In this document: piece after piece, positions 1 through 64,000 of the stretch | Layout of the letters: every line of letters starts with the position of its first letter | Numbering within the stretch: the stretch's first letter is position 1 | DNA from: Actinomycetota bacterium | GTDB taxonomy: Bacteria; Actinomycetota; Acidimicrobiia; Acidimicrobiales; Ilumatobacteraceae | Reading direction: 5' to 3' | Assembly (NCBI GenBank): GCA_005790505.1 | Contig: SXUP01000017.1 | Span: 1-64,000 of the forward strand | Length of the DNA stretch: 64,000 nt | Translations under genes and position numbers: made by a program | The notes under the pieces: model-generated | Databases searched by the model: none | What the model saw: only the letters and a program-made list of their open reading frames with translations | Told to the model about the DNA's origin: nothing

Positions 1-45
1 CTACGGATCAGAAGGTTGGGAGTTCAAGTCTCTCCGAGCGCGCCA
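1..45 (+). tRNA. tRNA-Arg (ACG), 3' part
   Basis: The window opens inside the anticodon loop. Bases 1-7 (CTACGGA) fit a seven-base loop with anticodon ACG. Bases 8-12 are the 3' anticodon stem, 13-17 the variable loop, 18-34 a paired T arm (GGGAG, loop TTCAAGT, CTCTC), 35-41 the 3' acceptor strand CGAGCGC, 42 the discriminator G and 43-45 an encoded CCA. The 5' half lies outside the window. It sits at the edge of the glycan locus. Confidence 0.9.
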
Positions 46-81
46 CACACTTACGCAGATGTGTCAACCCGTTAATTTAGT

Positions 82-87
82 TAGTAT
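82..87 (+). promoter_or_regulatory. Possible -10 element (TAGTAT)
   Basis: TAGTAT lies 8 bases before the ATG of the first glycosyltransferase, so the transcript would have almost no leader. No convincing -35 was seen. Confidence 0.35.
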
Positions 88-95
88 CTCTTTCT

Positions 96-995
96 ATGGA
101 AAACGCTCGCATAACATATGCGGTTCCATATTATTCGGGCCTTGGCTATCTACGCATGGCTCTGCAGAGTCTCATTGGCCAGGAGAATAAACACTGGTTA
201 GCCATTGTGCTCGATGATCGAGGTGGCGAGGATGCGGAAGAAACTGTTCGCTCATTTAACGACGATCGTATTTCTTATGTGAGAAATGAGACCAATCTTG
301 GTCTTTCAGGAAACTGGAACAAGGCTTTATCGCTAGTCACTACTGAACTAGTGACCATCTTTCATTCCGATGATGAGCTCGAAAGTAATTACACAGATCT
401 AATATTTGGATTAATGACACGATATCCAGAAGCCGTCGCTGGGCATTGTCGTGCACGAGTAATCGGACCAACCGGAAAAGCACTCTGGTCGTTGCCAGAC
501 GAAGTGAAAAAAATAATTCGTCCTAAGAGAATAGATGACATTGTGACCCAAGGTGAAGAAGGTTTATTGTCTTTAGTGAAGGGCGCGTGGATATTTTGTC
601 CAACATTGTGCTATCGCAAGAGTTTGCTTCCATCAGGAGGTTTCAGTAGTACATGGAAATTTGTGCTTGATGTTGATCTCACATCAAGAATCCTGTTTGA
701 TGGCGGCGTGGTAGTGGGGACTCCCACGGTGGGATATCGCTATCGAAGACATTTAACAAATCAAACTGCGTTGCTTACTGAGTCAAATATTAGATTCCAA
801 GAGGAAATCGATCATCTGAATCAAGTGTCACTGAGAAGTTCTGAGATTGGTTGGAAACGAGTCCAGCGAAGCGCCAATCGCAAAGTGATCGTGCGACTAC
901 ACATGCTGTACCAAGCGTTGCGTGCAATCGTCGAGCTGAAGTGGTTGCGCATATGGCCATTGTTGCATGGCGCAATTTTTGGCCATCTGAAATGA
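96..995 (+). CDS. Family 2 glycosyltransferase
   Basis: A 299-residue GT-A fold protein. The N-terminus has the GT2 pattern (TYAVPYYSGLGYLRMALQSL, then a VLDD acid pair near residue 40) and a HSDDE metal/nucleotide-binding motif near residue 90. No membrane segment or signal peptide is evident, so it probably adds a sugar to a lipid-linked glycan on the cytoplasmic side. The acceptor and donor cannot be told. Its stop overlaps the ATG of the following acyltransferase (ATGA at 992-995), so the two are translationally coupled. It is the first gene of the surface-glycan locus, about 50 bases after a tRNA. Confidence 0.88.
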   Translation: MENARITYAVPYYSGLGYLRMALQSLIGQENKHWLAIVLDDRGGEDAEETVRSFNDDRISYVRNETNLGLSGNWNKALSLVTTELVTIFHSDDELESNYTDLIFGLMTRYPEAVAGHCRARVIGPTGKALWSLPDEVKKIIRPKRIDDIVTQGEEGLLSLVKGAWIFCPTLCYRKSLLPSGGFSSTWKFVLDVDLTSRILFDGGVVVGTPTVGYRYRRHLTNQTALLTESNIRFQEEIDHLNQVSLRSSEIGWKRVQRSANRKVIVRLHMLYQALRAIVELKWLRIWPLLHGAIFGHLK

Positions 996-2125
996 TGAAT
1001 AAGTCCACCAGTCGGGTTGAACCAGAGTTACTGGCTCCAGATTTAAAGCGAATAGATGGCCTTGATGGAGTTCGCGCGTTTGCGGTGACGTTGGTGTTCA
1101 TCTCCCACTTCTTTATTGCTGTCCCAACATTGTTGGGCCAGGCCTGGTACCGAGTCTTTACTCGTGGGGGGTACCTCGGCGTGAATGGATTTTTCGTATT
1201 AAGTGGTTTTTTGATTACGTATCGTCTCCTGGGGACGGCACACCATGATGGTCATTTCCGCTGGCGTCAGTTTTATGCACATAGAGCAGTGCGGCTCTTC
1301 CCTGCAATGTTTTTTGTTCTTGGCGCACATTTTGTGTATGCAGTGCTATTTGACTATCCACCACTAGGTCTTGTGTCAGATGAGTGGACAATGGTCAAGT
1401 CAACAGTATTGCAATACGCAAACTGGGCGATTTATAAAAATCCGAATCTGTTTGTTGACAACGTATCACTTTGGTCTCTTTCAATTGAGGGGCAGTTTTA
1501 TATTTTTTGGCCAATTTTGGCTTTCTTCATTTTCCAGAAAATTGAAAAACACACGGTTTGCCTTCTGATTTTATCCGTGGTTATCACGGCTTCAATTGTT
1601 CAAAGCAGTCTCGTGTATGGGGAGCATGGCTGGTTTGCGGCGTATTTGCGCACTGACACTCGTGTGCAGAGTTTATTGGTCGGAGCAATGGGTGCTGCTC
1701 TATGGCTAAGGACTGATTTGATTAATGCAAGAGTGTTGCGAGTAATGAGTATTCCGGCGACATTGTGTGTGATTTTGATAGTGCGTTACAGCAAAGCAGA
1801 TGGTTCTTTTATATGGAACGGGGGAATGACACTGTTTGATATTTCCGTGTTGCTGGTTATTTTGGCACTTGCTAAAGATGCGTATCTTGGAAAAAGTCTG
1901 CTACAACTCGGCTTTGTAAATTGGGTAGGAAAAATTTCGTATGGTTTGTATTTGTGGCAAATTCCTGTATTTCGCGTCATTGAACGCCACGGAGCATCGT
2001 TGTCGAGCGTAATTCGTTGTTTTATTGCGCTTGGCGGGGTCTTTGGGATTAGTTCACTGTCGTGGTATCTGCTTGAAAAGCCATTGATGAAATCGCGGTG
2101 GGCAAGACAATTAGCTGGCGACTGA
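992..2125 (+). CDS. Acyltransferase 3 family membrane protein
   Basis: 377 residues from the ATG at 992, which overlaps the upstream stop; an open frame further upstream is only a shadow of the glycosyltransferase. Acyltransferase-3 hallmarks are the early IDGLDGVRAFAV...SH segment (conserved His on the first helix), a GGYLGVNGFFVLSGFLIT helix and HRAVRLFPA. About ten membrane helices follow. The family O-acylates surface sugars (O-acetylation of capsule, O-antigen or nodulation factors) at the membrane. The gene converges on and overlaps by 15 bases a second acyltransferase on the other strand. Confidence 0.88.
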   Translation: MMNKSTSRVEPELLAPDLKRIDGLDGVRAFAVTLVFISHFFIAVPTLLGQAWYRVFTRGGYLGVNGFFVLSGFLITYRLLGTAHHDGHFRWRQFYAHRAVRLFPAMFFVLGAHFVYAVLFDYPPLGLVSDEWTMVKSTVLQYANWAIYKNPNLFVDNVSLWSLSIEGQFYIFWPILAFFIFQKIEKHTVCLLILSVVITASIVQSSLVYGEHGWFAAYLRTDTRVQSLLVGAMGAALWLRTDLINARVLRVMSIPATLCVILIVRYSKADGSFIWNGGMTLFDISVLLVILALAKDAYLGKSLLQLGFVNWVGKISYGLYLWQIPVFRVIERHGASLSSVIRCFIALGGVFGISSLSWYLLEKPLMKSRWARQLAGD

Positions 2126-3226
2126 AAATAAACGCTTTTTCAAACCTAGAGCAGGTGCCTCGATTATCAACCATGAGGTGGCTGTAAATATTGCGGTCAC
2201 AAAGAGTGCCAGCAAGACCTGGAAAAGTTTGTCAGCAGTAGCGAAATTTCTTTCAATAAACTTAATAATTGGGTAGTGCCACAGGTAGATGCCATACGAT
2301 GTCTTGCCAATGACAACAATAAAGCGATGCGAAAGTACTTTGCTCAAAAAAAAGTTGCTGTCAGTAAGTCCTAAAACGATAAATGCCACCGATAATGCGA
2401 CAATTGTAAATCCGCCATTAAACATGTAATTTGTGTATGGCTTTGTTAGTTGAATATGCGCGAGAAGGACTACAACACCAACCAGGGCTAGCGATCTACA
2501 GATTTTAGTCGAGATGAGGTTGTGTCGGTATACAAATGCAGCAATGCATCCAATCAGAAGTGAATCAATACGCGCGTCAGTGCGCACAAAAACTGTAATT
2601 AGCTTGTAGGGGACATCACTTGGAGCCGTCCAGAGACTGTGGCGATGCCACATCACAAGAGCTACGACTAGTGCGATAAATAAAATCTTGATTGCAGCAC
2701 TTCTAGTTGCCTTCGTGAGGAGAATCAGGGCGGCTGGCCAGATGATATAAAACTGCTCTTCAATTGACAATGACCACAAATATCCAAGGTCTCCAAATGA
2801 TTGCGGAAAGCTGTATACATATTGCCAGTTGAGGTAGTAAAAAAAACTGGCAAAAATACCAGGAGAAATCGCAGAAAATGACTCTCCATCAAGGACCGTG
2901 ATGATGCTGTAAAGAAGCAGGAGAACTGTGAGTGCCGGCAAAAGCCGCAAGAATCGGCGCCCGTAGAAGCGAAGCAGGTAGATCTTGTTGTGCGCTTCTT
3001 GCTCATTGAGAAGCAGAGACGTGATGAGGAACCCGCTCAGGACAAAAAAGATGTCGACCCCAAGATAACCACCACGAAAGAAATGATCAAGGGGTGATAC
3101 TCCGGTAAGTGCGTTATCTCTGTCAAATATGTGCAAGTGTCTTAGCAGAACCAGAATGACTGCCATGCCACGTAGGCCATCAAGTGAGCGAATATGTCCA
3201 AGGTGTTGACGAGAGCCACTAGTCAT
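2111..3226 (-). CDS. Acyltransferase 3 family membrane protein
   Basis: 371 residues from the ATG at 3226, chosen because it overlaps the end of the upstream gene by 8 bases and because the conserved domain (IRSLDGLRGMAVILVLLRH) starts directly after it. GGYLGVDIFFVLSGFLIT and GRRFLRLLPALT are typical of the family. It resembles the protein at 992-2125 in order of motifs but differs enough not to be a recent copy. Likely a sugar O-acyltransferase; last gene of a run that reads leftward from 5533. Confidence 0.88.
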   Translation of the reverse strand: MTSGSRQHLGHIRSLDGLRGMAVILVLLRHLHIFDRDNALTGVSPLDHFFRGGYLGVDIFFVLSGFLITSLLLNEQEAHNKIYLLRFYGRRFLRLLPALTVLLLLYSIITVLDGESFSAISPGIFASFFYYLNWQYVYSFPQSFGDLGYLWSLSIEEQFYIIWPAALILLTKATRSAAIKILFIALVVALVMWHRHSLWTAPSDVPYKLITVFVRTDARIDSLLIGCIAAFVYRHNLISTKICRSLALVGVVVLLAHIQLTKPYTNYMFNGGFTIVALSVAFIVLGLTDSNFFLSKVLSHRFIVVIGKTSYGIYLWHYPIIKFIERNFATADKLFQVLLALFVTAIFTATSWLIIEAPALGLKKRLFSVAS

Positions 3227-4088
3227 GGCGTGAATGACGAAGGCGCTCAACGAACTGCAGTATTTTTGTACCGGCAAGATTAGAGATTCCAAGTTTGCGC
3301 TTCGCTGCATCAAAAACACGCAGAGCTATTTTGTCGAGATAGATCAAGATTCTTTTTGAACCATCGGTAGGCCTAGCTCGGTAATCCGTTGATTTAACAA
3401 TTGGTTTGTCTTCGTGAGTGAAGTAATAAAGTGCCATTGATTGTCGGGCCATGCCGTCTGGACACTGAAGTGGTTCCGGGTGTCCGTGAAAAGAAGTGGC
3501 GTCAGTGGCAAAAATAAGAACACGATTGCCGAACGGGTGCACAACAGTTTCTGCTCGGGACATTGTTGCATCCCAAAGTTCTAGCCCTCCACCGTATTCG
3601 GCGAGCCAGTTCTCGTTGCAATACAGCAAAAGATTGAGGCGTCGTTTCCAATGCCGATAATGTGGATGAACCGTGAAGTCAGCGTGCATGTTGAGGAACC
3701 CCCCACGCAAGGACTGATGGAGTCCGCCTCCTTCAAAAGTTGGATCCACTATTAGATTGGGTATTCCTGTGAGTTCTTCTAAAATTGCAATAAATTCTGG
3801 TGAGTTCAGTTCAGCGGCTATTTGACGCAAAGTTGGCCCCCAAGTGGATGGCTCGGAGTTGGCAAACTTTCGCTCGTTTATGTGTAGGTATCCCGTCCAC
3901 TGTTCTTTGCTTACAAGGTCAAAATCGGTCAGTGCACGTTGAAAGACTTGTGGTGTTAGAAACTCATCAATGACGACATGTTTATAGGGATGACCAGTGC
4001 TGAATCCTTCCTTGAGGGCTGGCAATCTTTTCCTGAGTTCCAAAAGGTCAAGAACTGTCGTTCCATTTGATGGACTATCAGCATTCAT
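3219..4088 (-). CDS. 2-oxoglutarate/Fe(II)-dependent oxygenase
   Basis: 289 residues with the double-stranded beta-helix signature of prolyl-4-hydroxylase-like enzymes: iron ligands His135-x-Asp137 (in NMHADFTVHP), a distal His near 201 (SFHGHPEPL) and the 2-oxoglutarate-binding Arg near 215 (MARQSMALYYF). Proteins of this type inside glycan loci may hydroxylate a sugar, lipid or peptide; the substrate here is unknown. Soluble, no signal peptide. Its ATG overlaps the stop of the upstream GT2-methyltransferase fusion (ATGA) and its own stop overlaps the following acyltransferase start, so the three form one operon. Confidence 0.85.
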   Translation of the reverse strand: MNADSPSNGTTVLDLLELRKRLPALKEGFSTGHPYKHVVIDEFLTPQVFQRALTDFDLVSKEQWTGYLHINERKFANSEPSTWGPTLRQIAAELNSPEFIAILEELTGIPNLIVDPTFEGGGLHQSLRGGFLNMHADFTVHPHYRHWKRRLNLLLYCNENWLAEYGGGLELWDATMSRAETVVHPFGNRVLIFATDATSFHGHPEPLQCPDGMARQSMALYYFTHEDKPIVKSTDYRARPTDGSKRILIYLDKIALRVFDAAKRKLGISNLAGTKILQFVERLRHSRHD

Positions 4089-5533
4089 GGCTTGAGTTCA
4101 TAGATGAATTGATAGGCGAAAAAGGGTGGGCGGAGTTTGATAAGGAATTTATCTAAAAGTCGAAAAGGGGCAATTGCAAACTTTGGAACCTTGGTGTTGC
4201 CCCGTGAAAGAATATCAAATGGAAAACCCGTGCATGACACTCGTTGCACGCTGTATCCTGCCGTGCGAGCAAGACGCTCGAAACTGCGGCGGGTGAAGAA
4301 ACGCACGTGTGTCTGGTCAAGAATCCCTCTGCGATCGTAATCAAAGAATCCAAATAAGGTCCTTAATCGGGGATACCAATGCCCAAAGTTTGGGATGCTG
4401 ACGAGAAGACTTCCGCCAACGTCGAGCACACTTCTGATTTCTTTCAAAAGGACATCGGGCTGTCGCACATGCTCAACAACGTCGGCACAAAGGACAATGT
4501 CAAATGGCCCCGGAAGATCTTTTGGAAGACCGCTGTCGAGGTCGGCTTGAATGAATTTGTCAAGGCGATCTTCGACGAGAGCATGACACTCAACGTCAAC
4601 ACCAACGACGACGTGACCAAGTGCACGAACGCGCTCGCCAAGAGAGCCATCAGAGCAACCGATATCAAGGACATGGCAGTTGGATTTTTTGCTGAGTTGA
4701 TGAAGCAAGATCCCGTGTGACGAATCACCCGATGCCTTTATCTCATAGGCGTGATTTTGTAGAACATATTTACCTGATCCAAAGCCCATTTTATGAAGTC
4801 GATAGCGCAAGGTCTCAATCATCACTTGACGGCCATATTTGAGACCATCAACATGGCAAATTTCATCTCCATAGTATGTCGGTATCGGGATTTCTACAAT
4901 TCGAGCCCCTGAGGCGTGTAGTTGCAAAATGATCTGCGTATCAAAATCAAATCCATCTGAGTTGCACTGGAGAGCAAGCTTTTGCAATGTCAACATTGAG
5001 TACGCGCGGTAGCCACTGTGCCACTCAGACAGGGTGGTTCCAGTCATCGCATTTTCCCAGCGAGTCAATATTTTGTTGCCGACGAATTTGTAAAGTGGCA
5101 TTCCACCGTTGCGCGCCGCGCCGCGCTGCATCATGCGCGAACCAAAGACGGCGTCAGCGGAGCCATTAAGCAAAGGCGCAATCATCTCGGGCAAGATCTC
5201 GGGAGCATATTGACCGTCGCCGTGCAAGAGAACAACGATGTCAAGACCAAGCTCCGATGCCCAGACGTATCCAGCCTTTTGGTTGCCTCCATAACCCAGA
5301 TTGACTGGGTGTCGAACAATGTGAAGGGGCAGATGAGAAGTTGACTTTTGATAATCAAGTGCCATTTCGTGGGTACGATCATGGCTGGCGTCATCGCAGA
5401 CCAGGACCGCAGAAATATCTGGAGCTAATTTTGCAGGGATTCGGTTCAAAACATCAGTGAGGGTGGATTCTGCGTTGTATGCAACGATCAAAATACCAAT
5501 TTTTGGGGAGGGGATTTGTTGACTTTGGGTCAC
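4085..5533 (-). CDS. GT2 glycosyltransferase fused to SAM methyltransferase
   Basis: A 482-residue two-domain protein. Residues about 10-240 are a dolichyl-phosphate-mannose-synthase-like GT2 (LIVAYNAESTL, VCDDASHD, HGDGQYAPE, VFGSR, LSEWHSGYRAYS). Residues about 285-430 are a class I SAM methyltransferase (VLDIGCSDGSLGERV, then FDIVLCADVVEHVRQPD). No membrane segments. The fusion suggests that one protein makes or transfers a polyprenyl-phosphate sugar and methylates a sugar or lipid in the same pathway. It is the first gene of the leftward operon, 4 bases from the end of the large membrane protein upstream. Confidence 0.86.
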   Translation of the reverse strand: MTQSQQIPSPKIGILIVAYNAESTLTDVLNRIPAKLAPDISAVLVCDDASHDRTHEMALDYQKSTSHLPLHIVRHPVNLGYGGNQKAGYVWASELGLDIVVLLHGDGQYAPEILPEMIAPLLNGSADAVFGSRMMQRGAARNGGMPLYKFVGNKILTRWENAMTGTTLSEWHSGYRAYSMLTLQKLALQCNSDGFDFDTQIILQLHASGARIVEIPIPTYYGDEICHVDGLKYGRQVMIETLRYRLHKMGFGSGKYVLQNHAYEIKASGDSSHGILLHQLSKKSNCHVLDIGCSDGSLGERVRALGHVVVGVDVECHALVEDRLDKFIQADLDSGLPKDLPGPFDIVLCADVVEHVRQPDVLLKEIRSVLDVGGSLLVSIPNFGHWYPRLRTLFGFFDYDRRGILDQTHVRFFTRRSFERLARTAGYSVQRVSCTGFPFDILSRGNTKVPKFAIAPFRLLDKFLIKLRPPFFAYQFIYELKP

Positions 5534-5537
5534 TGGC

Positions 5538-8500
5538 TCAATCTATCTTGCTCAATGCAATTGACGTATCACCAAGTGGTGCGTCAGATTGCAGGACAAT
5601 CTGATTGGTTTCCCATCCAAACCAAGTAGGGCACGATGCCACTTGGGCTCCTCCGACCTGCCTGCCGTTATCTGTGCTGAATGCAATTGCGCGCTTGGCG
5701 TCAAGACCTTCATCGTAGAGCAGTAGTTCGTTGTCGGGAAAACCGTTTTTGCTGCGAAGAATCATCCACGAAAAATCACGGTAGTTGGGTGGTAAATCAA
5801 GCAGGGTGAGATATTTTGGCTCGGCACTCAGACCAATCAAAATTTTTCCGTTATCTGAAGACTTAATCTTTGGTGGATCAAATTGACCAACTATTTGTCC
5901 GGCAGCAGGCTCAACAACTTTCATCGTGACGCCGTCTACGAGTAATGAAGACAGCAATGGCGCTGAACCAAACATGCGTGTAAGGGGCACTAATTGGTCG
6001 TCTCGCACAGCAAAAATGGCGATGTCTGAATCTGAGACATCTGGAGTTGTTAGCGGAATTTCAAACCAGAAACCTGGCTGGGGACCAGTGCTATAAATAC
6101 TGATGCCTAGGTCATTGCGTGACAGGGAGGTTGTTCCGGTATGAATCACTTTGTTGTTCTGAGATACGACAATTTTGGTGGGAGTATCGTCAAGACTTGG
6201 TGTCCATCCGTGCAAGATGAGAACTCCAGTGACTTCTGAGCGAGTGATCGGTATTCCAGCAGAGTCTGGTCGCGTTGTCATGAACTGTCCAGCATGTCCC
6301 CACCTACATGTCACTACTGACTCACTTGTGGTCGCGTCGAAAGTGCTCCGAAGCATACGTTTCTCTTGGCTAATTGAAGGTCTTGGCGGGGTTGTTGGTG
6401 AGAGACCCGCACCTAGTTTCAGGTCATTACGAATCAGTAACGTTTCACCAAGATATTCAAGCCACGGAGAATAGTGTCGTAGAATGTATTCACTAATGTC
6501 GTAGTGGCGAACGGCGTTTTCGACTTGATCCCATTCATTGAGCCCGCCAGCAGATGCATAAACAACAACCTCTGGGCGTTGGAGGCGCATTGAATTAATT
6601 ACCTGTGCCTGGCTTTTTGCAGTTGCACTCTGCACTACATAACTAAATTGTGTATCGGGGATTTTTGCGAGCAGAAAGTTGTATAGAGAAGACGAATTAC
6701 TGAAGTCATAGACTTTTGATTGCTTGCCGAAGTTTTGTTTGAAAAAATCTTTGAGGGCTACTACTTTGTTTACGTAGGAAATGTCCGCGTAGTAACCCAA
6801 ACGCTGCACTGTCGCTGGGTAGTTGGCAACTGTGTGAACACGACTTGGAAGCGATGTCACGGTCTGGTCGAGCGCACTCACTAAAGGCGCGCCGGGCAAG
6901 AGAAGCAGCGGTCCAATAAACAACCAGATCCAGGCGCGGCCCTGAATCTGTATGTTGACTGCTCGAAATGGTTGGGCGAGATTGCCAAGTAATTCTCCAC
7001 CACGCTGAATGACATAGATCAGTACAGGCAACATGGCAATGAGTGATTGATAAACATGCTGATCTGGCCGTGTTGTTGTCTTCCGAAAAAAGAGAGCTCC
7101 ACCGATGGCGAGTGCCAGGATCGTCCAATCTTCACTTGTCATTGGCCGGCGGGTACGAAAACGCCAGATTACGAAGAACCCAACGAGAAGAACCAATATT
7201 GGCGTGATAACTAAAATGCCTGTAGGTGTCTGGTAGTTGCCTAAATCAACATTGAGTGGCACTGCGGTTTCGAGATACCAACCTGCTGGGAAAGTTCGCC
7301 ACCAACTTATGAAGCCTGAAAGGACATTGGCTTGGTCAAGTATTACACCAGCGACGGCCACGATAAATGCGCCGCTCAACCCAAGACGCAGTGCCAGCGA
7401 ACGATGCGTCCAAGGCTTGACGCCTTCCCGCCAGTCGTATAAATCAATTATTAAAGCCAAAAGTCCGACGGCTATGAGGTACACAATCATCTCTGAAGCC
7501 AATATTGTTGTAACTACGAGAGAAGCAGCAAGGCACAATGCGCTAGTCCATGTCCGTTTTTTTACGAACCACAAGATGGGAAGGCCTATGAGTGCAAGTG
7601 GAATGAAGCGAAATATGAAGAGTGTTGCATCGCCCCGCAAGACATCGGCAAAGCTCCACAAGAATTTTTGGGGGAAGAAGAAAAAGACGGCAATGATGCT
7701 CAAAAATGCCACGTTGCGACGAGCGAAAAAAGCCGAACAGAGATACAAGGAAACGATTAAGAGCGGGATAAAAATAAGCTCTGTTCCGACGATGAGTCCC
7801 CAGAAGGACGTTTCAAATAGTTGAAAACTGATTCTTGGTACGATCGCGGCAGGCAGAAATCCGACATTGAAAAAAAAGTCTTTCCAAGGGAGTTCTCCAT
7901 TTTGCCAACGGAGGCCACCAGTGAGGCTTTCACCGTGATGAAACACATCAAGTTCATTGACGTCTCCCACGGCATGGCTCGTAAAAAGAAATAGAAGGAC
8001 AGGAACAACGAGGAACGTGATTCGGGAACGCTCAAGGGCTGCGATTGCGACTGAACGTTTTTGTAGAAGTCTGCGAATGTCAAAAGATATGAGCATGAGT
8101 GTGGGGACGACAACCCAGGAAAGTGGCAGCCAAGAAAGGGAGCGCGTTCTATTTTCACTTGCCACAAATACTGTGGTTTTATGCGATACGTACCAAAGTG
8201 CTGGCAGCACGAGCCATGTTGCCATAATCGTCAGACTTGACCTCAATGTTTTGGCGCCATCAGTGTTGGTAGTTGGCCAAAATCGCACGACCGACCTAGC
8301 GATAAGCTGGGGTATAAGTCCTCCGATGAGCGTTCCCGCGACGAGTATGAGCCACAGATAGTCAGAGGTAACAGGACGTGCCTGAATGAAAGCCACGATC
8401 AATGTGAGTGCGACGATGCTGGAACGAAGGAGACCGAAAACGGGTGACGTAATGGCCCCCGTTACGTCAGGATCAATATTCCAGATCTTAAAATCTTCCT

Positions 8501-8807
8501 TGTCGTTTTCAAGTGGCAAGAGAAAAGTCAAAAATGGCAGGCGTCTAGCGAACTTCGGGATAAGCATGTAGGTGCCAAATGCAACTACGGGTAAGACGGT
8601 GACCCAGATGATAAACACCCACCACAATTGGTTGGGATCAAAGTTGTATACCAGTGCGTATCCCATGTGATCTGTTTTAGGTGGAGACGAGGCAGGGAGC
8701 AATAGTGCACAGGCTATTGCTGCACAGGAGCCGACAAAGACCGAAAGAAAAAATCTTAAAGTGTATCGAAAAGCGATGCTTAGTATCCGTCCCATTTCGA
8801 TATTCAT
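5538..8807 (-). CDS. Very large polytopic membrane protein, GT-C-like
   Basis: 1089 residues. Roughly the first 650 hold many membrane helices; the last 450 or so are a soluble, probably extracytoplasmic, beta-rich region. An early outside loop carries an acidic/His motif (DVNELDVFHHGESL) followed by GGLRWQNGELPWKDFFF, reminiscent of the metal-binding loop of GT-C glycosyltransferases that use polyprenyl-phosphate sugars. No named family was recognised with confidence. The start ATG at 8807 lies 9 bases after a TAAGAT hexamer. Its position between a GT2-methyltransferase fusion and a methyltransferase supports a role in surface-glycan assembly. Confidence 0.7.
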   Translation of the reverse strand: MNIEMGRILSIAFRYTLRFFLSVFVGSCAAIACALLLPASSPPKTDHMGYALVYNFDPNQLWWVFIIWVTVLPVVAFGTYMLIPKFARRLPFLTFLLPLENDKEDFKIWNIDPDVTGAITSPVFGLLRSSIVALTLIVAFIQARPVTSDYLWLILVAGTLIGGLIPQLIARSVVRFWPTTNTDGAKTLRSSLTIMATWLVLPALWYVSHKTTVFVASENRTRSLSWLPLSWVVVPTLMLISFDIRRLLQKRSVAIAALERSRITFLVVPVLLFLFTSHAVGDVNELDVFHHGESLTGGLRWQNGELPWKDFFFNVGFLPAAIVPRISFQLFETSFWGLIVGTELIFIPLLIVSLYLCSAFFARRNVAFLSIIAVFFFFPQKFLWSFADVLRGDATLFIFRFIPLALIGLPILWFVKKRTWTSALCLAASLVVTTILASEMIVYLIAVGLLALIIDLYDWREGVKPWTHRSLALRLGLSGAFIVAVAGVILDQANVLSGFISWWRTFPAGWYLETAVPLNVDLGNYQTPTGILVITPILVLLVGFFVIWRFRTRRPMTSEDWTILALAIGGALFFRKTTTRPDQHVYQSLIAMLPVLIYVIQRGGELLGNLAQPFRAVNIQIQGRAWIWLFIGPLLLLPGAPLVSALDQTVTSLPSRVHTVANYPATVQRLGYYADISYVNKVVALKDFFKQNFGKQSKVYDFSNSSSLYNFLLAKIPDTQFSYVVQSATAKSQAQVINSMRLQRPEVVVYASAGGLNEWDQVENAVRHYDISEYILRHYSPWLEYLGETLLIRNDLKLGAGLSPTTPPRPSISQEKRMLRSTFDATTSESVVTCRWGHAGQFMTTRPDSAGIPITRSEVTGVLILHGWTPSLDDTPTKIVVSQNNKVIHTGTTSLSRNDLGISIYSTGPQPGFWFEIPLTTPDVSDSDIAIFAVRDDQLVPLTRMFGSAPLLSSLLVDGVTMKVVEPAAGQIVGQFDPPKIKSSDNGKILIGLSAEPKYLTLLDLPPNYRDFSWMILRSKNGFPDNELLLYDEGLDAKRAIAFSTDNGRQVGGAQVASCPTWFGWETNQIVLQSDAPLGDTSIALSKID

Positions 8808-8854
8808 AGTATTTCTATCTTACTGCTATACAAGTTGTCCCACGAAATAAATCA

Positions 8855-9460
8855 CTAATTAGTCGGCGGTTTGCTGACATGAATCCATTCGTTGTATGTA
8901 AACCAACGGCCAACAAAAGCAGGAAACGGAAAAGACTGGGAAGAGATTTTCTCGCATTTGACAGTCGTAGTGAGTTGTTGTAATGCATCAAGGTCAAAGT
9001 ACGTAATGTGCGTTGAGTCAGATGCAAACCCGCGTTGCTGAGGGCAAATGATGATTAGGCGTCCTTGTGGTGAAAGATATTGCAGGTATGTCTCTAGTAT
9101 TGCCAGCGCTTCAGCCAGGGTGAGATGTTCAAGGACGTGTGAAAACAAGAGCGTGTCAAAAGTTCCATTCGTTGAACTGGCTGCAGAGAGAAAATTGTCG
9201 GCAGTAAAAGCAGTGAAGCCACGTTGCGTGCAGATCGCCACACTCGCAGAATTGTGGTCGACACCTACTGCGCAAGAATCTAAAAAGTTCAAGTTACGTC
9301 CGATCCCGCAACCGACTTCGAGAACGCGTCCCGTGGCCAGTCGCCTAATCTTCCAGCGATATGGTTGTCCACCAACTAGGCGCGAAATGAATCGACTAGA
9401 AAGTGCCGTCAGTCGCGCGGTATATGCTTCTGAAGTCGTCGAATCGTCTGAAGTGTTCAT
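8855..9460 (-). CDS. Class I SAM-dependent methyltransferase
   Basis: 201 residues from the ATG at 9460, whose ATGA overlap with the upstream gene decides the start over an in-frame upstream ATG. The SAM-binding motif is VLEVGCGIGRN, followed by VGVDHN and the FSHVLEHL motif typical of methyltransferase type 11. Soluble. Likely methylates a sugar or lipid head group of the locus product; the target is not visible. Weak Trp/Phe-rich C-terminus (FVGRWFTYNEWIHV). Confidence 0.85.
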   Translation of the reverse strand: MNTSDDSTTSEAYTARLTALSSRFISRLVGGQPYRWKIRRLATGRVLEVGCGIGRNLNFLDSCAVGVDHNSASVAICTQRGFTAFTADNFLSAASSTNGTFDTLLFSHVLEHLTLAEALAILETYLQYLSPQGRLIIICPQQRGFASDSTHITYFDLDALQQLTTTVKCEKISSQSFPFPAFVGRWFTYNEWIHVSKPPTN

Positions 9461-10782
9461 CCGACGAGAATTGCGTAAGTGCAAATGATCCAAGCACTAC
9501 CTCCAAGTAAGCCCAGAAGAACATCGCCGATGCGCCCCTTGCTCTGTGACGCGACTGCGATGACATATATCGGGAGTAGACCCACTGCGTATCTTCCTTC
9601 TGCCCCGACAAGTATCCCAGAGGTCATTGCCGTTCCGATGATAAAAAATGGTGCGCCGACCAATCCGGCAAGACCAGCGTAAAGACTCAAAGATGCGATG
9701 TCGTTGCTTTTTTTGATACTCAATGCAGCCACTATGAGGGCACCAATAAGCAAGGGGAACACGAGTGATCGCATGAGTGAAACGTATTGATTGAAGAACC
9801 TAGCGTTGTCAAAGCCACGACCAGGTGGAAACCAAGTGAGTAGTACTTCAGGATTGAGGAGATGCTTCAGTGGTGGAATTCCCTCAAACTTCAGCATGAT
9901 TGTTTGGGGAACGATGTCTGCACTGATTGTTGCTCTCAATCTGTCAAAAATAATCCACGCTACGGATGTCAGTGCGCCAGCAGTAAACATCAATAATGGG
10001 GCTTTAATCGAAGCAAGTTCTCCCTGCTCATTGCGTTTTTGCAGGAGTGCGTCAATGACCAGCCACGCCACCACCGCTAGAAGCATCACAAGATTCGTCA
10101 GTTTTGTGAAACCAACAACGCCGCCGACAACAAGTAACCAGCGGGTACTCAGCAGACCTTGTTTCCAGCGAATCGCTGCCAACAGTGCTCCACCACCTGC
10201 CAGCATGGCAAATGAATCAGGCGTCACAATTGATGCAGAATGCAGCGCTCCTGGCAATGTCATCAGAAGCGTGAGTCCGGCGAGTAACGGAAACGATCGC
10301 ACGCCTAGTTGTCGACCAGCAGCGAAAGTTGCAACGAAACCAAATCCCCAAAGCAATGCACTCATCAAGCGTGCACCATCAACTGCGCCATCAAGGATGC
10401 CTAGGCCGCGCAATGTTCGCCCGGAGATGCCCGCAAGGATGTAATAAGTGGGCGGATGTGGAGATGCAGTTTGCCATCCATCGTCGCGGAATGCCACAGG
10501 GTCAAATGTGACCGAATCACAGGCTGGGTCGAGCCATGCGTAGTCGATACCGCGGCATGCTTCTTCGTGCATCGCATCCTGGCCAAGTTTGTCACCCAGC
10601 TTTGGAACGTCGCCTTTGGTGATCTGCAATGCATAGTCAAGATGGCGAAGTTCGTCAATTGGTGAGAACTGTCGATATTGAACGATGTGTACAAAGGCTG
10701 GGATGAAGGCAATAAAGAAAGCAAAAAGAAAAGGAGCGAACTGGCGCGTGATTTTTGCCGTCAAACACCCCCGGATTGGCAT
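9457..10782 (-). CDS. Polytopic membrane protein, DUF2142/GT-C-like
   Basis: 441 residues with about ten membrane helices. After the first helix an outside loop has FSPIDELRHLDYALQI, which matches the acidic P-x-DE-x-x-H pattern of DUF2142 and other GT-C-type glycosyltransferases, then a Cys-containing loop and SPHPPTYYIL. Such proteins use polyprenyl-phosphate sugars outside the membrane. The ATG at 10782 lies 6 bases after TAGGCT on this strand, so the mRNA is predicted leaderless. Operon with the methyltransferase that follows; divergent from the DUF2304/GT2 pair. Confidence 0.78.
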   Translation of the reverse strand: MPIRGCLTAKITRQFAPFLFAFFIAFIPAFVHIVQYRQFSPIDELRHLDYALQITKGDVPKLGDKLGQDAMHEEACRGIDYAWLDPACDSVTFDPVAFRDDGWQTASPHPPTYYILAGISGRTLRGLGILDGAVDGARLMSALLWGFGFVATFAAGRQLGVRSFPLLAGLTLLMTLPGALHSASIVTPDSFAMLAGGGALLAAIRWKQGLLSTRWLLVVGGVVGFTKLTNLVMLLAVVAWLVIDALLQKRNEQGELASIKAPLLMFTAGALTSVAWIIFDRLRATISADIVPQTIMLKFEGIPPLKHLLNPEVLLTWFPPGRGFDNARFFNQYVSLMRSLVFPLLIGALIVAALSIKKSNDIASLSLYAGLAGLVGAPFFIIGTAMTSGILVGAEGRYAVGLLPIYVIAVASQSKGRIGDVLLGLLGGSAWIICTYAILVG

Positions 10783-10788
10783 ATTGCC

Positions 10789-10794
10789 AGCCTA
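10789..10794 (-). promoter_or_regulatory. Predicted -10 element, leaderless (TAGGCT)
   Basis: TAGGCT on the minus strand ends 6 bases before the ATG at 10782, so transcription would start at or next to the start codon. Confidence 0.5.
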
Positions 10795-10827
10795 ATCGCG
10801 TTTCACTGTGGCAATGCGGTCTTGCTT

Positions 10828-10833
10828 TAGACT
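10828..10833 (+). promoter_or_regulatory. Predicted -10 element, leaderless (TAGACT)
   Basis: TAGACT ends 6 bases before the GTG at 10840. It pairs with the divergent element at 10789-10794; the two face away from each other. Confidence 0.5.
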
Positions 10834-10839
10834 GTTGAA

Positions 10840-11202
10840 GTGAGTGCTGAAACGACACAAATTTTGATTGTGGGTTGCTTGGGATTTTTTGGTGGTGCCA
10901 GTGTTTATTATCTGGCGCGCATTAGACGGCTCAGTTTTCGATATGCGATTGGTTGGCTCGTGCTGTGCGGCATCGGAACTTTTTCAGGTGCTTTTGTTCC
11001 GATCGTAGAACCACTCTCGGAGAGGCTCAAAGTTTCTCCTGCTGTAGTGATAGCGCTTGGTGCTGTCGTTCTGCTCGTGGCAATTTGTATTCAACTTTCA
11101 ATCAGTATCTCTGGATTGCAGGATCAAAATCGCCGACTTACTGAGAGCATTGCGCATTTAAGATTAGAAATAGAAGAAAAGATTTCAGAGCTGGGGAAGT
11201 GA
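10840..11202 (+). CDS. DUF2304 family small membrane protein
   Basis: 120 residues starting with GTG. Three hydrophobic segments (about residues 5-25, 33-52, 66-85) are followed by a charged coiled-coil tail (LQDQNRRLTESIAHLRLEIEEKISELGK). This layout is typical of DUF2304 proteins, which are commonly encoded next to a polyprenyl-phosphate glycosyltransferase and may help anchor it or flip its product. That fits here: the next gene, two bases downstream, is such a GT2. The TAGACT hexamer 6 bases upstream supports the GTG start. Confidence 0.82.
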   Translation: MSAETTQILIVGCLGFFGGASVYYLARIRRLSFRYAIGWLVLCGIGTFSGAFVPIVEPLSERLKVSPAVVIALGAVVLLVAICIQLSISISGLQDQNRRLTESIAHLRLEIEEKISELGK

Positions 11203-11203
11203 T

Positions 11204-11953
11204 GTGGTGTTGATAACGAAAGAAAACACGCTAGCTATCGTTCCTGCGCTGAACGAACAAGACTCGATTGTGGATGTGTTGAATAAACTGCAAGAATCTG
11301 GATTCCAAGTTCTTGTTGTCAGCGATGGCTCAACAGACAACACCGCTGCGCAATCTCGAGAAGCGGGGGTGGCAGTTTTGGAACTGCCAATGAATCTTGG
11401 TGTCGGTGGTGCATTGCGTGCCGGATTCCAGCATGCGTGCAGCAAGGGCTACGAGGCTGTTGTTCAAGTGGATGCCGATGGTCAGCATCCAGCCGATGAA
11501 ATTGTGAACCTGATTGCCGCAGCTAACGCATCTGGTGCCCACATGGTGGTGGGAAGCAGGTTTATTTCACAAGACACCACAATGCTTGTGGGTAATTCTC
11601 GTCGTCTGGTGATGAGAATCCTTGCTTGGAGCGCGTCCCGTTCGGCACACACTTCCATTACAGATGCAACATCTGGGTTTCGGCTGATAAGAACGCCTTT
11701 ACTAAACCAATTTGCTCAGTCCTTTGCGGTAAATTATTTGGGCGATACCTACGAAGCACTTATCTCTGCTGGGCGTGGTGGTTACAAGATTGTGGAAATT
11801 CCTGCAGGTCTTCGGTCACGCCAGGTTGGTGAGTCGTCGGCCTCGATTGCACAGTCAGTTCGGTTTACGCTCAAAGGTATTGGCATCGCAGTCTTGCGCC
11901 TACATTTTCCGATTTCATCCCTACAGGACGTGACTATGTCAGGTTCTAAATAA
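11204..11953 (+). CDS. GT2 polyprenyl-phosphate glycosyltransferase
   Basis: 249 residues, GTG start (a second GTG follows at 11207). GT2 motifs: IVPALNEQDSIVDVL, VVSDGSTDNT, NLGVGGALRAGFQHA, QVDADGQHP and VGSRF. This is the dolichyl-phosphate-mannose-synthase/GtrB type without C-terminal helices, so it likely charges an undecaprenyl-phosphate carrier with a sugar. The partner DUF2304 protein directly upstream could supply the membrane part. Its end overlaps by 8 bases the convergent glycosyltransferase gene. Confidence 0.86.
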   Translation: MVLITKENTLAIVPALNEQDSIVDVLNKLQESGFQVLVVSDGSTDNTAAQSREAGVAVLELPMNLGVGGALRAGFQHACSKGYEAVVQVDADGQHPADEIVNLIAAANASGAHMVVGSRFISQDTTMLVGNSRRLVMRILAWSASRSAHTSITDATSGFRLIRTPLLNQFAQSFAVNYLGDTYEALISAGRGGYKIVEIPAGLRSRQVGESSASIAQSVRFTLKGIGIAVLRLHFPISSLQDVTMSGSK

Positions 11954-13526
11954 AGTTCCGAAGTTTTTGCGGAGTCCACTTCGGTTTATAGGGTTCGCAT
12001 TTATCGGTCTCGGGGGGCAGTCCGGCATACGGATCGTGTTCGACCTGGCGTGACCAGCGTTGACGAAATTCTTCAGTCATCCGGTATCGACCGCGGGAAA
12101 AATCATCGTTGTCCTCAAAGCACCACATATGTGCTTGAGGGGTGACGATAACTCTGTATCCGTGATGCCAGAGCCGCAGCGACAGGTCGGCAGATGCATA
12201 GGGCTCGGGGAGTGATGTGTCAAAACCACCGACTTCGCAAAACACATCACGACGAATCATTGTGCAAAATGTTCCGAGTGCTGTTACCTCGCGATCTGAT
12301 TTAAATACAGCACGAAACCCGGCAAATGGTTTATTTATGCGAGCGCCTGCAGTCTCAATACAATCTGGTCTCAAGAGATAACCGGCGTGGAAGAGTCGTG
12401 AGTTGGCGGTCCAGAGATATGGAGAAACCATAGCAACATCAGGTTCACGGGCAAAGCCGTGCAAGATCTCGCACCAGTTGTATGAATCAACTTCAAGTGC
12501 TTCGCTTGCCAAGACAATGAACTTCGTGTCGCACTCTTGCACGGCATGATTGAGGACTTCTGTTCGCGAGTGAGATCCTTGTGGAACTACTCGCACAACT
12601 AATTTTGGAAATGTGGATATCAATCTGAGGTTGGTTGCTGTTTCATTAGCGTGCACGCGCTGTAGTCCCCATACGCTTGATTCTGCGCCAGTGTCGGTGA
12701 GTAGAACAGTAATTGTTGGGGTGTTGTGCTCTACTCTGCGCACGACGCTGTAGTTTCCCGGCAACTCGCCAACGGGACTCACATCGGCAACAATGCCAAC
12801 GCGTTGGCAATGTTCAGCGACGGCTTTTTGACCTGCGGTATAGGCGTAGGGTTTGGCAGTCGGGTCTGCAGCAACTGATCCATCAACGATTCGCCAGTGA
12901 TATAAGACTTTGGGAATATGGTGAATTTTGCCTGCCTGTTCAGTGATACGCAACATCAGGTCATAATCTTGGGCGCCATCAAACCCTGGCCGAAATCCTC
13001 CAACCTGATGCATCAACGAAGTCTTGATCACAGAAAAATGGCAGACATACATTTGATTCCTAAACCGTTCTGGCGACCAATCTGGCTTGCGGAACTGGTC
13101 CCGAGTAGTGCCATCTTGCTGAAGAAGGTCTTCGTCGGTATAGATGTAGTCAATAGATGGATCTGACTGCAGGGCAGCGACTACTTCGGCGAGAGCATCT
13201 GGTTCAAGAACATCGTCATGATCCAGTAGACCGATGTAGTCCCCTGTAGCCAGAGTAAGTGCGTCATTGGATGTGGCGACTATGCCGCCGTTGGTATCCC
13301 GATATGACACGATAATGCGAGAGTCTTGGCGCGCTGCGCGAGCCAAGAAATCACGGGTCTCCTGCCGAGGTGATTGATCGTCAACAAGACAGAGTTGCCA
13401 ATTGGAGTAGGTCTGAGCAAGCACTGACGCGATACATTCCTCGAGCACGCGCAATGGCGTGTTATACACCGGAGTGACAATTGAGATGAGTGGTAGAGGT
13501 GGCGACGACGATGATGATGATGTCAT
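11946..13526 (-). CDS. Two-domain family 2 glycosyltransferase
   Basis: 526 residues from the ATG at 13526, set by its TAATG overlap with the upstream stop. The N-terminal GT2 domain (ISIVTPVYNTPLRVLEECI, LVDDQSPRQ, GLLDHDDVLEPDAL) is followed from about residue 270 by a second GT-A-like region with weaker motifs (LLTDTG..., MIRRDVFCEVGGFDTSLPEPYASADLSLRLW). This layout is common in glycosyltransferases that build O-antigen or rhamnan-like chains. Soluble. Two-gene unit with the small coiled-coil protein upstream. Confidence 0.86.
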   Translation of the reverse strand: MTSSSSSSPPLPLISIVTPVYNTPLRVLEECIASVLAQTYSNWQLCLVDDQSPRQETRDFLARAARQDSRIIVSYRDTNGGIVATSNDALTLATGDYIGLLDHDDVLEPDALAEVVAALQSDPSIDYIYTDEDLLQQDGTTRDQFRKPDWSPERFRNQMYVCHFSVIKTSLMHQVGGFRPGFDGAQDYDLMLRITEQAGKIHHIPKVLYHWRIVDGSVAADPTAKPYAYTAGQKAVAEHCQRVGIVADVSPVGELPGNYSVVRRVEHNTPTITVLLTDTGAESSVWGLQRVHANETATNLRLISTFPKLVVRVVPQGSHSRTEVLNHAVQECDTKFIVLASEALEVDSYNWCEILHGFAREPDVAMVSPYLWTANSRLFHAGYLLRPDCIETAGARINKPFAGFRAVFKSDREVTALGTFCTMIRRDVFCEVGGFDTSLPEPYASADLSLRLWHHGYRVIVTPQAHMWCFEDNDDFSRGRYRMTEEFRQRWSRQVEHDPYAGLPPETDKCEPYKPKWTPQKLRNFI

Positions 13527-13825
13527 TAGTCGTTGTGGCCAAGGCGATTCTTGGCAATGCGCGCAAGGGTGACAGGAAACAGGACCAATCTCCCAATCCG
13601 CCATGTCCGTGAACTGCGAATGGTGTCTAGTTCGTGTTCAAGTTTTTTTACTCGGCGGTCAAGGGTTGCTGCAAGTAATCGAAACTCGGCCGTTTCTGCT
13701 GCTTGAGCCCGAGCGTAAGCACGAACACTTTCTAAACGAAGAACCCACTTTAAGTGTTCTGCATCTGCATCTGCATCTGCAGAAAGTAAATTTTTGGTTG
13801 GCTGAGTGTTGTCGTGATTTGTCAT
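13526..13825 (-). CDS. Small coiled-coil protein ahead of glycosyltransferase
   Basis: 99 residues from the ATG at 13825; an upstream in-frame ATG would run into the YceI-like gene. The N-terminus is polar with an (Asp-Ala)3 run encoded by a triplicated hexamer. Residues about 35-75 form a charged coiled coil, and the end has SSRTWRIGRLVLFPVTL. That SxxWRxGR... tail is often seen at the end of coiled coils fused to glycosyltransferases, where it may dock the enzyme or gauge chain length. Here it is a separate chain whose stop overlaps the glycosyltransferase start. Function inferred only from context. Confidence 0.72.
   Translation of the reverse strand: MTNHDNTQPTKNLLSADADADAEHLKWVLRLESVRAYARAQAAETAEFRLLAATLDRRVKKLEHELDTIRSSRTWRIGRLVLFPVTLARIAKNRLGHND
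13761..13781. repeat. Three-copy hexamer microrepeat
   Basis: GCATCT is repeated three times in tandem and encodes Asp-Ala-Asp-Ala-Asp-Ala on the minus strand. Copy-number change would stay in frame. Confidence 0.85.
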
Positions 13826-13901
13826 TTTGTCATCGCCCTCAAGACAGGATACGCCATTTGAAGACCTATCTGAGATGTTGATTTGATGGTCATTTTTATT
13901 T

Positions 13902-14609
13902 TCAACGGCCAAATAACAGCAGCAACTCAAGGTCGCCGTTATCTTCTGTCTTGATGGGTCCAATGGATGGATTTGGAATGCCATAGTCAGCAAACACAAT
14001 GTTGATCGTGCCCTGGACAGCGACCCTGCCTTTTGTCAGTTGTGCCTCAATCGGAATAGTGACTGCCATTGTGGTTCCGTGCATCGAGAGATCTCCAACG
14101 GCAGTAGTGCTGAACTTTTCACCAGTGATGGCGCTTTCTGGAAGAACAATTGGGGTGGTCAAAGAAAATGTTGCCGTCGGGAATGTTGCCGTGTCCATAA
14201 TGCGACCAGAGAATTGCTCATCACGTTTGCCAGCGTCGCTTTTAAAGGTGGCCATGTCAACGATGAATTCTGCTGTCGTGACGGCGTTGTCGTTAATCTC
14301 AAGTGTGCCAGTAACTGCCGAGGTGCGACCGACCCCCTCGGTGCTCTGACCAAACAGGATCTCTTTGACGCGATAGCCCACGACTGAATCAGTACCAATT
14401 TTCCATGCGCCAGTGACACCATCTGGCACCACGACTGATGTGGTGTCAGAGCCCATGGTTGTAGTGACCAAAATTGGTGCTTGGGTGTCAAGCGTTAAAC
14501 GGCTCGGTGCGTCATCTTTGATGACATTGATGTACAGCCAAGGCACTCCAACAATCAATACGACAGCAGCAATTGCGATTGCCAGAAGGTTTTTGCGCAG
14601 ACCTTTCAT
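13902..14609 (-). CDS. YceI-like domain protein, membrane-anchored
   Basis: 235 residues. One N-terminal membrane helix (about 8-28) and then a lipocalin-like YceI domain: VTGAWKIGTDSVVGYRVKE, TGTLEINDNAVTTAEFIVDMATF, FPTATFSLTTPI, GDLSMHGTTMAVTIPIEAQ, IVFADYGIPNP. YceI proteins bind polyisoprenoid lipids; an extracytoplasmic location fits a locus that uses polyprenyl carriers. The exact job is unknown. The ATG lies 6 bases after TACAAT, so the mRNA is predicted leaderless. Upstream of, and probably co-transcribed with, the small coiled-coil gene (76-base gap). Confidence 0.85.
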   Translation of the reverse strand: MKGLRKNLLAIAIAAVVLIVGVPWLYINVIKDDAPSRLTLDTQAPILVTTTMGSDTTSVVVPDGVTGAWKIGTDSVVGYRVKEILFGQSTEGVGRTSAVTGTLEINDNAVTTAEFIVDMATFKSDAGKRDEQFSGRIMDTATFPTATFSLTTPIVLPESAITGEKFSTTAVGDLSMHGTTMAVTIPIEAQLTKGRVAVQGTINIVFADYGIPNPSIGPIKTEDNGDLELLLLFGR

Positions 14610-14615
14610 GCCACA

Positions 14616-14621
14616 ATTGTA
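14616..14621 (-). promoter_or_regulatory. Predicted -10 element, leaderless (TACAAT)
   Basis: TACAAT matches the TATAAT consensus at five of six bases and ends 6 bases before the YceI-like start. Confidence 0.55.
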
Positions 14622-14652
14622 CAGTTTCTTAGCTTGTAGCCCGTGATTACTT

Positions 14653-14658
14653 TACACT
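14653..14658 (+). promoter_or_regulatory. Possible -10 element (TACACT)
   Basis: TACACT lies 4 bases before the ATG at 14663 and exactly 7 before an in-frame GTG at 14666, which may be the true leaderless start. Confidence 0.4.
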
Positions 14659-14662
14659 TGCG

Positions 14663-16783
14663 ATGGTGGCCGCTTTAAATAGAGATGCACAAGTAAAAAC
14701 TCTGATGAAGGCGAGAGCCAGGTTCTTTGACCTGCTGGCCGCATGGGGAATTGCTGTTGCTCAGCCGATACTGAGTTTGCTTGGAGCAAATACTGATTTT
14801 TTTATCGTCTACAGCGTGACATCACGTGGGGTCATGGTATTTGCGGTCGCTCTTGCGCTCTTGCCACCCGTTTTACTGTGGGGTATTGGCGAGATGTTGA
14901 GAAGAAAGCCATCTTTGGCAACATATTTTCACAACGGATGTATCACTATTTTGATCTGTGTTTGGCTTGCGCAGATATTGAAAGTGTCAATTGGCGTGCA
15001 CGGGTTTTTGTATATTTTTTTACTGGTCGTATCAAGCATCGGAGTGAGCGCGCTATACAGAAGTTTTGCAGCTCTAAGGGCATGGCTGCGTTGCTTGGCA
15101 GTAGTGCCACTCGTAGCAGTTGGGTTGTTTTTGTTTACATCGGCATCGGGTAGATATGCGCTGGCAAGTGAGAATCCTGTCAGCAGAGAAACAGGTATCA
15201 AGACCCCAATTGTGATGATCATGTTTGATGAATTTGCATTGAGTTCGCTGCTAAATGGTGCTGGAAGTATTGACGCGACAAGATTTCCGAATTTTGCCCG
15301 TCTCAATGAGTCGTCCACATGGTTTCGCAACTATTCAGCAACAGCCGAAGTAACCCATAAAGCAATTCCGTCGACGATGAGTGGTGTTTTGCCAAAGTCC
15401 GGCACATCTTCAACGTTTGCGGATCATCCAAACTCCCTTTTTTCGTTATTTGGTTCTAGTCATCAAATGAATGTGTCAGAGACCATCACAAAGTTATGTC
15501 CGCCAAGTGTTTGTTCAGGCTCAAAGAGTCTCAATGCCCAGAGTGCTTCTGCCTCAACTAAGTGGTCAGGCCTGCTCAGACAATTGAGGTCGGTGTTATG
15601 GCAGAGGCTCGACTCATCACAGAAAAATGAAATGAAACTTTTTGAGGCATTTATGCCAAAAGAAAAAGTTGTTACGGCAACAACGATACGAGATGCTTCA
15701 GAACAAGAAATCTCCGATGTGAAAACTCCAGCAACGATTATTCAGAACTTTATTGCTTTGCAACAGACAGAAAATTTCAATAAGTGGCTTGCTCAAATCA
15801 GACCAGCTGCCGTGCCAACTTTCAATTACATTCATTTATTGTTGCCGCACCAACCATGGATCTATTATCCTGACGGTTTTTTTTATTCGACTGCGGAAGA
15901 AGAATGGCAAAAAAATGAGACATTGTGGGAGACCAGCGTCAAACAGCAACGTTCAATTTTGCAGGCACAGTACGTTGACACATTGCTTGGGCAATTGCTT
16001 GGGCAAATGCGAAGCAATGGTCTGTATGAGAACTCAATGGTGATTTTTACGGCGGACCATGGATTGAGTTTTGATCGTGGCTACAACAGAAGATTCGCTT
16101 CAGGGGATCTTAAAAATGCCAGTGATCTGATGCAGGTCCCACTATTTATACATTCACCTGGTCAGATAGAAGGCCAAATTAGTGATGAAAATGTTGAAAA
16201 CACTGATCTCGTATCGATCATTGCAGATCGTTTGGGTATCTCAATTCCTTGGAAAATGGACGGTCTGTTGCCAAGTAAAAAATCTGAAACCCAAAAAGAG
16301 AGCAAGACTCTATATTTTGTTGATGATCCGTACGGAAGCGCAAAGCGAGCTCAGAAGAAACTCGTGTTAAGCAGCGCTGAATTTTTAGAGGAGGTCAAAA
16401 CTGCAGGTACATCACTCACCAATACCTCTGATGTTCTTGAACCTTTGTATAAAACAACTACTTTCAATAATTTGCGGGGTAGAGCAGTCAGTTCATTTAG
16501 AATTAAACAAAGTCCCCTTGCTGTGACACTAGACAAAGATATTGTCGTCCAAGAACCTAAAGTCCTTGTGCGCGGAACTTTTAATCAGCCAGTTGGGGCT
16601 GAAGATTGGTTTGCATTTGCAGATGGTGAAAAAATTGTCGGTTTATCACCAACAGTCACTCAAAAAGAAACACAACGGTTCGTTGGTCTATTGCCACATC
16701 TTGCCGGCGCCAAAGCCACCCAACTGCGGATGTTTCGGATAATTGATTCGACTTCTCTAGAGGAAATTAGATTTACAGGTTAG
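14663..16783 (+). CDS. Membrane sulfatase-fold enzyme (phosphotransferase-like)
   Basis: 706 residues. Four or five membrane helices (about 22-155) precede an alkaline-phosphatase-superfamily domain. Metal and nucleophile motifs are IMFDEF (about 187-191), EVTHKAIPSTMSG (230-240) and FTADHGLSFD (about 465). A Thr (231) sits where Cys-type sulfatases have their formylglycine Cys and no CxPxR is present, which points to a transferase like LTA-synthase or phosphoethanolamine transferase rather than a sulfatase. It may put a phospho-group on the surface glycan. A start at GTG 14666 is possible from promoter spacing. Confidence 0.78.
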   Translation: MVAALNRDAQVKTLMKARARFFDLLAAWGIAVAQPILSLLGANTDFFIVYSVTSRGVMVFAVALALLPPVLLWGIGEMLRRKPSLATYFHNGCITILICVWLAQILKVSIGVHGFLYIFLLVVSSIGVSALYRSFAALRAWLRCLAVVPLVAVGLFLFTSASGRYALASENPVSRETGIKTPIVMIMFDEFALSSLLNGAGSIDATRFPNFARLNESSTWFRNYSATAEVTHKAIPSTMSGVLPKSGTSSTFADHPNSLFSLFGSSHQMNVSETITKLCPPSVCSGSKSLNAQSASASTKWSGLLRQLRSVLWQRLDSSQKNEMKLFEAFMPKEKVVTATTIRDASEQEISDVKTPATIIQNFIALQQTENFNKWLAQIRPAAVPTFNYIHLLLPHQPWIYYPDGFFYSTAEEEWQKNETLWETSVKQQRSILQAQYVDTLLGQLLGQMRSNGLYENSMVIFTADHGLSFDRGYNRRFASGDLKNASDLMQVPLFIHSPGQIEGQISDENVENTDLVSIIADRLGISIPWKMDGLLPSKKSETQKESKTLYFVDDPYGSAKRAQKKLVLSSAEFLEEVKTAGTSLTNTSDVLEPLYKTTTFNNLRGRAVSSFRIKQSPLAVTLDKDIVVQEPKVLVRGTFNQPVGAEDWFAFADGEKIVGLSPTVTQKETQRFVGLLPHLAGAKATQLRMFRIIDSTSLEEIRFTG

Positions 16784-16843
16784 ACTCTCTAACATTATGG
16801 CAAAACGGGTCAGCCGGTGCCGATTCCGAACCAGGAGCACGCA

Positions 16844-17950
16844 ATGATTGAGATGAATTGGTTTCTCCCGACTGGTGGAGACTCTCGTGACGTTCTTCCA
16901 GGCGTTGACACTGTCGCGCGAGCGCCCAGCGTGTCCTACATGGCTCAAATTGCTCAGGCCTGCGAGGGCTTGGGTTTCAATGCTTTGCTCACCCCGTGCG
17001 GGACAGGTTGTGAAGATGCATGGATCGCGACTGCGTCACTTCTGGGGGTCACCTCACGCCTCAAGTTTTTGGTTGCTTTCCGACCGGCACTGCTGTCTCC
17101 AACACTGGCCGCGCAGATGGCAAGCACCTTCCAGCGCATGTCGGGGGGTCGATTGTTGGTCAATATCGTGACAGGTGCAGAGCAATCCGAGCTTGCTCGG
17201 TTCGGAATCAGCGAAGACAAAGAGACGAGGTATGAGCGGACGGGAGAGTTCATAAAAATAATGCGTGGCGCTTGGAGCGGTGAACCTTTCTCGTTGAAGG
17301 GGAAATTTTTTGATGTGTCAAATGCGACAACTCGTGAGACGCCACAGCCCGTGCCGCCTATTTATTTTGGAGGTGCCTCTGAATCCGCAGAAAAAGTGGC
17401 GGCAGAAAATGTTGATTTATATTTGGCCTGGGGTGAAACACCAGAAATGGTGAAAGAGCGTCTTGAACGGGTCCGAGCGCTTGCCACAAATGCTGGTCGC
17501 ACGATTCGCTTTGGGATTCGTTTTCATGTCATAACTCGTCGTACTGACGACCAGGCATGGGCAGTTGCTGACTCAATTTTGGCGTCAATGACACCCGAAG
17601 CAATTGACTCAGCGCGTCAAGACTTTTTAAAAACACAATCTGTCGGACAGCGAAGGCAGTTCGAACTACACGGTGGTGATCTGAGCAAACTTGAAATTTA
17701 TCCAAACGTGTGGTCGGGAATTGGGTTGATCCGCGGCGGGGTTGGAAGCGCACTCGTTGGAAGTTACGAATCTGTGGCCGATCGCATTATCGAGTATCAC
17801 GAACTAGGGTTTGATTCGTTCATTATGTCGGGGTACCCGCATCTTGAAGAGGCGTATTGGTTTGGAGAAGGTGTGATGCCGATACTACGTGCGCGTGGGT
17901 ACTTGCCTGCACTTGTTGGGGGCGATGCAAAAGTATTTTCATTCCGATGA
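16844..17950 (+). CDS. LLM flavin-dependent monooxygenase, SsuD-like
   Basis: 368 residues from the ATG at 16844, chosen because AGGAG lies 7 bases upstream; an earlier GTG has no such signal. The TIM-barrel luciferase-like fold shows EMNWFLPTGGDSR, YMAQIAQACEGLGF, FRPALLSPTLAAQM, GGRLLVNIVTGAEQSEL and PPIYFGGASE, a set close to FMNH2-dependent alkanesulfonate monooxygenase. It probably cleaves a C-S bond of a sulfonate or a related substrate and needs a flavin reductase, which is not nearby. Followed by an overlapping amidotransferase-like gene and a TetR regulator. Confidence 0.85.
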   Translation: MIEMNWFLPTGGDSRDVLPGVDTVARAPSVSYMAQIAQACEGLGFNALLTPCGTGCEDAWIATASLLGVTSRLKFLVAFRPALLSPTLAAQMASTFQRMSGGRLLVNIVTGAEQSELARFGISEDKETRYERTGEFIKIMRGAWSGEPFSLKGKFFDVSNATTRETPQPVPPIYFGGASESAEKVAAENVDLYLAWGETPEMVKERLERVRALATNAGRTIRFGIRFHVITRRTDDQAWAVADSILASMTPEAIDSARQDFLKTQSVGQRRQFELHGGDLSKLEIYPNVWSGIGLIRGGVGSALVGSYESVADRIIEYHELGFDSFIMSGYPHLEEAYWFGEGVMPILRARGYLPALVGGDAKVFSFR

Positions 17951-18651
17951 CACGCATTGGTTTATTGCTTGTTGGGCACATTGATGCTGGAAGTCTCCAC
18001 ATTGGGGGGGATTATCCGGAGTTGTATGCGAAGTTACTGCAACGTCACAACATTGAACTGACGACATACCGCTGTGACGAGGGGCAAATGCCAAATGCAC
18101 TGAGTGATCAAGAGGGATGGCTGTGTTCACCGAGTCGACTGAGCGTGTATGACGATATTGCGTGGCTGCGCGATGTTGAGCACTTGCTGCGAGACATCGT
18201 TGCGACAGAAACTCCCTATGTCGGGATCTGTTTTGGGCATCAACTGATGGCCCAGGCACTTGGGGCCGTTGTTAAAAAATCAGAGTATGGCTGGGGAATT
18301 GGTCGCAAAGATTATGAGATTCATCTTGCCCAACCGTGGATGTTGCCTTCTGCCAAGCAGATCCGTTTGGCAGCGAGCCACCAAGACCAAGTGATGTCTC
18401 TGCCAGATGGGACTCAATTGTTGGCGTCAAGTGACTACTGCCCAATCGGGGGGATGCAGATAGGTGAGCGCGCTTGGACACTGCAAGTGCATCCCGAATT
18501 CAGCCCTGACTTGGCGAGTAGTTTGCTCGCCACTCGTCAACAATTATTTGGGCAAGAAAAAGTAGTGAAAGCACTCACTACGCTGCAAATGCCTCTTGAC
18601 CAAGAACTGGTTGCAGGTTGGATCGCAGAATTTTTCAAATTATGCGGCTGA
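17947..18651 (+). CDS. Class I glutamine amidotransferase-like protein
   Basis: 234 residues from the ATG at 17947 (ATGA overlap with the monooxygenase). The nucleophile elbow is GICFGHQLMAQALG (Cys about 95) and the His-Glu pair is in QVHPEF (about 181-183), so the catalytic triad is complete. It resembles stand-alone GMP-synthase-type amidotransferase proteins (YfeJ-like) that hydrolyse glutamine or gamma-glutamyl compounds. The coupling to an SsuD-like enzyme suggests a shared catabolic route, perhaps release of a gamma-glutamyl amine; the substrate is inference. Confidence 0.82.
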   Translation: MTRIGLLLVGHIDAGSLHIGGDYPELYAKLLQRHNIELTTYRCDEGQMPNALSDQEGWLCSPSRLSVYDDIAWLRDVEHLLRDIVATETPYVGICFGHQLMAQALGAVVKKSEYGWGIGRKDYEIHLAQPWMLPSAKQIRLAASHQDQVMSLPDGTQLLASSDYCPIGGMQIGERAWTLQVHPEFSPDLASSLLATRQQLFGQEKVVKALTTLQMPLDQELVAGWIAEFFKLCG

Positions 18652-19199
18652 ATCGTGGCTTGGTGGTGGACATGGCAGCCCAAATCGCCGACGCCGAAGG
18701 GATTGACGCCGTCACATTAACTCGTATTGCAATCGATGCTGGAGTCAAACAACCTGCTTTATATCGTCATGTCACGGGTATTGAAGAACTCTGGAAGTTG
18801 CTATCGCTGCGTGCGCGTGAAGAACTTGTGACAACACTTCAAGATGCCATGGTTGGAACAAGTCGTGAGTCCTCGGTCACCGCGATAGCACACGCATGGA
18901 GATTGTTTGTGCAGCAACACCCAGGGCTTTATAGTGCGACGGACCGAGTTCCATCAGTGGGCGATCGCGACATTGAACTATCACTTGGGCGCGTTGTAAG
19001 CACTCTAAGTAAGTCTCTGGAGGGGTACCGACTCACAGAAACTCAGCGTGTGCATTGCGCACGCTCTTTGCGAAGTGCAATACATGGCTTTTGTGTTCTT
19101 GAAAAAGATAATGGCCATCCAGAGCCATATGCCATTGATAAGAGCCTCAAACAATTATTGGGACTCTTTTGTCGAGGCATTGAAGCACTTGAAAAATAA
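18642..19199 (+). CDS. TetR family transcriptional regulator
   Basis: 185 residues from the ATG at 18642, overlapping the previous gene by 10 bases. The N-terminal helix-turn-helix is clear (VDMAAQIADAEGIDAVTLTRIAIDAGVKQPALYRHVTG), followed by a helical ligand domain of the TetR_C type (LRSAIHGFCVLEKDNG). Third gene of the monooxygenase operon, so it probably senses the substrate or product of that route and represses the operon. Its stop lies inside a hairpin that may terminate transcription from both sides. Confidence 0.86.
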   Translation: MRLNRGLVVDMAAQIADAEGIDAVTLTRIAIDAGVKQPALYRHVTGIEELWKLLSLRAREELVTTLQDAMVGTSRESSVTAIAHAWRLFVQQHPGLYSATDRVPSVGDRDIELSLGRVVSTLSKSLEGYRLTETQRVHCARSLRSAIHGFCVLEKDNGHPEPYAIDKSLKQLLGLFCRGIEALEK

Positions 19200-19241
19200 T
19201 AAAAGCAACAATTATTTTGTCAGCAACAAGTGCTTATTATT
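19195..19241. terminator. Probable bidirectional terminator
   Basis: AATAATAAAAGCA (19195-19207) pairs with TGCTTATTATT (19231-19241), with a two-base bulge and a loop of about 23 bases, followed by T-rich sequence on the plus side and on the minus side. It lies between two convergent TetR genes. It is AT-rich, so the stem is only moderately stable. Confidence 0.5.
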
Positions 19242-19242
19242 T

Positions 19243-19887
19243 TTATGGACTCAACATTTTGGCAAGCGCTTGGTACAACGGAATCCATGACTCGTCTGGA
19301 ACACGGGGAAGTCCGGAAAATTGTAAAATTGCCAGTCCAGTTGGAACTGCCAAGAACAACATGGCGACAAGTTGCGGATCTAAGTCTGTTTGCAATTCTC
19401 CAGAGGCAATTGCGTCATTGATAATTTTTTGATACGTCGCAAAGTGTTCTTCGAGGCGCGGTAAATATTTTGAGTCTTTGCCCTTGTCACGCCACGACAC
19501 GTAGTACGCCTCGAGCAAAAGCACTTGAGCTGCTGTTGGGCCAGTGTCAGAACGATTTCGCGGAACCAGAGCGGCAATTTGAAGAAGCCATTGTTTTGAT
19601 TGAGATTCCTCATATTTTGCGAGATTTTGAATATTCGATGCGAGTTGTGCATTCAGGGCTTCTTCTAGGGCAACGCGAAAAAGAACTTCTTTACTTTCAA
19701 ACCATCTATAGAGAGATCCTGGCGTCAGATTTGCCCGTTTAGCAATACTGGCGATGCGAGCGTAATGGAAACCTTTAAGTGCGATTTCTTCCGTTGTGGC
19801 ATCAAGAATCACTTGCCTTATTCCAAGAGCCCATGGTCTTCTATGTCTCCCGTCCGAGAAAACGATCATGTTCGGACCTTGAGCCAT
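19243..19887 (-). CDS. TetR family transcriptional regulator
   Basis: 214 residues. DNA-binding domain: ILDATTEEIALKGFHYARIASIAKRANLTPGSLYRWFESKEVLFRVAL. The rest is an all-helical effector domain without a recognised ligand. The ATG at 19887 lies 6 bases after TATGAT, a near-consensus -10, so a leaderless mRNA is likely. Converges on the TetR gene of the monooxygenase operon but is not of the same subfamily. Target unknown; it stands alone between that operon and radA. Confidence 0.86.
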   Translation of the reverse strand: MAQGPNMIVFSDGRHRRPWALGIRQVILDATTEEIALKGFHYARIASIAKRANLTPGSLYRWFESKEVLFRVALEEALNAQLASNIQNLAKYEESQSKQWLLQIAALVPRNRSDTGPTAAQVLLLEAYYVSWRDKGKDSKYLPRLEEHFATYQKIINDAIASGELQTDLDPQLVAMLFLAVPTGLAILQFSGLPRVPDESWIPLYQALAKMLSP

Positions 19888-19893
19888 TCTTCA

Positions 19894-19899
19894 ATCATA
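19894..19899 (-). promoter_or_regulatory. Predicted -10 element, leaderless (TATGAT)
   Basis: TATGAT ends 6 bases before the TetR start at 19887. No clear -35 was found 16-18 bases further up. Confidence 0.55.
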
Positions 19900-20056
19900 G
19901 TAAAGAATGAATCTATAGTTTATCACTGGTGCAAAATAGATATGGGGGTGCTCCGCAGTTATTGAAGCAAAAAATCCTACGGTGAGGGGCGAGTGTGGTC
20001 TGGAATGGACTACACAATTTATTACATACCAAGTGTTGCCCGTTGGCTGAAGAGAT

Positions 20057-21421
20057 TTATTGTGGCATCCCGGCCAGCGTGAGTGCTTCATTGAGAGTAC
20101 TTGCTCGTTGAAGTTTGATGCCTCGCAATTCTTCGGGGGAGTTTGTGGGCACAATGGCGCGCGTAAATCCGAGGCGTGCGGCCTCGGCGAGCCGTCTTGA
20201 AACTTGTGCCGCCTGACGGACTTCGCCTGCCAAGCCAACTTCGCCCACTACAACAAGATCTGCTGGTAGCGGAGTGTTGGTGATGGCAGAAACGAGAGCA
20301 AGACACAGCGCCAAGTCGGCACCAGGTTCAGTGAGGCGAACCCCACCAACGACTGATGCATAAACTTCGTGACCAGAAAGACTTATGCGCGCTCGGCGTT
20401 CAAGAACGGCAAGCAACATTGATAGGCGTCCAGAGTCGACACCTTGAGCGCTGCGTCGTGGGGGAACACCACCCGACACAGCGTTCGTGAGTGCTTGCAG
20501 TTCAACCAGTAACGGACGTTGTCCTTCGAGGGTGGGCACCACTACAGATCCGGGCACACCAGTGCGACGATCGGCAAGAAATAATTGACTTGCGTCGGGC
20601 ACGCCAACTAGGCCCTGTTCGGTCATCTCAAAGAGACCCAACTCATTTGTTGGTCCGTAGCGGTGCTTAGATGCACGCAGAAGTCGAAGCGCATGATGTC
20701 GCTCGCCTTCAAATGACAACACTGTGTCGACAACATGTTCGAGCACGCGTGGTCCGGCAAGACCGCCTTCTTTGGTGACATGTCCGACAAGCACGATTGG
20801 TAGATGACGCCGCTTGGCTTCTTGCACCAAGCGATGCGCACAGCCGCGTACTTGCACAACGGACCCGGGGGTAGAACCCAAGTCAGGGTCGGCGATCATT
20901 TGGATACTGTCAATGACAACGAGACTCGGCTGAACACTGTTGATGGCTGAAACAATGTGGGGTAACGACATTTCTGGAAGCAACCAGAGATCTTCTCGCA
21001 ATGCACCGAGACGCTCTGCGCGCATGCGCACTTGTTGGGCGCTTTCTTCGGCGGTCACATACAGAGTGGTTCCACTCATGTTGGCGAGTAATTGCAAGAG
21101 CAATGTGCTCTTGCCGATGCCGGGTTCCCCGCCGAGCAATGTGACAGAGCCAGGGACAAGACCGCCACCCAAAACACGATCTAGTTCCCCAATGTTGGTG
21201 AGTCTTGGATGACCGACGCTGGCATCAACCTTGCCGATCTGTGTTGGTTCGCCAGCAGGCACGAGTGCCATGCCGGCGGCGAGTGATGTTATTGGTTCGT
21301 CACCACCTTCAAAATCTTCCACAAGTGAGTTCCACGCATCACAAGTGAGACATTTGCCCGACCACTTGGGGTGAGTGGCACCACACTCGGTGCAACGATG
21401 AACAAGACGAATTTTTGCCAC
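20057..21421 (-). CDS. radA: DNA repair protein RadA (Sms)
   Basis: 454 residues, GTG start with AAGG 7 bases upstream. Four-Cys zinc finger at residues about 11-28 (CTECGATHPKWSGKCLTC), RecA-like ATPase with Walker A GGEPGIGKST and Walker B LVVIDSIQ, and a Lon-protease-like C-terminal domain. RadA is a hexameric branch-migration helicase acting in recombination. The RadA-specific KNRFG motif appears here as KHRYG (in SKHRYGPTNELGLFEM), an unusual pair of substitutions. It follows the LppM-like gene by 9 bases, so it is likely at the end of the clpC operon. Confidence 0.95.
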   Translation of the reverse strand: MAKIRLVHRCTECGATHPKWSGKCLTCDAWNSLVEDFEGGDEPITSLAAGMALVPAGEPTQIGKVDASVGHPRLTNIGELDRVLGGGLVPGSVTLLGGEPGIGKSTLLLQLLANMSGTTLYVTAEESAQQVRMRAERLGALREDLWLLPEMSLPHIVSAINSVQPSLVVIDSIQMIADPDLGSTPGSVVQVRGCAHRLVQEAKRRHLPIVLVGHVTKEGGLAGPRVLEHVVDTVLSFEGERHHALRLLRASKHRYGPTNELGLFEMTEQGLVGVPDASQLFLADRRTGVPGSVVVPTLEGQRPLLVELQALTNAVSGGVPPRRSAQGVDSGRLSMLLAVLERRARISLSGHEVYASVVGGVRLTEPGADLALCLALVSAITNTPLPADLVVVGEVGLAGEVRQAAQVSRRLAEAARLGFTRAIVPTNSPEELRGIKLQRASTLNEALTLAGMPQ

Positions 21422-21430
21422 AGGTCAACC

Positions 21431-22210
21431 TTAGAAGCGGGGTGTTCGCTTTTCTTGAGCTCGAATCACCATGCCAAGCAAAATCAGCATTGCAATGACC
21501 CACAATGCAATAAGCAACTTTAGGACTGGTTGCGCTACACGCGCCACACTTGAGGCGATATCGAGATTTTCTGTTGTGCTGGCAAGATTGATTGAGGTTC
21601 CGTCCATGGGTACTCGCCATGTGAGCGAACCATTACTCACACTGGCAGTAGTGGCCAGAATTTTTCCAGGCAAAACTGCTTCGAAGGTTATTGCGACAGC
21701 ATCACCGAGGTCTAGCCCGGACCGCTTTACCTCGGCTGCATACGGAGCACCCCCTAACAATCCGAGTGTTTTGTCATCCACAAATGATTCGAGTCCACCT
21801 GTGACCTCAAGGCGACCTGCAAGAGCCCAAGTTGTGTTGGTGTCTTTGCCTGAGCGCGTGATGAGTAGATCATGCAGAGGACCCTTTGGTCCGCTCACCT
21901 GTGCAAGCAATGCATTTGCTGTTGCGGCGTTAGGAAATGTGTGCGACAGAACTAGTTGCAGACCACCATCCTTGGTTGGTTTTGGTTTTTGTGCTTTCCA
22001 TCCGGCAGCTAAAATATCGTCAAGTCGCAGATCGGTCGCAATTGTTGGCTCGGCGGTCACGATGTCTTTGTCGGCAGTTGCCGTGAGAGTAATAATTCCG
22101 CTGCCGTTGGCATTGACATCCAAATGTATAACGACATCAACTCGGCAGGCCGAGAGAATGATTACTGCGCCCAAGGTGGACGCTATGAGAATATGACGCC
22201 GAAGCGTCAC
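21431..22210 (-). CDS. LppM-like lipoprotein with C-terminal membrane anchor
   Basis: 259 residues. Lipoprotein signal peptide with lipobox LSAC (Cys about 22), an LppM/DUF3153-like beta domain (DVVIHLDVNANGSGIITLTATADKD is its start), and a membrane helix near 227-248 followed by a short basic tail. The mycobacterial LppM acts at the cell envelope; the same role here is only by family. It overlaps the clpC stop (ATGA at 22207-22210), so it is translated with clpC. Confidence 0.82.
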   Translation of the reverse strand: MTLRRHILIASTLGAVIILSACRVDVVIHLDVNANGSGIITLTATADKDIVTAEPTIATDLRLDDILAAGWKAQKPKPTKDGGLQLVLSHTFPNAATANALLAQVSGPKGPLHDLLITRSGKDTNTTWALAGRLEVTGGLESFVDDKTLGLLGGAPYAAEVKRSGLDLGDAVAITFEAVLPGKILATTASVSNGSLTWRVPMDGTSINLASTTENLDIASSVARVAQPVLKLLIALWVIAMLILLGMVIRAQEKRTPRF

Positions 22211-24747
22211 TCGGGTGTCGCGGCACCGTCTCCGGCGCCAGCGAGTTCTACTGAACTTGGAGGCACAAAACCTTCCACCGCTCGGAAGGAAAGTCGCTTT
22301 TGGTCTGCATTTTCCGGGTCGTCTTCAGTGTCAACGACAATAATTTCTCCGGCGTTGAATTGCTTGAACAGGATTTTTTCTGACAATTCATCTTCAATCA
22401 GGCGTTGGATGGCACGGCGCAACGGACGTGCTCCAAGTTGTGGATCGTAGCCCTTGTCGGCAAGGTGCTCTTTTGCATTTTGCGTCAGTTCAAGACCAAG
22501 CCCTTGGCTTTCAAGTTGACTTGTAAGTCTCTTGATCATGAAGTCCACCATCTGGATGACTTCTGGCTTGGACAACTCATGGAAGACGATTGTTTCGTCT
22601 ACACGGTTCAAAAATTCTGGTCTGAAATGCGCCTTCAGCGCATCGTTGACTTTGGCTTTCATTCGCTCGTATGAGACTGCCTCGTCACCCTTGGTGAAAC
22701 CCACATTGCCTTTACGCAACTCTGCAGTTCCGAGGTTTGATGTCATGATCAAAACTGTATTGCGGAAGTCAACCGAGCGACCCTGACTGTCAGTGAGGCG
22801 TCCTTCTTCAAGGATTTGCAACAAAGTATTGAAGACATCAGGATGCGCTTTTTCGATCTCGTCAAACAATACGACGGAGAAAGGTTTGCGCCTGACGGCC
22901 TCGGTGAGTTGGCCACCTTCTTCATATCCGATGTAGCCCGGAGGTGAACCAACAAGGCGACTCACAGTGTGCTTTTCCATGTATTCGCTCATGTCAAGGG
23001 TGATGAGTGCTTTGTCATCGCCAAACAAAAACTCGGCGAGTGTCTTGGCAAGTTCGGTTTTTCCGACTCCAGTTGGTCCCAAGAAAATAAAGGAGCCGCT
23101 GGGGCGACGTGGATCTTTTAGACCCGCCCGTGTTCGCCTGATGCTTTGACTGACGGATTTGACGGCGTTATCTTGACCGATCATTCGCTTGTGTAGTTCG
23201 GCTTCCATGTTGAGCAGTTTTGATGTTTCCTGCTCGGTGAGTTTGAAGACTGGTATTCCAGTCCAAACACTAAGAACATCGGCAATTGCTTCTTCGTCTA
23301 CTTCGTCAAAAAGGTCGATCCCTTGAGCTTTGATGTCGGTCTCTTTTTGAGAACGTTCTTCAAGCAAAATGCGTTCTTGATCGCGCAAACGACCAGCATC
23401 TTCAAATCGCTGTTCTTCAACTGCTTTATTCTTGCCGACCTGGACCTCGGTGATTCTTGCTTCAAGTTCTTTTAGATCTGGCGGAGTCCGCATCCGCTTG
23501 AGGCGCAGACGACTTCCAGCCTCGTCAATAAGGTCGATGGCTTTGTCAGGCAAGTGTCGGTCAGCGATGTAGCGATCGGCCAAATTGGCAGCCGCAACAA
23601 TTGCTTGGTCGGTGATGGTGACGCTGTGGTGCTTTTCATATTTATCACGAACACCCCGAAGTATCTCGATGGTCATTGCAACAGAGGGTTCTTCAACTTT
23701 GACTGGCTGAAACCGACGCTCAAGCGCTGCATCTTTTTCGAGGTGCTTGCGGTATTCGTCAGTGGTTGTGGCGCCGATTGTTTGTAGTTCGCCGCGCGCC
23801 AACATGGGTTTCAAGATGCTGGCCGCGTCGATTGCACCTTCTGCTGCACCCGCACCGACCAAAGTATGAATTTCGTCGATGAACAACACGATGTCTCCGC
23901 GAGATTTGATTTCTTTGAGAACTTTTTTAAGGCGCTCTTCAAAGTCACCGCGGTAACGGCTACCAGCAACGAGTGCCCCGAGGTCAAGTGTGTACAACTG
24001 CTTGTCTTTGAGGGTCTCTGGAACATTGTCATCCACGATGCGCTGAGCAAGACCTTCGACAATTGCGGTCTTGCCGACACCTGGTTCGCCGATCAAGACA
24101 GGATTGTTTTTGGTGCGACGAGACAAGATTTGCATCACGCGTTCAAGTTCTCTTTCCCGACCAATCATCGGGTCGAGTTTTCTTTCGCGAGCAAGTTGGG
24201 TGAGATTGCGTCCGAATTGGTCAAGAATCTGGCTTCCGCCTTTTTCTCCTTGTTCGTCCTTGCCACCACTTGAGCCAGATGATTGCGAGTCTGCTTTGCC
24301 GGCGGGACCTTGGTAACCCGACAACAGTTGGATCACTTGTTGGCGCACTCGAGAGAGGTCTGCTCCGAGTTTGACCAAGACCTGGGCGGCAACTCCTTCA
24401 CCTTCGCGAATAAGTCCAAGCAAGATGTGCTCGGTGCCGATGTAATTGTGACCGAGTTGCAGCGCCTCACGCAAGGACAACTCAAGAACTTTTTTTGCGC
24501 GGGGGGTAAACGGAATGTGTCCTGATGGCGAGGACCCACCTTGACCGATGATTTCTTCTACTTGGGCGCGAACTGCTTCGAGCGAAATACCGAGTGACTC
24601 AAGTGCCTTGGCAGCGACGCCTTCGCCCTCGTGAATAAGCCCGAGCAAGATGTGCTCGGTGCCGATGTATGAGTGATTGAGAAGGCGAGCTTCTTCTTGT
24701 GCAAGAACTACTACTCGTCGGGCCCTGTCAGTAAAGCGTTCGAACAA
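22207..24747 (-). CDS. clpC: ATP-dependent Clp protease ATPase subunit ClpC
   Basis: 846 residues from TTG at 24747. This start restores the usual family N-terminus ((M)[31 protein letters not shown]) and has AAGGTGG 5 bases upstream; an ATG nine codons earlier (24774) has no such site. Domains in order: two Clp_N repeats (1-150), AAA-1 with [12 protein letters not shown]/middle segment (about 410-460), AAA-2 with GPTGVGKTE, and the D2-small domain. ClpC unfolds substrates for ClpP. The 3' end overlaps the LppM-like gene. Confidence 0.95.
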
Positions 24748-24849
24748 GTTGACCACCTTGTAATTGGAATACATTGATTCATCGCCACGATTAGGTGGGA
24801 CTGGCTTTATTGTATCGGCACAGTGGGGAAGTGTCGTGCTGTAATGCCG

Positions 24850-24855
24850 TATCCT
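24850..24855 (+). promoter_or_regulatory. Predicted -10 element, leaderless (TATCCT)
   Basis: TATCCT ends 7 bases before the GTG at 24863. The only Shine-Dalgarno-like AAGG is one base from that GTG, too close to work. Confidence 0.5.
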
Positions 24856-24862
24856 GCAAGGT

Positions 24863-25840
24863 GTGACTTCTTCCCCACTCCTTGCGCTGCGGGCGATGGA
24901 GGTCGATCGGCAGCGGGTTGAAATCGCTCTGCGTCAGGCAGTCCACACCCCCGACGTGTATTTGTCCGAGATTGCCTCGCATCTCATTTCGGCTGGGGGA
25001 AAGAGGTTGCGACCTGTTTTATCGCTTGTGGCATCGCAGGTCATGGATGACAATGATGTTTCAGACAATGCAGTTCAGGGCGGAATCTCTTGTGAACTCG
25101 TTCATCTTGGCAGTCTTTATCACGACGATGTCATGGATGAGTCCACCACCAGAAGAGGCGTAGAGACCGTCAATGCCAAATGGGGCAATCTGCAAGCCAT
25201 CTTGGCAGGTGATTTTTTACTGGCGCGAGCCTCCGAGATCGCTGCTTCGTTAGGGAATGAAATCGCTGGGTTGTTGGCACGCACTATTGGCCGACTGTGT
25301 GAAGGACAAATTGAAGAACTACGCCACACCTACAATGTGGCTCGCCCCGTTGAGTCCTATCTGAATTCAATTGAAGGCAAAACTGCGTCGTTGTATTCAA
25401 CTGCTGCCCGCATTGGTGGGCTTGTTGTTGGTTATGAACCTCGCATCGTTGACGCCTTGACTGAATACGGGCTCGCCTACGGTCATGTCTTTCAAATAGT
25501 GGACGACATTCTTGATATCACTGCAACAGACGAAGAACTTGGTAAACCAGCGGGCCATGACATGGTGGAGGGGGTCTACACATTGCCGGTGCTTGCCACC
25601 CTGGCGGCAGGCGGACCGGCCGCTGCGGAGCTAACTGCACTACTAGGAAAACCTCTCAATCAAGCGGAGTGTGAAAAAGTGCTAGAGATTGTGCGTGCCA
25701 ACGGTGGCGTTGCAAACGCTATTGGTCGGGCTCGTGCGTACGTGGCTCGGGCTGAAGCTGCTTGCGATGCTTTTCCTGATACTGCAGCATCGCGTGCGAT
25801 GCGCTCGGCCACATCTGTTTTGCTGTCCTCCGTCGAGTAA
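24863..25840 (+). CDS. Trans-isoprenyl diphosphate synthase
   Basis: 325 residues, GTG start supported by promoter spacing. Both aspartate-rich Mg-binding motifs are present: LYHDDVMDES (first, about residue 87-93) and FQIVDDILDIT (second, about 212-218), plus GGKRLRP near the N-terminus. It condenses isopentenyl diphosphate with an allylic primer; the length of the product (for example the menaquinone side chain) cannot be read off with confidence. Divergent from clpC; convergent, without gap, with the flavoprotein at 25841. Confidence 0.92.
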   Translation: MTSSPLLALRAMEVDRQRVEIALRQAVHTPDVYLSEIASHLISAGGKRLRPVLSLVASQVMDDNDVSDNAVQGGISCELVHLGSLYHDDVMDESTTRRGVETVNAKWGNLQAILAGDFLLARASEIAASLGNEIAGLLARTIGRLCEGQIEELRHTYNVARPVESYLNSIEGKTASLYSTAARIGGLVVGYEPRIVDALTEYGLAYGHVFQIVDDILDITATDEELGKPAGHDMVEGVYTLPVLATLAAGGPAAAELTALLGKPLNQAECEKVLEIVRANGGVANAIGRARAYVARAEAACDAFPDTAASRAMRSATSVLLSSVE

Positions 25841-26785
25841 CTAGTTTGCCATCACAAATCTGGCGGCATGGAGTCCACTCAGGGCGGCACCTTCTACCTT
25901 TGCTCCTTTGAAAGCATCACCTGCAAGTAGCAACGAGTGGTCATCTGTTGACCAAAAATATTCTGGCCACAAAACCTTGGGTGTTGCAAAGCGCCACTTT
26001 TTAACTTGTGATTCAACAATGGTGAGTCCCCTGAGGTAAGGCTTGCCTGCCGCCACAAGTAATTCATGTTGTTGTTCAAGCGACAGATCCCAGTTCTTGC
26101 GACTGAATTCGGGATTGGCATTCAAAGTCAGTGCCGGATATGCAGAGACACCTTTTACCATGTTGTCCGCCACAAATTGGAAAGTATCATCTGGATTCTG
26201 CAGGCCACCAGGTGCGGCGATGGAGTTTTTTCCCGTGTATGTCAGCAGTAGTGCGATTGTTCTGTCGTAGTCGGTGCCACGCAAAGCCTCCGGAAGTTCT
26301 ATGCCTGCCGTATACAACAAAGAGTACGACTGAGGAACTGGACATGTCGAGATCAAGACATCACATGTCAATTCCGTTGCGTCGTCTATTTGTACAATCC
26401 ATCCAGAACTCGTGCGGGCGATTGAAAAGACAAGGGTGTCGCAACGAACGTCGAGTCCAGACGCCATGTACTTGGCAACACTGTTCATTCCGCGCGCGCC
26501 GATGTATCGCGGGTGACCATCATCACTGCTAAAGCCACGGCACCACTCGTGGACAACACCGGCGGTTGTCCATTCATGCACTAATTGCCCAAAATCATCA
26601 GAGCGAACTGTAAAAAATTGTGCACCATGATCAACAACTGCGTCCCCGATACGGCGAGTCGCCATCCGCCCGCCGACTGACGATCCCTTGTCAAGAACGG
26701 TGACACTATGACCCTCACGAGTCAAGGTCCGTGCTGCAGTAAGTCCGGCCATACCGGCACCGACAATGATGATTCGCTTCTTCAT
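25841..26785 (-). CDS. FAD-dependent amine-oxidase/renalase-like oxidoreductase
   Basis: 314 residues from the ATG at 26785; a TTG two codons earlier is also possible. The N-terminal FAD dinucleotide fold is clear (RIIIVGAGMAGLTAARTLTREGHSVTVLDKGSSVGGRMATRR), followed by DHGAQFFTVR, the renalase-type substrate-side segment, and a C-terminal FAD-binding LLLAGDAFKGAKVEGAALSGLHAA. Function is a soluble flavin oxidase or dehydrogenase; the substrate is unknown. Confidence 0.86.
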   Translation of the reverse strand: MKKRIIIVGAGMAGLTAARTLTREGHSVTVLDKGSSVGGRMATRRIGDAVVDHGAQFFTVRSDDFGQLVHEWTTAGVVHEWCRGFSSDDGHPRYIGARGMNSVAKYMASGLDVRCDTLVFSIARTSSGWIVQIDDATELTCDVLISTCPVPQSYSLLYTAGIELPEALRGTDYDRTIALLLTYTGKNSIAAPGGLQNPDDTFQFVADNMVKGVSAYPALTLNANPEFSRKNWDLSLEQQHELLVAAGKPYLRGLTIVESQVKKWRFATPKVLWPEYFWSTDDHSLLLAGDAFKGAKVEGAALSGLHAARFVMAN

Positions 26786-26835
26786 AAACAATCCAACGCT
26801 AGGAGACAGGCAAGACGTATTCGGAGACGACGCGT

Positions 26836-27345
26836 TTAGCGCAGTTCGTGGACTCGCAAAATAAGTTCACGAGACCAAGTGTCAAGCTGACGACCACTGA
26901 TATGTTCGGTGATTTGAATCGCCTGAGAGGAGTCCTCCAGCATTTGGCTCCAACGGATGTATCCGCCCATGATGCCAATAAGGCGGTCACCGACCTCTTC
27001 TGCGTGGATGACGATTTTTGCTTCTTTGTTAATCAGGTCGCGAAGTTCTGCATAGAACACTCGGAGCCACGCGTCAAGGTCGTCAGCACCGCTGAGTGGT
27101 CGATGTCGAAACGGCATATGCAGTTCGTCATAGGCATGAAGATTATGGGGTGCCGCAATAATTGAGACGACGAAGTCAAAGTGGTTTTCTCTTAACCAAA
27201 TAATCTCTTCTTGACGACGAACACGCCGATGATTGTCACCGTAGCCGCCTGGACGCTCGCAAATTGCGACACGGTCTTTGATGATCCATGTAAAGTTTCT
27301 GGGTGTAATACCTAAGGCCCATTTTCCACGCAATTTCGGGGGCAT
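26836..27345 (-). CDS. Degenerate tyrosine/dual-specificity phosphatase-like protein
   Basis: 169 residues with AGGAG 6 bases before the ATG. The order of elements resembles a small dual-specificity phosphatase: an N-terminal Ile/Trp-rich strand region, an acidic loop (about 68-92) and IVIHAEEVGDRLIGIMGGYIRW. In that segment His114-Ala115-x5-Arg121 aligns with the HCx5R active-site loop, but the catalytic Cys is Ala. It is therefore probably a non-catalytic phosphate-binding protein or a distant relative with another chemistry. Family assignment is by eye. Neighbours (flavoprotein, tilS) give no clear context. Confidence 0.6.
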   Translation of the reverse strand: MPPKLRGKWALGITPRNFTWIIKDRVAICERPGGYGDNHRRVRRQEEIIWLRENHFDFVVSIIAAPHNLHAYDELHMPFRHRPLSGADDLDAWLRVFYAELRDLINKEAKIVIHAEEVGDRLIGIMGGYIRWSQMLEDSSQAIQITEHISGRQLDTWSRELILRVHELR

Positions 27346-27440
27346 TAAGTTCTCCTGCTGATTCTGTTAGTTATGTGCAAACTATTTTGGATGATATTGC
27401 GATGCATAATACATTGATCCGTTACGACGCGAAACATAAC

Positions 27441-28307
27441 CTATCGCACAAATCCCAGTACGAGGCGCTGTTTGCTCCGACGAATTTCACGTCCGCCCCC
27501 AATGTCGCAAGCCAAGCGCGCTCCATTGGCCACCAGCAGAATTCGTTCAATCGTGGCGTGATCTGGTGGATAAGGGTCACTGAGCCAAGCACGCAAGGCG
27601 CGTCTAGCGAGAGCCAATGGTGCGCTGGTGAGCGCCACGGCATCAGTCGGGTCAAGCGCTCCAGCAAGGATTTCAAGCAATTCATTGTCGTCGCGCATGA
27701 TATTGGCGGCTCGTGTGAGGATGGGTACGAGATCGCGCTGAGACATGTCATTCATGATTGGTAATAGGTTGTGGCGAATATTGTTGCGAAGAAAACTTGG
27801 ATCATCGTTGGTGTAGTCGTGCACAACAGAAATCTCAAGGGCGGTGCAAAGTGCGTGAGTATCGGCGCGGCGCAGTTGTAGAAGCGGACGAGAAACACTT
27901 GGTGCCATGGCTGACAGCCCCTGCGTTGCCGCCCCCCTCATCAGATTAATAAGTATCGTTTCGGCCTGATCATCAGCAGTGTGTCCAGTCATGACATCCA
28001 AAGGCAGTGCGCCATATCGGGCTGACCGAGCACGGGCTTCGAGATTGGCGCCATGTCCGACGCTTACCCGTTGTACTACGAGTTCGATGTCAAGTCGTTT
28101 GGCAAGCGGGGCAATAAGTTGCACATCGTCATCAGAGTCATGTCGCAACGAATGATTTATATGGTGGGCTGTGACGCATAAGCCGTGCTTGACTGCAAGA
28201 ACCATCAGCGCCATAGAGTCTGCACCACCCGATACAGCGCATGAAACAGGCGTTCCGGGGGGTGGAAAAATACAGCGCGGTAGAAGTTCAGTGATGAGAT
28301 CAGACAT
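27441..28307 (-). CDS. tilS: tRNA(Ile)-lysidine synthase TilS
   Basis: 288 residues from the ATG at 28307 (a GTG precedes it directly). The PP-loop SGGADSMAL near residue 26 and the GHTADDQAETILINLMRGA motif are diagnostic. TilS converts the wobble cytidine of tRNA-Ile(CAU) to lysidine so that it reads AUA. It is short, lacking the C-terminal extra domain of the E. coli enzyme, as is usual in actinobacteria. The hpt and ftsH genes that often follow tilS are not present downstream here. Confidence 0.93.
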   Translation of the reverse strand: MSDLITELLPRCIFPPPGTPVSCAVSGGADSMALMVLAVKHGLCVTAHHINHSLRHDSDDDVQLIAPLAKRLDIELVVQRVSVGHGANLEARARSARYGALPLDVMTGHTADDQAETILINLMRGAATQGLSAMAPSVSRPLLQLRRADTHALCTALEISVVHDYTNDDPSFLRNNIRHNLLPIMNDMSQRDLVPILTRAANIMRDDNELLEILAGALDPTDAVALTSAPLALARRALRAWLSDPYPPDHATIERILLVANGARLACDIGGGREIRRSKQRLVLGFVR

Positions 28308-28333
28308 CACGTGCCATCACTTGTGGGAAAATA

Positions 28334-28480
28334 TTACTGTTGTTTACGCTGACGACGATTTGGATAGCGAGTCGCAGTTACTTTGATGAGGTAACCAGCG
28401 ACGGTAAGCAGGATGGCTCCGAATCCACCCAACAAAAGGAGTGCTCCAAGCCACCAATGCCAAACTTGTGCCGAGAACAT
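28334..28480 (-). CDS. 48-residue single-pass membrane protein
   Basis: A small frame: ATG at 28480, TAA at 28334. The protein begins MFSAQVWHWWLGALLLLGG, has one hydrophobic helix (about residues 9-32) and ends in a basic tail rich in Arg, Lys and Gln (RYPNRRQRKQQ). The start has both a GAGG site and a TACGAT hexamer 7 bases upstream. The Trp-rich N-terminus and basic tail predict an inside-facing C-terminus. Function unknown; placed between tilS (26 bases) and a MarR regulator. Confidence 0.7.
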   Translation of the reverse strand: MFSAQVWHWWLGALLLLGGFGAILLTVAGYLIKVTATRYPNRRQRKQQ

Positions 28481-28487
28481 GTCCTCT

Positions 28488-28493
28488 ATCGTA
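28488..28493 (-). promoter_or_regulatory. Predicted -10 element (TACGAT)
   Basis: TACGAT ends 7 bases before the ATG of the 48-residue protein. Confidence 0.45.
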
Positions 28494-28541
28494 GCGAGCC
28501 AACATCCTGAGACACCGATTTTGCGACCATCACCGCAGGGT

Positions 28542-29063
28542 TTACGCGGGCGGTTTGTGTGACTCGCCCAATTCGGCGTCCGTGTTGTTTAAGGCAATAA
28601 CAAATCGTTCAAATAAGTCAGCAACCTGGGGGCGCTCGTCAGCACTGTATTCGGCAAGAATGTGCGACAAGACCTGCAAGCGGCGAGAGGCAATAGCGGC
28701 ATGCTGATCTCTGCCGATTTGCGTGGCGCGAACTTTGACCACTCGTCCATCCCCATCATGGACGACTCTCTCGGCCAATCCACCTGGGATAAGTCGCTGG
28801 ATTGCCCTCGTGGCAGTGCTTGGATCGATGTGCAGTGCCAGTGCAAGATCACACATGCGCCATTCATCCTGTTGTACCAACAAATCAAGAGTGTCGACTT
28901 GACCAGGTTCAAGCGCATCAGACCCGTTCCCAAATACTCGATCTCGGATAGAACTGACTGCTGCCCCACGTCGAATGTCTCTCCACGCCGTGCCAATGCG
29001 AATGGCGAGTTCGAGCTCTTTTTTAGATGTGAGATCGATCGGTGAATTTTTTATTTTGAACAC
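28542..29063 (-). CDS. MarR family transcriptional regulator
   Basis: 173 residues from the GTG at 29063. Winged helix: PGQVDTLDLLVQQDEWRMCDLALALHIDPSTATRAIQRLIPGGLAERVVHDGDGRVVKVRATQIGRDQ, the usual MarR order. An open frame extends 111 bases further upstream but would run through the divergent gene, and the GTG is placed exactly 6 bases after TACCCT, so the leaderless start is preferred. It likely controls the divergent alpha/beta hydrolase, with which it shares the promoter core. Ligand unknown. Confidence 0.84.
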   Translation of the reverse strand: MFKIKNSPIDLTSKKELELAIRIGTAWRDIRRGAAVSSIRDRVFGNGSDALEPGQVDTLDLLVQQDEWRMCDLALALHIDPSTATRAIQRLIPGGLAERVVHDGDGRVVKVRATQIGRDQHAAIASRRLQVLSHILAEYSADERPQVADLFERFVIALNNTDAELGESHKPPA

Positions 29064-29068
29064 ATGGC

Positions 29069-29075
29069 TAGGGTA
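29069..29075. promoter_or_regulatory. Symmetric shared -10 (TAGGGTA) for two divergent genes
   Basis: The seven bases TAGGGTA read TAGGGT on the plus strand and TACCCT on the minus strand, both TANNNT. Downstream of each hexamer a GTG start lies at 7 bases (plus, 29082) or 6 bases (minus, 29063). One DNA element would thus drive both genes as leaderless mRNAs, and RNA polymerase could fire only one way at a time. Confidence 0.55.
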
Positions 29076-29081
29076 TCTAAC

Positions 29082-29774
29082 GTGAGTGATGAAAGCCACA
29101 AAATAAGTACTCCGTTGGAGGCACTTGGCGTTATAGCCAGCCAGTATGTGATGTTGACTCCGACATTGAGACATGTCGAGATGTACACGATGAAGGGTTT
29201 ATTGACAGCACTCTGGCACGAGCCAGAAACTGACCTTTGTTCGGTCGGGGTCGTGGCCTGTGGTGGGGCTATGGGTGGACTGCTTGGACCAGGCGAGGGT
29301 CTGTATCACGAACTTGGACAAGTTTTGTCAGAGCAAGGGGTGCCAACCTTGCGAGTGAGTTACCGAAGACCCAATGACATGGATGCGTGTTGCGTGGATG
29401 TTGCCGCAGCAGTTCAGCTATTGGCTGGTAGTGGCGTCGAGAGGGTGGTCATTATGGGGCATAGTTTTGGTGGAGCAGTTGCCGTGCGGGTAGCGGTTGC
29501 ACTGCCCGAGATGGTGGCAGGAGTAGTAACATTTTCCACACAATCGGCTGGGTGCGAGATTGCTGGCGGACTTAATGGGCGACCTCTTTTGTTGTTCCAT
29601 GGTGACAAAGACGAAATTTTGCCAGTAGAGGCAAGCGAAGTGGTCAAAGCGATTGCTGGGCACGGAGATTTGCATGTCATGAGTGGAGATGGACACCTTT
29701 TGGGCAGAAGCCATCAGACAATGTTGGATCTCTTGGTTCCGTGGCTACGCCACGTTTTTGGCCTGCATACTTAA
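29082..29774 (+). CDS. Alpha/beta hydrolase
   Basis: 230 residues from the GTG at 29082, preferred over an ATG at 29064 because of promoter spacing. The nucleophile elbow is GHSFGGAVAVRVA (Ser about 124), the acid is in HGDKDEILPVEA and the His in GDGHLLG, so the triad is complete. A CGGAMGGLLGPGEG segment takes the place of the oxyanion loop. Dienelactone-hydrolase/esterase-like; soluble; substrate unknown. Divergent from a MarR regulator that probably controls it. Confidence 0.83.
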   Translation: MSDESHKISTPLEALGVIASQYVMLTPTLRHVEMYTMKGLLTALWHEPETDLCSVGVVACGGAMGGLLGPGEGLYHELGQVLSEQGVPTLRVSYRRPNDMDACCVDVAAAVQLLAGSGVERVVIMGHSFGGAVAVRVAVALPEMVAGVVTFSTQSAGCEIAGGLNGRPLLLFHGDKDEILPVEASEVVKAIAGHGDLHVMSGDGHLLGRSHQTMLDLLVPWLRHVFGLHT

Positions 29775-29840
29775 TTTTTTTTGATCTTGACAGAGATGAT
29801 AATGTTCGCAGTTGAAAGTCACTTCGGCAAAGGGGGAAAC

Positions 29841-31430
29841 ATGGGAACGCGCAGATTGTCAAAGGTCGTAACCACAGTTGGAGTGCTGGCACTTATTTTT
29901 GCCTCTTGTGGTGGAAGTTCATCATCGTCCTCAGACTCAGGTGCTTCAAAAGTCACCAGTGCCTCGGGAGACACAAATCCAGTTGATGATGTTGCAGACA
30001 ATGATCTGAACGGAACAATGACTGTGGCGCTTGATGCGGAACCAGGAAGTCTCGATCCGGCGGGTGACTCATTGAGTTTGGCAAACGGCTCGGTTTACGA
30101 CGGAATATTTGAAACTCTCATGCAAGGTGATTACGTTAAGGCCCCGACTCCTTGGTTAGCCAAGACAGTCACCGAGTCGGCAGACCGCTTGTATTGGACG
30201 CTTGTATTGCAAGAAGGGGTTGTATTTCATGATGGCACACCGTTTGATGCGGCAGCTGTAAAATTCAATCTTGAGCGTCAGCGTGTCTCGCCCTACAACG
30301 GATCTGGTCTAACAAATATCACCGCTGTTGACATCGTTGACCCGATGTCAGTCAAAATTACATTGGCAGTTGCATGGACTGCATTTCCAAACGTGCTGAC
30401 CGGCATCAATGGTGTAATGGTGTCGCCTGCATCTGCTGCAGATCCTGAAAAAGTAAAACGAAATCCAGTTGGAACTGGTCCATATAAATTTGTTGAATGG
30501 ATTCCAAGTGACCGCATCTCGCTTGCTCGCAATGATGCGTACTGGGGTGAAAACAAGGCGCAACTTGCCACGCTTACATACAAATTTATAACCGACGAAA
30601 CCGCCCGACTGACCGCCCTTATTGCTGGTGATCTCGATGCGATGACGACAATTGTAGACGCGAGCGTCCAAGAGGCGGACTCCAAGGGTTTCCAGACGAG
30701 TGTTCCACCAGTAAGTGGATATGGATTAATCCATCTGAATAATAAAAAGCCAGGACTTGATGATGATCGTGTCCGACGTGCCCTTGAAATGAGTATTGAC
30801 CGCGAGGCACTCGCAGATGCTTTTGACTATTTCGGATATGACACCGAATCGGGTACACCGATTTCAATGACATCGCGTTGGTATTCGGCTCCTGCAACTC
30901 CCAATAAATTTGATCCCGAGGGTGCGAAGGCTTTGCTTGCGGACTATGGAAAGCCCGTGAAGTTCACGATTGAATTGTTGCAGGGTTCACAGTCGACAGT
31001 TGATGCCTTGGCGGCAATTGTTGAATACTGGAAACAGGTCGGCATTGAAGCGAAAGTCAAAATGGTTCCCGATCTCGCAACATACGTGGTCAGTGTGATT
31101 ACAGGAGCATACGAAGCTGTGGCGTGGTTGGCGGGCGAAGGAAGTGATCCCGACGGGAGTTTGTTTGCCATACTGCACACAGGTGGGCCAAGTAACTACT
31201 CGCTCTATTCCAATCCAGAGATGGATGCTGCCCTTGACGAGGGCCGAAGCGCTCCAGACGAGGCAACTCGCATGGCAGCATATGCAAAAGCACAAGACTT
31301 GTTCCGTTCACAAGTACCGTTCCTTGTGTTGACGCACGGTCAGATGCGAATCTTGGCAACGAAAAATGTGACTGGGCTTACTCAGGCCGCGTTCTTTCCG
31401 TCGCGTACTGCTGGCATCAAAGCCAAGTAA
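29841..31430 (+). CDS. ABC transporter substrate-binding lipoprotein, family 5
   Basis: 529 residues from the ATG at 29841, which has AAAGGGGG 4 bases upstream. Lipoprotein signal peptide ending in FASC (Cys about 22), a Ser-rich linker, then an SBP_bac_5 domain (LDPAGDSLSLANGSVYDGIFETL, GVVFHDGTPFDAAAVKFNLER, VGTGPYKFVEW, DDDRVRRALEMSIDREAL). Captures a peptide, opine, nickel complex or other small solute outside the membrane. First gene of a four-gene transport-sulfatase operon. Confidence 0.92.
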   Translation: MGTRRLSKVVTTVGVLALIFASCGGSSSSSSDSGASKVTSASGDTNPVDDVADNDLNGTMTVALDAEPGSLDPAGDSLSLANGSVYDGIFETLMQGDYVKAPTPWLAKTVTESADRLYWTLVLQEGVVFHDGTPFDAAAVKFNLERQRVSPYNGSGLTNITAVDIVDPMSVKITLAVAWTAFPNVLTGINGVMVSPASAADPEKVKRNPVGTGPYKFVEWIPSDRISLARNDAYWGENKAQLATLTYKFITDETARLTALIAGDLDAMTTIVDASVQEADSKGFQTSVPPVSGYGLIHLNNKKPGLDDDRVRRALEMSIDREALADAFDYFGYDTESGTPISMTSRWYSAPATPNKFDPEGAKALLADYGKPVKFTIELLQGSQSTVDALAAIVEYWKQVGIEAKVKMVPDLATYVVSVITGAYEAVAWLAGEGSDPDGSLFAILHTGGPSNYSLYSNPEMDAALDEGRSAPDEATRMAAYAKAQDLFRSQVPFLVLTHGQMRILATKNVTGLTQAAFFPSRTAGIKAK

Positions 31431-31462
31431 ATCGCACGCTCCTGATTCAGGGATTTCTGTAG

Positions 31463-32422
31463 ATGCGAGGATTGGGGCAGAGACTCTTACAGATGCTGAG
31501 TGTGCTTTTGCTCGTTGCGGCTGGCACGTTCTTTTTACTCGATCTGATGCCCGGAAATCCGGCTATTGCAATTTTGGGCACAAGTGCCACTGCAGAGGGC
31601 ATTGCCAAAGTTGAAGCCGAACTAGGTCTGGATAAGCCTAGTGTTGAGCGGTTTTGGACATGGGGAACAAACGCGATTCGCGGAGATCTAGGTGTTTCAT
31701 ATCGAGATGGCGAGAACGTGGCAAGCGCAATTCGACAGCGCTTTCCCACCTCATTTGAAATTTTAATTCTCACGCAACTGCTAGCGCTCAGTATTGCTGT
31801 TCCGACGGCACTGTATGCCGCATCAAAACCCGGAAAGCGGCGAGATCGGTTATTGACGACGACCTCATTTGGACTAATTGCTATTCCGCAATTTGTGATG
31901 GCCCTGACATTACTGATCATCTTCGCCAAACAATTGCAGTGGTTTCCAGCTGCTGATTTTGTGCCTTTAGAAGAAGGGATAATTCGTAACTTACGTTCTC
32001 TCGTGTTGCCGGTTTTATCCTTGGGTCTTCCCTTGAGCGGAATTTATTTTCAGGTATTGCGCAATGACCTTATAGTAACGATGACCTCCGACCACATCAT
32101 GCGAACACGAGCGAGTGGCTTTAGTGAGCGAGTTGTTTTACTTAAATATGCGCTTCGTTCTTCGTCGCTGACTCTGTTGGCGGTAGTCGGGTTGAACACT
32201 GCTGGACTACTTGGAGGTGTTTTAATTATCGAGCAGATTTACTCGCTTCCTGGATTAGGCCGCTTTTTGTTTGACGCAGCAACACGCCGTGACATCGTCA
32301 AAGTGGAGGGCGCGGTTTTAGTGATTGCCGTCACTTATGTAGCCGTCAATTTGATAGTTGACATTTTGCTTCGTGTTTTTGATCCCCGTGTGCGAGCAGC
32401 AAGCTTGGGAACTTCTCGATGA
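31463..32422 (+). CDS. ABC transporter permease, DppB type
   Basis: 319 residues, six membrane helices. The DppB/OppB N-terminus (LLLVAAGTFFLLDLMPGNPA), the EAA loop (RTRASGFSERVVLLKYALRSS) and the VEQIYSLPGLGR-like IEQIYSLPGLGRFLFDA motif are present. Pairs with the permease half of the next gene. Its stop overlaps that gene's ATG (ATGA at 32419-32422). Confidence 0.92.
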   Translation: MRGLGQRLLQMLSVLLLVAAGTFFLLDLMPGNPAIAILGTSATAEGIAKVEAELGLDKPSVERFWTWGTNAIRGDLGVSYRDGENVASAIRQRFPTSFEILILTQLLALSIAVPTALYAASKPGKRRDRLLTTTSFGLIAIPQFVMALTLLIIFAKQLQWFPAADFVPLEEGIIRNLRSLVLPVLSLGLPLSGIYFQVLRNDLIVTMTSDHIMRTRASGFSERVVLLKYALRSSSLTLLAVVGLNTAGLLGGVLIIEQIYSLPGLGRFLFDAATRRDIVKVEGAVLVIAVTYVAVNLIVDILLRVFDPRVRAASLGTSR

Positions 32423-34284
32423 AATCGCTACGCAGTTTCAAACAACGATGGGGGATGCTCGGACTCTTTGCAATTGCGTGGCTGGTTATTCTTGGAGTCT
32501 GCGCCCTATTCGGAAATCTGTTCACGGAAAATCTTGACCAGGACCTAAAAAATCGATTGCAGGCGCCGTCATTTTCACATCCATTCGGAACAAACAATCT
32601 CGGTGTAGACATGCTTGGTCTGTCAATAAAAGGTGCTCGAATCTCGGTGCTGGTTGGACTTGCAGCCACCGCAATCGGCTTTATCGGTGGAAGTCTTGTC
32701 GGACTGACTGCTGCTTACTGGCGCGGGCGGGTTGACCGAGTCATTTTGACCTTTCTTGATGCGTCCGCAGCATTTCCTTCCTTCGTGGCATCGATTTCAG
32801 TCGTATTGTTTTTTGGCAAGAGTGTTCGAAACGTCATTTTAGTCATCGGTATTCTCACGATTCCGGTGATTGCTCGCATTGTGCGCGCTGCGTCATTGCC
32901 CCTTGTTGAACGTGATTTCGTGTTGGCTGCACGGATGCAGGGCTCAAAACATCTTCAAATTATCCTGCGTGAACTTGTTCCCAACGTCATTCGTCCTCTG
33001 CTGGGTTTTGCAATGATCACGGTCGGCATCACAATCTCGGTAGAAGGTGGATTATCTTTTATCGGCGCCGGTGTGCCCGACAATATTGTGACTTGGGGCC
33101 AATTGATTGCGAGCGGTCGGGCGACTGTTCAGGATTCACCCCATCTTGTACTGATTCCATCATCATTAATTTTCGGGACAATTTTGGTGCTCAACACGCT
33201 TTCCTCCAAGTGGCAACGCGGTCGACCGTTTCCGATTGTCAAAGAGCCTGCAATTGAATCAGTTATCTCTGAAAGCACCACAGGAATAGGACCCGCCATC
33301 ATGTCGTCTGATGCGATATTGACGATTGAGAACCTCCACACTTATTTTTCGACACCGTTCGGTTCGTTACGCGCAGTAGATGGGGTTTCACTGCAATTGA
33401 GGCGCGGTCAAATGATCGCGTTGGTTGGTGAGAGTGGTTCAGGCAAAACGATGTTGGCGCGTAGCATTCTTGGTTTGATTCCGTCACCACCCCGTGTCGC
33501 GGGATTACCTGGTGCGGTGATTTTTAAAGGTCAAGACTTGCTTTCTATGAGCACAGATGATTTACGCAAAGTGCGTGGTCGTCAAATTGCGATGATTTTT
33601 CAAGATCCGATGACATCTCTGAACCCCGTCATGCGAGTTGGACGCCAGATTGCAGATACTGCCGTCTTGCACCTGGGTCTGAGTAAAAAAGAGGCAAAGA
33701 AGCGGGCACTTGAATTATTGATTGAAGTGGGAGTGCCTGACGCCCAAAGACGAATGCGTGCATGGCCACACGAACTAAGTGGTGGCTTGAGGCAGCGTAT
33801 CGGTATTGCTATTGCGCTTGCTGCTGAACCTGAGGTACTTATCGCAGACGAGCCAACTAGTGCACTTGATGTGACAATCCAGCAACAACTTCTCGACTTG
33901 CTTGACCGCCTACGCCATGTTCGCGGATTGTCGGTGCTGTTCATAACGCACGATATGGGTATTGTGGCGAGCCGCGCAGATGAAGTAGCGGTTATGTATT
34001 CGGGTCGAATAGTAGAACAAGGCACAACGCACGAGGTGTTCACGAATCCGCGCATGCCCTACACCAAGGCTTTGCTGGCGTCGATCCCCCGCATTGATCA
34101 AGTGTCTCATAAAAAACTCGCGGTAATCGGTGGCATTCCACCAATCGCAATTGGTCCACGAATTGGATGCGCATTTGCTCCACGTTGTCCTGATGTGGTC
34201 GACAGATGTCGAACCGAGATTCCTTTGCTTGTTGGAGACAAACACAAATCGGCCTGTTTGCTAAATGTCGTTGGCGTGGCATGA
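32419..34284 (+). CDS. Fused ABC permease (DppC type) and ATPase (DppD type)
   Basis: 621 residues in one frame. Residues 1-290 are a DppC-type permease (six helices; EAA loop AARMQGSKHLQIILRELVPN; GGLSFIGAGV). Residues 295-621 are a complete DppD-type ATPase: Walker A GESGSGKT, Q-loop MIFQDPMTSLNP, signature LSGGLRQR, Walker B VLIADEPTSALD and the oligopeptide-type C-terminal Cys motif RIGCAFAPRCPDVVDRC. An ATG with no ribosome site lies at the joint (33301), so separate re-initiation cannot be excluded. No DppF-type second ATPase is nearby; the ATPase may act as a homodimer. Confidence 0.9.
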   Translation: MKSLRSFKQRWGMLGLFAIAWLVILGVCALFGNLFTENLDQDLKNRLQAPSFSHPFGTNNLGVDMLGLSIKGARISVLVGLAATAIGFIGGSLVGLTAAYWRGRVDRVILTFLDASAAFPSFVASISVVLFFGKSVRNVILVIGILTIPVIARIVRAASLPLVERDFVLAARMQGSKHLQIILRELVPNVIRPLLGFAMITVGITISVEGGLSFIGAGVPDNIVTWGQLIASGRATVQDSPHLVLIPSSLIFGTILVLNTLSSKWQRGRPFPIVKEPAIESVISESTTGIGPAIMSSDAILTIENLHTYFSTPFGSLRAVDGVSLQLRRGQMIALVGESGSGKTMLARSILGLIPSPPRVAGLPGAVIFKGQDLLSMSTDDLRKVRGRQIAMIFQDPMTSLNPVMRVGRQIADTAVLHLGLSKKEAKKRALELLIEVGVPDAQRRMRAWPHELSGGLRQRIGIAIALAAEPEVLIADEPTSALDVTIQQQLLDLLDRLRHVRGLSVLFITHDMGIVASRADEVAVMYSGRIVEQGTTHEVFTNPRMPYTKALLASIPRIDQVSHKKLAVIGGIPPIAIGPRIGCAFAPRCPDVVDRCRTEIPLLVGDKHKSACLLNVVGVA

Positions 34285-35810
34285 AAAGTCCGCGCAATGT
34301 CGTGGTTCTGTTGCTGGATAGTCTTAATAAACACGAGATTGGGGCCTATGGTGCTCAACAATTCGATACACCTAATCTGAATCGACTTGCTGCTCGGTCA
34401 GTGAAATTCACCAATCACCACACAGGCTCTTTGCCATGTATCCCCGCACGTCACGATATTTTGGTGGGTTCTTGGGATTTTCTATGGAAACCATGGGGCT
34501 CAATTGAACTATGGGAAGAAGCAATCACGGCATCGCTTAGGCGCGCTGGAGTCGTGACCAATCTCATTACTGATCATCCACATCTATTTGAAGTTGGTGG
34601 AGAAAATTACCATTCTGATTTTACGGCGTGGTCATATGAGCGTGGTCATGAAAGTGATGCGTGGAAAACGCGACCCGATACGAGTTGGATTGGTGCGCCG
34701 TCATTTGGGCGTGGCAATACCCACTACGACTCATCTCGTGGCTGGTTTGACGGAGAACAAGATTTTCCCGGACCTCGAACGATGCGCGCGGCGGAACGTT
34801 GGCTCTTAGATGATGCACCCCACCATCGTGCCAACGATGAACGATTCATGTTGTTTGTCGATGAGTTTGATCCGCATGAGCCATTTGATACGCCCCCAGA
34901 GTGGGCGATGAGATATGACGACACATGGGAGGGACCACACTTAGTGTGGCCACCGTATGCCGTTGATGCTTTGGCAGATGGTGTCATAACAAAACGACAG
35001 GCACATCAAATACGGGCACAGTATGGGGCAAAGTTGTCGATGATTGATCATTGGTTGGGGAGAGTACTTGATGCACTTGACACAACAAATGGATGGGACG
35101 ATACGGCTGTCATCTTGTGTACCGATCATGGCCACTACTTGGGGGATCTTGACGTTCACAATCGCGATATCTGGGGAAAACCCGGTGTGCCTGTCTACAA
35201 GGCGCTCGGAGAAATTCCGATGTTGGTGTCATGGCCCGGGGTGGTGGCACAAACATGTGACGCACTGACGACTTCAACAGATATACATGCCACCATTGCT
35301 GACATTTTTGCAGTTGATGTATCGCACAAGTCGCACGGAACATCATTGATACCACTCATTGCTAAAAAAACTAATGCAGTGCGTGATTGGCTGCTCACTG
35401 GGGTTTGGGGACGCGAAGTACAACTTGTCACAAAGAACTGGCGCTATACCAGGGGACCAATTGGAGAAAATACACCACTGTCAATGTGGTCAAACAGATG
35501 GAGCACAATGCCTATCGGGGCGTTTCCTGATGTAAAGATGCCGATGCCAGACGAGCGAGCAGTGCTAGACAAAATGCCTGGCACGACTATCCCAGTTATT
35601 AGACAACCATTTCAGGCTGGCGATTTGTTGCCGTTTTGGGCTTACGCCAAACAATACGAGACGATTCTTTATGACCGCCATAATGACTGTCTCGAGACAA
35701 AAAATCTGGTGGGCGAAGATGTCGAAGCGGGCGCAATTGAACTACTGCGAGTGGCTCTTTTGGATGTGCAAGCCCCAAGCGAACATTTTGTTCGGCTTGG
35801 GCTGAACTGA
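34281..35810 (+). CDS. Cytoplasmic Cys-type sulfatase
   Basis: 509 residues from the ATG at 34281 (ATGA overlap with the transporter). The formylglycine site CIPAR (Cys53-Arg57) is intact, with the N-terminal metal Asp in VVVLLLDSLN and TDHGHYLGD later in the chain. There is no signal peptide, so it should act in the cytoplasm and needs a formylglycine-generating enzyme, which is not in this window. The operon position predicts that the imported solute is a sulfate ester, hydrolysed after uptake to an alcohol plus sulfate. Confidence 0.88.
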   Translation: MKSPRNVVVLLLDSLNKHEIGAYGAQQFDTPNLNRLAARSVKFTNHHTGSLPCIPARHDILVGSWDFLWKPWGSIELWEEAITASLRRAGVVTNLITDHPHLFEVGGENYHSDFTAWSYERGHESDAWKTRPDTSWIGAPSFGRGNTHYDSSRGWFDGEQDFPGPRTMRAAERWLLDDAPHHRANDERFMLFVDEFDPHEPFDTPPEWAMRYDDTWEGPHLVWPPYAVDALADGVITKRQAHQIRAQYGAKLSMIDHWLGRVLDALDTTNGWDDTAVILCTDHGHYLGDLDVHNRDIWGKPGVPVYKALGEIPMLVSWPGVVAQTCDALTTSTDIHATIADIFAVDVSHKSHGTSLIPLIAKKTNAVRDWLLTGVWGREVQLVTKNWRYTRGPIGENTPLSMWSNRWSTMPIGAFPDVKMPMPDERAVLDKMPGTTIPVIRQPFQAGDLLPFWAYAKQYETILYDRHNDCLETKNLVGEDVEAGAIELLRVALLDVQAPSEHFVRLGLN

Positions 35811-35816
35811 CGAGGT

Positions 35817-37352
35817 TTAATTCACCTGACGAGTGTGGCCTTCCCAAAAAGATTCGCGCAATTTGAACTTTTGTAACTTGCCTGTTGAAGTGCGCGCGAG
35901 TTCAGAACGAAACTCAACCTTCTTTGGACATTTGTATCCGGCAAGTTTTGTTTTCGTGTAAGCAATGAGTTCATCATCGGTCAGGGCCGAGTTTGCAGTC
36001 TTAACCACTAGTGCCATCACTAGTTCCCCCCACTTTGGATCAGGAACTCCGATGACGGCCACCTCTGCAACGTCAGGGTGAGAAAATATTGCATCTTCAA
36101 CCTCAATTGAGCTTACGTTTTCTCCACCAGAGATGATGACATCTTTTTTACGGTCACTGATTGTGAGCACATTATCTGGCCCAATGACTCCGCCGTCTCC
36201 AGTGCGGAACCATCCATCTACAATCGCCTTGCTTGTTTCTTCTGGTTGATTCCAATACCCCTGCATAATGACATTGCTTCGCGCCAGTATTTCACCACTA
36301 GCGTCAGTTTTTATTTCTACTCCGATTGCTGGAGCACCCGCAGCACTGAGGCGCGATGCACGTTCGGCAGCCGAAAGATTGTCGAGTTCTTCTCGCGGGC
36401 GATTGATAGTCAGCAATGGTGCTGTTTCAGTGAGTCCATATATCTGATTGAGTTGCCAACCCAACTCGGTTTCGATCCGCTCAATCGTGCGGGTTGGCGG
36501 TGGAGCACCCGCAACGACCATGCGCACCTGACCACGACCGGGGATTTCTCCTTTCCACGTTGTAGCGGCATCAAGAATTGCGTTTGCAACTGCGGGCGCG
36601 CAACAAATTAGCGTGACGCCGTGTTTTTCGACACGACGCAGGATTTCTGTTCCGTCAATTTTGCGCAGGATGATGTGTTGTCCACCCATGCCAGTGACTG
36701 CGTACACCATTCCCCAACCGTTGCAATGGAACTGGGGCAATGTATGCAGATAGACATCACGATCGTTGACCCCCATATGCCATCCAAAAGTTGCTGAGTT
36801 CAGCCACAAGTTGCGATGGGTGAGTTGCACTCCCTTTGGTCGGGCTGTGGTGCCGCTTGTGTAGTTGATTGTCGCCGTCAAGTCTTCGTCTGGTTCCCAG
36901 GCGCGAGGTTCGGTGTTGAATTTATAGAGTTCTTCGTCAGAGTCGGTTCCAATCACAAACCGATATTTAGCCTTTACATTGGCTAGTGATTCGTCAAGTT
37001 CGGGATCGACGATAAGCACATCGGCTCCGCTGTGCTCCATGATGTATGAAATTTCTTCCGCAACGAGCCGAAAATTAATCGGCACCAGTATTCGACCTGA
37101 TCCACTAACTCCAAAAAAACTTGTTAGCAGTCGCGCTGAGTTTTGACTTACTACAGCGACTCGCGCACCCTGAGCAATCCCGAGGGCATCAAGACCAGCC
37201 GACTGGGCACGAGCGTGGACAGCCATTTGTTGATATGTCTGAGTCCCCCAGGATTTTGCAGGCTGGTCATCTTCGTCGATGAATGCAATCCTTTGGCCGT
37301 ATACCTGTTCGGCACGACGCAGATGATCGATCACTGTCAATGGCACTTTCAT
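35817..37352 (-). CDS. AMP-dependent acyl-CoA synthetase
   Basis: 511 residues. ANL-superfamily motifs: INYTSGTTARPKGVQLTHRN (P-loop), QIYGLTETAP, GWFRTGDGGVIG, ISDRKKDVIISGGENVSS hinge and the catalytic Lys in RTSTGKLQKF near the end. Activates a carboxylic acid (fatty or aromatic) to its CoA thioester. Substrate not predictable. Converges on the sulfatase with a 6-base gap. Confidence 0.9.
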   Translation of the reverse strand: MKVPLTVIDHLRRAEQVYGQRIAFIDEDDQPAKSWGTQTYQQMAVHARAQSAGLDALGIAQGARVAVVSQNSARLLTSFFGVSGSGRILVPINFRLVAEEISYIMEHSGADVLIVDPELDESLANVKAKYRFVIGTDSDEELYKFNTEPRAWEPDEDLTATINYTSGTTARPKGVQLTHRNLWLNSATFGWHMGVNDRDVYLHTLPQFHCNGWGMVYAVTGMGGQHIILRKIDGTEILRRVEKHGVTLICCAPAVANAILDAATTWKGEIPGRGQVRMVVAGAPPPTRTIERIETELGWQLNQIYGLTETAPLLTINRPREELDNLSAAERASRLSAAGAPAIGVEIKTDASGEILARSNVIMQGYWNQPEETSKAIVDGWFRTGDGGVIGPDNVLTISDRKKDVIISGGENVSSIEVEDAIFSHPDVAEVAVIGVPDPKWGELVMALVVKTANSALTDDELIAYTKTKLAGYKCPKKVEFRSELARTSTGKLQKFKLRESFWEGHTRQVN

Positions 37353-37415
37353 CGTGCACTACCCCCTCAAGATATATTCAAACTTTACTGGTTGGGGATA
37401 TGTTTTGTGAAAGCG

Positions 37416-38201
37416 TCAGATGACATTAATGGCGTCAAGTGTTTTGGCGGCAGCGCCTGATGGGTCGGCAGTCAAGGTCACATGCTTACGCCAGTCCGCG
37501 CGTTTTGTTGCCCAACTTACAAAGTCGTGTGCTGAACCAGTTGCAGTCGGAAGAGATGTGTTGACTCCGCTCGTGATTACCCAACCATCAGTTCCGGGAG
37601 AGAGCGCAAAAGACGACTGACCTGATCCTTCAAAGACAAGGTTCACCCCCTGCGTGCATGTTGCCAATGTGTCCGCACACATCTGTGGTGCTCCGGCAAG
37701 CATCCATTCAAGTGTCGCCTTTAATGCGTCAGGATCCTGTGGAAGTGCGGCCGCGGTTGGTATTGCAAAACCGATGTCATGTCGTAAGTGACAGTAATGA
37801 TCAAAGACAATTGCATTTGCTAGAAGATGCATCGGATGAGCACCAAGATTGGAGAGTGGAATAATTGTTGTGCTCATTGGTGGTTCCTGCAAGCCACTCA
37901 ACGCAGCAAAACCTAGTTCACTCCATTCATCGTATTCAGCCATGACCTGTTGGGGTGTCCAGTTCTTTCGCGCCTGAACTGGAACCTCTGCATCAACTTC
38001 AGCATCTTTTCCGGCCCCTCCTTCGATGCTGTCTGGGCCAGCGATGGAATGAAAGACCGAAGCCATATGACACGCGACGTCTTGTACTCGCCAGTTGGTA
38101 CAACCAGACGGTGCTTCCCATTGTGCTGGCGTTAATGCGTTGAGTATCTGTTGTGCTCTTGTTATCTCTGAGCGAAGGGCAATGATTGCAATTTTTGACA
38201 T
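37416..38201 (-). CDS. MDMPI/DinB-like mycothiol-dependent family protein
   Basis: 261 residues. The N-terminal four-helix DinB-type domain has the conserved GCTNWRVQDVACHMAS segment with the metal-binding His and a later ANAIVFDHYCHLRHD, both typical of maleylpyruvate-isomerase-like mycothiol proteins. The C-terminal half (VSWATKRADWRKHV) is the sterol-carrier-like domain of that family. Probably binds metal and mycothiol; reaction unknown. Predicted leaderless start 6 bases after TAGTAT. Confidence 0.82.
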   Translation of the reverse strand: MSKIAIIALRSEITRAQQILNALTPAQWEAPSGCTNWRVQDVACHMASVFHSIAGPDSIEGGAGKDAEVDAEVPVQARKNWTPQQVMAEYDEWSELGFAALSGLQEPPMSTTIIPLSNLGAHPMHLLANAIVFDHYCHLRHDIGFAIPTAAALPQDPDALKATLEWMLAGAPQMCADTLATCTQGVNLVFEGSGQSSFALSPGTDGWVITSGVNTSLPTATGSAHDFVSWATKRADWRKHVTLTADPSGAAAKTLDAINVI

Positions 38202-38207
38202 AGGTCA

Positions 38208-38213
38208 ATACTA
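38208..38213 (-). promoter_or_regulatory. Predicted -10 element, leaderless (TAGTAT)
   Basis: TAGTAT ends 6 bases before the ATG at 38201. Confidence 0.5.
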
Positions 38214-38286
38214 GTAGGTCCAAACAAGTCAAAAAACATGAAACAAATGTCTCGGAGTTGACTTGCTAAACCCGCTTGGGAAATTT

Positions 38287-39216
38287 TCAGGCGCCCAAAG
38301 ATGAAAGGAATTCATCAATAGATTGGGCGTGTTTCAGCAGCCCGCCTCGCCAATTAGCAAGCCATTCAGGAGATGTCTCATCCGCAATAGACTTTAAATA
38401 GTGACGCACGATGTCAGGTATCGCCACGATGCTAGGTGCTAGTTCATGGTACAAACAGAAGTCGCTGCATCCTTGATGTGGGGCATTAGTGATATCAATT
38501 CGACGAGAGCGTTGTGCGATTTCATCAACCCGCGATTGTAAGATCATCCACGCTGGATCAGCATCAGTTTTAGCTGGAGTAGTGAGATCTTTTTCTCCGA
38601 CGAGGAGCAGCGTTGGCTTGTTCAATGACATAAAAAATTCTGGGGTCAACGTCCTGGTGTAAGCCTGAGCAGCAACGGTGGCGCGCACTCGCGTGTCTGG
38701 GGTGAATTCGTGCATATATGTAGTTGTTGCCAGAGCCGATAGCCCGCCGTAACTATGCCCGCCAATGAAGATCTTGTTGATGTCAACAGACTGGGGAAGC
38801 CATTGTGTTAGTGGAGTCCGTTGGCCAGTGCAGGCATCAATACAAAATCTAATGTCTCCCTGTCGTTGCCGATCATTGGTGACGTCGTCAACATTTGTTC
38901 CGAGTAACCAATCAAATAACCCATCGCCTGGGTGGTCTGATGAGACCACAATGTAGCCACGTGAAGCAAGTGCCTCGCACAAAAGGCTGTAGTTGTGGCG
39001 TGTGCCGGTGCGACCATGCGACCAGACGATCAACGGATGCAGACCAGTGAGTATCAACGAATTTTCGTGGGCACTTGCAGATTCAAAACGTATCCCTGGA
39101 ATTATCTCGTACGTTGTGTTTGGTTCACTACTTGATTTGGTGGGGTACCAAATCTCAACACCCAGCATTCGATCATCGCGTTGGTCATCGACAACGAGAG
39201 TCGAAATGTGCCCCAC
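38287..39216 (-). CDS. Alpha/beta hydrolase, PAF-acetylhydrolase-like
   Basis: 309 residues from the GTG at 39216. The oxyanion segment LIVWSHGRTGTRHNYSLLCEALASRGYIVVSSDHPG and the nucleophile elbow GGHSYGGLSALA place it with chlorophyllase/PAF-acetylhydrolase-type esterases. Homologues usually have a further PLxP...VG stretch before the domain; an in-frame PPLEPLLNEVG lies just upstream of the GTG, so the true start may be further left of the message. Part of a leftward gene group with an acyl-CoA synthetase. Substrate unknown. Confidence 0.75.
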   Translation of the reverse strand: MGHISTLVVDDQRDDRMLGVEIWYPTKSSSEPNTTYEIIPGIRFESASAHENSLILTGLHPLIVWSHGRTGTRHNYSLLCEALASRGYIVVSSDHPGDGLFDWLLGTNVDDVTNDRQRQGDIRFCIDACTGQRTPLTQWLPQSVDINKIFIGGHSYGGLSALATTTYMHEFTPDTRVRATVAAQAYTRTLTPEFFMSLNKPTLLLVGEKDLTTPAKTDADPAWMILQSRVDEIAQRSRRIDITNAPHQGCSDFCLYHELAPSIVAIPDIVRHYLKSIADETSPEWLANWRGGLLKHAQSIDEFLSSLGA

Positions 39217-39271
39217 TTCGTTGAGCAGTGGCTCAAGGGGTGGGGCCGATGAAAGTAGCAGAGAGAAGACT

Positions 39272-40807
39272 TTACAGTGTGGGAAACTGAATACGAAGTT
39301 CGCGTTTTAATGCTTTGCCTGACGCATTTCGGGGGATAACGTCAACGAATCGGACGCCACTTGGAATCTTGAAGCGTGCCAACTTGCCATCGCAATGAGC
39401 AACAATATCTGCCTCGGTCAACGACGCATCTTTTTTAACTATTACAGCGAGACCCGTTTCACCCCACTTATCTGACGGCACACCAATGACCGCCACATCA
39501 GCGACCATTGGATGTCCCAGAATCGTATTTTCAATCTCTGCTGGGTAGACATTTTCACCACCAGAAATAATCATGTCTTTGAGGCGATCCTGGATCCAGA
39601 TAAAGCCCTCATCATCAAGAACCGCAATGTCACCCGTATACAACCATCCATCACGAAGAGCTTCAGACGTGGCGTCGGGTCTATTCCAGTATCCAGTCAT
39701 GACGTGATCGCCTCGCACAAGCACTTCGCCACCTTCTTCTACGTTGCACTCCGTGCCATCGGGCCGCACAATTTTGACCTCCGTATGAAAGAACGCCTTA
39801 CCTGTTGAGCCGGCTTTGCGAAGGGCGTCTTCAGGAGTAGTGGTGCATGCAGGTCCACAGGTTTCAGTCAGCCCATATACCTGGTGAATCTCAATTCCCA
39901 TTTCTTGATAAGCCAAAATAAGAGCTTTTGGTACTGGTGCTGCACCGCTGAGGACCCAACGCAAGGACGAGTGATCATGGATTGACGGGTCAAAAACCAT
40001 TCGGCATGCGCCGAGCATGGCAGGAACGAGAAGCGCATTATTAATCTTTTCGTCCTTGATTAATTGCCAAACTGCTGACGGGTCAAAGGAGCGCATGAGA
40101 ATATGGGCCAGTCCTCGGTAAGCAGTCGCCATTGCAGGTGTAAGTGCTCCGACATGAAATAAAGGCATGGGATTGAGGTATCGGTCACCAATGCAGAAGT
40201 CGCTTGTTGCATTCAGGGTGATAAGGGCTGCCATCTGGGTGTTGTGAGTGTGCATTACTCCTTTTGGAAGACCCGTAGTTCCTGACGTGTACATGATGTA
40301 TAAGAGATCATCGTCGGATGCTGTGATCTTGGGTTCATCGATTGATTGGGCTTGAACAAGAGAGTCAAATTGTTTTGCAAACGATGGACTTGAAGCTGTG
40401 TCGCCAACATGGATCCAATGGGCAATATCGGTTCGTTTGCCACGAGATTGCAGTTCACTCACGACGGGAAGAAATTCTGCTCCGTAGATCAGAGCAATAG
40501 AACCAGAATCTTTCAAGATGAATTCGAGTTCGTCGGGCACGAGCCGCCAATTCAATGGAACAATCACCCCACCAATCTTTGCAATAGCAAAAAATGAAGC
40601 AACAAATTCGTGGCAATTCATCATCAATAGAGCAACTCTGTCACCCTTTTTAATTCCCAAGTTGGTGAATGAATTAGCAACTTTGTTAGCCTGCTCATTC
40701 AATTGTCGAAACGAAAATCTTTGAGCCTGAGAGACATCAAAAAGTGCCTCGTTATCCGGGTTAAGATTCGCGCGCTTGGTAAGGATTGAGCCTATGTTTG
40801 TTTGCAT
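39272..40807 (-). CDS. AMP-dependent acyl-CoA synthetase
   Basis: 511 residues from the ATG at 40807; the open frame runs much further but the domain starts here (MQTNIGSILTKRANLNPDNEAL) and the extension would overlap the divergent kinase gene. Motifs: IMYTSGTTGLPKGVMHTHN, QVYGLTETCGP, GWLYTGDIAVLDDEGF, DRLKDMIISGGENVYPAE and the catalytic Lys in RNASGKALKREL. Fatty-acid-CoA-ligase type. TATTAT 6 bases before the ATG indicates a leaderless mRNA. Confidence 0.9.
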   Translation of the reverse strand: MQTNIGSILTKRANLNPDNEALFDVSQAQRFSFRQLNEQANKVANSFTNLGIKKGDRVALLMMNCHEFVASFFAIAKIGGVIVPLNWRLVPDELEFILKDSGSIALIYGAEFLPVVSELQSRGKRTDIAHWIHVGDTASSPSFAKQFDSLVQAQSIDEPKITASDDDLLYIMYTSGTTGLPKGVMHTHNTQMAALITLNATSDFCIGDRYLNPMPLFHVGALTPAMATAYRGLAHILMRSFDPSAVWQLIKDEKINNALLVPAMLGACRMVFDPSIHDHSSLRWVLSGAAPVPKALILAYQEMGIEIHQVYGLTETCGPACTTTPEDALRKAGSTGKAFFHTEVKIVRPDGTECNVEEGGEVLVRGDHVMTGYWNRPDATSEALRDGWLYTGDIAVLDDEGFIWIQDRLKDMIISGGENVYPAEIENTILGHPMVADVAVIGVPSDKWGETGLAVIVKKDASLTEADIVAHCDGKLARFKIPSGVRFVDVIPRNASGKALKRELRIQFPTL

Positions 40808-40813
40808 TTCCTG

Positions 40814-40819
40814 ATAATA
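40814..40819 (-). promoter_or_regulatory. Predicted -10 element, leaderless (TATTAT)
   Basis: TATTAT differs from TATAAT at one base and ends 6 bases before the acyl-CoA synthetase ATG. Confidence 0.55.
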
Positions 40820-40972
40820 GAACCCTTGCCTGACAATACACAAATCAACTTCGGCACTTCCACCCTTGTCGAGAGCAAAAAGGGGCGACGTGAATCTCAC
40901 ATAGTTGTAATCAATCTTCGTCTTTGGAATAGGTGTAACACCGCAAAAATGGTACCGATGTGACAGAGTGAC

Positions 40973-41866
40973 ATGGTGGTCAGCCAATCTGAGGGTTATT
41001 TTGATGTTGTCGTGCTTGGAAGTGCCAATTTCGACTTGGTCGCTAACGTTTCCGAACTTCAGAGGCCTGGCCAAACAATCTTGGCCACGGGGTACGCCGA
41101 ACATGCTGGCGGCAAAGGTCTGAATCAAGCCGTCGCGTGCGCGCGTATGGGAGCGCGAACTGCATTCATTGGGTGCGCGGGAAATGATGTGATGGGTCAC
41201 GCACTACGTGAGGTGCTGCAACAAGAGGGAGTCAACGTGTCGGGGTTGAAGATCACCGATACTCCGACTGGTCGTGCGTTTATCTCAGTGGACTCGGCAG
41301 GAGAAAACATGATCGTGGTGGTGCCGGGTGCGAACGGATTAGTGGGACTCGGATATGACGTGGTGGTGCCACCCTGTTCGATGATTCTTGCTCAGTTGGA
41401 AATTCCCATTGATGCGATTACCAAAGTCTTCAAAGACGCGCACGCCCGAGGAATACGAACGGTCTTGAATCCTGCTCCCGTGGCTGATGTTTCCGAAGGC
41501 ATGTTGTTGCTCTGTGACGTGGTGGTTGCAAATGAAGATGAAGCAGCACGGTTGGGCGGGGCGCGCACTCTGTTGAACAACGGTGCTCGCGGAGTGGTGA
41601 CAACCCTGGGGGCCAGAGGTGCAGAGATTGTGACTGCTGATTCGACGACTACAGTTCCTCCTTATATTGTGTCTCCGCTAGACACAACGGGTGCGGGTGA
41701 CGCGTTCATCGGTGCTCTGTGTGCTGAGTTGACGCGTGGGTCATCTCTTGAAGAAGCAGTTTGCGCTGCGGTCATTGCTGGTGCGCTGGCAACGACCGTG
41801 CGTGGGGCTGTGCCGAGCCTTCCCACTCGTGACATCGTTACCAAGGCTCGTACTGCATTGACGTGA
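40973..41866 (+). CDS. Ribokinase-like PfkB sugar kinase
   Basis: 297 residues. PfkB signatures: VVVLGSANFDLVANVSELQRPGQT...GGKGLNQAVACARMGA (first) and LDTTGAGDAFIGAL (second, with the catalytic Asp). The GGKGLNQA form fits ribokinase (phosphorylation of ribose at O5) better than fructokinase or adenosine kinase. No sugar transporter is adjacent. Ends 14 bases before the 3' end of the tRNA-Thr on the other strand. Confidence 0.88.
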   Translation: MVVSQSEGYFDVVVLGSANFDLVANVSELQRPGQTILATGYAEHAGGKGLNQAVACARMGARTAFIGCAGNDVMGHALREVLQQEGVNVSGLKITDTPTGRAFISVDSAGENMIVVVPGANGLVGLGYDVVVPPCSMILAQLEIPIDAITKVFKDAHARGIRTVLNPAPVADVSEGMLLLCDVVVANEDEAARLGGARTLLNNGARGVVTTLGARGAEIVTADSTTTVPPYIVSPLDTTGAGDAFIGALCAELTRGSSLEEAVCAAVIAGALATTVRGAVPSLPTRDIVTKARTALT

Positions 41867-41880
41867 AGGCTTACTGCAAC

Positions 41881-41956
41881 TGGAGCCCAAGATGAGAATC
41901 GAACTCACGACCTACGCATTACGAGTGCGTTGCTCTACCGACTGAGCTACCTGGGC
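41881..41956 (-). tRNA. tRNA-Thr (CGT)
   Basis: A complete 76-base cloverleaf on the minus strand. Acceptor GCCCAGG pairs with CTTGGGC, discriminator T, encoded CCA at 41881-41883; D arm GCTC...GAGC; anticodon arm ACGCA-CTCGTAA-TGCGT with anticodon CGT; T arm with GTTCGAT. Decodes ACG. Confidence 0.96.
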
Positions 41957-41966
41957 AAGACGACTT

Positions 41967-41972
41967 ATTCTA
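41967..41972 (-). promoter_or_regulatory. Possible -10 element of tRNA-Thr (TAGAAT)
   Basis: TAGAAT (five of six to consensus) ends 10 bases before the tRNA 5' end, giving a precursor with a leader of a few bases. No good -35 was seen. Confidence 0.4.
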
Positions 41973-41993
41973 ACTACGAAACGCCAAAGGTAG

Positions 41994-42518
41994 CTATGAA
42001 TTGGGAGGCATCGGTCTCATTTTGGTTCCAGGCAAATAATAACGAGTGGCCCAGATGCCGACTGGGTCTTCACCATGAATTGGCATTCGCCAAGTCACCG
42101 TCCGAGTAGTCGCAGCGACAAGATCAATCGCGCACAATGCGCGTGGCTGGTCATCAGTATTATCCACGTAGGCGTTGGCCCAATCCAGGGGTGTATACCG
42201 TGATGCAATTGAACGATAGAGATCACGCCATTTTTCATCTTCCCCCGGTTGATGAATCACAACAACAAGTGCTTGATAGGTGATTTTTCGATAGGGCGAA
42301 TCTTCTTCATCAATGCAGATTGATATTTTATTGTCACGCAGGATGTTGTGCCAAATAATGGCTTGTGAGCGTGGGGTAAAATACAAGAAGTTTTCCTTTA
42401 CGATGAACCAGAGTGGAAGTACGCGTGGCATTCCATCGGCATCAACAGTTCCAATGCGGGCAAGTTGGCCAGGTTTGCCAAGCAGAGAATTTCTTTCGTC
42501 GTTGGTGAGTCGAGGCAC
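41994..42518 (-). CDS. PPOX-class pyridoxamine-phosphate-oxidase-fold protein
   Basis: 174 residues from the GTG at 42518, set by a TAGTG overlap with the upstream stop; an in-frame start 13 codons earlier is the alternative. The split-barrel fold is shown by LARIGTVDADGMPRVLPLWFI, LYFTPRSQAIIWHNI and ISICIDEEDSPYRKITYQALVVV. Members bind FMN or F420; which one, and the substrate, are not clear. Co-transcribed with the DoxX-like gene. Confidence 0.8.
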   Translation of the reverse strand: MPRLTNDERNSLLGKPGQLARIGTVDADGMPRVLPLWFIVKENFLYFTPRSQAIIWHNILRDNKISICIDEEDSPYRKITYQALVVVIHQPGEDEKWRDLYRSIASRYTPLDWANAYVDNTDDQPRALCAIDLVAATTRTVTWRMPIHGEDPVGIWATRYYLPGTKMRPMPPNS

Positions 42519-42910
42519 TACAAAGTCCTTGGTCGTGCAATGCGTAGTGCCAGCCAAATGAATAAAAACTGAAACGGCAGGCGAGCGTAGGAAACGAATT
42601 GTTCAGACGCCGGTTTATCTCGCCAGTCCCACAACATATATAGATTTGCTGGGTAGACGGCAACGAACAGAACAACCGCAGCGTATGCACCTCGGCGACG
42701 GGTGGCTGGCCGCAAGAGCATCACTCCGATGATCAGTTCGGCGACACCACTTATGTAGGTCCAAAATGCCTCGTTGGGAGGAAGCCATGGCGGAACAATG
42801 TCGTTGAAAAAATCTGGGTTGGCGAAATGTGTAGCACCAGCAAGAAGTAAGAACGACCCCATCACGACAGCGAGAAGATTGGATGTTTTAGGTGCAGATA
42901 AACTTTTCAT
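42518..42910 (-). CDS. DoxX-like small membrane protein
   Basis: 130 residues with four hydrophobic segments. The DoxX-type pattern is visible in GSFLLLAGATHFANPDFFNDIVPPWLP and ISGVAELIIGVMLLRPATRRRGAYAAVVLFVAVYPANLYM. The family includes subunits of quinol- or thiosulfate-linked oxidoreductases, but many members have no known role. 9 bases after the holB stop. Confidence 0.82.
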   Translation of the reverse strand: MKSLSAPKTSNLLAVVMGSFLLLAGATHFANPDFFNDIVPPWLPPNEAFWTYISGVAELIIGVMLLRPATRRRGAYAAVVLFVAVYPANLYMLWDWRDKPASEQFVSYARLPFQFLFIWLALRIARPRTL

Positions 42911-42919
42911 TACAGCAGC

Positions 42920-44005
42920 TCAGTCGTTTCCAGTTGAGACAACATCAGGACTAGGTGGGCCCAGTGAGGGCAGTGACCAAATCAAATTATGCAACAACAA
43001 TGACTCGTTGACATTGAGATTAAAACGCTCCATCGCCTGATGTATGTCTGCAATCGCATTGATGTATGCAGTGGGACGGTTGACATTGTTGTTGTCAACT
43101 AGTTCGTCCCGATAAGTGCTGGCAACTTCAACTAATCCAGCACGCAATTCGTCTGTGCGGTGGCGGCGCAATTCACGCTTGTGTTTGTCTTCAAGCGCCG
43201 TACGACCGCCTTTCTTCATACCGAGTAGGGCCATTTGCTCTTCATACTGAACTATTTCTGCTTCATGTTGTCTTGTCATTGGCTCTGCAGCAGCGGCGAT
43301 TAGTTCGAGGATTTCTTCAACGATTGTGGCCGTAACAGAGCCTGTGCCGTTAATGCGACGAGGAATTCCGGCAAAACAGTCCCGACGCTCAACAATCTTG
43401 TCATCACTGGCGAGCAAACGTGCACGAGTAATGCTTCCATGAGCACTCTTGGTTGCAATCGTGGCGATACCCAAAGGAATTCCCTCGCTTGTGAGGGTTT
43501 TGATGATTATGTCATCGTCAAGAGATGCAAAATTAACCACAACACAACGAGATGCGATTGTAACGAGGAGGGGCGTCATTTGATCGGCGAGCAAGATGAA
43601 AAATACACCTTCTGCAGGCTCTTCAACAGTTTTAAGCAATCGAACAACGCCAGAGTCCTGCATCAAATTAACTTCGTGTAAGACAATTATTTTGCGATTA
43701 CTTTCCATTGCCGTCGTGGAAGAGATGCGAATCACTTCTTCGGCATCTTTGGCTAATAAACTTGCGCCCGTTCGGCGGATTTCATGCACATCGGGATGAG
43801 AGCCACGCATGACTAGTGAACATGCGCGATCAGTTGGATCTTGAGTTGGCGATAAAAGTGAGGCGGCAAAAGCACGAGCAGCCTCGTCCTTTCCACACCC
43901 CTCTGGTCCGATAAGCAAGTATGCGTGCACAGGATTAACACTGGCTTTTTGGAGCTGATTTACCGCAGTCGGTTGTCCAACGACGCTGTCCCATGTAGAG
44001 GTCAT
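42920..44005 (-). CDS. holB: DNA polymerase III delta' subunit
   Basis: 361 residues. AAA+ fold of the clamp loader: VVGQPTAVNQLQ, Walker-like GPEGCGKDEAA, VLHEVNLMQDSGVVRLLKTVEEPAEGVFFILLADQ and SRCVVVNF sensor region. The usual four-Cys zinc module of bacterial delta' is not evident (only CSL and SRC Cys seen). The C-terminal helical part carries a charged stretch (KKGGRTALEDKHKRELRRHR). It overlaps tmk (ATGA), an order common in actinobacteria. Confidence 0.9.
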   Translation of the reverse strand: MTSTWDSVVGQPTAVNQLQKASVNPVHAYLLIGPEGCGKDEAARAFAASLLSPTQDPTDRACSLVMRGSHPDVHEIRRTGASLLAKDAEEVIRISSTTAMESNRKIIVLHEVNLMQDSGVVRLLKTVEEPAEGVFFILLADQMTPLLVTIASRCVVVNFASLDDDIIIKTLTSEGIPLGIATIATKSAHGSITRARLLASDDKIVERRDCFAGIPRRINGTGSVTATIVEEILELIAAAAEPMTRQHEAEIVQYEEQMALLGMKKGGRTALEDKHKRELRRHRTDELRAGLVEVASTYRDELVDNNNVNRPTAYINAIADIHQAMERFNLNVNESLLLHNLIWSLPSLGPPSPDVVSTGND

Positions 44006-44613
44006 GAGAGTTCTTTCAGGCGCTGAGTTACTGCTGTCCGAATAGCCAATTCAACATCGTCTTTAGGTTGTGTGCCATCAATAATGATCCAATCACTCTC
44101 CGATTGAATGAGGGTCCGGAAACCGTCATTGACACGCGAAAAAAAATTAAAGCCTTCGCGTTCGAAACGATCGGGCGTGCGCTTGGCAAGACGGTCATTG
44201 AGAATATCGGTTGGGACTGAAATAAAAATCACGATGTCTGGCAGATGTCCGCGAAGCGCCCACTCACTGATGCTGCGGAGAGTTGCAATATCGAGTCCAC
44301 GACCAAATCCTTGGTAGGCAATGGTTGAAAACACGCTGCGATCACTGACGACATGTTGATTGCGACCAAGTGTTGGTTGAATTACTTCGGCAAAGTGCTG
44401 GGCGCGATCAGCCGCCATGAGAAGAGCCTCTGTCCGAGGATTCATGTCGGTGCTGTCGGGGTCGGACAAAATGCCCCGAAGGAGCGTGCCGATGCGGGTT
44501 CCACCTGGCTCCCGAGTCAAGACAGCATTGAGATGAGTAGCAAGGCGCACTGCATGAGTGCTTTTTCCACAACCCTCAAGACCTTCAAGGGCGATGTAGC
44601 GCGCAGTAGTCAT
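44002..44613 (-). CDS. tmk: Thymidylate kinase
   Basis: 203 residues. P-loop ALEGLEGCGKSTHAVRLA, DRSVFSTIAYQGFGRGLD (DRY-like motif region) and the LID RxxKRTPDRFE-like DRLAKRTPDRFE. Phosphorylates dTMP to dTDP. Middle gene of topA-tmk-holB, starting 3 bases after topA. Confidence 0.94.
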   Translation of the reverse strand: MTTARYIALEGLEGCGKSTHAVRLATHLNAVLTREPGGTRIGTLLRGILSDPDSTDMNPRTEALLMAADRAQHFAEVIQPTLGRNQHVVSDRSVFSTIAYQGFGRGLDIATLRSISEWALRGHLPDIVIFISVPTDILNDRLAKRTPDRFEREGFNFFSRVNDGFRTLIQSESDWIIIDGTQPKDDVELAIRTAVTQRLKELS

Positions 44614-44616
44614 CTA

Positions 44617-47301
44617 TTAATCATTAGCAGGAATATGTTGCACTTTTGATTTCGTAGCCTTTTTCTTGGCAGGGGGCTTTTTCTTGACAGAGGTTTTTTT
44701 TGCTACAGCCTTTTTCTTGGCAGGACCCCGCTTGCTGGTGCTTTTCTTTGGTCCTCCATTGAGTTCAATATATTCACGACGCAGTTGCAGAAGTTCAAAT
44801 GCCCGCTCATTGGTCATTTCTTCCAGACGATCTCCGCGAGTGAGACCAGCATTTGTTTCACCATCCGTGACGTAATCCCCAAAACGACCTTCTTTGGCGA
44901 CAACTGGTTTCCCGCTTGCTGGGTCGTTGCCAAACTCCTTGAGCGGTGGCTTTGGCGCGGCTCTTCCTCGACCAAACACGCGAGGTTGTGCCAAGAGAAG
45001 AAGCGCTTCCGAAAGTGTGATGGTGAGTAACTGCTCTTCGGTTGTAATGGAACGACTTTCTTTACCCTTGCTGACATAGGGCCCATATCGACCGTTTTGT
45101 GCGGTGATGATTTCACCGTCGACTGGATCTACGCCAATCGTTCGGGGAAGTGACAAGAGATCTTGTGCATCGCGCATTGTGATGCGATCAATATTCATCG
45201 TCTTAAACAGGGAAACCATCTTTGGTTTTTCCATGCCCGTGGGTGGTTCGTCCATTGTCCCCCACTGCACATAGGGCCCATATCGACCAGATTTTGCAAA
45301 CACGGGGAAATTTTCCAGTTCACCTATCGGCGTGTCACCTTTTGGGGCCGCCAACAAGACAATCGCCGCCTCAAGAGTCAGTTCATCTGGTGTCATTGTG
45401 TCCGGCACTCCAGCGGTATTTTCACCACTACGAACATACGGACCATACAAACCAGGCTTGACAATGACGTCTTCACCCGTTGCTGGATTGGCACCTAATA
45501 TAAAGGTATTGAGCAAAGCAGCATCAATGGTGTCGAGATTGTTGGAGACCACCGCTTTTAAGCCCGGCAAATGTGGATCGTCCTCTACTCCCCAGTAGAA
45601 CTTTTTGAGCCACTCCTCTTTTTGTTGCTCGCCACGAGCAATAGCATCTAGGTCCTCTTCAACGCCGGCCGTGAAGTCGTAGTCAATCAGGGCATTGAAA
45701 TGATTTTCCATCAACTTAATGACAGAGAATGCTGTCCATGTCGGAACGAGCGATGTTCCTTTTTTCCAAAGATAATGACCGCGATCCACCATTGTGGAAA
45801 TAATTGATGCCCAAGTACTTGGACGACCGATACCTTTTTCTTCGAGTTTCTTGACAAGGGACGCTTCCGTGAAGCGTGCTGGTGGGGTCGTTGCATGTCC
45901 TAGAGCGTCGTATTCACTGACGCGGAGTTGTTCGCCAACTTTTAGTGGTGGCAGTAACAAAGTGTCTTCTGCGTCATCTTTTTGATCTTCTTCGTCAACT
46001 GACTCTTCATAGGCTTGGCGATAGCCGGCAAAAGTAATCGTGGTTCCACTTGCACTGAATTCGCACTCGCTCCGCACTGAGCCTATTGATGTCGCAGTCA
46101 TACGAATGCTTACCGTCACCCCGACTGCATCTGTCATCTGTGATGCGAGGGTTCTTTGCCAAATCAAGCGATAAAGACTGAGCTCTTGTTGTTTGAGGTC
46201 GTTTTGTAGTTGCTCCGGCGAACGCAACGGAAGAGCTGGTCTAATCGCTTCGTGAGCCTCTTGGGCGTTTTTTACTTTGGATGAATAGCCTCGCGGTGAC
46301 GAGGGAAGATACTGAGCGCCGAAGTCACTTTTTATATGCGCGCGAATATCACTGATTGCGTCTGCACTGAGGACAACACTGTCGGTTCGCATGTAGGTGA
46401 TATAGCCACGCTCGTACAAACTTTGGGCAGTGCTCATCACTTGGCGCCCAGACAGTCGCAACTTACGACCACCCTCCTGTTGCAGGGTGCTTGTCATAAA
46501 GGGTGGCTTAGGGGAGGAACGGTATGGCTTTTCTTCAACGCTTCGCACTGCGAGCGGAATATCTTGAAGTCCAGAAACCAAAGTCTTTGCTCGTGCCTCG
46601 GTAAGAACTAGGACATCTTGCTTGGGTTTTCCACTTTGATCAAAATCCTTGCCGCTGGCAAGGCGAGAACCATCAACGGCAATGAGTTTTGCGGTGAAAA
46701 TTGGCTGAGTATCAACGGTCGCCTCAATATCAAAATAAGATGCGGCCTGAAATGCAATTCGTTCGCGTTCCCGTTCAACAACCAATCGCAAGGCAGGACT
46801 CTGTACGCGCCCGGCAGAAAGTCCACGATTTACCCGACGCCATAAAACAGGAGAAACTTCGTATCCGTATAGGCGATCTAAGATGCGGCGAGTTTCTGCC
46901 GCGTCAACGAGTCCGTAGTCAATTGCGCGCGGGTTGGCAACGGCTTCAAGGATTGCCTGTTTATTAATTTCGTGAAACACCATTCGATGAACTTCAACCT
47001 TGGGCTTGAGCTGTTCAAGCAAGTGCCACGAGATTGCTTCTCCTTCGCGATCTTCGTCCGTCGCAAGGTAGAGAGCTGATGCGTTTTTCATCAGCAACTT
47101 GAGTTCTTTGACGACTTCTTTGCCGCGAACGGTCAACTCCCAGTTGGGCTTGAAGCCGTTCTCAACATCTACGGCCAGACCCTTGCTTGGCAGGTCGGCA
47201 ATGTGTCCAACAGACGAGCGAACATCAAACTCAGACCCTAAGTACTGAGCAATAGTTTTTGCTTTGGCGGGGGACTCAACGATGACTAATGGCTTGGACA
47301 T
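44617..47301 (-). CDS. topA: DNA topoisomerase I
   Basis: 894 residues. Toprim domain (LVIVESPAKAKTIAQYLG; DEDREGEAISWHLL), central domain with the active-site Tyr near residue 300 (YITYMRTDS), then four Topo_C repeats (LGANPATGEDVIVKPGLYGPYVRSGE, YGPYVQWG, YGPYVSKG, FGDYVTDGE) in place of zinc fingers, and a Lys-rich tail (KKKAVAKKTSVKKK) typical of actinobacteria. Relaxes negative supercoils. Confidence 0.97.
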   Translation of the reverse strand: MSKPLVIVESPAKAKTIAQYLGSEFDVRSSVGHIADLPSKGLAVDVENGFKPNWELTVRGKEVVKELKLLMKNASALYLATDEDREGEAISWHLLEQLKPKVEVHRMVFHEINKQAILEAVANPRAIDYGLVDAAETRRILDRLYGYEVSPVLWRRVNRGLSAGRVQSPALRLVVERERERIAFQAASYFDIEATVDTQPIFTAKLIAVDGSRLASGKDFDQSGKPKQDVLVLTEARAKTLVSGLQDIPLAVRSVEEKPYRSSPKPPFMTSTLQQEGGRKLRLSGRQVMSTAQSLYERGYITYMRTDSVVLSADAISDIRAHIKSDFGAQYLPSSPRGYSSKVKNAQEAHEAIRPALPLRSPEQLQNDLKQQELSLYRLIWQRTLASQMTDAVGVTVSIRMTATSIGSVRSECEFSASGTTITFAGYRQAYEESVDEEDQKDDAEDTLLLPPLKVGEQLRVSEYDALGHATTPPARFTEASLVKKLEEKGIGRPSTWASIISTMVDRGHYLWKKGTSLVPTWTAFSVIKLMENHFNALIDYDFTAGVEEDLDAIARGEQQKEEWLKKFYWGVEDDPHLPGLKAVVSNNLDTIDAALLNTFILGANPATGEDVIVKPGLYGPYVRSGENTAGVPDTMTPDELTLEAAIVLLAAPKGDTPIGELENFPVFAKSGRYGPYVQWGTMDEPPTGMEKPKMVSLFKTMNIDRITMRDAQDLLSLPRTIGVDPVDGEIITAQNGRYGPYVSKGKESRSITTEEQLLTITLSEALLLLAQPRVFGRGRAAPKPPLKEFGNDPASGKPVVAKEGRFGDYVTDGETNAGLTRGDRLEEMTNERAFELLQLRREYIELNGGPKKSTSKRGPAKKKAVAKKTSVKKKPPAKKKATKSKVQHIPAND

Positions 47302-47344
47302 GACTGCTTAGGGATAGGTGATAACACCCACCGTTGTCAAGGCA

Positions 47345-48412
47345 ATGCGGGCAAACGCTTATTGCACTAGGGCAAGAGCGGGGGTCAAACGGGGATTGGC
47401 GGTACCGTTCGGGTTGATGAAACTCAATTCTTCGCCCGACGACGTGAGCCCAACGCCGCCCCTTGTGGGACGAGTCACTCGTCTTGACAGAGGGTGGAGC
47501 ACGGTGTTGTTCCAAGACTCGATGGTGATGCGCGTGCGCAACTTCGGAATTGATATTGCCGTCGGAGATCGTGTGCATGTAACCGCCGACGGCGAAAAAA
47601 TTTCGGAGGTCTTGCTGCGGAAGAGTGCCCTCGTGCGTCGGGCATCATTCGAGGGAGCACTTGCCATGCGGCATGTCGTCGCTGCCAATATTGACACCGT
47701 ATTTTTGGTGCATGCTGCATCATCTGCACCGAACCAGCGTCGGCTGGAGCGCGAACTTATTCTTGCTTTCGATAGCGGCGCTGCACCAGTGATTGTGTTG
47801 ACCAAGAGCGACATTGCCGAATCAAGCCATGTTGTCGCACTTGTAGATGCGTTGACGGAAGTTTCCGCGGGTGTTGCGATACACGTCGTGAGTGGAACAA
47901 CTGGAGATAATGTCTCTTCCCTCCGTGAATATGCCACCGACGATAAAACGATCGCCTTGATGGGTGCCAGCGGTGTAGGCAAATCAACATTGATCAACGC
48001 CCTCGTTGGCTATGCAGTGCAACGCACGGCAGGAGTGCGTGAAGGTGACCAGCGCGGACGACACACCACGGTCGCCGCCGAACTAGTTGCGCTACCAACT
48101 GGTGGTTGGCTACTTGACACTCCTGGTTTGCGCGCGGTTACATTGTGGACGAGTGGTCAGGGAATAGAGCGGGCGTTCCCGGACATCTTTAGTCTGGTTG
48201 ACAACTGCAGATTTAGGGATTGTAAACATCAAGACGAGCCAGGTTGTGCTGTTCAGCAGGCAATCATAAATGGATCCTTGCCCGAGATTCGACTTCAGAG
48301 CATGCGTCGACTAGTTGCTGAAGAAGAGGCAGTAGAACTTGAACAAGAAGAAAAAGAAAAGTCCTATGACAAGCGTGGCATGCGCCGACCTGCGACGGAC
48401 AAGAACTCCTAG
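47345..48412 (+). CDS. rsgA: Ribosome small-subunit GTPase RsgA
   Basis: About 355 residues from the ATG at 47345 (a GTG at 47318 and an ATG further in are alternatives). Circularly permuted GTPase: G4 VLTKSDI precedes G1 GASGVGKSTLINAL and G3 DTPGLR; an OB domain comes first and a zinc site CRFRDCKHQDEPGC follows. RsgA checks late 30S assembly. The C-terminus is Glu/Lys-rich. Divergent from topA; convergent with the histidine kinase gene. Confidence 0.93.
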   Translation: MRANAYCTRARAGVKRGLAVPFGLMKLNSSPDDVSPTPPLVGRVTRLDRGWSTVLFQDSMVMRVRNFGIDIAVGDRVHVTADGEKISEVLLRKSALVRRASFEGALAMRHVVAANIDTVFLVHAASSAPNQRRLERELILAFDSGAAPVIVLTKSDIAESSHVVALVDALTEVSAGVAIHVVSGTTGDNVSSLREYATDDKTIALMGASGVGKSTLINALVGYAVQRTAGVREGDQRGRHTTVAAELVALPTGGWLLDTPGLRAVTLWTSGQGIERAFPDIFSLVDNCRFRDCKHQDEPGCAVQQAIINGSLPEIRLQSMRRLVAEEEAVELEQEEKEKSYDKRGMRRPATDKNS

Positions 48413-48418
48413 TCTTTC

Positions 48419-49753
48419 CTAAGAAAAATCAATACCCACGATTGCTCCGCGTGTGGGCGCGTCAAGCACAAAAGTCTTGGCATTATGGTCATCGGCACAC
48501 TGCTGCACAATGGCAAGACCCAGTCCAGAGCCCGGCAATGAGCGCGTTGCGGAGGCGCGGTAGAAGCGATCAAAGATATGTGACTTGTCTTCATCTGTGA
48601 TTCCAGAGCCATGATCTCGAACGTGTACCCGAGCACCATCAACTACGACCTCAATATTTTCTCCCCCAGGACTGAACTTAATTGCATTATCAATGAGGTT
48701 GCTGATTGCTCTCTCAACTTGTTGTGGTCTGACCTGCAGCACCGCAGGGTTAATGAGTTGGATCTGAATTGTTCCCGTGGTGCGACGACTGACTCGTGCC
48801 ACAATGTCGCTGACTAATTCGGCAAGGTCAATTGATTTGGGAGTTTCAGCCTGTCGGTGGTCGGTGGCTAGTGCGCTCAGTTCTGAACTGAGATCGGCAA
48901 GTTCGTCAACTTCAGCACGCATATCGGCGAGTATTGCAGTTCGATCTTGGTCAGAAAGTGAAGATCGCTCAAGCAGTTCTGTATTGGCACGCAGACTCGT
49001 GAGCGGCGTGCGTAATTCGTGGCTTGCGTCTTGAACTAGTTGGTTTTGTCGATTTAGGCTGGAGCGCAGAGCTACAAGCATGGCGTTGAAACTAATTGTA
49101 AGTTGACGCACTTCAGAATCTCCGCTGACAACGATCTCACGATCAAGATTCTGTGTTGCTGCGATTGACTCGGCAGCGAACGCTAATTCTTCGAGGGGTT
49201 TACTGGTGCGACGAGCGAATAACCAGCCCAAAAAAGTGGCAGACATGAATCCGATTAGTGCAATCAATGCAAACCACCGACGCATTCCCTCACGTGCATT
49301 TTCAATATCTTGTATATCTCTACCGACTTTGACAACGGTGCCGTTGGTGAGTGGAACCGACAAAACTCTGTAGGTACGCTGCGCCGTTGTAAACGTGCTG
49401 CGGTGATAACCAATTTTATTTTTCAACAAAACTTCATCGTCAGCGGTAAATGGAAGTTCTATAGGGCCAGCACTGGCGACAACAACCCCGTACCTGTTGA
49501 TAATTTGTGAGACGGTGTCGAACTCGGCCTGCAGGAGCGAATCTGAGAGCGGACGTCTGCGTCGTTGTCTACCGACTTGTTGATCTGAACTTGCTAGTCC
49601 CCGCGAAATAAGTTCTACTCGCGCATCAAGAGCCTGGTCTACCTCATTGCGTAACTGACGAGAGGCGACAATATAAGCACCACTGCTGACGGCAATTACC
49701 ACCAACAGAACCAGTGATCCGGTGAGAAGTGCAAAACGAGTTCGAAGAGTCAT
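48419..49753 (-). CDS. Sensor histidine kinase, MprB-like
   Basis: 444 residues. N-terminal helix (8-28), extracytoplasmic sensor (about 30-160), second helix (about 161-183), HAMP domain, H-box DASHELRTPLTSLRAN (His about 245), N-box ISNLIDNAIKFSPGG, G1 HVRDHGSGI and G2 LPGSGLGLAIV. Pairs with the overlapping response regulator (ATGA at 49750-49753). The signal is unknown; MprB relatives respond to envelope stress. Confidence 0.9.
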   Translation of the reverse strand: MTLRTRFALLTGSLVLLVVIAVSSGAYIVASRQLRNEVDQALDARVELISRGLASSDQQVGRQRRRRPLSDSLLQAEFDTVSQIINRYGVVVASAGPIELPFTADDEVLLKNKIGYHRSTFTTAQRTYRVLSVPLTNGTVVKVGRDIQDIENAREGMRRWFALIALIGFMSATFLGWLFARRTSKPLEELAFAAESIAATQNLDREIVVSGDSEVRQLTISFNAMLVALRSSLNRQNQLVQDASHELRTPLTSLRANTELLERSSLSDQDRTAILADMRAEVDELADLSSELSALATDHRQAETPKSIDLAELVSDIVARVSRRTTGTIQIQLINPAVLQVRPQQVERAISNLIDNAIKFSPGGENIEVVVDGARVHVRDHGSGITDEDKSHIFDRFYRASATRSLPGSGLGLAIVQQCADDHNAKTFVLDAPTRGAIVGIDFS

Positions 49754-50445
49754 TTTGCCCGCACCATGTATCCGAAACCGCGAACCGTGTAGACCAAACG
49801 GGATTCGTTTTCTTGTTCTGTTTTGCGACGAAGGTATCCAATATAGACATCGAGTGATTTTGAATTTGTTTCAAAGTCATATCCCCAAATCTCTTCATAA
49901 ATTTTCTCACGAGACATTACGATTCCTGGCTCTCGCATCAGTAGTTCGAGTAAATCAAATTCGGTTTTCGTAAGTTGAAGCGTTCTTTGACCACGTTTTA
50001 CTTCGTGTCGCATCGTGTCAAGAGTGAGATCTCCGACATGCAATTGTTTCGCGTCAACCGCAGAGTAATTGCGCCGTAGTAGCGCGCGTACTCGGGCAAG
50101 CAGTTCGTCAACGGCAAATGGCTTCACTAAATAGTCATCGGCACCCGCGTCAAGGCCTGCCACACGGTCGCCTACTTCGTGACGAGCCGTGAGCAACAAG
50201 ATGGGAGTTGAGATTCCGCGATGACGAACTTCGCGACAAACTGTCAGCCCATCAGCGAACGGCATCATGACATCAAGAACTGCTGCGTCAGGCTTTTGAT
50301 GGGTCAGTGCCTCAAGGGCAGCTGCACCGTCGTTGACGGTGATGACGTGGTAGTCCTCAAGTTCGAGCACTCGCTGGATAGCCTTGCGCACAGAGGGATC
50401 GTCCTCGGCAACTAGCACTCTGACGGCGATTGGAGTCATTCCCAT
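49750..50445 (-). CDS. OmpR/MprA-like response regulator
   Basis: 231 residues from the ATG at 50445 (an ATG at 50439 is equally possible). Receiver domain with the acid pair (VAEDD), phospho-acceptor Asp about 58 in AAVLDVMMP, the Thr in LLTARH and the Lys in VKPF; then a winged-helix DNA-binding domain (LTKTEFDLLELLMREPGIVMSREKIYEEIWGYDF...VDVYIGYLRRK type, here SLDVYIGYLRRK). It probably binds the phased repeats in the divergent region toward the Gly/His-repeat gene. Confidence 0.91.
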   Translation of the reverse strand: MGMTPIAVRVLVAEDDPSVRKAIQRVLELEDYHVITVNDGAAALEALTHQKPDAAVLDVMMPFADGLTVCREVRHRGISTPILLLTARHEVGDRVAGLDAGADDYLVKPFAVDELLARVRALLRRNYSAVDAKQLHVGDLTLDTMRHEVKRGQRTLQLTKTEFDLLELLMREPGIVMSREKIYEEIWGYDFETNSKSLDVYIGYLRRKTEQENESRLVYTVRGFGYMVRAK

Positions 50446-50488
50446 GGCAAGAAAGGTACTCAACCTGGGTACTGTTCATTGATTTTTA

Positions 50489-50515
50489 ACTATATGGGGT
50501 CTGATTCTTTGACAA
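50489..50515 (-). promoter_or_regulatory. Possible promoter of the two-component operon
   Basis: On the minus strand TTGTCA (50515-50510; five of six to TTGACA) is followed after 15 bases by TATAGT (50494-50489). The spacing is short, as in promoters that need an activator; the phased repeats overlap the -35. Confidence 0.4.
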
Positions 50516-50545
50516 TTCTTACCAAACTAGGGTCTGCTTCTTACC
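50497..50545. promoter_or_regulatory. Candidate response-regulator operator with 11-bp phasing
   Basis: TTCTT starts at 50505, 50516 and 50538, that is at offsets of 11 and 22 bases, in contexts ATTCTTTGAC, ATTCTTACCA and CTTCTTACCT. A longer direct repeat GGGTCTGxTTCTT occurs at 50497 and 50530 (33 bases apart). OmpR-family regulators bind such direct repeats in tandem. The stretch lies between the regulator gene and the secreted-protein gene. Confidence 0.45.
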
Positions 50546-50609
50546 TGTAAGTCGCAAGATATCCACGCCCCACAACCGTGGGTTCCCTGAAAAAGAGAGA
50601 GTCACAATA

Positions 50610-51140
50610 ATGAAAAAATATTCCCAGTTCACAAGAGTTGCAGTAGCCGCCGGACTCGTGCTGAGCAGTGGTGCCGCAGTTCTTGGTGTCACAAGTATTG
50701 CAAGTGCCAACGGAAGTTCATCTTCATCATCTGCTTTGGCTAGACCATCAAAGATCTCACACAAAGCACCAAATTCTGAGTCACTTGCTAAAGTTCTGAA
50801 ACTTACGTCAGCTGAACTGCGAGCACAGATGAAGTCAGGCAAGTCACTTGCCGATATCGCCAAGGCTCAGAATGTGGCGATTACTGCAGTGACCGCCGTG
50901 CTGATCTCTGATTTTAAAGCGCACCTTGATGCAGGGGTCGCTAGTGGGAAACTTACGCAGGCCCAAGCGACAGAAAAATTAGCTGGTTTCTCCGCGCGTG
51001 TCACTGACATGGTTAACGGTGTTCGACCAACTGGTGGCAAGCACGGTGGCAAGCACGGTGGCAAGCACGGTGGCAGGCACGGTGGCAGGCACGGTGGCAG
51101 GCACGGTGGTGGCTATCAAGGTACAACTACCACGGCTTAA
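50610..51140 (+). CDS. Secreted Gly/His-repeat protein
   Basis: 176 residues. Signal peptide about 1-31 (KKYSQFTRVAVAAGLVLSSG, likely cleavage after SANG or near AS-A). A helical module follows (KVLKLTSAELRAQMKSGKSLADIAKAQNVAITAV and HLDAGVASGKLTQAQATEKLAGF), a pattern common in secreted actinobacterial proteins. The tail has six GGKH/GGRH units and ends GGGYQGTTTTA. Six regularly spaced His suggest binding of Ni, Zn or Cu, or a sticky surface role; neither is shown. Divergent from the MprAB-like operon, which may control it. Confidence 0.82.
   Translation: MKKYSQFTRVAVAAGLVLSSGAAVLGVTSIASANGSSSSSSALARPSKISHKAPNSESLAKVLKLTSAELRAQMKSGKSLADIAKAQNVAITAVTAVLISDFKAHLDAGVASGKLTQAQATEKLAGFSARVTDMVNGVRPTGGKHGGKHGGKHGGRHGGRHGGRHGGGYQGTTTTA
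51033..51104 (+). repeat. Six tandem 12-base units in coding sequence
   Basis: Six perfect-length copies of GGTGGCAAGCAC or GGTGGCAGGCAC (first three with AAG, last three with AGG). Each unit encodes Gly-Gly-Lys/Arg-His. In-frame gain or loss of units would change the His count. Confidence 0.95.
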
Positions 51141-51156
51141 AGAAGTGCGGAGCAGT

Positions 51157-51546
51157 TCACTTCAAGTCAAGGGATATTGGCGGTTCTTGCAACATTGATG
51201 AAGACGCGCGAATAGCGATCTTTGGTAGCACTCCAGAAAGTAATACCAGGTTGATGCGGCGGTGCCAAGCAACTGAGACGGTGACAAGACCGTCAACCGT
51301 GGTGGTGTCAACATCGGCTTCATCGCCGAGTATGCGCTGCACTAATTCAGAGGCGCTCGCCTGCGGGTCTGGTGCTGTGGATGCTGCTCGGACTGCGATG
51401 CGCGATACTTCAAGAGCCCGAAAATGATCCGTGATGACAAGTGCAATTTCTAAAAGTGCAAAACCAAGGCACACAACGAGGGGGAGAAGCAAAGCAAATT
51501 CAACAGTTGCTTGACCCCGCTCTTTTTCGAATGGGTTTTTGCGCAT
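51157..51546 (-). CDS. TadE-like pilus assembly protein
   Basis: 129 residues from the ATG at 51546 (ATGA overlap with the upstream stop). N-terminal RGQATVEFALLLPLVVCLGFALLEIALV is the TadE-type class III signal/helix. The remainder is a small extracytoplasmic domain. TadE proteins are minor pseudopilins of Tad pili. Last gene of the Tad operon, ending 16 bases from the convergent Gly/His-repeat gene. Confidence 0.86.
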   Translation of the reverse strand: MRKNPFEKERGQATVEFALLLPLVVCLGFALLEIALVITDHFRALEVSRIAVRAASTAPDPQASASELVQRILGDEADVDTTTVDGLVTVSVAWHRRINLVLLSGVLPKIAIRASSSMLQEPPISLDLK

Positions 51547-51758
51547 CAAAATGCGTTGGTCGCTCGATCAATGATGGTGTCGATAATGCTGTCAAAAAGT
51601 GAGCCAATCTTTCCACCGCCATCTCCAGATGTTGCCCAAGTAATAACCAAGATTGCAATTACTGCTGCAACCAACAAAATAAGCGCGTATTCGGTAGTGG
51701 CCTGTCCACGCTGCCAAAGCCTGGTTTGCAAACGAGAGTGAAACTTAGATAAATGCAT
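51546..51758 (-). CDS. DUF4244 pilin-like protein
   Basis: 70 residues. RGQATTEYALILLVAAVIAILVITWATSG is a Flp-pilin-like processing site and helix; the C-terminal piece IGSLFDSIIDTIIDRATNAF is amphipathic. This matches DUF4244, the small Flp-like protein of actinobacterial Tad loci, and is the best candidate for the main pilus subunit here. The start overlaps the TadC-like stop by one base (TAATG). Confidence 0.87.
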   Translation of the reverse strand: MHLSKFHSRLQTRLWQRGQATTEYALILLVAAVIAILVITWATSGDGGGKIGSLFDSIIDTIIDRATNAF

Positions 51759-52261
51759 TAGTTGTCTTTCTTGATAATGAGTGTTGATGGTGGAGGGGGA
51801 GTATCTTGCAGCGATGAGATAGCCCGACCCACGAGTGGGGTGATGCTTAGCAAAATAAAAGAGGGCAATGTGCAGAACACCAATGGAAATGTCAACCGCA
51901 CGGGCAATCGCCGTATTTCAGTGTCAAGTTGCCGAACGCGTTGTAAGCGTGCCTCGTCACTCAGACGCTCAACAACAGAGATCACGGGTAATCCATCAAA
52001 TGACGAGGTACGAAGAATGTCAACAAGCGGTATTGACTGTGGACCAAAAATAATTGTCAATTGAGGCAAAACATCACCCACTGACTCGCCCATATCAAGG
52101 CGATGAGTGACAGCGTGAAGACGCACTGCAACATCGGATGGCAAAAGTCGTTCACTGATTGCGAGAGCCTCAGATATTTCAAGACCAGAACGAATCGTGA
52201 CAAGAATGATGTCAACAAGATCTTGAAATGCTTGATTTAGAGCAACGTCTTGGCGTCTCAT
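51758..52261 (-). CDS. Type II/IV secretion F protein, TadC-like
   Basis: 167 residues. One GspF-type cytoplasmic domain (LVDIILVTIRSGLEISEALAISERLLPS) followed by a C-terminal membrane helix pair (VRLTFPLVFCTLPSFILLSITPLVG). It lacks an N-terminal membrane part and so is shorter than many TadC proteins. Inner-membrane platform of the Tad machine with the TadB-like partner upstream (ATGA overlap). Confidence 0.85.
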   Translation of the reverse strand: MRRQDVALNQAFQDLVDIILVTIRSGLEISEALAISERLLPSDVAVRLHAVTHRLDMGESVGDVLPQLTIIFGPQSIPLVDILRTSSFDGLPVISVVERLSDEARLQRVRQLDTEIRRLPVRLTFPLVFCTLPSFILLSITPLVGRAISSLQDTPPPPSTLIIKKDN

Positions 52262-52926
52262 GTGATCGCCTTTGTTGTGCGGCTAATCCAACGCCAACCA
52301 ACATAATTAAGAATGATGCCAACGACTAATACTAAAATGAGTGCGGGCGAATCAAGAAAAAAACTGACTCCTGTTCCAGAAAATGAAGACAAGACAAGAA
52401 TCGCAATGGGCAAAATAGTTAACACTTGCGCTGATAAACGCGCCTGTGAAGTTGCAACCCTAAGATCTTGCCCAAATGCCCAACGGTCACGGTGTGAACG
52501 AGCGGCGCGCTCTAGTGCGGCCGGAATAAATGAGCCTCCAACATGGGCGACCGAGAGCGCCGTCGCTGCTCTTGCGAGGACAGGATTGGTCCAGTCGTTG
52601 TGCTCTTGTAATGCAAGTGGCACATTGCCGTTGAGACGTGCTTGGCGAGCTGCTCGTTGCCAGTGTTGTGAAATCGGTGGGCAATGATCAACGGCATCAC
52701 AAAAGGCGTCTACGTTTGAGCCACCAAGACGCATGCGTCGAGCGATGTCGTCGAGGCACTTGGCGACATCAGCTTCACCAAAGTCACTCAAGTTTGCTGG
52801 TGCTCCTAGATTTTTTGCTTGTTGCCGTGTGAACAAGTGAGCTCGGACACGGCGTCGATCACACCAGATAAAAAATGGATAGGTCGTGAGTAACATCACG
52901 GATGCAAAGACACCCACAAATATCAT
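52258..52926 (-). CDS. Type II/IV secretion F protein, TadB-like
   Basis: 222 residues. N-terminal helix (1-20), a GspF domain (DIARRMRLGGSNVDAFCDAV ... ATALSVAHVGGSFIPAALERAAR) and two C-terminal helices (QVLTILPIAILVLSSF; LILVLVVGIILNYVGW). Forms the membrane platform with the TadC-like protein. Confidence 0.85.
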   Translation of the reverse strand: MIFVGVFASVMLLTTYPFFIWCDRRRVRAHLFTRQQAKNLGAPANLSDFGEADVAKCLDDIARRMRLGGSNVDAFCDAVDHCPPISQHWQRAARQARLNGNVPLALQEHNDWTNPVLARAATALSVAHVGGSFIPAALERAARSHRDRWAFGQDLRVATSQARLSAQVLTILPIAILVLSSFSGTGVSFFLDSPALILVLVVGIILNYVGWRWISRTTKAIT

Positions 52927-52942
52927 TTATCGAAGTGGAGCA

Positions 52943-54037
52943 CTAATGACGCTCGGTGAGCTCGGCGATAATCACGCCACCGCTAACGATTTGTCGATGT
53001 TGGTTGTTGTTCTTTGAGATCTGCACGATGTCAGTGATGCGGCGAGATCCGTCAGTAGTTTTGCCGAGATGTATGACGATGTCGATGGCACTATGAATAA
53101 GGTGTCGTACGGCAGTGACATCAATATTTGGAATAGCTCGCAAGAACATTGTCTCGAGCCGGATCATGGTGTTTGCCACACCATTGCTGTGCACGCTTGT
53201 CCATGAGCCATCGTGGCCGGTGCTCAAGGCGGTCAACATATCGACTACCTCGTTACCCCGAACTTCACCAACGATTAATCGATCTGGGCGCAACCGTAGC
53301 GCTGTTCGAACTAAATGAGTGAGGTCGATGGCACCATTGCGCTCTGAGTTTTCGGGACGCGCTTCAAGACGAACAACGTGCGGTTGCTGGATGCGCAATT
53401 CAGCGGTGTCTTCAATAGTGATCACTCTGTCTCGCGGATTTATCAACGCCCCAAGTGATGCCATCAATGATGTTTTGCCAGATGATGTCGGGCCAGAAAT
53501 AACTACGTTGAATCGCGCATCAACGATGTGTTGCAGGATCGGGGCGATGTCTTGTTGGCAAAATGCTCGGAGAGGCAAAACATTGTCACTGAAACGGCGC
53601 ACACACAAAATGCCACCATCTATGGCAATCGGTGAAATGACCGCACACACACGAGCACCGCTTGGTAGTCGAGTTTCCACCGTGGGCGACAAATGATCAA
53701 TTCGTCGTCCGACACGCCTCAAAAGTCGTTCCACGATGACGTCAAATTGTCCAGGTGCAAGGGGTTCAGTGGCGCGAATTCCGTCAGCATCTTCAACCCA
53801 CACATGACGACCGCTCACCACCATCACTTCATTAATTGTGGGGTCATCTACGTAACGCTGCAGCGCGCCAAGTCCGGTGAGGTCGGCGAGGACTTCATTG
53901 ATTACTTGTCGTCGTGATTCTGCAGTGCTGAGCGGAGAAATGCGACGCAACGCAGGTTCTGCATTTTGCTCAGGGGGCCCATCCGTGGCAATCAAAACCT
54001 CACGTAATTGTTCCACCAAAGAACCTTGTGTCTGCAT
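52943..54037 (-). CDS. Tad secretion ATPase, TadA/CpaF type
   Basis: 364 residues. Secretion-ATPase core: YVDDPTINEVMVVSGRHVWVE, Walker A ISGPTSSGKTSLMASL, Asp box VITIEDTAELRI, Walker B RLIVGEVRGNEVVDML and the His box STGHDGSWTSVHSN. Powers pilus assembly. Start overlaps the tadZ-like stop by one base (TAATG). Confidence 0.92.
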   Translation of the reverse strand: MQTQGSLVEQLREVLIATDGPPEQNAEPALRRISPLSTAESRRQVINEVLADLTGLGALQRYVDDPTINEVMVVSGRHVWVEDADGIRATEPLAPGQFDVIVERLLRRVGRRIDHLSPTVETRLPSGARVCAVISPIAIDGGILCVRRFSDNVLPLRAFCQQDIAPILQHIVDARFNVVISGPTSSGKTSLMASLGALINPRDRVITIEDTAELRIQQPHVVRLEARPENSERNGAIDLTHLVRTALRLRPDRLIVGEVRGNEVVDMLTALSTGHDGSWTSVHSNGVANTMIRLETMFLRAIPNIDVTAVRHLIHSAIDIVIHLGKTTDGSRRITDIVQISKNNNQHRQIVSGGVIIAELTERH

Positions 54038-54669
54038 TAGTTCAGGGGCAGATGGCGTTGTAGTAACTGTGGAAGTCGACTGGCCAAGAGTCCTGCATCA
54101 ACTGCTCGAGAAATAGCGGGCTCATATGGAATATTGGCTACGACTGGAAGAGTCAACACGGATGCGATGTCTTTACTCGTCAATGCTCGGCCTGGTTCTT
54201 CAATCAGCACGATTCCGTGTGGTCGTTGATCGTTGATTGCCCGTCGCAATGACAGGTAACACGGACGCGTGACGAGTAGTGATTGTTTTGCTCGGTCGTG
54301 GATGTCTTGGGGCAACACACGTGTGCCTGCATCAATGACAACTGGCATTGGAAGTGAGAGGAGAACATCTGCAAGTTGCTTCCAGCGAGGGTTTCCATTG
54401 ACAAGATCACCTCCGCGATGAATCACAATCAATCCGTTGTCAGCAGGCGAGCCCAGAAGCAACAATGATTCACCATCGGCAAGGCTCTCTTGGTCGAGCC
54501 ACTCATTTATGCCTGGACCAACTGGCTCTGCCATACCAAGTGCAGCAGGGGCATCACCACAGAGATCTATCAACACGGCCCGCCCGCTCTGAAGCGCCAT
54601 GGCAAGCGCAGTTGCGGCCGCAGTCACCGTGGTGCCGCTTCCCCCCTTGACCGAATAAAAAAGATGCAT
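54037..54669 (-). CDS. TadZ/CpaE-like MinD-family ATPase
   Basis: 210 residues. Deviant Walker A KGGSGTTVTAAA near the N-terminus, then DLCGDAPAALG and LPMPVVIDAGT. These MinD/ParA-like proteins place Tad pili in the cell. The Lys in the usual KGGxGKT is replaced by Thr (KGGSGTT), as in several CpaE/TadZ proteins that bind but may not hydrolyse ATP well. First gene of the Tad operon. Confidence 0.84.
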   Translation of the reverse strand: MHLFYSVKGGSGTTVTAAATALAMALQSGRAVLIDLCGDAPAALGMAEPVGPGINEWLDQESLADGESLLLLGSPADNGLIVIHRGGDLVNGNPRWKQLADVLLSLPMPVVIDAGTRVLPQDIHDRAKQSLLVTRPCYLSLRRAINDQRPHGIVLIEEPGRALTSKDIASVLTLPVVANIPYEPAISRAVDAGLLASRLPQLLQRHLPLN

Positions 54670-54728
54670 CGCTGATTACCTCTTGCCTGAAAGACAAGAT
54701 GTGTGCGGCAAGGTGTTTGGCGGGAAAT

Positions 54729-55700
54729 CTAGAGCACAATTTCGTTGCGGAGACTCAAACCTGCGGCGCGCCGCTTGACATTTTCAATAAAAATCAGAGC
54801 AGCACGATGATGAGACTGTGGCGTTGTTGCCGAATTATGCGGTGTGATAATCACATTAGGCATATCCCATAATGCGCTTTCAGTCGGAAGTGGCTCAGTC
54901 TCAAATACATCAAGACCTGCCCCGCCAAGATGTCCTGATTGCAGCGCAGCAATAAGTGCGGGTTCATCAACCAACTCTCCTCGCCCAACATTTATAAAAC
55001 ATGCACCCGGTTTCATTGATGCAAAAATTTGGGCATTGATAATCCGCCGCGTGTCGGCATTGAGCGGTAGCGCTACGACAACCCAGTCAGCTTGAGCGAG
55101 TACGGCTGATAAATCAGTCATTGAATATGTTGGGCATGATTCATCGCCGCGCGGAGTACGTCGACAAGCAATGACATTCATGTCAAGGGCATGAGCCAGT
55201 CGCACCACCTCTTGACCAATGGCTCCCAATCCGATCACAGCGATCGTTGTTCCTGGAAGTTCTTGAAAACTGCGTTGTTGCCATTCGTGACGCTGTTGCG
55301 CTCGCTGCCACTCGGGCAGATTGCGACTGAGGGCGAGTAAATACATGACGACTGTTTGTGCGATAGGAGACGAAGAAGCCCCGGCAGAATTCGTGATGCG
55401 GATTCCACGCTCTAACATTGTTTGGAACACAGGACTATCAACCCCTGATGAAAAAGTGTGTAGCCATTTTAAGTTGGGTGCTTTGAGAATTGAGATCATC
55501 ATCTCACGAGTGCGCAATGGCCAAACATCGCCGGAGAAAAATGCTGTCGTGATTCTGTCCAATATTTTGGCTGGAAGTGGCTCCGCGGATGTGAGCAAAA
55601 TTGGCTCAATTGTCGGATCTGCGTTCAGCAGTTCTATACCGTAACTTTCCCAAACGGTATCGCTGACAAACATCACATGTGATTGCACATTATTTTCCAT
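54729..55700 (-). CDS. D-2-hydroxyacid dehydrogenase family protein
   Basis: 323 residues. NAD-binding fold TIAVIGLGAIGQEVVRLAHALDMNVIACRRTPRGDE, catalytic Arg in INVGRGELVDEPAL, Glu in LDVFETEPLP and His in ITPHNS. Reduces a 2-oxoacid or oxidises a 2-hydroxyacid with NAD(P); it looks like the GhrA/GyaR-type branch but the substrate is open. The ATG lies 6 bases after TAGTCT, predicting a leaderless mRNA. Confidence 0.88.
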   Translation of the reverse strand: MENNVQSHVMFVSDTVWESYGIELLNADPTIEPILLTSAEPLPAKILDRITTAFFSGDVWPLRTREMMISILKAPNLKWLHTFSSGVDSPVFQTMLERGIRITNSAGASSSPIAQTVVMYLLALSRNLPEWQRAQQRHEWQQRSFQELPGTTIAVIGLGAIGQEVVRLAHALDMNVIACRRTPRGDESCPTYSMTDLSAVLAQADWVVVALPLNADTRRIINAQIFASMKPGACFINVGRGELVDEPALIAALQSGHLGGAGLDVFETEPLPTESALWDMPNVIITPHNSATTPQSHHRAALIFIENVKRRAAGLSLRNEIVL

Positions 55701-55706
55701 ACCCTA

Positions 55707-55712
55707 AGACTA
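55707..55712 (-). promoter_or_regulatory. Predicted -10 element, leaderless (TAGTCT)
   Basis: TAGTCT ends 6 bases before the dehydrogenase ATG at 55700. Confidence 0.5.
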
Positions 55713-55721
55713 CGAAGCAAG

Positions 55722-55727
55722 TAACAT
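55722..55727 (+). promoter_or_regulatory. Predicted -10 element, leaderless (TAACAT)
   Basis: TAACAT ends 6 bases before the GTG at 55734; back to back with the element at 55707-55712, nine bases apart. Confidence 0.5.
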
Positions 55728-55733
55728 AATGCG

Positions 55734-56690
55734 GTGTTGTTGATTCTTTCTCCGATGTTTTTTATTGTGGGATTGATAAACCCCGCACACATAGGCTCTG
55801 GTGATTCAGTTCAACCCACCGACACCGTGAGTATTATTCGGTCGGTGACTCCAGAACCACGGGGTGCGATAAGTGTGAGCATTGTTGGTGGCGATACTTT
55901 CGTAAGGGTGAAATCTAATGGTGCAGCGGTGCAAATACCTGGTTACGAGAATGAGCCGTATCTAAAAATTGATGCCAATGGAATCGTTTCGGTAAACGAA
56001 AGGTCAATTTCTTCATTTGTAAATTCCACACGATACGGCGCAACGCAACTACCCGATATCACATCACCTGCTCCTGCCGTCTGGAGAGTTGTCGCGCGAG
56101 ATGGCACCGCAATATGGCATGACCATCGGTCGCATTGGATGAGCGCCAAACGACCAGCAGTGATTGATTCTGAAGGAACAGTCCTAAATTGGCAGATTCC
56201 AATCATTGTCAATGGCACAACGACGGTTATCGCAGGCACCCTTTATTTGCAACGCTCAGCATCAGCATGGTGGTGGCTTTTGGGGATCCCGTTGTTATTA
56301 ATCGCTGCGGTGGCGACATCCCTTCAACGTCAGCGCAGTGCTGTTGTTGCTTTGGTTGTGTCACTGGCAACACTGATAGTCGGATGGTTTGAGTATGTAG
56401 GACTGCCAGATTCAGTACGCACTGCTCCAACGATGATTGTTTTTTCTGTCATTTCAATGTTCATTGCAGTATTTGCACTGCTAAGAAACCGAGATGATTC
56501 TACAGACGGCGCACTGTGTGCAGGTTCGGGCATGGTAATGATGCTTCTTGCATGGTTAGTGCGCGAGCAAATATATCGCGCTTATATTCCAGGTCTTGAC
56601 GCAGAATGGTGCGCCCGAACAGTGATTATCGCATGCCTATCGAGCGGATTGGTGCTAACACTTGATGGGGCAAGGAGGGTGTTGCGCTAA
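55734..56690 (+). CDS. Membrane protein with extracytoplasmic WHDHRSHW domain
   Basis: 318 residues from GTG. Signal/anchor helix (1-14), then an extracytoplasmic beta domain of about 170 residues with VAIWHDHRSHWM-type motif (TAIWHDHRSHWMSAKRP) and PIIVNGTTTVIAGTLYL, then five membrane helices. The His-rich motif recalls actinobacterial proteins of copper/envelope gene sets, but no function is established. The last four bases overlap the sigma factor gene end to end. Confidence 0.7.
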   Translation: MLLILSPMFFIVGLINPAHIGSGDSVQPTDTVSIIRSVTPEPRGAISVSIVGGDTFVRVKSNGAAVQIPGYENEPYLKIDANGIVSVNERSISSFVNSTRYGATQLPDITSPAPAVWRVVARDGTAIWHDHRSHWMSAKRPAVIDSEGTVLNWQIPIIVNGTTTVIAGTLYLQRSASAWWWLLGIPLLLIAAVATSLQRQRSAVVALVVSLATLIVGWFEYVGLPDSVRTAPTMIVFSVISMFIAVFALLRNRDDSTDGALCAGSGMVMMLLAWLVREQIYRAYIPGLDAEWCARTVIIACLSSGLVLTLDGARRVLR

Positions 56691-57631
56691 ACAGATAGAA
56701 GGTCGCGTGCACCAGTGTCGCTACTGGGGTGTCGCAACTTACTCATTGCGCGCGCTTCAATCTGGCGAATTCGCTCGCGAGTAAGATTGAAATGATCTCC
56801 GACTTCTTCGAGGGTGCGCGGTTCGCCTTTGCCATCTAGACCAAATCGCAGGCGAAGTATTTCGCGTTCACGTTCATCAAGCGGCGCTAGAAGGCGTTGG
56901 ATTTCCTCTGGCAACAAAGCAGTCGCCGCAACTTCAAATGGCTGGTCAGCAGCGTTGTCCGGTACAACATCACCGAGTTCAGCGTCACCGTCTTCGCGCA
57001 ACGGTTCAGAGAGTGATAGAGGCTCGGCGGCAAAGCGCAATGCTTCAGTGACCTTGTCCTCTGGCATTTCAACTTCACGGGAGAGTTCGGCAAGGGTGGC
57101 TGGACGACCGAATTTTAGTTCCAGTCTTGATCGTGCTTTTTGCAAACGTGCAAGCGTGTCACCAGCATGAACTGGTAGACGAATCGTTCGACCCGTGTTG
57201 GCGATTCCACGGGTGATCGCCTGACGGATCCACCATGTTGCATAGGTTGAAAATTTGAATCCCTTGCGCCAGTCGAATTTTTCGACAGCATGCATTAGGC
57301 CGAGATTTCCTTCTTGAATCAGGTCTAGCAATGGCAAGCCAGATGCTTGGTACTTCTTGGCAATTGACACCACGAGTCGCAAGTTGGATTGAACAAAGGC
57401 CCGCTCGGCGATTTCGCCATCACGTTGTGTGCGACGAAGTTCGCGTTTTTGTTGAATGGTCACTTTTTTTGTAGCCGCAAGTTTTTCGGCCGCAATTTTG
57501 CCTGACTCAATGGCTTTAGCCAAACGAACTTCGTCATCTTTGGTGAGCAGTGCGTACTGACCAATGTCGGTAAGGTAGAGGCGAACAAGGTCTTCGTCGT
57601 CGCGGTCAACTCGATCTTTGGCCACCGTCAC
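56687..57631 (-). CDS. RNA polymerase sigma-70 factor (group 1/2)
   Basis: 314 residues, GTG at 57631 (another GTG at 57625 has GGAG 5 bases upstream and may be used instead). Regions 1.2 (DLVRLYLTDIGQYALLTKDDEVRLAKAIE), 2 (NLRLVVSIAKKYQASGLPLLDLIQEGNLGLMHAVEKFDWRKGFKFSTYATWWIRQAITR), 3 and 4 (LRFGLDGKGEPRTLEEVGDHFNLTRERIRQIEARAMSKLRH) are complete; region 1.1 is absent. It could be the main factor or a SigB-like paralogue; the window cannot decide. Confidence 0.92.
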   Translation of the reverse strand: MTVAKDRVDRDDEDLVRLYLTDIGQYALLTKDDEVRLAKAIESGKIAAEKLAATKKVTIQQKRELRRTQRDGEIAERAFVQSNLRLVVSIAKKYQASGLPLLDLIQEGNLGLMHAVEKFDWRKGFKFSTYATWWIRQAITRGIANTGRTIRLPVHAGDTLARLQKARSRLELKFGRPATLAELSREVEMPEDKVTEALRFAAEPLSLSEPLREDGDAELGDVVPDNAADQPFEVAATALLPEEIQRLLAPLDEREREILRLRFGLDGKGEPRTLEEVGDHFNLTRERIRQIEARAMSKLRHPSSDTGARDLLSV

Positions 57632-57736
57632 TCCGAAGCTATTTACCGGTCACTGGGGCGGACCGCGTACGGGCAGGATACCCAAATCGTCCGCCCACTA
57701 CACCGCAACTCTGCTTGTTCTGTCAGAGTTAGGGTC

Positions 57737-58078
57737 ATGACCCAAAAACAAGCCGACTCTGATTTCGGGGCTGAAATCGAACTTGTGGTCGTGACAATCA
57801 CGCTGGATGCCAGCGATCTGGGGTCTTTATTGGCTATTTTGTCCAAATATGTAGTGCTATCGCGCATGGAAGCAGGGTGCCGAAACATAGATTTGGTGGC
57901 GTCTGAGACCCAACACGGTCGCGTCTTGTTGATTGAAAAGTGGGATTCTCCTGAGGCCCAGATTGCCCACTTTGACGGCAAAAACATGGTGGAGATGGCT
58001 AGAGCCTGCGATGGGATTCTGGCTGGCGCCCCTGTCGTTGATCTCTGGTCATCAATAACTGCCCATGATTTGACTTAG
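57737..58078 (+). CDS. Antibiotic-biosynthesis-monooxygenase (ABM) fold protein
   Basis: 113 residues. The dimeric alpha/beta-barrel pattern is VVVTITLDASDLGSLLAIL, SRMEAGCRNIDLVASETQHGRVLLIEKWDSPEAQIAHFD. Related to YgiN-type quinol monooxygenases and heme-degrading proteins; key residues are not diagnostic. The gene sits 43 bases before the BI-1 gene. A TAGGGT hexamer lies only 1 base before its ATG, so the real transcript start is unclear. Confidence 0.76.
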   Translation: MTQKQADSDFGAEIELVVVTITLDASDLGSLLAILSKYVVLSRMEAGCRNIDLVASETQHGRVLLIEKWDSPEAQIAHFDGKNMVEMARACDGILAGAPVVDLWSSITAHDLT

Positions 58079-58107
58079 GTGAATACGCAGGGGCTCTGAG
58101 TTATTAC

Positions 58108-58113
58108 TACTAT
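58108..58113 (+). promoter_or_regulatory. Predicted -10 element, leaderless (TACTAT)
   Basis: TACTAT ends 7 bases before the ATG at 58121. Confidence 0.5.
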
Positions 58114-58120
58114 TAAAGAT

Positions 58121-58942
58121 ATGACAAATCCCCTGTTGAATGAAAAATCCATGAGCACTGCGGTGCAACGCTCTGAAGGTAAGTCCGGCTGGGCAGCACC
58201 GTCTCAAGCCCCAGGTCAATGGAATGCACCAATAACTGACGGACCTGTAAGTGGCTGGCAAGGCAAGACGATGACGGCGTCGGGCACAGCAAGTGCGACG
58301 TTGATGCTACTTCTTCTCCTGATTGCGTCGGCGAGTGTTACTTGGATGTCAATATCTGAGCCGACACCTGGTGTTGTCACATTTCCAGCCGGATGGGTGA
58401 TTGGCGGTCTCGTCGTTGCACTAATTTGCGCGTTGGTATCAATGTTTAAACCACCGTTGGCGCGGGTGCTTTCCCCTGTGTACGCAATTGCCGAGGGAAT
58501 TGTCGTTGGCGCATTGAGTCGCGCCTATGAAGCACAGTACAACGGCATCGTATTGCAAGCCGTCGGTGCCACGCTTGGTGTTTTTGTGATGATGCTGGTG
58601 CTTTATCGCACGCAAATAATTAAAGTAACTGATCGCTCTCGTCGCATCGTGTTCGGAATGATGATGGGATTGATGGGCTTCTACTTCATCTCGTTTATCT
58701 TTGGAATGTTCGGAGCAATGCCATCTTTCTTGAATGACTCGAGCCCACTTGGAATATTGTTCAGCGTATTTGTGGCAGGACTCGCCGCCTATAATTTGGC
58801 GCTTGATTTTGACATGGTCGAATGGGGTGAGCGAAACAAGATGCCCGCCTACATGGAGTGGTACGGCGCTCTCAGCATCACCATCACATTGGTGTGGCTC
58901 TATCTCGAGATCTTGCGTCTGTTGTCGCGCCTCCGCGACTAG
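58121..58942 (+). CDS. Bax inhibitor-1/YccA family membrane protein
   Basis: 273 residues. A Ser/Gly/Pro-rich N-terminal tail (about 1-45) precedes seven membrane helices. SRAYEAQYNGIVLQAVGATLGVFVMMLVLY and the C-terminal NLALDFDMVEWGERNKMPAYMEWYGALSITITLVWLYLEILRLL with its Asp pair are typical of the actinobacterial BI-1 branch. Family members can conduct Ca2+ or protons; the role in bacteria is mostly unknown. Overlaps the convergent hydrolase gene by 4 bases. Confidence 0.88.
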   Translation: MTNPLLNEKSMSTAVQRSEGKSGWAAPSQAPGQWNAPITDGPVSGWQGKTMTASGTASATLMLLLLLIASASVTWMSISEPTPGVVTFPAGWVIGGLVVALICALVSMFKPPLARVLSPVYAIAEGIVVGALSRAYEAQYNGIVLQAVGATLGVFVMMLVLYRTQIIKVTDRSRRIVFGMMMGLMGFYFISFIFGMFGAMPSFLNDSSPLGILFSVFVAGLAAYNLALDFDMVEWGERNKMPAYMEWYGALSITITLVWLYLEILRLLSRLRD

Positions 58943-59907
58943 ATATTTTGCAGAAAGTTCTGTAGTGCCGCGTTGAACAAATGTGGTTGTTCTTGTTGGG
59001 TCCAATGACCTGCGTCTGGGATTATTGCGCTGCCACGAAAATCAGGCAATGTTGCCGCCATTGTGTCAATTGCTGTGGGGTTCATTAAATTAACGGGGTC
59101 ATCAGCGCCGGTGATGAAAAATGACGGCATTGAGATTCTGCTGGGTGATAAATCTTTTGTGATGTCATAGTTGGCATCAAGATTGCGGTAATAGCTGACT
59201 GGTCCAAAGAAGCCTGAGTGTGCGTACTGCCTGGAGTAGTAATCCAAGTCGGCAGAAGTGAGCCAACGCCACGGAAGCGGCGGCGGCGTTGTTGCTCGGG
59301 AGATGAATCCAGTTCCTTTCATCGGGGGCAACTCATCGGGAATACCAGGAAAGCCATCTTTTGATGCCATCCACAACACCTTTGACATTGAATCACGGGG
59401 ATCAGCATCGAGTTCTTGTTCGGCTGGCCCGATGTCTTGAAAATAACTCATATAGAAAAATCGATCACCAAACGCTGCTTTAAAAAGTTCAGTAGGGCGC
59501 ATCGGCCATTGAGTGAATCCAACACTTACGCCAACCACGGCTTTAACTCGCTCTGGAAAAAGTCGGGCAGTATCCCAGACGATGAGGGCACCCCAATCAT
59601 GGCCAACAAAAATTGCCTGATCGTGACCTTGCTCATCAACTAGGGCACATAGGTCTCCGGCTAAATTTTTGATTCCATAGAAAGAGACGTCGCGGGGTGC
59701 ACTGCTTTGCCCATACCCTCGTTGATCGGGGGCAATAACGTGATAGCCAGCCGCAGCAAGTGGTTCCATCTGGTGGCGCCAGGAATAGGCACTTTCTGGA
59801 AACCCATGACTCAGCAAAATTAATGGTGCACCCGCATCACCTGCTTCGGTGAGATGCAGGGCTGCACCGTTTACGCTTGCGACGCGATGCCGAAGTGACG
59901 ATGTCAT
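58939..59907 (-). CDS. Epoxide-hydrolase-like alpha/beta hydrolase
   Basis: 322 residues. LILLSHGFPESAYSWRHQM (oxyanion HGFP), PDQRGYGQSS, the nucleophile elbow GHDWGALIVWD (Asp about 103), a lid with conserved Tyr, and a C-terminal DAGHWTQQEQP His. An Asp nucleophile marks the epoxide-hydrolase/haloalkane-dehalogenase branch. Last gene of the four-gene operon with two ferritin-like proteins (ATGA overlap at 59904-59907). It could open an epoxide produced by the diiron proteins; that link is inference. Confidence 0.87.
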   Translation of the reverse strand: MTSSLRHRVASVNGAALHLTEAGDAGAPLILLSHGFPESAYSWRHQMEPLAAAGYHVIAPDQRGYGQSSAPRDVSFYGIKNLAGDLCALVDEQGHDQAIFVGHDWGALIVWDTARLFPERVKAVVGVSVGFTQWPMRPTELFKAAFGDRFFYMSYFQDIGPAEQELDADPRDSMSKVLWMASKDGFPGIPDELPPMKGTGFISRATTPPPLPWRWLTSADLDYYSRQYAHSGFFGPVSYYRNLDANYDITKDLSPSRISMPSFFITGADDPVNLMNPTAIDTMAATLPDFRGSAIIPDAGHWTQQEQPHLFNAALQNFLQNI

Positions 59908-60452
59908 TGGGCTAGGGCGACTGCTGTGTCAGAGATACTTTGCAATTGATCCCAAGTTAGTTTGTCGGAGTTCCAGATTTTTTCGAATGCCCGATCACTC
60001 GCATCATTAAATCCGTGTCGATTGCGAAAGTTGTAGAGCCATCTTTGACGATTAATTTCAATATCGTGACGCGAAAGCCTTCCCACGCAGTACGTTTCCC
60101 AGATTGCAACTTGCATCAGTGTCAGATCTTCATCAGCGGGAGCGTCGGCGAATTCAGGGGATAAACGATCACTCACTTTCAATAAAATTCGGCCGAGTGA
60201 CTGAGTTGTTGCCGGTTCGCTTTGTTGGCGGGGACGACTGAAGTCCTCAAAGGCACCACTTTGAATATTTATGACGATGGGATCTCCGAACTCAACATGC
60301 ATTTTTCCAAGTGGGGTGGTTTCATTGATGTCAATTCGTATATTTTGATCCTCAAGACCAAATATTCCAATCAGACGCTGCGCTATTCGTAAAATATATG
60401 CGCTATCAAACGAGACAAATGTAAAAGTTTGCGGAGTGACCTCAACAGTCAT
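59904..60452 (-). CDS. Protein of unknown function in ferritin-like operon
   Basis: 182 residues, not recognised. GAGGT lies 5 bases before the ATG. The N-terminal half is alpha/beta (FTFVSFDSAYILRIAQRLIGIFG, IRIDINETTPLGKMHVEFGDPIVINIQSGAFEDF), the C-terminal half helical and Trp-rich (VAIWETYCVGRLSRHDIEINRQRWLYNFRNRHGF). No signal peptide, membrane segment or known catalytic motif. Sits between the ferritin-like gene and the hydrolase, overlapping the latter. Confidence 0.72.
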   Translation of the reverse strand: MTVEVTPQTFTFVSFDSAYILRIAQRLIGIFGLEDQNIRIDINETTPLGKMHVEFGDPIVINIQSGAFEDFSRPRQQSEPATTQSLGRILLKVSDRLSPEFADAPADEDLTLMQVAIWETYCVGRLSRHDIEINRQRWLYNFRNRHGFNDASDRAFEKIWNSDKLTWDQLQSISDTAVALAQ

Positions 60453-60463
60453 GCAGACCTCAG

Positions 60464-61294
60464 TTAGTTGAGAGCAGCTTGTGCCTCAAGCACTGCTGCT
60501 TTGCGCTCTTCAAGAGCAGCCAACGAAAGATCGGCGATGACATCAATTTCTTGATCGTCAAAACCAGCAAGTTCACGGAATCGGCGGGCAAGCCCGATAG
60601 GCGACTCTTGGCTCTCGCTGCGGGTTCCACCGTAGGAAAATAGCTTGTCTACAACGCTTTGGAAATCAAGGGCTTTCTTGCGTCGCTCTGGATCGTTTTC
60701 GGTGATCTTGCGGAGCCAATCACTGCCCATTTTTACGTGAGTGACTTCGTCCGCCAGCATCCAGTCTTCAGCAAACTCCAAGTATTGGTCACCAGCAACC
60801 TCACCGAACTCTTTCATTGTGGTGAAAACGTCGATTGCCAAACCTTCAAGGGCGCGATTGACTCCAGCAAGGCGCAACACGGGGTCATTGCTACATGCAG
60901 CCTGGAAAAGCACGGTGTTTTCGGCGTACTCACCAATTTCACTTCCCATCCAGTCGGAGAGTTTGCAACTGATTTCAACATGCCTTGCTTCGTCCCAGCA
61001 CTGACGCGCCATATCAAGCTTCAATTCAAAAGGAGCCTCACTACCAGTTGTGAAATCCCAACATGTTCGTCCTGCCCCCTCTAAGGCCTGAATTTCGCCG
61101 ACGAAGATTCCGTGCATCAGTCCACGCGCCGCGTCGCTTGCATCGGCACGAGATGGAACGATGCGGTTAGCCGCTCTGCTTGGACGCGAATCGGTTGTAA
61201 TCGCTGTTCGTTGATCGGCCATGCGATCGTTCATCGTAATTTGATTGAACCGTTCATCGCGGGCAAGGTCTTCAACTGGTAAAAACTTTCTCAT
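60464..61294 (-). CDS. Ferritin-like diiron protein, complete ligand set
   Basis: 276 residues. A four-helix bundle with a full diiron ligand set: Glu67 or Glu72 (GEIQALE), Glu102-x-x-His105 (DEARHVE), Glu150 (RALEGLAID) and Glu183-x-x-His186 (DEVTHVK). This makes an O2-activating oxygenase/oxidase or a ferritin-like iron protein likely. Its ATG overlaps the upstream ferritin-like gene (ATGA). Substrate unknown; the following hydrolase suggests a small-molecule pathway. Confidence 0.83.
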   Translation of the reverse strand: MRKFLPVEDLARDERFNQITMNDRMADQRTAITTDSRPSRAANRIVPSRADASDAARGLMHGIFVGEIQALEGAGRTCWDFTTGSEAPFELKLDMARQCWDEARHVEISCKLSDWMGSEIGEYAENTVLFQAACSNDPVLRLAGVNRALEGLAIDVFTTMKEFGEVAGDQYLEFAEDWMLADEVTHVKMGSDWLRKITENDPERRKKALDFQSVVDKLFSYGGTRSESQESPIGLARRFRELAGFDDQEIDVIADLSLAALEERKAAVLEAQAALN

Positions 61295-61950
61295 ATAAGT
61301 GCTCCTTCGTGTTCGGGTGTATTAAAACCAATTGTGCCAGAGCCGGTGATACCGCCGGCAGCAAGCAGGATCTTTTCGAGACTGGCCTGATGATTGGTGG
61401 CACGGTCTACTTCTGATGGAGTTTCAATCAACGATTGAATCAACATTTCACCGTCGCGCCAGTCTTCAAACTCATCTTGCAAGACGAAGCGTAAGGACCG
61501 CATCGTGGGCGCATCGGTGATGTCACTTGTGTTGTTGAGATGAAACGTGTAGGCAGAAATAAAGTGTGGAATAAACACTCGGTAGACGCCGACAAGTTTC
61601 TCGATTGTGAGTTCAGGTGCCTCAGGCTCCGTGAGGGCCTCTATAAAACGAACCATGTGTTCGTTGGGTGCAACCGTGAGTCGATCGGGGTTCATTTCGC
61701 GTAGTTCTGGAAGTCTCTTGTGCCAAAGCTCGGCGTGCCAGGCATGTTTGTAACAGTGCGCACCCAACCGCATCTTGACGTCAAGTTCAGGAACTGTCGC
61801 AATCCAGCCGCCAAGGGCCTCAAAAAGTTTCAACTCGCACCATTTATAGGCACCCACTCGCCGCGCGGATTCTTCGACACTAAAGAGTCCGGGTAACTCG
61901 CGACGGTCCCAAGGAGCAAATGGTGCTCTTGGTTTTTTTGAATCTGCCAC
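61291..61950 (-). CDS. Ferritin-like protein with incomplete ligand set
   Basis: 219 residues, GTG start with AAAGGGG 5 bases upstream. All-helical, with Glu39 (KWCELKLFE) and Glu74-x-x-His77 (HAELWH) matching the first half-site of a diiron bundle. The second half-site is degenerate: Glu160-x-x-Asp163 (DEFEDW) has Asp in place of His, and no matching Glu was found. It may be a non-catalytic or mono-metal partner of the complete protein it is coupled to. First gene of the operon. Confidence 0.72.
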   Translation of the reverse strand: MADSKKPRAPFAPWDRRELPGLFSVEESARRVGAYKWCELKLFEALGGWIATVPELDVKMRLGAHCYKHAWHAELWHKRLPELREMNPDRLTVAPNEHMVRFIEALTEPEAPELTIEKLVGVYRVFIPHFISAYTFHLNNTSDITDAPTMRSLRFVLQDEFEDWRDGEMLIQSLIETPSEVDRATNHQASLEKILLAAGGITGSGTIGFNTPEHEGALI

Positions 61951-62057
61951 AATTGCCCCTTTCTTGTCACTTCGCGTCGAAAACTTTCCGCATCTAACAT
62001 CGTTTACTTTAGTGCTAGAGGCGCTGATATCTAAGACGCAAACGGGCTTTTTGGGAC

Positions 62058-62243
62058 CTATTGTCTCCGAGCCGTGGGGTGAGTCGATAAAAGTTCGTCC
62101 GAAAGTGGCTGGCCAGTGACCTCACAGATCCAGTAGGTGCCTGCCTCAAGACGGGATAAGGCGATTTCGACATCTGCCAGGTCGGTCTCGATTGCAGCAA
62201 GATCAATCGGTGAATCGGGGCTGTTTTCTTTTGGGTCGGTCAC
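62058..62243 (-). CDS. Degenerate DksA/TraR-like small protein
   Basis: 61 residues from the GTG at 62243, placed 7 bases after TAAGAT. The short helix and finger region (ADVEIALSRLEAGTYWICEVTGQPLSDELLSTHPTARR) follows the DksA/TraR pattern (YGTCEVCGxPI...RL...P), but only one Cys of the zinc site remains; CxxC reads CEVT. It probably no longer binds zinc. DksA/TraR proteins bind RNA polymerase; whether this one does is open. Confidence 0.68.
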   Translation of the reverse strand: MTDPKENSPDSPIDLAAIETDLADVEIALSRLEAGTYWICEVTGQPLSDELLSTHPTARRQ

Positions 62244-62250
62244 GGTATTT

Positions 62251-62256
62251 ATCTTA
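62251..62256 (-). promoter_or_regulatory. Predicted -10 element, leaderless (TAAGAT)
   Basis: TAAGAT ends 7 bases before the GTG at 62243. Confidence 0.5.
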
Positions 62257-62289
62257 GTTGTCCGACGCGTGTTGAGGGGATTTGGCTTG

Positions 62290-62295
62290 TATCGT
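62290..62295 (+). promoter_or_regulatory. Predicted -10 element, leaderless (TATCGT)
   Basis: TATCGT ends 7 bases before the ATG at 62303. Confidence 0.5.
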
Positions 62296-62302
62296 GCCGC
62301 CC

Positions 62303-62857
62303 ATGTCTTCTTTCCCAGCACTTGATGGTTCAGCACCACAAACCAAAGCATTTTCCAAGGCCCCCGAGATGGGGATAGATCCTAAGAAGCGTTACACGGC
62401 CACAATGGAAACAACCCTTGGCACGATTGTGATTGCACTTGACGCGCTCAAGGCACCACAGACTGTGAACAATTTTGTGTTCTTGTCGGGCTACAAATAT
62501 TACGACGGAATTATTTTTCATCGCATTATCGCTGGGTTCATGTGTCAAGGTGGCGACCCGACAGGAACAGGTCGTGGTGGACCGGGGTACAAGTTCAACG
62601 ATGAACTTCCAAAGGCCGGACAGTACCAATTGGGTTCGATTGCGATGGCAAATGCCGGACCAAACACGAACGGTTCGCAATTCTTTTTGATTAGTGGTGA
62701 AAGTGGCGTTCGTCTTCCACCGAGCTATTCATTGTTCGGACAGATTGTCAAAGGACTCGATGTTCTCGACGCGATGCAAAAAGTAGAAACAGATCGCTCA
62801 GACAAGCCGCTTTCGGATGTTGTGATCAAGAGCATCACGATTACTGTTGCCGACTGA
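62303..62857 (+). CDS. Cyclophilin-type peptidyl-prolyl isomerase
   Basis: 184 residues from the ATG at 62303. The cyclophilin core is complete: TTLGTIVIALDALKAPQTVNNFVFL, YYDGIIFHRIIAGFMCQGGDPTGTGRGGPGYKF, GSIAMANAGPNTNGSQFF and YSLFGQIVKGLDVLD. No signal peptide, so it acts in the cytoplasm on prolyl bonds of client proteins. Divergent from the degenerate DksA-like gene; both starts are predicted leaderless. Confidence 0.93.
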   Translation: MSSFPALDGSAPQTKAFSKAPEMGIDPKKRYTATMETTLGTIVIALDALKAPQTVNNFVFLSGYKYYDGIIFHRIIAGFMCQGGDPTGTGRGGPGYKFNDELPKAGQYQLGSIAMANAGPNTNGSQFFLISGESGVRLPPSYSLFGQIVKGLDVLDAMQKVETDRSDKPLSDVVIKSITITVAD

Positions 62858-62914
62858 AATTGATGGCCCAATCAGCGGGGCTTGATGAAATGACTTTTGA
62901 GACGCTCGGAGGGC

Positions 62915-63793
62915 TCAGTCGTCGGTAACGCCAGGTTTTTCTCCACCAATAGCCCAACGGATTGTGCGCGTGAGGGCATCGCCCAATGGTCGAAGTGCGA
63001 AGCGCTCAGTCACAGGGAGCCAAGGCAGTCGAAGATCTGCGCGCGCCCACCTTGGAAGAGTTGCGATTGCTGCGGCGGCAATCATGGAATACGGAATACG
63101 CTCAGGTAGTGCCAGTGGTGGTTGCAGCAACAAATATTTTGCGGCATCACGGGAGTCGGCAGAACTAGATAGTTCGTGGCGGTAGGCGCGCAACTGGTCT
63201 CGAAGCTCTTGTTCTGAGGTTGGTGCATCAGGCACACCTAGTTTGTTGGCTACAAATGCAGTGTCTTTGACATAGCCATCGCGTGCAGATTGATCGAGCG
63301 CGGACTCGCCGAACATCTGATGCGCACACAAAAAACTGTCAGTTTCTGCGACATGCACCCATCGCAAAAGATGCGGATCTTGGGCTGAGTATGTGCGACC
63401 ATCGCGGGCAGTGCCCTGAACACGGGTGTGAACGCTTAGAACACGATCAACGGCTTGTTGGGCAACATCTTGTGCTCCAAAAGATGTTGCAGCCAGAAAA
63501 TCTGCCGTGCGTTGAAGGCGCCCCCAGGGATCGTTGCGGTAGTCGCTGTGTTGTGCGACCCCAGCCATCGCCAAAGGATGAAGAGACTGCAAAAGAATTG
63601 CCCGCATGCCCCCGATGAACATCGAAGCATCTGCGTGCACCTGTCTTATCGGGCGATCTTGGGCAAACCAGCCAGGGGCGGTTGTGTCACTATAAATTGC
63701 TGCCTTGACCTGAGCATCTGGACCAACGACTCGATCGCGAAGCGCATCAGCGAGCGCCTTGCGAATATCGTCGCGGGTCGGAATCGTTGCCAC
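62915..63793 (-). CDS. DUF2236/MpaB-like oxygenase family protein
   Basis: 292 residues from the GTG at 63793; a GTG 15 codons earlier (63838) would add an unlikely Cys-rich start. Helical protein with GGMRAILLQSLHPLAMAGVAQHSDYRNDPWGRLQRTADFLAATSFG, VHTRVQGT, HLLRWVHVAETDSFLCAHQMFG: the conserved His and Arg of the DUF2236 (latex-clearing/MpaB-like) heme family. A heme oxygenase-type reaction is possible but the substrate is unknown. Confidence 0.84.
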   Translation of the reverse strand: MATIPTRDDIRKALADALRDRVVGPDAQVKAAIYSDTTAPGWFAQDRPIRQVHADASMFIGGMRAILLQSLHPLAMAGVAQHSDYRNDPWGRLQRTADFLAATSFGAQDVAQQAVDRVLSVHTRVQGTARDGRTYSAQDPHLLRWVHVAETDSFLCAHQMFGESALDQSARDGYVKDTAFVANKLGVPDAPTSEQELRDQLRAYRHELSSSADSRDAAKYLLLQPPLALPERIPYSMIAAAAIATLPRWARADLRLPWLPVTERFALRPLGDALTRTIRWAIGGEKPGVTDD

Positions 63794-63856
63794 CAGAATA
63801 TGTTGGCATTTCTGGAGACATATTGCCTCACGCTTCACGGGATTTGACTGACCAAG

Positions 63857-63862
63857 TAAACT
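63857..63862 (+). promoter_or_regulatory. Predicted -10 element, leaderless (TAAACT)
   Basis: TAAACT ends 6 bases before the GTG at 63869. Confidence 0.45.
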
Positions 63863-63868
63863 AAAGGC

Positions 63869-64000
63869 GTGTCAGACCAAAATGCCCAAAATACGAGTGA
63901 GGCGGGTCGGATGCCGAGGTGGGTGTGGCGCGCAATCATTTTTTTCTGGCTTGGTTTCATTGGCACTTTGATTTTGCGGTTTTCTTTTGACCGACTGAAC
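63869..64000 (+). CDS. Membrane protein N-terminus, possibly AI-2E transporter family
   Basis: 44 codons from GTG to the window edge; the gene continues beyond. A polar start (about 18 residues) is followed by PRWVWRAIIFFWLGFIGTLILRFSF, one long hydrophobic helix. The PRWVWRA...FWLGF stretch resembles the first helix of AI-2E/PerM-type permeases, but too little is present for a firm call. Divergent from the DUF2236 gene. Confidence 0.55.
   Translation, partial: MSDQNAQNTSEAGRMPRWVWRAIIFFWLGFIGTLILRFSFDRLN

Follow-up and report, generated by a model that had tools for sequence, protein, structure and literature searches.

TAGGGTA as a predicted bidirectional -10 element of divergent marR and hydrolase genes in the freshwater acIV genus

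A MarR-family regulator and an alpha/beta hydrolase diverge from a very short gap in a MAG of freshwater acIV type (Ilumatobacteraceae-like; its own genus is the acIV genus). The symmetric element TAGGGTA in that gap probably acts as one bidirectional -10 for both genes, each of which would be leaderless or nearly so. Judging from sequence comparison, we put the probability of this reading at roughly 0.8. The element has stayed unchanged in all 31 loci that we aligned, and the two-way reading thus appears to have been selected for rather than to be a by-product of symmetry, as the shared element is frozen while the rest of the locus drifts.

Geometry of the gap and the two start codons

The window, by which we mean the whole 64,000-nucleotide stretch that was analysed, carries the two genes back to back (Table 1). 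The predicted regulator has a MarR winged helix domain, with a PF01047 match above the cut-off. Coordinates given in the earlier note held when we re-read them in the sequence: TAGGGTA reads TANNNT on both strands, 18 bases (ATGGCTAGGGTATCTAAC) separate the GTG of the minus-strand gene (29063-29061) from that of the plus-strand gene (29082-29084), and these codons lie 6 nt (MarR) and 7 nt (hydrolase) past the ends of the hexamers. The two hexamers, TAGGGT and TACCCT, overlap by five bases, and TA...T can be read on both strands with reciprocal -11A and -7T, which is the form of a symmetric -10.

Table 1. Positions of the genes, predicted promoter elements and related divergent pairs
Feature	Position	Strand	Description
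MarR-family regulator, 173 aa, GTG start	28542-29063	-	Pfam MarR PF01047, E 1.8e-7
Alpha/beta hydrolase, 230 aa, GTG start	29082-29774	+	Pfam Abhydrolase_1, E 2.6e-9
Gap sequence including both start codons	29061-29084	+	CACATGGCTAGGGTATCTAACGTG
TAGGGTA	29069-29075	both strands	symmetric TA-NNN-TA element common to both genes
TAGGGT	29069-29074	+	predicted -10 of the alpha/beta hydrolase; GTG 29082 follows after 7 nt
TACCCT	29070-29075	-	predicted -10 of marR; GTG 29063 follows after 6 nt
Alternative hydrolase start (TATTTT 29052-29057, ATG 29064)	29052-29066	+	judged unlikely
GNAT-like/endonuclease III pair, divergent	G000:C5:63465-63488 (L060 3465-3488); L211-L226		starts 23 bp apart
TesB-like/nitroreductase-like pair, divergent	G000:C2:94272-94295 (L055 14272-14295); L241-L249		

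Orthologues of the regulator begin at the position equivalent to GTG 29063. An ATG farther upstream, at 29174, was rejected as the MarR start, as the orthologues do not use it. On the hydrolase side, an in-frame ATG at 29064 adjoins the MarR start, has its own TATTTT 6 nt upstream, and was missed by the earlier note. This ATG is without a counterpart in the three closest relatives, which have ATG or GTG at the position of 29082, and GTG 29082 is therefore the better start. The query for the Abhydrolase_1 profile was translated from 29064; the start at 29082 was set by the orthologues.

In the mechanism we propose, TAGGGT on the plus strand would start a leaderless hydrolase mRNA at or beside GTG 29082, and TACCCT on the minus strand would start a marR mRNA, with no leader or almost none, at or beside GTG 29063. 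A2 and T6 of TAGGGTA would work on both strands, as -11A and -7T of each, while T1 would matter to the hydrolase alone and A7 to MarR alone. The predicted start sites are 18-19 bp apart here, and the start codons of relatives lie up to about 22 bp apart (19-22 bp in nearly all loci compared). RNA polymerase would occupy TAGGGTA in one orientation at a time. MarR would most likely bind over the same bases and lower transcription in both directions, combining autoregulation with control of its target. If both mRNAs are leaderless or nearly so, the start codons stand at distances fixed by the promoter, and sequence alone would predict both RNA ends.

Conservation of TAGGGTA and of leaderless promoters in the clade

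The hydrolase is present in 27 of 32 genomes of the genus, and most of the genus has the divergent pair. TAGGGTA occurs once in the gap of every same-genus MarR/hydrolase pair with a readable MarR side (26/26). It is also found, between different flanks, in five pairs of other lineages (L093, L094, L096, L097 and L100). The tree, built from MarR and the hydrolase, and the alignment covered 31 loci from the genus and neighbouring lineages. Each of the seven TAGGGTA columns showed zero Fitch changes in these loci; the 243 flanking columns averaged 6.9 changes, with none at zero. L185, beyond the aligned set, keeps the element too. Because the identity of MarR to the window protein falls to 44% among these loci, this invariance is not a matter of shared ancestry alone. 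No conserved block of columns suited to a -35 box was found on either side of the gap in the 31-locus alignment.

The earlier note had asked whether the motif and both spacings hold in related genomes. The motif does, without change, in all 31 loci; the spacings do in part. The hydrolase stands at the leaderless distance (TANNNT 6-7 nt before ATG or GTG) in every locus, at 7 nt in the window's own clade and 6 nt in the rest of the genus. On the MarR side only the own clade (4 loci) has a gap of 6 nt; it measures 8, 9 or 10 nt in other same-genus loci, the 10 nt of L022 being counted to a second in-frame ATG. The five pairs of other lineages and L185 have a hydrolase gap of 7 nt and a MarR gap of 8-9 nt. 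Thus the MarR start follows TACCCT by 8-10 nt, not 6-7, in 27 of the 31 loci aligned. As the start lies 8-9 nt past the hexamer in most relatives, marR may have a leader of 0-4 nt. As a prediction, the claim that both genes are leaderless therefore stands for the hydrolase, and for marR it becomes leaderless or led by 0-4 nt.

The motif follows the gene pair. When one-way leaderless -10s of orthologues were compared in the same genomes, the hexamer and the next base were kept in only 6/28 and 2/25 cases. TAGGGTA is absent from the hydrolase orthologues L101-L112, in whose examined loci no MarR match was found. Two MarR homologues with no hydrolase in the locus examined, L186 and L187, have CAGGGTA, in which T1 is lost and TACCCT persists, at 10 and 9 nt, respectively, from the MarR start.

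Several counts support the view that leaderless TANNNT promoters are widespread in this clade. In 729 kb of the window's own genome, TANNNT precedes candidate starts 104 times at 6 nt and 61 times at 7 nt, with about 17 at each other offset. A second count used codon-based gene calls (made by simple scoring of ORFs and codons rather than taken from an annotation) over 1.06 Mb of the own genome, which is approximately 2.0 Mb in size, and over 0.4 Mb from each of two congeners. Hexamers at 6 and 7 nt preceded 138 and 83 of 927 genes in the first of these three genomes, against 23 per offset. In the second they preceded 49 and 45 of 364 genes, against 4, and in the third 61 and 31 of 376, against 5. 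A smaller shoulder appears at 8-10 nt before starts in the same three genomes. No -35 signal was found among the leaderless genes. TAGGGT ranks third among the hexamers enriched in the leaderless position, at 5.1-fold, whereas TACCCT is enriched only 1.3-fold; given this difference in usage, transcription is probably stronger towards the hydrolase.

Overlapping leaderless hexamers occur in 6 of 261 divergent pairs in the three genomes, and the MarR/hydrolase locus is the only one of the six with a whole hexamer in common. The remaining five share just a TA (ANNNTANNNT), with starts 23-24 bp apart and all at one offset (Poisson ~3e-4, before correction for the offsets examined). Two of these five were followed through the genus. 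Of the same-genus loci compared, 16/16 have AGGGTACC[CT]T between the genes for a GNAT-like protein and endonuclease III, and in 9/9 the 10-mer ATAGTAGGGT is identical between those for a TesB-like and a nitroreductase-like protein. Neither pair includes a regulator, so strong conservation of overlapping -10s needs no operator.

Other divergent pairs have short gaps too. At 55700-55734 of the window, a 2-hydroxyacid dehydrogenase-like gene (minus strand) and a gene for an unknown membrane protein (plus strand) each have TANNNT 6 nt before the start, with a gap of 33 nt. At G000:C3:97241-97268, 26 nt separate the starts of divergent SelA-like and SelD-like genes, and TANNNT-like boxes are present on either side.

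Competing explanations and the MarR operator

One alternative is chance: a symmetric hexamer might fall in a short gap by accident. With a pattern as short as TANNNTA, the window alone could not rule this out, but seven columns without change in 31 loci where start codons, spacings and flanks have all changed already refute it, and we give it practically no weight. It is improbable, too, that only the hydrolase uses the element, as TAGGGT, and that marR is transcribed from elsewhere, for example from inside the hydrolase gene. The unequal enrichment of the two hexamers would fit such one-sided use. However, A7, which the MarR side alone requires, is unchanged in 31/31 loci, whereas an A follows the leaderless hexamers of the own genome in only about 15% of cases (17/104 and 8/61). 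In MarR homologues without the hydrolase, too, either TACCCT or a different TANNNT stands 6-10 nt ahead of a start, in 9 of 12 cases where 0.12 were expected under a null taken from the whole locus, which is somewhat generous to our claim. Even less probable, in our estimate, is that the motif is the -10 of an alternative sigma factor of SigB/F/G type (GGGTA[TC]) and not a housekeeping element. The SigF-type -10 resembles GGGTAT/C, and a GTTT lies at the right distance in L003-L005 (by eye). That GTTT is not conserved, though; the bases after GGGTA vary, T1, A2 and the whole MarR side are left unexplained, and a search of 21 genomes gave no SigBFG match above the family cut-off in any genome of the acIV genus, all such matches lying outside it.

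The alternative to be taken most seriously is that TAGGGTA, a possible MarR operator core, is kept mainly in that role, with the -10 function one-directional or secondary. The palindrome TTGTANNNTACAA is found near the start of distant MarR homologues whose recognition helix (STATRA) is conserved. It occurs at up to 2 mismatches in 8/28 of these homologues and in 2/782 background windows (Fisher 3e-11), two of the eight being MarR/hydrolase pair loci. Its core, TANNNTA, has the same form as the shared -10. The basal pairs L093, L094, L096, L097 and L100 have its half-sites and match it with 2 mismatches. The GGG is invariant as well, which is more conservation than a -10 alone seems to need, and binding by a protein may therefore carry part of the constraint. 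On the other hand, the flanks in the acIV genus mismatch TTGTANNNTACAA at 4-6 of 10 positions, conservation ends exactly at 7 bp, which is short for a MarR operator, the promoter spacing to both starts is kept, and the pairs without a regulator are similarly invariant at their overlapping -10s. We regard a mainly operator role as possible but rather unlikely. Binding of MarR at TAGGGTA is itself likely from the form of the palindrome core and the matches in the basal pairs, even though the acIV flanks are gone. It is compatible with the bidirectional -10 that we favor. We give even odds to a wider proposal, in which the MarR operator core TANNNTA doubles as the bidirectional -10 for a pair of leaderless genes, with the repressor and a polymerase in either orientation competing for seven bases, and in which bidirectional leaderless promoters form a standing, conserved class in these Acidimicrobiia.

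TTGTANNNTACAA lies close to the start of the MarR homologues L191, L196, L210 and L204 and is a candidate operator for this MarR group. In L191 and L196 it contains the MarR -10, and a transporter-like gene (family assigned by eye) lies on the other side. An extended palindrome, GTTAC-TAGG-GTAAC, was considered and dropped, as it occurs in some congeners only and is absent from the own clade. A search for a MarR regulon with CTAGGGTA gave 3 sites in the own genome and no clear regulon.

Comparison with known bidirectional and leaderless promoters

If the two-way reading is right, the locus offers an evolutionary test of bidirectional promoters, beyond the reach of expression data alone. Since T1 and A7 would be strand-specific, the claim can be tested by single base changes. 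The same logic can list candidate bidirectional mRNA promoters in any genome rich in leaderless genes.

Symmetric -10s are known to yield divergent RNAs, whose start sites are separated by 18, 10 or 23 bp (PMC12825309, PMC10268837). TAGGGTA has the same design as the bidirectional promoters of Warman et al. (2021, 2026), in which a single -10 serves either strand through reciprocal -11A and -7T, and its predicted start-site distance is close to their 18 bp optimum. Those promoters are from E. coli and Salmonella, and leaderless genes go unmentioned in the portions of these papers used here. At the present locus, unlike the promoters described there, both RNAs are predicted to be leaderless or near-leaderless mRNAs, one of them encoding a regulator, and the element stays unchanged throughout a genus and in loci outside it. 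Steric exclusion does occur at bidirectional promoters of E. coli, but these fire too rarely at the basal level for competition to matter until one direction is activated (PMC12825309). This tempers the earlier note's claim that transcription of the two genes would be mutually exclusive.

Leaderless promoters of Actinobacteria have TANNNT about 6-7 nt before ATG or GTG and no -35, and in mycobacteria a 5'-terminal ATG or GTG is enough for a leaderless mRNA to be translated (PMC3898074, PMC3160421, PMC4633059). They have been described gene by gene; here one hexamer would be common to two genes. A close precedent is prpD/Rv1129c of M. tuberculosis, a divergent target and regulator whose mRNAs were both mapped as leaderless. 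The passage on this pair mentions no -10 common to both genes, and the start codons were revised inwards (Met26, Val9), which makes the gap longer (PMC3898074). Two further systems resemble this locus in pairing a divergent regulator with its target. The promoters of lysG/lysE in M. tuberculosis overlap, and the regulator binds between the two genes (PMC5648196). In C. glutamicum, crtR encodes an autoregulated MarR and was reported leaderless (PMC5401885). Their intergenic regions, 108 and ~200 bp, are longer than the 18-nt gap, and in neither do operator and promoters coincide in a single hexamer that serves two leaderless genes.

The earlier note called the arrangement unusual. That judgment has to be narrowed, as a leaderless divergent regulator and target are known from prpD/Rv1129c and shared-TA promoters recur in the genus. 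It survives for the sharing of a hexamer: the literature searched gave no account of a single hexamer used by two leaderless genes, which is not proof of absence. Symmetric -10s and leaderless divergent regulator/target pairs are thus each known, and what appears to be new is their combination in one element, its invariance, and the presence of similar conserved promoters in the same genus.
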